Source of the DNA: Bacteroidales bacterium
Lineage (GTDB): Bacteria; Bacteroidota; Bacteroidia; Bacteroidales; UBA3824
Length of the DNA: 16,255 nucleotides
Direction: 5' to 3'
NCBI GenBank assembly: GCA_017543645.1
Contig: JAFYFR010000079.1
Span: 1 to 16,255 of the forward strand
This document shows positions 1-16,255 of this stretch, piece after piece. Both the position numbers and the translations under genes were made by a program. Numbering within the stretch: the first letter of the stretch is position 1; every line of letters starts with the position of its first letter. The notes beneath the pieces are model-generated. The model did not search any database and was not told where the DNA came from. It worked only from the letters and a program-made list of their open reading frames with translations.

Positions 1-165
1 CTCGAAGAGGTAAAACGCCAACTCGAAAACGGCATGAAAAACACCCGCACACAGTTAGACAAAGTTCAAAAATCGGTAAACAACCTGATAGACAGCCGCT
101 CGCACTTAATCACTAACACCGAGGAAAACGTAATCCACGATGCCGAGTGCGAAAACTGCCCATAA
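1..165 (+). CDS. C-terminal end of an unrecognised coiled-coil protein (5' truncated)
   Basis: An open frame runs from the first base of the window to a TAA stop, giving the last 54 residues of a protein whose start lies outside. The fragment is highly charged and polar. It has a heptad-like pattern over about residues 1-35 (LEEVKRQLENGMKNTRTQLD and following), consistent with a helical coiled coil, then a short tail with two cysteines (CENCP). Codon use resembles the neighbouring genes, which supports a real reading frame. I do not recognise the family. I considered RmuC and DUF2130 proteins, but the tail does not fit what I know of either. No terminator hairpin follows the stop. Confidence 0.65.
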   Translation, partial: LEEVKRQLENGMKNTRTQLDKVQKSVNNLIDSRSHLITNTEENVIHDAECENCP

Positions 166-191
166 ACCTGATTGCAAAAAAATTTCCAAAT

Positions 192-226
192 ATCTTGCAT
201 CGCATATTAATAATTGTATATATTTG
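192..226 (+). promoter_or_regulatory. Bacteroidetes-type promoter for the DUF2795 gene
   Basis: The -7 box TATATTTG at 219-226 matches the Bacteroidetes consensus TAnnTTTG. A -33-like TTG (195-197) sits 21 bases upstream, inside the 10-mer ATCTTGCATC. The start codon at 279 would leave a leader of about 45 bases. The same 10-mer, at nearly the same spacing, precedes the protease gene at 2515. Confidence 0.6.
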
Positions 227-278
227 CAACTTTTTTTGAAAAACGGCAGTTATAACATAAAACTTAAAATAAAACACT

Positions 279-500
279 ATGTATTGGACACTTGAATTAG
301 CCACAAAGTTGGAGGACGCTCCTTGGCCGGCAACCAAAGACGAGCTTATCGACTACGCTCAACGTTCGGGCGCACCGCTTGAACTTATCGAAAACCTGCA
401 AGAAATCGACGACGATGGCGAAATCTACGAAGGTATCGAAGACATCTGGCCCGATTACCCAAGTAAAGACGATTTCTTCTTCAACGAAGATGAATACTAA
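279..500 (+). CDS. DUF2795 domain-containing small acidic protein
   Basis: This 73-residue acidic protein has the features of the DUF2795 family, which is widespread in Bacteroidetes and of unknown function. Recognisable conserved stretches are MYWTLELATKLEDAPWPATK at the N-terminus, the central APLELIENLQEI and the C-terminal IEDIWPDYPSKDDF. It has no signal peptide or membrane segment, so it is probably cytoplasmic. The ATG at 279 follows an A-rich leader and lies downstream of a good TAnnTTTG promoter, so it appears to be transcribed on its own. A bidirectional hairpin terminator starts about 15 bases after the stop. The family assignment is from recall of the conserved sequence. No function can be inferred from the context. 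Confidence 0.9.
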   Translation: MYWTLELATKLEDAPWPATKDELIDYAQRSGAPLELIENLQEIDDDGEIYEGIEDIWPDYPSKDDFFFNEDEY

Positions 501-514
501 AAATCAATAACGCA

Positions 515-559
515 AAAAACGCCGCACAAATTAAGTTTTGCGCGGCGTTTTTGTTTTTA
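515..559. terminator. Bidirectional intrinsic terminator between convergent genes
   Basis: An 11-bp perfect stem pairs AAAAACGCCGC (515-525) with GCGGCGTTTTT (542-552). The interior CAAA (527-530) can pair with TTTG (537-540). An A-run on one side and a T-run on the other give a U-tract in both directions. It sits between the stop of the DUF2795 gene (plus) and the stop of the LysM-protein gene (minus), so it can serve both. Confidence 0.9.
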
Positions 560-577
560 TAGGTTACTTATAGTTAC

Positions 578-2410
578 CTACTTAGCCTCCTCTATCGTAA
601 AATCTTTGCTGTATCTCAGCACGAATGTTGACTGGTTTTCAAAGCCGCCCATTGGAGCTACCCGTTTGAAATCAAACTTGTACACAAGACCATTTTCGTT
701 GCTGTCGTCGCAGAAACAGAAGTATTTGCCGTGCTTGTAGAGTTTGGTGATAAAGCATTTGGCAATGTCGTAGCCGCTGAATCCGTAGATACCCGGCTCG
801 GTGTTGTACAAGTCGCGGAACGACGACACGAACATCTTGACCGACGGATTGGTGTAATTGATAAAATTGCTGCTGCGATAGCAGAAATTCATGCTTTGGA
901 GAAACTCTACGTCGATGTTGATGTATTTTTCCCAACTCTGCGAACCAAAAAGCACCACCCTATACTTATTAGTCTTTACTACTGTGGTCAGCTGGTTTAC
1001 AACGTTGGTGATAAACACCTCGTCGTTGCTCGGTATCAGTATCACGTTGGTGTTGTTGGGGTTCATAGCCTCCTGCACACGGTTTATGCCTCCGTTCTTG
1101 TAGTTTATCTCCTTGAAAATCATGTCGGGGACATTTCTGTCGGAAAAATAGCTCTTGGTAAGGTTGTCGCGGTAAATCTTGGTCATGTCGATTTCTGCAG
1201 CTGTGCCGTTGTGAACCACTATTACCGTTGCGTCGTTAAGACCGGCAAAGAAATCGGCAGTCTGCGCTATCGACGTAGCCGTTGAAGGCGAAAACTGGTA
1301 AAGATAGGGATTGTTGCCGAGAATATCGTTTTTCTGTGCAAACGGCGAAACCATAGCTATTTGATTTTCAGTAGAAAACTTAGCCACCTTAACCACGTTG
1401 TCGGTATATAGAGGACCGATAATCAAGTCCATATTCTTCATATCGGGTTCGTGCAAGATGCGGTCGGTGGTGGCAAAATTGTTCTCGGTGTCGTAAACAT
1501 GAAGGCTCACGCTCTTGCCAGTCTGCTGAAGCTCTTTCACAGCCATAAGCACTCCCTCATAAAACTCAAAAATGCGCTCGCTGTTTTTGTAAAGCTGCTC
1601 CTTGTCGGGGTCAGCTTTCACCTTTTCGCTCTGCAAAGCATTGTTGTTGACATACAAAGGCAGGAGAAGGGCAACTTTAAAAGTAGTGCTCCTGTTGTAG
1701 CTGTAACTGTCGCACGGAGTGTAGTCTGGATTCCGCATGGCACGCTCTTTTACCAAATCGTGCTCCTCGGGCTGAATGTCGGATTCTTCGGTGTAGGTGT
1801 CATTTACTATGGTGCGCGGAAACCTTACAATCGTTCCCTGCGGAATGCCGTTTTTGAGCGAAGGGTTGTATTTTACAATGTCCTCTATCGACACGTTGTA
1901 ACGCTCGCTGAGCGAATACAGCGTCTCGTTCTGCTTGGCTGTGTGGTACACGAACTCCGAATCCTGACGATCGGGCTTTCCGGGGTTGCCTTTGGGAATC
2001 TTCAGCACCGTGCCGGTCTTGAGTCCGTTCTGGGTGTCGGGATTATACTGAAAAATATCCTCCTGCGTAACGCCGTACTGCTTGCAAATGGAATAGAGCG
2101 TCTGTTTTTTCTCAACGGTATGATAGACAAACTGCTGGGTATAGCCCGAAATCTGATTGTCGCCCATAACAGGAATCTTGATGCTCGTTCCCTCGGTCAT
2201 CTTGCCCACGAGAGCCTTGTTTTCCATGTTAATCTCCTGAACGGTAACGTTGTACGCCTTGGCTATAGCGTCGATGGTTTCGCCCGCCTTAATGGTGTGG
2301 AGATAGTATTTTGTTCCGAATATCTGGACAAATACGTCCGATTTTTTCACTTGGGCTGAAAGCACTGTGCTGCACATCAGCACCATCAATAGTATTAATA
2401 ATTTTTTCAC
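578..2410 (-). CDS. Secreted LysM-repeat protein with periplasmic-binding-protein-like domain
   Basis: The 610-residue protein begins with a signal peptide (residues 1-19, probable cleavage at LSA/Q). Three LysM repeats follow at about 37-80, 95-139 and 153-199, each ending in a K/R-[IF]-P motif (SIKIP, VLKIP, IVRFP). These repeats are expected to bind peptidoglycan. After a linker (about 200-240), residues 243-600 resemble the type I periplasmic-binding fold of branched-chain amino acid receptors (VALLLPLYVNN, then LIIGPLYTDNVVKVAKF and MVSPFA). No transporter permease or ATPase lies nearby, so a transport role is doubtful. A sensing or envelope-assembly role is more likely, but that is inference. 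The start codon is GTG (2408-2410), directly followed by the AAAAAA of the signal peptide n-region; no better ATG is present upstream. Such LysM-PBP fusions are common in Bacteroidales and are often labelled amino acid ABC transporter substrate-binding proteins. Confidence 0.85.
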   Translation of the reverse strand: MKKLLILLMVLMCSTVLSAQVKKSDVFVQIFGTKYYLHTIKAGETIDAIAKAYNVTVQEINMENKALVGKMTEGTSIKIPVMGDNQISGYTQQFVYHTVEKKQTLYSICKQYGVTQEDIFQYNPDTQNGLKTGTVLKIPKGNPGKPDRQDSEFVYHTAKQNETLYSLSERYNVSIEDIVKYNPSLKNGIPQGTIVRFPRTIVNDTYTEESDIQPEEHDLVKERAMRNPDYTPCDSYSYNRSTTFKVALLLPLYVNNNALQSEKVKADPDKEQLYKNSERIFEFYEGVLMAVKELQQTGKSVSLHVYDTENNFATTDRILHEPDMKNMDLIIGPLYTDNVVKVAKFSTENQIAMVSPFAQKNDILGNNPYLYQFSPSTATSIAQTADFFAGLNDATVIVVHNGTAAEIDMTKIYRDNLTKSYFSDRNVPDMIFKEINYKNGGINRVQEAMNPNNTNVILIPSNDEVFITNVVNQLTTVVKTNKYRVVLFGSQSWEKYINIDVEFLQSMNFCYRSSNFINYTNPSVKMFVSSFRDLYNTEPGIYGFSGYDIAKCFITKLYKHGKYFCFCDDSNENGLVYKFDFKRVAPMGGFENQSTFVLRYSKDFTIEEAK

Positions 2411-2440
2411 TTTATTATAAGTTTAGTTCTGCATTTTAAA

Positions 2441-2448
2441 CAAATATA
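2441..2448 (-). promoter_or_regulatory. Possible -7 box for the LysM-protein gene
   Basis: Read on the minus strand this is TATATTTG, a match to the Bacteroidetes TAnnTTTG box, 30 bases upstream of the GTG start. No clear -33 TTTG is seen at the expected distance, so support is partial. Confidence 0.4.
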
Positions 2449-2454
2449 GAAAAG

Positions 2455-2490
2455 ATCTTGCATCACGTAAGCTAATTTTACGTACTTTTG
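2455..2490 (+). promoter_or_regulatory. Bacteroidetes-type promoter for the T9SS protease gene
   Basis: TACTTTTG at 2483-2490 matches the TAnnTTTG -7 box. A TTG (2458-2460) lies 22 bases upstream, inside ATCTTGCATC (2455-2464). Transcription would start near 2496. That excludes the TTG codon at 2488 as the translation start and favours the ATG at 2515. Confidence 0.6.
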
Positions 2491-2514
2491 TATTGTAAAA
2501 AATCGTACAAATAT

Positions 2515-4971
2515 ATGAAAAAAATTATAATTCTGCTAATCATCGCATTATTTTCATTGAATGGAGTTTTTGCTCAGATAACTTCAGGCGAATACAGCCA
2601 CAGCCGTTTTGATGCGTTGCCCAAGTTCGAGGCGGCTATTGAATTGCCAAAGCCTGCCGAAACCAAAGCCAACCTGCCCGACAACTGCATCGGAAGGCTT
2701 ATCATCAGCAATCAGAGTTTTTTCAACAATGCCGACAGCTGCCATGTAGACGGCGGAACGGTCTGGAGGCTGACAGTATCCGCTGAGGACGCATACTCGT
2801 TAGGAGTAAATTTTTCGGAGATAGAACTCGCTAATAATGTGGAACTTTGCCTGTACAGCAACCATGATTTTCTCGGCATGTTGACCTACAAAAATAACAA
2901 CGTCGGCAAGACACTCAAAACCCGCCAAATAATAGGAAACTCTATCACAATCGAACTTTTCGTTCCCAACAATGTTATTCAGAACGACTTTGTAATCAGC
3001 AAGATATGCTACGGTTTCAAAAGTATCGGCAAAGCGTTAAAAACCAAGAAAAAAACCAACAAAACCAACAACGATGTAAACATCAACGGAGAAGCCGGAC
3101 AAAAATGGCAGACCGAAAAACACGGTGTCTGCCACTATCAGTTCGACTGCGACGACGGTTTCTCGTATCTCTGCACGGGGGCGCTCATCAACAACACCAA
3201 CTACGACGCCACACCTTATTTTATTACAGCCGCCCACTGCATCTGCAAAGAGAGCGAGGCCAACTCCATTGTGGTATATTACAACTACGAAAACGACCTA
3301 TACGGAAACCTCTCTTCGCAGATGAAAACCGCATCGGGTAGCACCCTAATAGCCTATCCTACAAAAACATACCATTCAAAACTACGTGATTTTACAGGTC
3401 AGTGGATTACCGACGGAGAATACAACGACTACGACATTTCGCTGCTGAAACTCAACGACATACCACCTCAAAACTATCTTCCGTATTATCTTGGATGGAC
3501 TCTCGACACCAAAAACTACATCGACACAGTGGTTACAATCCACCACCCAAAAGGAGATCCTAAATGTATAGCCGTCAGCAATATGCCGCCATATCTTTCT
3601 ACATACCCCATTAGCGACGAGATTTTTGTGGAAAACACACACTGGTGTATCGACACTTGGCACTTGGGATATACCGAGACAGGTTCGTCGGGTGCACCGC
3701 TTCTCAACCAGAACGGCAAGATTATAGGTATTCTTTCGGGCGGAATGTCCAGCAAATCAAACCCTTACGAAGATTATTTCCAGATGGTTTCAAAAGTATG
3801 GACAGGCGACAACGGCGAAGAACACCACCTTGCCTACTGGCTCGCCAACAACACGGGAATCAGCGAACTAAACGGATTCGACCCATACGCACTCTTTACC
3901 GACTATCCTGCCGCAGTGCTTTCGGGAAACTGGAACTCCGACTCGTCGGCTATTATCCTCAAATGGGATACTTACACAGGAGTAAAAACATTTTCAACTG
4001 ATTTTGAACAGTTTACAACAGTGGAAGACATCCAAAAAGTTTTTCTTACAGTGTCGGATTTCGACCATAAGACTCCATTAGCCACAAAATATGGCGACAA
4101 ACCCACATCATGGTGCATAAAAACCGAAAACGACGGAAGCGAGTTCAAACCTTACTCCGGCACAAAGGTTCTGGCAAGTTTCACAGCCTCCGACGACCAC
4201 ACCGACGACTGCCTTATCACCAAGAAAATCAACATTCAAGACGATCAGATTCTCACATTCCGCACTCGTTCGGTAGGTGGAGAGTCGCTCCTAAACATCG
4301 GCTGCAGTTCTGTTGAACCATCAAGTTTCGACACCCTCGCGCTGTTGACAATCGGCACTGATTGGCAGGATCATATTATTCCGCTCAACAGGTTCAAAGG
4401 GCAGAATATCTACTTGAATTTCAACAACATCACCAAACCTGATAATACTAACGCATTATTGCTCAACAATATCGACATTATGACCGACACCACCGGAATA
4501 GTGTTCGACCCGCAAGGATACCGAATCTATTGTAACAACAAAAAAATTGCAGATATTACCGGCAATAAGACACTTACATACACATTCAACAATATTGAGC
4601 CAAAATCGGAATACACCTTTTATATAGAGACTATCTATGCCGAATCTGAAAAACCGTCGGTCAGCAATCCCGTACAGCTCAACAACATCCCCCCCACTCC
4701 CACCGCCATAAGCGATTTGGTCATAAACGAATCTAACATCTACCCGAATCCCGCCCAAAACTTTATCAATATCGTAGCCAACAACAATTTAGGCTTATGC
4801 ACAATATCGGTTTTCAACACTTCGGGTGTAATGGTAAAACAATACAAAGCCACTGTTAATCAGCAACAACCATACTCTATCGACCTGAGCGGCATCAAAT
4901 CTGGAGTCTACATTATCAACATAAAAAACCACGACCTAAGCATCTGTCAAAAAATCGTGGTGAAACAGTAA
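2515..4971 (+). CDS. Secreted trypsin-like serine protease with T9SS C-terminal sorting domain
   Basis: The 818-residue protein starts with a signal peptide (MKKIIILLIIALFSLNGVFA, residues 1-20). Residues of about 190-455 form a chymotrypsin-fold protease of the lysyl-endopeptidase type. The likely catalytic triad is H241 (FITAAHC), D307 (YDISLLKL) and S392 (GSSGAPLL). The preceding 170 residues look like a propeptide or beta-rich domain. Residues of about 496-655 resemble a cleaved-adhesin (choice-of-anchor J) jelly roll, and about 663-722 a fibronectin type III-like module. Residues of about 740-818 are a Por/T9SS type A sorting domain, with YPNPAQNF at its start and SGVYIINI near its end. 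The protein is therefore predicted to cross the outer membrane by T9SS and be surface-attached or released. An in-frame TTG at 2488 would extend it by nine residues but overlaps the promoter, so I chose the ATG. No hairpin terminator follows, only A-runs. Confidence 0.9.
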   Translation: MKKIIILLIIALFSLNGVFAQITSGEYSHSRFDALPKFEAAIELPKPAETKANLPDNCIGRLIISNQSFFNNADSCHVDGGTVWRLTVSAEDAYSLGVNFSEIELANNVELCLYSNHDFLGMLTYKNNNVGKTLKTRQIIGNSITIELFVPNNVIQNDFVISKICYGFKSIGKALKTKKKTNKTNNDVNINGEAGQKWQTEKHGVCHYQFDCDDGFSYLCTGALINNTNYDATPYFITAAHCICKESEANSIVVYYNYENDLYGNLSSQMKTASGSTLIAYPTKTYHSKLRDFTGQWITDGEYNDYDISLLKLNDIPPQNYLPYYLGWTLDTKNYIDTVVTIHHPKGDPKCIAVSNMPPYLSTYPISDEIFVENTHWCIDTWHLGYTETGSSGAPLLNQNGKIIGILSGGMSSKSNPYEDYFQMVSKVWTGDNGEEHHLAYWLANNTGISELNGFDPYALFTDYPAAVLSGNWNSDSSAIILKWDTYTGVKTFSTDFEQFTTVEDIQKVFLTVSDFDHKTPLATKYGDKPTSWCIKTENDGSEFKPYSGTKVLASFTASDDHTDDCLITKKINIQDDQILTFRTRSVGGESLLNIGCSSVEPSSFDTLALLTIGTDWQDHIIPLNRFKGQNIYLNFNNITKPDNTNALLLNNIDIMTDTTGIVFDPQGYRIYCNNKKIADITGNKTLTYTFNNIEPKSEYTFYIETIYAESEKPSVSNPVQLNNIPPTPTAISDLVINESNIYPNPAQNFINIVANNNLGLCTISVFNTSGVMVKQYKATVNQQQPYSIDLSGIKSGVYIINIKNHDLSICQKIVVKQ

Positions 4972-5027
4972 CAAAAAAAAATTAAAAAAAAATAATACAA
5001 TCTAACTCCGAAATTGAGAATGTTTTA

Positions 5028-5035
5028 TACATTTG
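5028..5035 (+). promoter_or_regulatory. Probable -7 box of the hisS promoter
   Basis: TACATTTG fits the Bacteroidetes TAnnTTTG consensus and lies 45 bases before the hisS ATG. No good -33 box is seen at the usual distance, so only half of the promoter is supported. Confidence 0.45.
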
Positions 5036-5080
5036 GAAAAAATTAGACATACTCTATTTTCAACATAACAGAAAGACAAA

Positions 5081-6643
5081 ATGAGAGGAACAGTACCGCA
5101 AAAAGTAAAAGGTTTTAGGGATATAACTCCAAGTCAGAATTTATTACGTCAGTTCATAATCGACAAAGCAACAGAAGTTTACCGTCGTTTTGGATTCAGC
5201 CGCTACGACACTCCAATAATGGAATACGCCGACTGTCTTGGCAAATATCTGCCCGATGCCGACACCGTGGCACAGGGCGTTTATTCTTTCAAAAATCCGG
5301 AAGAAGAACCTGTTTTCGACACCAACGGACGCGAGATTCGCGATGCCGAAAACCGCGTTATAATGGAAAACCACTATGTGGCACTGCGTTACGACCTTAC
5401 AGCTCCGCTCGCCCGTGTCTACGCCGAAAGCCTCTGGCAGCAGCACCTCAGGGGCGAAATCCAAGGCAAGACAAATCTTTTCCGCCGTTACCAGTACGGC
5501 CCGGTCTTCCGTTTTGAGGCGAAACTCGATCCGGGACGATTCCGCGAGTTTTGGCAGATGGACTTCGACACCGTTGGCGCAGAAGACGTTAGCGCGGACG
5601 CCGAAAACTGCATGATACTTTCGCAGGCTCTCGAAAACATCGGTCTAAAACGCGGAACTTACCTTATAAAAATCAACAACCGCAAGATAGTCAACGGACT
5701 GCTCGCCTTCACCGGCATCACCGACAAAGAACAGGAGATGGCTGTGATGCGCGTTATCGACAAATTAGACAAAATCGGTATCGACGCTGTGGCAAAAGAG
5801 CTTGGCAAAGGCCGTGTAGACGAGGTTTCGGGCGCAGAAATCCCCGGACTCAACATCGAACAGAAATTTGTTGACATTATAATACAGTTTATCAAGGACT
5901 TTGAAACACGAGCCAGCCGTGCCGAGGTTTTAACAAAGCTCAAAGCAAAGCCCGCCTTTGAAAACGCCACATACAAAGAAGGCGTGGAAGAGCTGGAAAA
6001 AATCGACTCAATTCTCGCCCAACTTGGTTACAACGAGGAAGTTGCAATTCTTGACCCGGGTATGGTGCGCGGTCTCGGATACTACACTGGCCCTATCTAC
6101 GAAGTGGAGTCACTGCAGACTTACAAAGACGAGAAAGGCCGCGAACGCCGCGTGGGTTCTATCTGCGGCGGCGGACGTTACGACGGATTGGTGGAAAACC
6201 TCTTGGGCGTAAAAGTGCCGGCAACAGGCGCATCCATCGGAGTTGACCGTCTTGCCGAGCTCCTCACACTCACCAATCAGGCGCAAGTCAACAGCGACGG
6301 CGCGGTAATAATAATCGCATTCGACGACAGCCTTATGCCGCTCTACCAAAAAACCGCTATGCAGCTGCGCTCCGCCGGCATCGACACCGAAATCTACTAC
6401 GGCGCAAAACGAGGGCTCAAGCACCAGATGGCATACGCCGACCGCAACAACAGCCCAATTGCGGTAATCATTGGCAGTAACGAAGCCGAAAAAGGAGTTG
6501 CCACTATCAAAAACCTCCGCCTCGGAAAAGAACTCGCCGAAACCATCGCCGACAAAAACGAGTGGAAAAACAGGGTGCAAAAAGAGGTTGTCCTCGAAAA
6601 TATTGCAGAAGAAATTAAAAAAATGTTGGAAAAACAGATATAA
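5081..6643 (+). CDS. hisS: Histidine-tRNA ligase (histidyl-tRNA synthetase)
   Basis: This cytoplasmic class II aminoacyl-tRNA synthetase charges tRNA-His with histidine using ATP. Its 520 residues carry the expected signatures. The HisRS-specific substrate loop begins YDLTAPLAR (104-112). Motif 2 spans FRRYQYGPVFRFE (134-146) and continues into GRFREFWQMDFD. The histidine-binding segment is GLGYYTGPIYE (from 331), and motif 3 is ASIGVDRL (384-391). The C-terminal 120 residues form the anticodon-binding alpha/beta domain. It is longer than the roughly 420-residue E. coli enzyme. Its motif 2 resembles the alphaproteobacterial/eukaryotic-like HisRS branch more than the E. coli type. The ATG at 5081 begins the conserved VPQKVKGFRDITP region. 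It is followed 68 bases later by purH, which has its own possible -7 box. Confidence 0.97.
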   Translation: MRGTVPQKVKGFRDITPSQNLLRQFIIDKATEVYRRFGFSRYDTPIMEYADCLGKYLPDADTVAQGVYSFKNPEEEPVFDTNGREIRDAENRVIMENHYVALRYDLTAPLARVYAESLWQQHLRGEIQGKTNLFRRYQYGPVFRFEAKLDPGRFREFWQMDFDTVGAEDVSADAENCMILSQALENIGLKRGTYLIKINNRKIVNGLLAFTGITDKEQEMAVMRVIDKLDKIGIDAVAKELGKGRVDEVSGAEIPGLNIEQKFVDIIIQFIKDFETRASRAEVLTKLKAKPAFENATYKEGVEELEKIDSILAQLGYNEEVAILDPGMVRGLGYYTGPIYEVESLQTYKDEKGRERRVGSICGGGRYDGLVENLLGVKVPATGASIGVDRLAELLTLTNQAQVNSDGAVIIIAFDDSLMPLYQKTAMQLRSAGIDTEIYYGAKRGLKHQMAYADRNNSPIAVIIGSNEAEKGVATIKNLRLGKELAETIADKNEWKNRVQKEVVLENIAEEIKKMLEKQI

Positions 6644-6660
6644 TGTCTATTGAAAATTAT

Positions 6661-6668
6661 TACATTTG
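6661..6668 (+). promoter_or_regulatory. Possible -7 box of a purH promoter
   Basis: A second TACATTTG lies between hisS and purH, 43 bases before the purH ATG, at nearly the same distance as the box before hisS. No matching -33 element is evident. It may allow purH-mreBCD to be transcribed separately from hisS. Confidence 0.4.
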
Positions 6669-6711
6669 CCAAATATCAATTTTAGAAACTTGAAAAAACA
6701 CATAATAAGTG

Positions 6712-8244
6712 ATGAGCAACGATAAGAAAATTAAATCAGCCTTAATATCAGTCTTTTACAAGACTAATCTCGACAAAATCGTAAAAAAACTTGCCGAACA
6801 GGAAGTGGAAATTTACTCTACCGGCGGCACACAGAAATTTATCGAAGACCTCGGTGTAAAATGCAAAACCGTAGAAGGTCTTACCGGCTACCCCTCGATA
6901 CTTGGCGGACGAGTAAAAACTCTCCATCCAAAAGTATTCGGTGGAATCCTTGCCCGCCGCGACAACGAAACCGACGCTCAGGAATCGGCCAAATACGTAA
7001 TTCCAATGATAGACCTCGTAATTGTTGACCTCTATCCATTTGAGCAGACAGTGGCAAGCGGAGCATCAGATCAGGACATTATCGAAAAAATCGACATAGG
7101 CGGCATCTCGCTTATCCGCGCGGCTGCCAAAAACTACAAAGACGTGGTCATCGTTCCTTCCACCAACTACTACGCCGACATTCTCGAAATACTTGAAAAT
7201 CAGAACGGCGTAACATCTTTGGAACAACGCCGCGAATTTGCTAAAAAGGCATTCGCTGTGTCGTCGTACTACGACAGCAAGATTTTCACGTATTTCGACG
7301 GCGGCGAAAACACATTCCACGCCAACCTCCGCGTAGCAGAAGACACCAAACAGGAGATGCGCTACGGCGAGAACCCCCACCAGAAAGCGATGTTCTTCGG
7401 CGACATCAACGCTATTTTCGACAAGCTCCACGGCAAAGACCTTTCGTACAACAATATGCTCGACGTTGACGCGGCTGTAAACATGATGAACGAATTTGAC
7501 GAAACCACTTTCATCATCATGAAACACAACAACGCCTGCGGTGTGGCATGTCGCGAAACCTTGCTTCAGGCTTGGAAAGACTGTCTCGCCTGCGACCCAG
7601 TGTCGGCCTTCGGCGGTGTGGTTATCACCAACCGTCAGATTACCAAAGAGGTGGCACAGGAGATGAACTCGCTCTTTATGGAAGTTATCATTGCCCCCTG
7701 CTACGACCAGGAGGCTCTCGAAATTCTCGAAACAAAAAAGAACCGCATCATCCTGGTTCAGAAAATCACCAAGACACCCACAACGATCGTCCGCTCGGCT
7801 CTCAACGGATTCCTCTATCAGGAACGCGACCTCAAAACCGAAACTCCCGACGACCTCACCAGCGTTACCAACAAGAAACCCACCCAGCAGGAAATCGAAA
7901 ATATGCTGTTTGCCAACAAGATAGTTAAGCACTCGAAATCCAACGCCATAGTACTTGCCAACAACAAGCAGCTATACGCCTCGGGCATAGGTCAGACTTC
8001 GCGTGTGGACGCTCTGAAACAGGCCATCGAAAAGGCTATGAGCTTCGGATTCAACCTCAAAGGAGCGGTAATGGCATCGGATGCGTTCTTCCCCTTTGGC
8101 GACTGCGTAGAACTCGCCCACAACGAGGGCATAACAAGCGTTATACAGCCCGGAGGCAGCGTGCGCGACAACGAAAGCATCGACTATTGCAACAAGAACG
8201 ATGTGGCAATGGTATTTACAGGCATTCGCCATTTCAAACACTAA
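6712..8244 (+). CDS. purH: Bifunctional AICAR transformylase / IMP cyclohydrolase
   Basis: PurH carries out the last two steps of de novo purine synthesis: formylation of AICAR by 10-formyl-tetrahydrofolate, and ring closure to IMP. The 510-residue protein has an N-terminal MGS-like cyclohydrolase domain with YSTGGT (35-40) and GGRVKTLHPK (65-74). The C-terminal transformylase domain carries the catalytic K271-H272 pair in KHNNACG, and the characteristic end SDAFFPFGD, QPGGSVRD and GIRHFKH. Length matches the family. The ATG at 6712 (MSNDKKIKSAL) is preferred over an adjacent in-frame GTG at 6709. It lies 71 bases upstream of mreB without a terminator having a T-tract, so it is probably co-transcribed with mreBCD. 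This arrangement is common in Bacteroidales. Confidence 0.97.
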   Translation: MSNDKKIKSALISVFYKTNLDKIVKKLAEQEVEIYSTGGTQKFIEDLGVKCKTVEGLTGYPSILGGRVKTLHPKVFGGILARRDNETDAQESAKYVIPMIDLVIVDLYPFEQTVASGASDQDIIEKIDIGGISLIRAAAKNYKDVVIVPSTNYYADILEILENQNGVTSLEQRREFAKKAFAVSSYYDSKIFTYFDGGENTFHANLRVAEDTKQEMRYGENPHQKAMFFGDINAIFDKLHGKDLSYNNMLDVDAAVNMMNEFDETTFIIMKHNNACGVACRETLLQAWKDCLACDPVSAFGGVVITNRQITKEVAQEMNSLFMEVIIAPCYDQEALEILETKKNRIILVQKITKTPTTIVRSALNGFLYQERDLKTETPDDLTSVTNKKPTQQEIENMLFANKIVKHSKSNAIVLANNKQLYASGIGQTSRVDALKQAIEKAMSFGFNLKGAVMASDAFFPFGDCVELAHNEGITSVIQPGGSVRDNESIDYCNKNDVAMVFTGIRHFKH

Positions 8245-8315
8245 AATGATTTTTTTTAACGGCAACAACCGTTTCAACATAGTATAACACGTTACAAGAA
8301 AAACAAAATCAAAAT

Positions 8316-9338
8316 ATGGGATTATTTTCATTTTTCACACAAGAACTGGCGATGGATCTCGGCACCGCCAACACGGTAATCATCATGCACGACAAAATCG
8401 TGGTAGACGAGCCGTCAATTGTGGCAATAGACCATATCTCCGAAAAAACTATCGCGATAGGTATGAAGGCCCAGCTCATGCACGGCAAGACCCACGAGAA
8501 CATCAGGACTATACGTCCACTAAGGGACGGCGTTATAGCAGACTTCAAGGCTGCCGAAATGATGATTCGCGGCATGATTAAGATGGGCAACGCCAAACGC
8601 CTGTTTTTCAACCCGTCGATCAAGATTGTGGTAGGCATTCCCTCTGGCAGCACCGAGGTGGAACGCCGTGCCGTACGCGACTCTGCCGAACACGCTGGCG
8701 CACGCGAAGTGTGGATGATATTCGAGCCCATGGCGGCCGCTCTCGGTATCGGAGTTGACGTGGAGGCTCCCGAAGGAAACATGATTGTAGATATAGGCGG
8801 CGGTACTACCGAAATCGCTGTTATCTCGCTCGGCGGCATTGTCTGCAACCGCAGCATCCGTATCGCCGGCGACGACTTTACTGAGGACATCATGGAGTAT
8901 ATGCGCCACCAGCACAACATCAAGGTGTTCGACCGCACCGCCGAAGCCATCAAAATCAACGTCGGCTCAGCCATCACCGACCTCGAAGACCCGCCCGCCG
9001 ACTACATGGTTCGCGGACCCCACCAGATGACAGCACTCCCCGTGGAGATTCCTATCTCGTATCAGGAGATAGCCCACTGCCTCGACAAGTCGATTTGCAA
9101 AATCGAAGCGGCTATCCTCAACGTTCTGGAGCAGACTCCTCCCGAGCTTTACGCCGATATTTTCAAAAACGGAATACACCTCACCGGCGGCGGCGCATTG
9201 TTGCGAGGATTGGACAAACGCCTGTCAGAAAAGACCAACCTGCCCGTAAAAGTATCGGAAGACCCTCTGCACGCTGTGGCACGAGGCACTGGCATCGCTT
9301 TGAAAAATGTTGACAAATTCCCGTTTTTGCTTAAATAA
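8316..9338 (+). CDS. mreB: Rod-shape-determining actin homologue MreB
   Basis: MreB polymerises on the inner face of the cytoplasmic membrane and guides cell-wall elongation. The 340-residue protein shows the actin-fold nucleotide motifs: phosphate 1 DLGTANT (14-20), phosphate 2 DIGGGTTE (159-166) and the adenosine motif TGGGALLRGLD (290-300). The start MGLFSFF is the usual short amphipathic N-terminus. It is first in an mreB-mreC-mreD set and follows purH. No TAnnTTTG box was found in the 71-base gap, so it likely relies on a promoter further upstream. A strong hairpin follows the stop immediately. Confidence 0.97.
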   Translation: MGLFSFFTQELAMDLGTANTVIIMHDKIVVDEPSIVAIDHISEKTIAIGMKAQLMHGKTHENIRTIRPLRDGVIADFKAAEMMIRGMIKMGNAKRLFFNPSIKIVVGIPSGSTEVERRAVRDSAEHAGAREVWMIFEPMAAALGIGVDVEAPEGNMIVDIGGGTTEIAVISLGGIVCNRSIRIAGDDFTEDIMEYMRHQHNIKVFDRTAEAIKINVGSAITDLEDPPADYMVRGPHQMTALPVEIPISYQEIAHCLDKSICKIEAAILNVLEQTPPELYADIFKNGIHLTGGGALLRGLDKRLSEKTNLPVKVSEDPLHAVARGTGIALKNVDKFPFLLK

Positions 9339-9341
9339 ACT

Positions 9342-9379
9342 AAAGGTGTCGGCAGAGTTAGCGCTCTACCGACACCTTT
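9342..9379 (+). terminator. Strong hairpin between mreB and mreC (attenuator or processing site)
   Basis: AAAGGTGTCGG (9342-9352) pairs perfectly with CCGACACCTTT (9369-9379). After one C/A mismatch the inner AGAG/CTCT extends the stem, with loop TTAGCG. It lies 3 bases after the mreB stop and 11 bases before the mreC ATG. Only three Ts end the stem and the following ATATATAG is not a U-tract. It may therefore act as a partial terminator or an mRNA-stabilising or processing hairpin that lowers mreCD expression relative to mreB. Confidence 0.5.
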
Positions 9380-9390
9380 ATATATAGTAT

Positions 9391-10227
9391 ATGGATAGTT
9401 TATTAAGATTTTTAAAAAAAATACACTTCCAAATCATTTTCATCGCTTTGGAGGTGATAGCGCTTATTCTGGCTATCGGCGGCGACGCAAAACGTAACAG
9501 CACTTTCTGCACATCTGCCAATTTCGTAACAGGGGCTATCTACAACGCCACGTGGTCGTATGTAAGGTATACCAATCTCCGCGAGGAGAACGATATGCTC
9601 ATGGAGCAGCTGCTCAACGCCCGTAAAAAAAGCAGCATCTTTTATGTAGCCGACACTGCCACTTTCAAAAATCAGAACGACTCCACCGGTAAACTCAAAT
9701 ACCGATTTATCACCGCCTCGGTTCTCAAAAACTCCACCAACCGCAGCAACAACTTCATGACCCTCGACGTGGGCGAAAAACAAGGCGTGCATCCCGACAT
9801 GGCCGTGGTGTCGGCAGCTGGCGCGGTGGGCATAGTGGTTAACACATCGGAAAATTTCTCACTCGCCATCTCGCTGCTCAACAACAAGGTGGGTATCAGC
9901 GCAAAACTCAAAAACAGCAATTTCTACGGAAAACTCAACTGGGACGGCGAAGACTACCACACCGCCATACTTCACGAAATTCCAAATCACGTGCCTATCC
10001 AGAGCGGCGACACCGTGGTAACAAGCGGCTATTCCGCAATATTTCCTCCCGGAATACCAATCGCCGTGATAGATTCGTTTGTTCGCAACAGCGACGACAA
10101 CTTTTACAGCATCAAAGTCAGGTTCACCACCGATTTGAAATGCCTTTCAAACGTGTTTGTGATTGAAAACACAATGCAGGAGGAACAATATCAGTTAGAA
10201 GCAGAAGAATCAAAATTTGTTAGATAA
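9391..10227 (+). CDS. mreC: Rod-shape-determining protein MreC
   Basis: MreC is a bitopic inner-membrane protein that links MreB to periplasmic wall-synthesis enzymes, notably PBP2. The 278-residue product has a short cytoplasmic N-terminus and a single membrane segment (about residues 12-31, IHFQIIFIALEVIALILAI). A short coiled coil follows around residues 55-75 (LREENDMLMEQLLNARK). The periplasmic beta-domain includes VGEKQGVHPDMAVVSAAGAVG and, near the end, GDTVVTSGYSAIFPPGIPI, both typical of MreC. It starts just after the mreB-mreC hairpin and its stop overlaps the mreD start by one base (TAATG), implying translational coupling. Confidence 0.95.
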   Translation: MDSLLRFLKKIHFQIIFIALEVIALILAIGGDAKRNSTFCTSANFVTGAIYNATWSYVRYTNLREENDMLMEQLLNARKKSSIFYVADTATFKNQNDSTGKLKYRFITASVLKNSTNRSNNFMTLDVGEKQGVHPDMAVVSAAGAVGIVVNTSENFSLAISLLNNKVGISAKLKNSNFYGKLNWDGEDYHTAILHEIPNHVPIQSGDTVVTSGYSAIFPPGIPIAVIDSFVRNSDDNFYSIKVRFTTDLKCLSNVFVIENTMQEEQYQLEAEESKFVR

Positions 10228-10745
10228 TGGACTTAAGGGGCTATCTCAAAGTATTAGGAGCGTATGTGCTTATAGTATTGGTGCAAGTGCTGATTTTCAA
10301 CCATATAAAAATCAGTCCGCTAAGCATTACGCCTATGTTCTACGTGCTGTTCATATTGATAGTGCCGTTTGAAGTACCCAACTGGCTGCAGCTGTTTTTT
10401 GCCTTCGTGCTCGGCTACACTGTCGACATGTTTGCCGATTCGCCCGGACTAAACACTGCCGCGTCGGTTTTCATGGCGTTTTTGCGTCCCATGATACTCA
10501 ATATGTTAGCTCCGCGCGACGGTTACGAGTCGGGGCTTTACCCCTACCTTACATACATGGGTATGGCGTGGTTTGTCCGCTACTGCATTCCGTTGGTAGT
10601 AGCGCACCATCTCTCCTACTTCCTAATCGACTCTATAGGCTTTTTCCACTTCTCGCAAGTCTTAATCAGAATCGTTGCCACCTCTGGTGTAACGGTGGTA
10701 TTCATCATCCTATCGCAGTTCATCGCATTCCGAAAACGGAACTAA
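10227..10745 (+). CDS. mreD: Rod-shape-determining protein MreD
   Basis: This 172-residue, very hydrophobic protein is predicted to span the inner membrane several times (about 5-6 segments, e.g. LGAYVLIVLVQVLIFNHI at the N-terminus and VTVVFIILSQFIAF at the C-terminus). MreD is the multispanning partner of MreC in the elongasome. Identity rests on size, hydrophobicity and position directly after mreC, with a one-base start/stop overlap, and on conserved features such as GYTVDMFADSPGLNTAAS. In Bacteroidales mreD is usually followed by mrdA (PBP2) and rodA. Here a xylanase gene follows instead. The mreD stop itself overlaps another ATG at 10745 in the same TAATG arrangement. Confidence 0.92.
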   Translation: MDLRGYLKVLGAYVLIVLVQVLIFNHIKISPLSITPMFYVLFILIVPFEVPNWLQLFFAFVLGYTVDMFADSPGLNTAASVFMAFLRPMILNMLAPRDGYESGLYPYLTYMGMAWFVRYCIPLVVAHHLSYFLIDSIGFFHFSQVLIRIVATSGVTVVFIILSQFIAFRKRN

Positions 10746-10801
10746 TGGTACCCTTCCGCTTAAAAAGAAACTTATTCAATACTTTTAATTTTTTTATACA
10801 A

Positions 10802-12553
10802 ATGAAAAAAATATTACTACTTACCGCAGCCACGCTACTCTTTATTTCAGGCTGCAAAAACGACGACTCAAAAGACGTTGAGCCGCAAAAACAGGAAAAA
10901 GAAAAGCCCGCTCCAAAACAAACCACGTCCACATTGCACATCAGAAACAACAAGCTCTCCAATCAAGCATACCAAGTGCAGTATTTTGTGGCAGACAACA
11001 TCGGGGTCAAAAAGGGTAATCCATACGACATCATTATCAAGCTTAAGGCTTCCAAGGAGGCCAAGCTGTCGTTCCTTGTCGGCGACTGGCAAAATACAGT
11101 CAGCCTTTCGCTTGACGCTACTACCGAAATGAAAGAACACAAGATTTCATTCGTACCAAAAGCCGATGATGGTCATGTACTATTCCAAACTGGTGATTTT
11201 GTTGGCGATATCTACATTGAAAGCGTAACCATTACCCACAAAGGCAGCGGAAAAACAATTCCACTTACCGAACAACAAAAACACGACACTCTTGTATGGG
11301 CAATGGATCATTGGATTGATGGTATGATGACTGCCACTGATGGTTTTGTAAAAGCTTGGGACGTGGTTAACGAAGCTATCTCGGGTGGCGGTAATATTGA
11401 TGGATATTACGCTCTACAACACTCTTCTAACCCTAACGACGATGCTGTTGTGGTTAAGTCGGGTAATTTCTTCTGGCAAGATTATATGGGCGACATTGAC
11501 TATGTGCGTACAGCAGTAGCCAGCGCAAGAAAGCACTTCAAAGGCGACCCCGACGAACTGAAACTCTTTGTCAACGACTACAACCTTGAAAGCGACTGGG
11601 ACGACAACAAGAAGCTCAAAAGCCTTATCTACTGGGTAGACAAATGGGAAGCTGACGGAATTACAAAAATTGACGGTCTTGGAACTCAAATGCACATTTC
11701 GTATTACAATGACGAAGGAACACAAAAAAGCAAAGAGGAGCACATAGTAAAAATGTTTGAACTAATGGCAGCTACCGGCAAACTCGTTCGCGTATCGGAA
11801 CTTGATATGGGCTATGTGCGTGGTGGCTCGCAACTTAAAACCTCGCAAGTTACCGCCACCGAACTTCAACAGATGGCCGACTATTACGAATTTATCCTCA
11901 AAAAATATTTTGAAATTATTCCTCCTGAACAACAATACGGATTTTGCCAATGGTGTATGACCGATGCTCCCGACAATACCAGCTGGCGTGCTGGCGAACC
12001 TGTGGGTATTTGGAAATCGGGATACATCAGAAAAGCTGCTTACAAAGGTTTTGCACAAGGTCTCGCTGAAACAAAACTCACAGACGACCTTGGCAACTTA
12101 AAACCCCTTAAAAGCTATATTGACCGCACTAAACACCCTATTTTCAAATTCAGCGGTGCGCTCGATGTTAACGACTTTGCAAGTAATTCCACACTCAAAA
12201 CCATCGTAAAGGAAAACTTCGACGAAGTGGTGGCTGGCAATGCCATGAAATACCAATCGTGTGTTAATGGTGGTGGTGATATGGATTTCAGCCGTGTTAA
12301 AACATTTATAACTAATGCAAAAAACGCTGGCGTAACAATTTTTGGACACACACTGGCTTGGCATTCGCAACAACAACCCGGCTATCTGCTCGGACTTATG
12401 AAAGATATTGAAGTAGAAGTTCCCGACGAAGAAAAAGTTGACGTGGTAAATTACTCAATAAATTTTGATGGTATGTCTACATACACAATGTGGCGTTCCG
12501 ACAACGATGCCAACAACAACGTAGACTACTCAGTAAGTATAGTTAAACAATAA
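10802..12553 (+). CDS. Lipoprotein GH10 endo-1,4-beta-xylanase with circularly permuted domain order
   Basis: The predicted lipoprotein (583 aa) cleaves beta-1,4-xylan. Its lipobox is ISGC (Cys18), and the following KNDD resembles a Bacteroidetes surface-export signal. After a charged linker (19-40), residues 41-155 resemble the later part of a CBM4_9 module. Residues of about 155-420 are the C-terminal part of the GH10 barrel: WDVVNEAI with acid/base E191, NDYNLESDWD, GLGTQMHI, nucleophile E333 in VSELDM, and SWRAGEPVGIW. Residues of about 436-525 are the N-terminal part of the barrel: FKFSGALD, GNAMKY with K483, and GHTLAWHSQQ at 515-524. Residues of about 547-583 resemble the first strands of the CBM. 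In normal Bacteroidetes GH10 enzymes the CBM is inserted between these barrel halves, N half first, so this one is circularly permuted. The ATG at 10802 is chosen because it starts the signal peptide. An in-frame ATG at 10745 overlaps the mreD stop and would add 19 residues. Two tandem stops (TAA TAG) end the gene. Confidence 0.85.
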   Translation: MKKILLLTAATLLFISGCKNDDSKDVEPQKQEKEKPAPKQTTSTLHIRNNKLSNQAYQVQYFVADNIGVKKGNPYDIIIKLKASKEAKLSFLVGDWQNTVSLSLDATTEMKEHKISFVPKADDGHVLFQTGDFVGDIYIESVTITHKGSGKTIPLTEQQKHDTLVWAMDHWIDGMMTATDGFVKAWDVVNEAISGGGNIDGYYALQHSSNPNDDAVVVKSGNFFWQDYMGDIDYVRTAVASARKHFKGDPDELKLFVNDYNLESDWDDNKKLKSLIYWVDKWEADGITKIDGLGTQMHISYYNDEGTQKSKEEHIVKMFELMAATGKLVRVSELDMGYVRGGSQLKTSQVTATELQQMADYYEFILKKYFEIIPPEQQYGFCQWCMTDAPDNTSWRAGEPVGIWKSGYIRKAAYKGFAQGLAETKLTDDLGNLKPLKSYIDRTKHPIFKFSGALDVNDFASNSTLKTIVKENFDEVVAGNAMKYQSCVNGGGDMDFSRVKTFITNAKNAGVTIFGHTLAWHSQQQPGYLLGLMKDIEVEVPDEEKVDVVNYSINFDGMSTYTMWRSDNDANNNVDYSVSIVKQ

Positions 12554-12574
12554 TAGTCTTACTTATATGAACAT

Positions 12575-12615
12575 AAAAAAACTGCAACCCTCAAATGAGG
12601 ATTGCAGTTTTTTTT
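12575..12615. terminator. Bidirectional terminator between the xylanase and ptuB genes
   Basis: ACTGCAA pairs with TTGCAGT and, after one C/A mismatch, CCTC pairs with GAGG around the loop AAAT. The stem is flanked by seven As (12575-12581) and eight Ts (12608-12615), so it gives a U-tract in either direction. It lies between convergent genes: 22 bases after the xylanase stop and about 70 bases beyond the ptuB stop. The remaining bases 12616-12688 show nothing further. Confidence 0.9.
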
Positions 12616-12688
12616 ATTGGTGATAAAGTGTTAACTCTCCTTAAACAGTTCAAAGAACAACTATTTTTGTTTAAAAGTAAGTAATCTT

Positions 12689-13423
12689 CTATTTGGGCAT
12701 TGCGATTTTTATCAAAGTCTTTTTAATTTCTTCTAATTCGTTATCCCACAAATAGTTATCTTTTAAATAAGATTCTAATTCCTTGTAAGTTTCATCTTCA
12801 TAGAGAATATAAGTAGAGATTACTGCCGAATATGCGTATTTCGGACCGCAACTTTCTAATACAGATTTAATTTTTGAAATATAATTCCTTTTTTTAACAG
12901 CAGTAGCTGCCATTTTTAACAATTCAAACAGATTTTCTAAATTCTCAGCAACCATAAAACCCATCTTTGACCTTGGATTTATAAAGTGTTCTCTGTCGTT
13001 TATAGCAAGTACATCTCTTGTTGTTTCCCCTTTTTCGTTTCTTGGATAGTATTTGAATGCCTTTACATAAAGGTATTCTTTCGGATTATCAATAAGAGGG
13101 TTGACGATCGGTTCTGCAACGACATCATGGTTGCCTTTTGTGGTGTTACATTTTTTGCATGATGGCAAGAGGTTGCCCCATTCTACAACAAAGTCTTTAT
13201 ATTTGTTCTTGTTCTTAAAATGGTCAATCTCCATATAATTGCTTTCTGTGTTAAGTAGTTGCTCCGAATATGCGCACTTACAGTTGGTCATTTCAAGCAA
13301 TGCCTTCTCGATATATGGTTTCTTCCATACAGGAGAGCCGTCTTGTTTGAATTTTTCTGTCAATTGATGCTTTACTTCGTCTGTGAGTTCGTCAGGCGGA
13401 CCTATGAGATTAATCTTTATCAT
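12689..13423 (-). CDS. ptuB: HNH endonuclease of the PtuB / TIGR02646 type (Septu effector)
   Basis: The 244-residue protein has an HNH nuclease core near its N-terminus: CKCAYSE (48-54), then MEIDHF with D67-H68, WGNLLPSCKKCNTTKGNH with N84, and the zinc ligands C89 and C92. This layout matches the TIGR02646/PtuB family, the nuclease partner of the PtuA ATPase in Septu anti-phage defence. Family members usually have C-x-Y-C at the first zinc site. Here the second Cys is S53, and C48 two residues upstream of C50 may substitute. The C-terminal 140 residues are helical, with no recognised motif. The start ATG lies 14 bases inside the end of ptuA, so translation is likely coupled. The gene is visibly more AT-rich than the plus-strand housekeeping genes, consistent with horizontal acquisition. 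The Septu assignment is inferred from the pair. Confidence 0.82.
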   Translation of the reverse strand: MIKINLIGPPDELTDEVKHQLTEKFKQDGSPVWKKPYIEKALLEMTNCKCAYSEQLLNTESNYMEIDHFKNKNKYKDFVVEWGNLLPSCKKCNTTKGNHDVVAEPIVNPLIDNPKEYLYVKAFKYYPRNEKGETTRDVLAINDREHFINPRSKMGFMVAENLENLFELLKMAATAVKKRNYISKIKSVLESCGPKYAYSAVISTYILYEDETYKELESYLKDNYLWDNELEEIKKTLIKIAMPK

Positions 13424-14636
13424 CGATTTCCATTTGAGATAGTTGTAATTTTAAAAGTCTTCTTGCAGGATTGTTTGGATGGAGAATTTTGATGAGTGTA
13501 TCGTATGCCTGACGAGCCTTTTCAACATCGTTATTATCAAGACCTTCGTCAAATAGTTTATATGTCTCTTGCAAGTAATTAGATTGAATGTCGTTGGATA
13601 ATTTCATCGTATCTCGCAAAATTTCCTCGACAGTCCAACCACTGAAATCGGTAACAGGCGAATGTTCTACTACTATGTTTTCATCTTCGCGGCGCAACAC
13701 ATACAGATTAACTTCTTGCATTGATTGAATTATCAACGGGCTGTGTGTTGTTACAATGAATTGCACATTCTTGAATATCTCTGACACATAAGAAATGATT
13801 TCACGTTGCCATTTTGGATGCAGGTGCAGGTCTATTTCATCAACCAAAACAACGGCACTTTCCAGTAGCGGATTTTCTGATTCTGTGAATGTTTCAAACA
13901 TCCTTTGACACAAATCAACTACCCACGAAAGCATTGATTGATAACCAAATCCAAGTTCGTTGTATCTGAACCAGCCGTCCTTAGTTTTGAAAAGAACATA
14001 ATTACGACCATCATCAGTGCTTTTAAAATCGAAGTCGTCAATTTCAGGAAAAACGTTGCTACATATTACATCGCGTATTTTTTCTAAACGTGTTTTTGCA
14101 ACCTTATTATTGTTTTTTGAAGCATAATCAAGTTGCATTAGCCATTCTTGAATATTTACAAGCCGTTTCTCATGTGTAAACAATGTATCACAATCGTCTC
14201 CTTCTTGATTATGATCCGAAACTGTATTATTGTTGACAGAAGGATAACGGCTTACGCCGTAACCAAAGATGTATAGTTTTTTTAATACATCAGATGTATC
14301 CTGTGGAACTATTGCGTTTGTATACGTCCATTCATTTCTATGATTTATTAAATTACATACAACTTCAATATATGGAGTATTGTTTTTTTGTTTGCGAAAA
14401 AAATTAGGGACTAGTTCTGCGTTAGGCGATTCTTTTGAAAAAACTATTACAGGCCTCATATCCGCTATTGCCTGCAATATTCTTGTCTTTCCCGTATTGT
14501 TATTGCCTAACAATACAGTCCATTGAAAAATTTCATCGTTAGTTTCGGGCTTGCTACAATCAATAGTTACATTTTCCATTCCTTTATAGGATTGGATAGA
14601 TACAGACCTAATTTTAATGTCTTTGTTCACTTTCAT
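13410..14636 (-). CDS. ptuA: AAA/ABC-type ATPase of the PtuA type (Septu defence)
   Basis: This 408-residue SMC/RecF-like ATPase carries Walker A GNNNTGKT (44-51), an ABC-signature-like region GYQSMLSWVVDL (231-242), Walker B VVLVDEID with D266-E267, a D-loop-like LHLHP, and the switch histidine H298 in VTTHSPLI. Helices between the ATPase halves are short, so a long coiled-coil arm is absent. Immediately downstream and overlapping is an HNH nuclease of the PtuB type. This ATPase-plus-HNH pairing defines Septu, where the ATPase is thought to control the nuclease during phage infection. The same pair also serves as the effector of some retrons, but no reverse transcriptase lies in the window. 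It has a good TAnnTTTG box 30 bases upstream. The sequence is AT-rich compared with its neighbours. Without the partner it would be called only an AAA family ATPase. Confidence 0.85.
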   Translation of the reverse strand: MKVNKDIKIRSVSIQSYKGMENVTIDCSKPETNDEIFQWTVLLGNNNTGKTRILQAIADMRPVIVFSKESPNAELVPNFFRKQKNNTPYIEVVCNLINHRNEWTYTNAIVPQDTSDVLKKLYIFGYGVSRYPSVNNNTVSDHNQEGDDCDTLFTHEKRLVNIQEWLMQLDYASKNNNKVAKTRLEKIRDVICSNVFPEIDDFDFKSTDDGRNYVLFKTKDGWFRYNELGFGYQSMLSWVVDLCQRMFETFTESENPLLESAVVLVDEIDLHLHPKWQREIISYVSEIFKNVQFIVTTHSPLIIQSMQEVNLYVLRREDENIVVEHSPVTDFSGWTVEEILRDTMKLSNDIQSNYLQETYKLFDEGLDNNDVEKARQAYDTLIKILHPNNPARRLLKLQLSQMEIDDKD

Positions 14637-14665
14637 TTCTTGGTGTACTTTGGAATTATCAGATG

Positions 14666-14673
14666 CAAATGTA
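14666..14673 (-). promoter_or_regulatory. Probable -7 box of the ptuAB promoter
   Basis: On the minus strand this reads TACATTTG, a match to TAnnTTTG, 29 bases upstream of the ptuA ATG. It directly abuts the end of the terminator hairpin of the upstream operon, so any -33 element would lie inside that hairpin. No clear TTTG is seen there. Confidence 0.5.
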
Positions 14674-14714
14674 AAAAAAACGACGGATAAATATGCATTA
14701 TCCGTCGTTTTTTT
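14674..14714. terminator. Bidirectional terminator downstream of the decarboxylase operon
   Basis: A near-perfect palindrome: seven As plus CGACGGATAA (14681-14690) pair with TTATCCGTCG (14698-14707) plus seven Ts, around the 7-base loop ATATGCA. On the minus strand it lies 22 bases after the OadB-type stop and gives a clean U-tract, ending the decarboxylase transcript just before the ptuA promoter. Confidence 0.93.
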
Positions 14715-14736
14715 ATAATCAAATCAATTTGTTCTC

Positions 14737-16020
14737 TTATCCCAAGAATGCAATCAAAATACCTGCTGCCACTGCGCTACCGATAACGCCGGCAACGTTT
14801 GACGACATACAGTAGTTGAGCACGTGGTTGGTCTTGTCGTACTTGAGGGCGATGGTGTTGGCAACACGCGAAGCCATCGGAACTGCCGAAAGACCTGTGG
14901 CACCGATAAGCGGATTGATTTTCTTCTTAGAGAAGAGGTTCATAAGCTTAACAAGCATGATGCCTCCGAAAATCGAGAATCCGAACGCCAAGAAACCGCC
15001 GGCTACGATACCGATTGTCTGCCAGTTGAGGAATGCGTCAACGGTCATTGTAGCACCTACGCACAATCCCAAGAAAATGGTGGCAGAGTTCATAATGGCA
15101 TTGGAAGCCGCGTCGAAAATACGTGATGTGTTGTTTCCGATTTCCTTGATAAGGTTGCCGAACATAAGCATACCTACGAGGGCAACTGCGTCGGGAACAA
15201 TGATTGCTACGATGGTGGTGGTGGCAATCGGGAAGATAATCTTCAATGCACGCATATTCTTAAACTCTGTCTTTGAGGGATAGAGCTTGTCTTGCTGCTT
15301 CATATTGATTTTCAACTCTTTTTCGCTGCAAGTGAGCTTAACAACGAGGGGAAGAATCACAGGCACGAGAGCCATATAAGAGTAAGCCGCAATGGCGATA
15401 GGTCCGAGCAATTGAGGAGCCAGCTTGATGGTGGTGAAGATAGCCGTAGGACCGTCGGCACCACCGATGATTGCGAGCGAACCAGCCTCTTGCAAAGTGA
15501 AGAAGTTGCAAGCTACGAGCAATACAGCAAAGATACCAAACTGAGCACCTGCGCCGAAGATTGCGAGTTTGAGGTTGCGGAGCATAGGACCAAAGTCGGT
15601 TAACGCACCTACGCCCATAAAGATAATCGGGGGAAGAAGTCCCGACTTGATGAGCGCATAGTAGAGGAAGTTCATAATACCGAGGTCGTGGGCAATCTGA
15701 GGAAGCCCCACCTCGTAGATATTATAAGGAACACCGTTGGCGTCGGCCCAGATAGAACCGTCGGCAAGAGTAATTACGTTGTGATAAGTAACGCCGTTGA
15801 CAACCTGGTCAACGGCTGCAAGCACGCCCATATTGCCGCCGGGAAAGTTGGCAATCAACACGCCGAAAGCGATGGGAACGAGCAACAGCGGCTCAAACTC
15901 CTTCTTGATACCAAGGTAGAGGAGCAAGAACGCCAAGGCGTACATTATCAGAAACTGCGGCTGATCGATTAGCGAATCGAGCGCAGTCATGTGGAATATT
16001 CTTTCTAAAATTTCGCCCAT
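14737..16020 (-). CDS. Sodium-translocating decarboxylase beta subunit (OadB/MmdB family)
   Basis: This 427-residue integral membrane protein is the beta subunit of biotin-dependent, sodium-pumping decarboxylases. It decarboxylates the carboxybiotin of the carrier subunit and couples this to Na+ export across the inner membrane. About ten hydrophobic segments are visible. Family hallmarks are GVGALTDFGPML (137-148), GGADGPTAIF (186-195, with D189 matching the essential aspartate known from Klebsiella OadB), the YSYMALVPVI segment and NSATIFLGLCVGATM. It begins 4 bases after a biotin carrier gene, so they are co-transcribed. In Bacteroidales such sets usually form methylmalonyl-CoA decarboxylase of the succinate-to-propionate route. 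Oxaloacetate decarboxylase is the alternative, and the alpha subunit that would decide lies outside the window. A strong terminator follows. Confidence 0.93.
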   Translation of the reverse strand: MGEILERIFHMTALDSLIDQPQFLIMYALAFLLLYLGIKKEFEPLLLVPIAFGVLIANFPGGNMGVLAAVDQVVNGVTYHNVITLADGSIWADANGVPYNIYEVGLPQIAHDLGIMNFLYYALIKSGLLPPIIFMGVGALTDFGPMLRNLKLAIFGAGAQFGIFAVLLVACNFFTLQEAGSLAIIGGADGPTAIFTTIKLAPQLLGPIAIAAYSYMALVPVILPLVVKLTCSEKELKINMKQQDKLYPSKTEFKNMRALKIIFPIATTTIVAIIVPDAVALVGMLMFGNLIKEIGNNTSRIFDAASNAIMNSATIFLGLCVGATMTVDAFLNWQTIGIVAGGFLAFGFSIFGGIMLVKLMNLFSKKKINPLIGATGLSAVPMASRVANTIALKYDKTNHVLNYCMSSNVAGVIGSAVAAGILIAFLG

Positions 16021-16024
16021 TGCC

Positions 16025-16255
16025 TTACTTTATTTTCATTAAAACATCGTCTTCTGAAACCGAATCACCTGATTTGAAGCAGATTTCGGCAATTACACCG
16101 TCAGATTCGGCGGCTATGGCGTTGAAGGTTTTCATCGCCTCGATGTAGCAAACGGTCTGACCTTTTTTAACAGCGTCGCCAACTTTTACAGCAGGGTCGC
16201 CAGTGTTTTTTACAAGGTAGAACTTGCCTTCGAGGGGCGAAGTGAGGTCTGATGC
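16025..16255 (-). CDS. Biotin carboxyl carrier domain protein (5' truncated)
   Basis: The last 76 codons of a minus-strand gene run from the window edge to the TAA at 16025-16027. The fragment is a complete biotinyl/lipoyl-type domain: LTSPLEGKFYLVKNTGDPAV at its start, then VGDAVKKGQTVCYIEAMKTF with the biotinylation motif EAMK (lysine at fragment residue 42), and a C-terminal strand VLMKIK. The SPLEGKFYL and CYIEAMKTFNAI pattern is close to acetyl-CoA carboxylase BCCP. The position 4 bases before the decarboxylase beta subunit argues for the carrier (gamma/MmdC) subunit of the sodium pump. Its N-terminus, often a Pro/Ala-rich linker, is outside the window. Confidence 0.9.
   Translation of the reverse strand, partial: ASDLTSPLEGKFYLVKNTGDPAVKVGDAVKKGQTVCYIEAMKTFNAIAAESDGVIAEICFKSGDSVSEDDVLMKIK

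What the first reader, a model, noticed from the sequence alone, without database searches (positions are those of the whole stretch)
10802..12553. Circularly permuted GH10 xylanase with new termini inside its CBM
The catalytic glutamates and barrel strands 4-8 (residues ~155-420) come before strands 1-3 (residues ~436-525, with GHTLAWHSQQ at 515-524). The N-terminal module (41-155) and the C-terminal tail (547-583) look like the later and earlier parts of one CBM4_9-like domain. Known Bacteroidetes GH10 enzymes run barrel N half, CBM insertion, barrel C half. Rotating this protein so that its tail joins residue 41 would restore that order. It still has its own lipoprotein signal and a clean terminator, so it looks like a functional permuted enzyme and not a broken gene. 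I know of no natural permutation of this kind in GH10.
Basis: partly seen in the sequence, partly recalled or inferred. Interest (0 to 1): 0.88.

Follow-up and report, generated by a model that had tools for sequence, protein, structure and literature searches.

The report
Naturally circularly permuted GH10 xylanase
This gene encodes a plant-fibre-digesting enzyme whose chain has been cut inside its sugar-binding module and rejoined elsewhere, so its parts come in rotated order; the same rotated gene recurs in related bacteria and looks intact and under selection.

Summary
ORF 10802-12553 encodes a 583-residue lipoprotein: CBM rear part, GH10 strands 4-8, linker, GH10 strands 1-3, CBM front part. 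It is not an assembly artefact: 20 of 120 listed homologues share the order (99 canonical, 1 partial), and two named assemblies carry it at the same place. In one genome's family, 6 of 18 draft genomes carry the permuted form (one cut by a contig edge) and 6 a close canonical counterpart; none was seen with both. Active-site residues are invariant in 21 of 21 permuted sequences; dN/dS, window against L001, is 0.05-0.17 in the four modules. Rejoining the ends lets the split CBM match a solved GH10 CBM continuously (85.5 against 70.1 bits). AlphaFold2 predicts all 18 strands of a canonical relative, rotated, with equal pTM; closure could not be measured. Junctions are alike in all copies, favouring one origin, but segment trees conflict, so recombination or repeated change is likely. 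Natural permutation is known in other glycoside hydrolases and CBMs; my searches listed none for GH10.

The parts
10802..10855 (+). lipoprotein signal peptide through lipobox cysteine C18
   Evidence: sequence (lipobox pattern recalled); Cys18 in 20 of 21 permuted sequences, the other lacks the N-terminus
10856..10921 (+). short tether, residues 19-40, now attached to the CBM and not to the barrel
   Evidence: pLDDT under 50 for residues 1-39
10922..11266 (+). rear part of the CBM, residues 41-155
   Evidence: matches 4mgs residues 37-148; strands
11267..12067 (+). GH10 barrel strands 4-8, residues 156-422
11372..11374 (+). E191, putative acid/base (WDVVNEA)
   Evidence: aligned with residue 131 of 2bnj; invariant 21 of 21; catalytic role recalled
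11798..11800 (+). E333, putative nucleophile (SELDM)
   Evidence: invariant 21 of 21; role recalled
12068..12109 (+). linker joining the old C-terminus (helix 8) to the old N-terminus (before strand 1)
   Evidence: 13 residues between GLA and LK.Y in 15 of 21 permuted sequences, 14 in 5, 15 in 1
12110..12439 (+). GH10 barrel strands 1-3, residues 437-546, with K483, H516, W520
   Evidence: aligns with the start of solved GH10 enzymes; strands; residues invariant 21 of 21
12440..12550 (+). front part of the CBM, residues 547-583; new C-terminus in the turn before the strand that is now N-terminal
   Evidence: the chain ends at the corresponding place in the 20 permuted relatives
12575..12614 (+). 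terminator-like stem-loop with T run
   Evidence: not listed by the stricter scan

Best explanation
The gene encodes a lipoprotein GH10 endo-xylanase that is a natural circular permutant of the Bacteroidales GH10 with a CBM inserted after strand 3. The old termini were joined by a linker of about 13 residues, and new termini were opened in a tight turn of the inserted CBM. The two ends of the chain should meet again by completing one CBM beta-sandwich, which also brings strands 1-3 back to strands 4-8 to close one catalytic barrel. Xylan binding and cleavage would proceed as in the canonical enzyme. What changes is the tether: the lipid anchor now leads into the CBM and not into the barrel, so enzyme orientation on the membrane should differ. 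Shown: gene order, recurrence, conservation, selection, rejoined CBM match, predicted strand positions. Inferred: closure, xylanase activity, surface location, changed orientation, and origin by tandem duplication with trimming at both ends.
Confidence: 0.9

Rival explanations
1. Assembly misjoin of a canonical gene or of a tandem pair.
For: The window's genome is not held and no reads are available; one protein from a short contig joins the permuted tail to an unrelated domain and looks like a chimera (P0137).
Against: 20 further protein clusters with 90 member sequences in all, from ncbi, ena, jgi and lgn sources, and two named MAG contigs show the same order with like junctions at 53-92% identity.
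Confidence: 0.01
2. Decaying pseudogene or rearranged remnant without function.
For: No activity data; in the window and in G001/G002 the gene stands beside mreB/mreC and not in a xylan locus.
Against: No internal stops in the six permuted coding sequences translated; low dN/dS in all four modules; 21 of 21 conservation of active-site residues.
Confidence: 0.04
3. Fusion of pieces of two neighbouring GH10 paralogues, and not rotation of one gene: strands 4-8 from the upstream tandem gene and strands 1-3 from the downstream one.
For: Several loci hold two GH10 genes in tandem; in G007 the upstream gene's strands 4-8 are 70% identical to the window's; trees of the two halves reject each other; in the strands 4-8 tree the window clade is not firmly placed apart from the upstream type (support 34).
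Against: The two CBM parts are complementary and rejoin with a one-residue gap near the join, which a chance fusion would not give; in the barrel tree all 15 permuted rows fall with 41 canonical rows in a group apart from the upstream type, SH-aLRT 99.
Confidence: 0.1
4. Several independent permutations of the same gene at the same CBM turn.
For: 4 changes needed on the barrel tree, forced by starred branches; one clade rejected for strands 4-8 and CBM.
Against: Linker length and pattern and both cut sites are alike in the 21 copies (P0011 lacks its N-terminus); strands 1-3 do not reject one clade; both blocks are contiguous in both forms, so recombination can scramble the trees without a new permutation.
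Confidence: 0.25

Closest known systems
Bacteroidetes GH10 with CBM insertion (BiXyn10A/BiXyn10C, Pm25; PMC5041131 and PMC7848910, passages seen)
   Same: Same kind of barrel with an inserted CBM, signal peptide, XusC/D-type locus (Pm25); Pm25 has its CBMs between strand 3 and helix 3, the corresponding place; the solved BiXyn10A CBM1 is the nearest solved module.
   Different: Linear order is barrel front, CBM, barrel rear; here it is CBM rear, barrel rear, barrel front, CBM front. Those two have two CBMs, this one a single one.
Fibrobacter succinogenes 1,3-1,4-beta-glucanase, natural circular permutant (Tsai 2003, seen only as a reference title in PMC2395249; GH16 and rumen origin recalled)
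   Same: A glycoside hydrolase of a fibre degrader permuted in nature.
   Different: Jellyroll of another family; no inserted module in which the cut lies (recalled).
[quoted passage not shown] relation to GH13 recalled)
   Same: Natural permutation of the catalytic domain of a barrel glycoside hydrolase, with permuted and non-permuted members in one family.
   Different: Other family; there the permutation marks long-separated groups, here both forms occur in related genomes at the same gene slot.
CBM link by circular permutation (Montanier 2010, seen only as a reference title in PMC4725902; CBM36/CBM60 recalled)
   Same: Natural permutation of a carbohydrate-binding module.
   Different: Concerns the module alone; here module and catalytic barrel are permuted together.

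Membership tests
GH10 (CAZy, PF00331) | sequence match above the curated cut-off | tested here: met
   155.7 bits against 22.1, E 2.1e-45
GH10 (CAZy, PF00331) | two catalytic glutamates and conserved subsite residues | tested here: met
   E191, E333, N190, H298, K483, H516, W520 in 21 of 21; roles recalled
GH10 (CAZy, PF00331) | one (beta/alpha)8 barrel | tested here: inconclusive
   all eight strands predicted at the expected places, pTM 0.74; closure not measured, sequential aligner covers only the strand 4-8 part
GH10 (CAZy, PF00331) | endo-1,4-beta-xylanase activity, retaining | not testable with these tools
   needs assay
Canonical Bacteroidetes GH10 with CBM inserted after strand 3 | linear order strands 1-3, CBM, strands 4-8 (usual architecture, not a defining feature of GH10) | tested here: not met
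   order is rotated
Circular permutant | rotation restores a continuous match to a non-permuted relative | tested here: met
   CBM: 85.5 bits continuous after rejoining against 70.1; strand order of P0013 recovered by rotation. Pfam PF00331 does not test it
Circular permutant | no part lost or doubled | tested here: met
CBM_4_9 (PF02018) | match to the Pfam model | tested here: inconclusive
   no hit for the protein or for the rejoined CBM; canonical P0031 has a hit below the cut-off (17.0 against 25.9)

The most novel reading that the evidence does not exclude
In one family of fibre-degrading Bacteroidales the same xylan-locus gene exists as two topological alleles, canonical and circularly permuted, that exclude each other in a genome and exchange their blocks by homologous recombination, because the CBM-rear-plus-strands-4-8 block and the strands-1-3-plus-CBM-front block are contiguous in both. 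Topology has then been passed between lineages or reverted more than once, and the permutation is kept because it moves the membrane tether from barrel to CBM and so turns the enzyme on the cell surface.
Probability: 0.25. Interest if true: 0.78.

Novelty: new variant of a known kind. Interest (0 to 1): 0.64.

Why it matters
Natural circular permutations are usually seen long after the event, between diverged groups. Here permuted and ordinary forms of one enzyme occur in the same kind of gene slot in related genomes, with barrel halves up to 80-84% identical between the forms, so the steps, cost and benefit of a permutation can be studied with natural pairs. It also shows that a module inserted in a barrel can serve as the place where the chain is opened, and that ordinary annotation passes over such rearrangements: P0018 and P0019 are named endo-1,4-beta-xylanase and P0020 GH35 family endo-1,4-beta-xylanase, without remark.

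Tried and rejected
Assembly artefact, pseudogene and paralogue fusion were considered and are listed as rivals. Pfam on the rotated sequence does not discriminate. Foldseek and VIA-align work in chain order and cannot show closure of a permuted barrel; Foldseek's four top rows for the permuted model span over 500 columns only at rmsd 18-20 and are meaningless, as is 1us2 at rmsd 17.2. A tandem-duplicated intermediate (front-rear-front) was looked for among the proteins listed and not seen, but proteins over about 1020 residues were outside those searches and only 120 rows of each are shown. The profile was built from the permuted rows, so their top rank there is by construction; what it adds is that none of the 14 newly listed proteins is permuted. 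The junction search (120 listed, of 200 candidates) gave the 20 known clusters plus P0136, a partial protein with the G009 sequence, and P0137, which looks chimeric; the other 29 new ones are canonical. More distant permuted GH10 would have been missed. In the mutual test of the half trees the 118-column half is poorly resolved, so part of that rejection may be noise in its topology. The first ORF listing missed the canonical gene of G018, found.

Literature: six searches that join permutation words with xylanase, GH10 or glycoside hydrolase terms listed no paper whose title or start of abstract reports a natural GH10 permutant; of the listed papers I opened passages of three, besides PMC7848910, PMC5041131 and PMC2395249. 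Subscription papers are mostly not held.

Full report
What is there. The ORF at 10802-12553 on the + strand encodes 583 residues: signal peptide with lipobox cysteine 18, a short tether, the rear part of a CBM (41-155), GH10 strands 4-8 with both putative catalytic glutamates (156-422), a linker, GH10 strands 1-3 (437-546) and the front part of the CBM (547-583). Pfam finds GH10 in two stretches at 155.7 bits. Solved GH10 enzymes and a solved GH10 CBM, BiXyn10A CBM1, align in the swapped order. When the ends are rejoined the CBM matches that solved module in one piece, 85.5 bits against 70.1.

It is not an artefact. Of the 120 homologues listed (best of 7999 scored), 20 have the same permuted order, 99 the canonical order and 1 is partial. 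The 20 clusters stand for 90 member sequences (sum). Two named assemblies, one from yak rumen and one named Tb.RUG.368, carry the permuted gene at the same place, 84-85% identical, with hisS, purH, mreB, mreC and a further small gene (mreD by position only, no Pfam hit) upstream and a sodium-pump decarboxylase beta subunit downstream.

Spread. Among 18 draft genomes of the family of G001, permuted copies are whole in G001, G002, G007, G012 and G015 and cut by a contig edge in G009. Six others (G003, G005, G008, G010, G013, G018) carry a close canonical counterpart, that of G003 with a different CBM. G004 holds fragments, G011, G016 and G017 other GH10 genes, and G006 and G014 had no match. No genome was seen with both the permuted form and the close canonical form, although G007, G012 and G015 hold other, canonical GH10 genes as well. 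In an even sample of 393 genomes of the order, 7 had a match at E 1e-110 or better and 3 of these, all from that family, were permuted.

Where the gene sits. In G007 and G015 the permuted gene follows a canonical GH10 with a longer insert, behind a SusD gene and a SusC-like gene (Pfam: plug and carboxypeptidase-regulatory domains in G007, the latter alone in G015). In G010 and G018 the canonical counterpart holds that slot; in G013 and G008 other genes lie between, and G005's contig starts in the upstream GH10. In G012 the permuted gene has no GH10 next to it. In G003 a canonical copy lies at the end of such a locus next to the sodium-pump gene. In the window, G001 and G002 the permuted gene lies between the mre genes and that same sodium-pump gene, without the rest of the locus.

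It is kept in working order. Window against L001, dN/dS is 0.08 over residues 41-583, and 0.07, 0.05, 0.09 and 0.17 for CBM rear, strands 4-8, strands 1-3 and CBM front, 0.27 for the linker; against L002 it is 0.09 over all, with CBM front 0.34 on few sites. N190, E191, H298, E333, W384, W404, K483, H516 and W520 are invariant in 21 of 21 permuted sequences. The roles of these residues are recalled from GH10 enzymes in general; E191 aligns with residue 131 of 2bnj.

Origin. Linkers between the old ends are 13 residues in 15 of 21 permuted sequences (window included), 14 in 5 near-identical ones and 15 in 1, with a shared pattern, and the chains end at the corresponding CBM turn. This favours one event, most simply tandem duplication with trimming at both ends, for which I saw no intermediate. 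Trees are less simple. With 82 representatives the barrel tree needs 4 changes of order. Holding the permuted rows together is not rejected for strands 1-3 (p 0.317, 118 columns) but is for strands 4-8 (p 0.002) and for the CBM (p 0.0016). The trees of the two barrel halves reject each other. These half trees use 62 of the 82 rows, 20 distant, long-branched or fragmentary rows having been dropped by me, and the CBM tree 53. Both blocks are contiguous in both forms, so recombination between canonical and permuted genes can explain this without new permutations; repeated permutation or reversion is not excluded.

Working model. The enzyme should act as a retaining endo-xylanase like its canonical relatives. 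The permutation moves the lipid anchor from the barrel to the CBM, which may turn the active site relative to the membrane. That last step is inference.

Comparison. Bacteroidetes GH10 enzymes with inserted CBMs are well described, in Pm25 between strand 3 and helix 3 (PMC7848910, PMC5041131; passages). Natural permutation is known for a Fibrobacter glucanase (reference title), GH70 (start of abstract) and CBMs (reference title). A Bacillus xylanase has been permuted by engineering (reference title; GH11 recalled), and a beta/alpha barrel enzyme folds when permuted (reference title). I found no natural GH10 permutant in my searches.

Noticed in passing
window 12689-13423 (-) and 13410-14636 (-): PtuB-like HNH nuclease and PtuA-like ATPase (Septu-type defence pair; best PADLOC hits 280 and 331 bits; below the NCBIfam cut-offs), between the xylanase terminator and the sodium-pump gene; not there in G001 and G002.
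   Followed up: partly
window 12552-13393 and L055 10378-11219 (contig end): 98.7% identical DNA that begins at the stop codon of the permuted xylanase here and 7 bases after the stop of a canonical GH10 in G013, while the GH10 genes themselves are only about 69% identical: it looks like a recent transfer of terminator plus PtuB gene at the same site.
   Followed up: partly
window 10746-10801: The xylanase starts 56 bases after the gene at the mreD position on the same strand; 55 bases in G001 and G002. It may be read from the mre operon.
   Followed up: no
window 2488-4971 (+): Protein with a T9SS type A sorting domain and a choice-of-anchor J region just below cut-off.
   Followed up: no
P0101, P0130, P0142, L013, L062 7701-9008: GH10 relatives in which the inserted CBM is missing.
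   Followed up: no
L003/L058 (G003) against L055 (G013): These canonical GH10 genes share the first 60 residues and group in strands 1-3, while their strands 4-8 group with different permuted clades: mosaic genes.
   Followed up: partly
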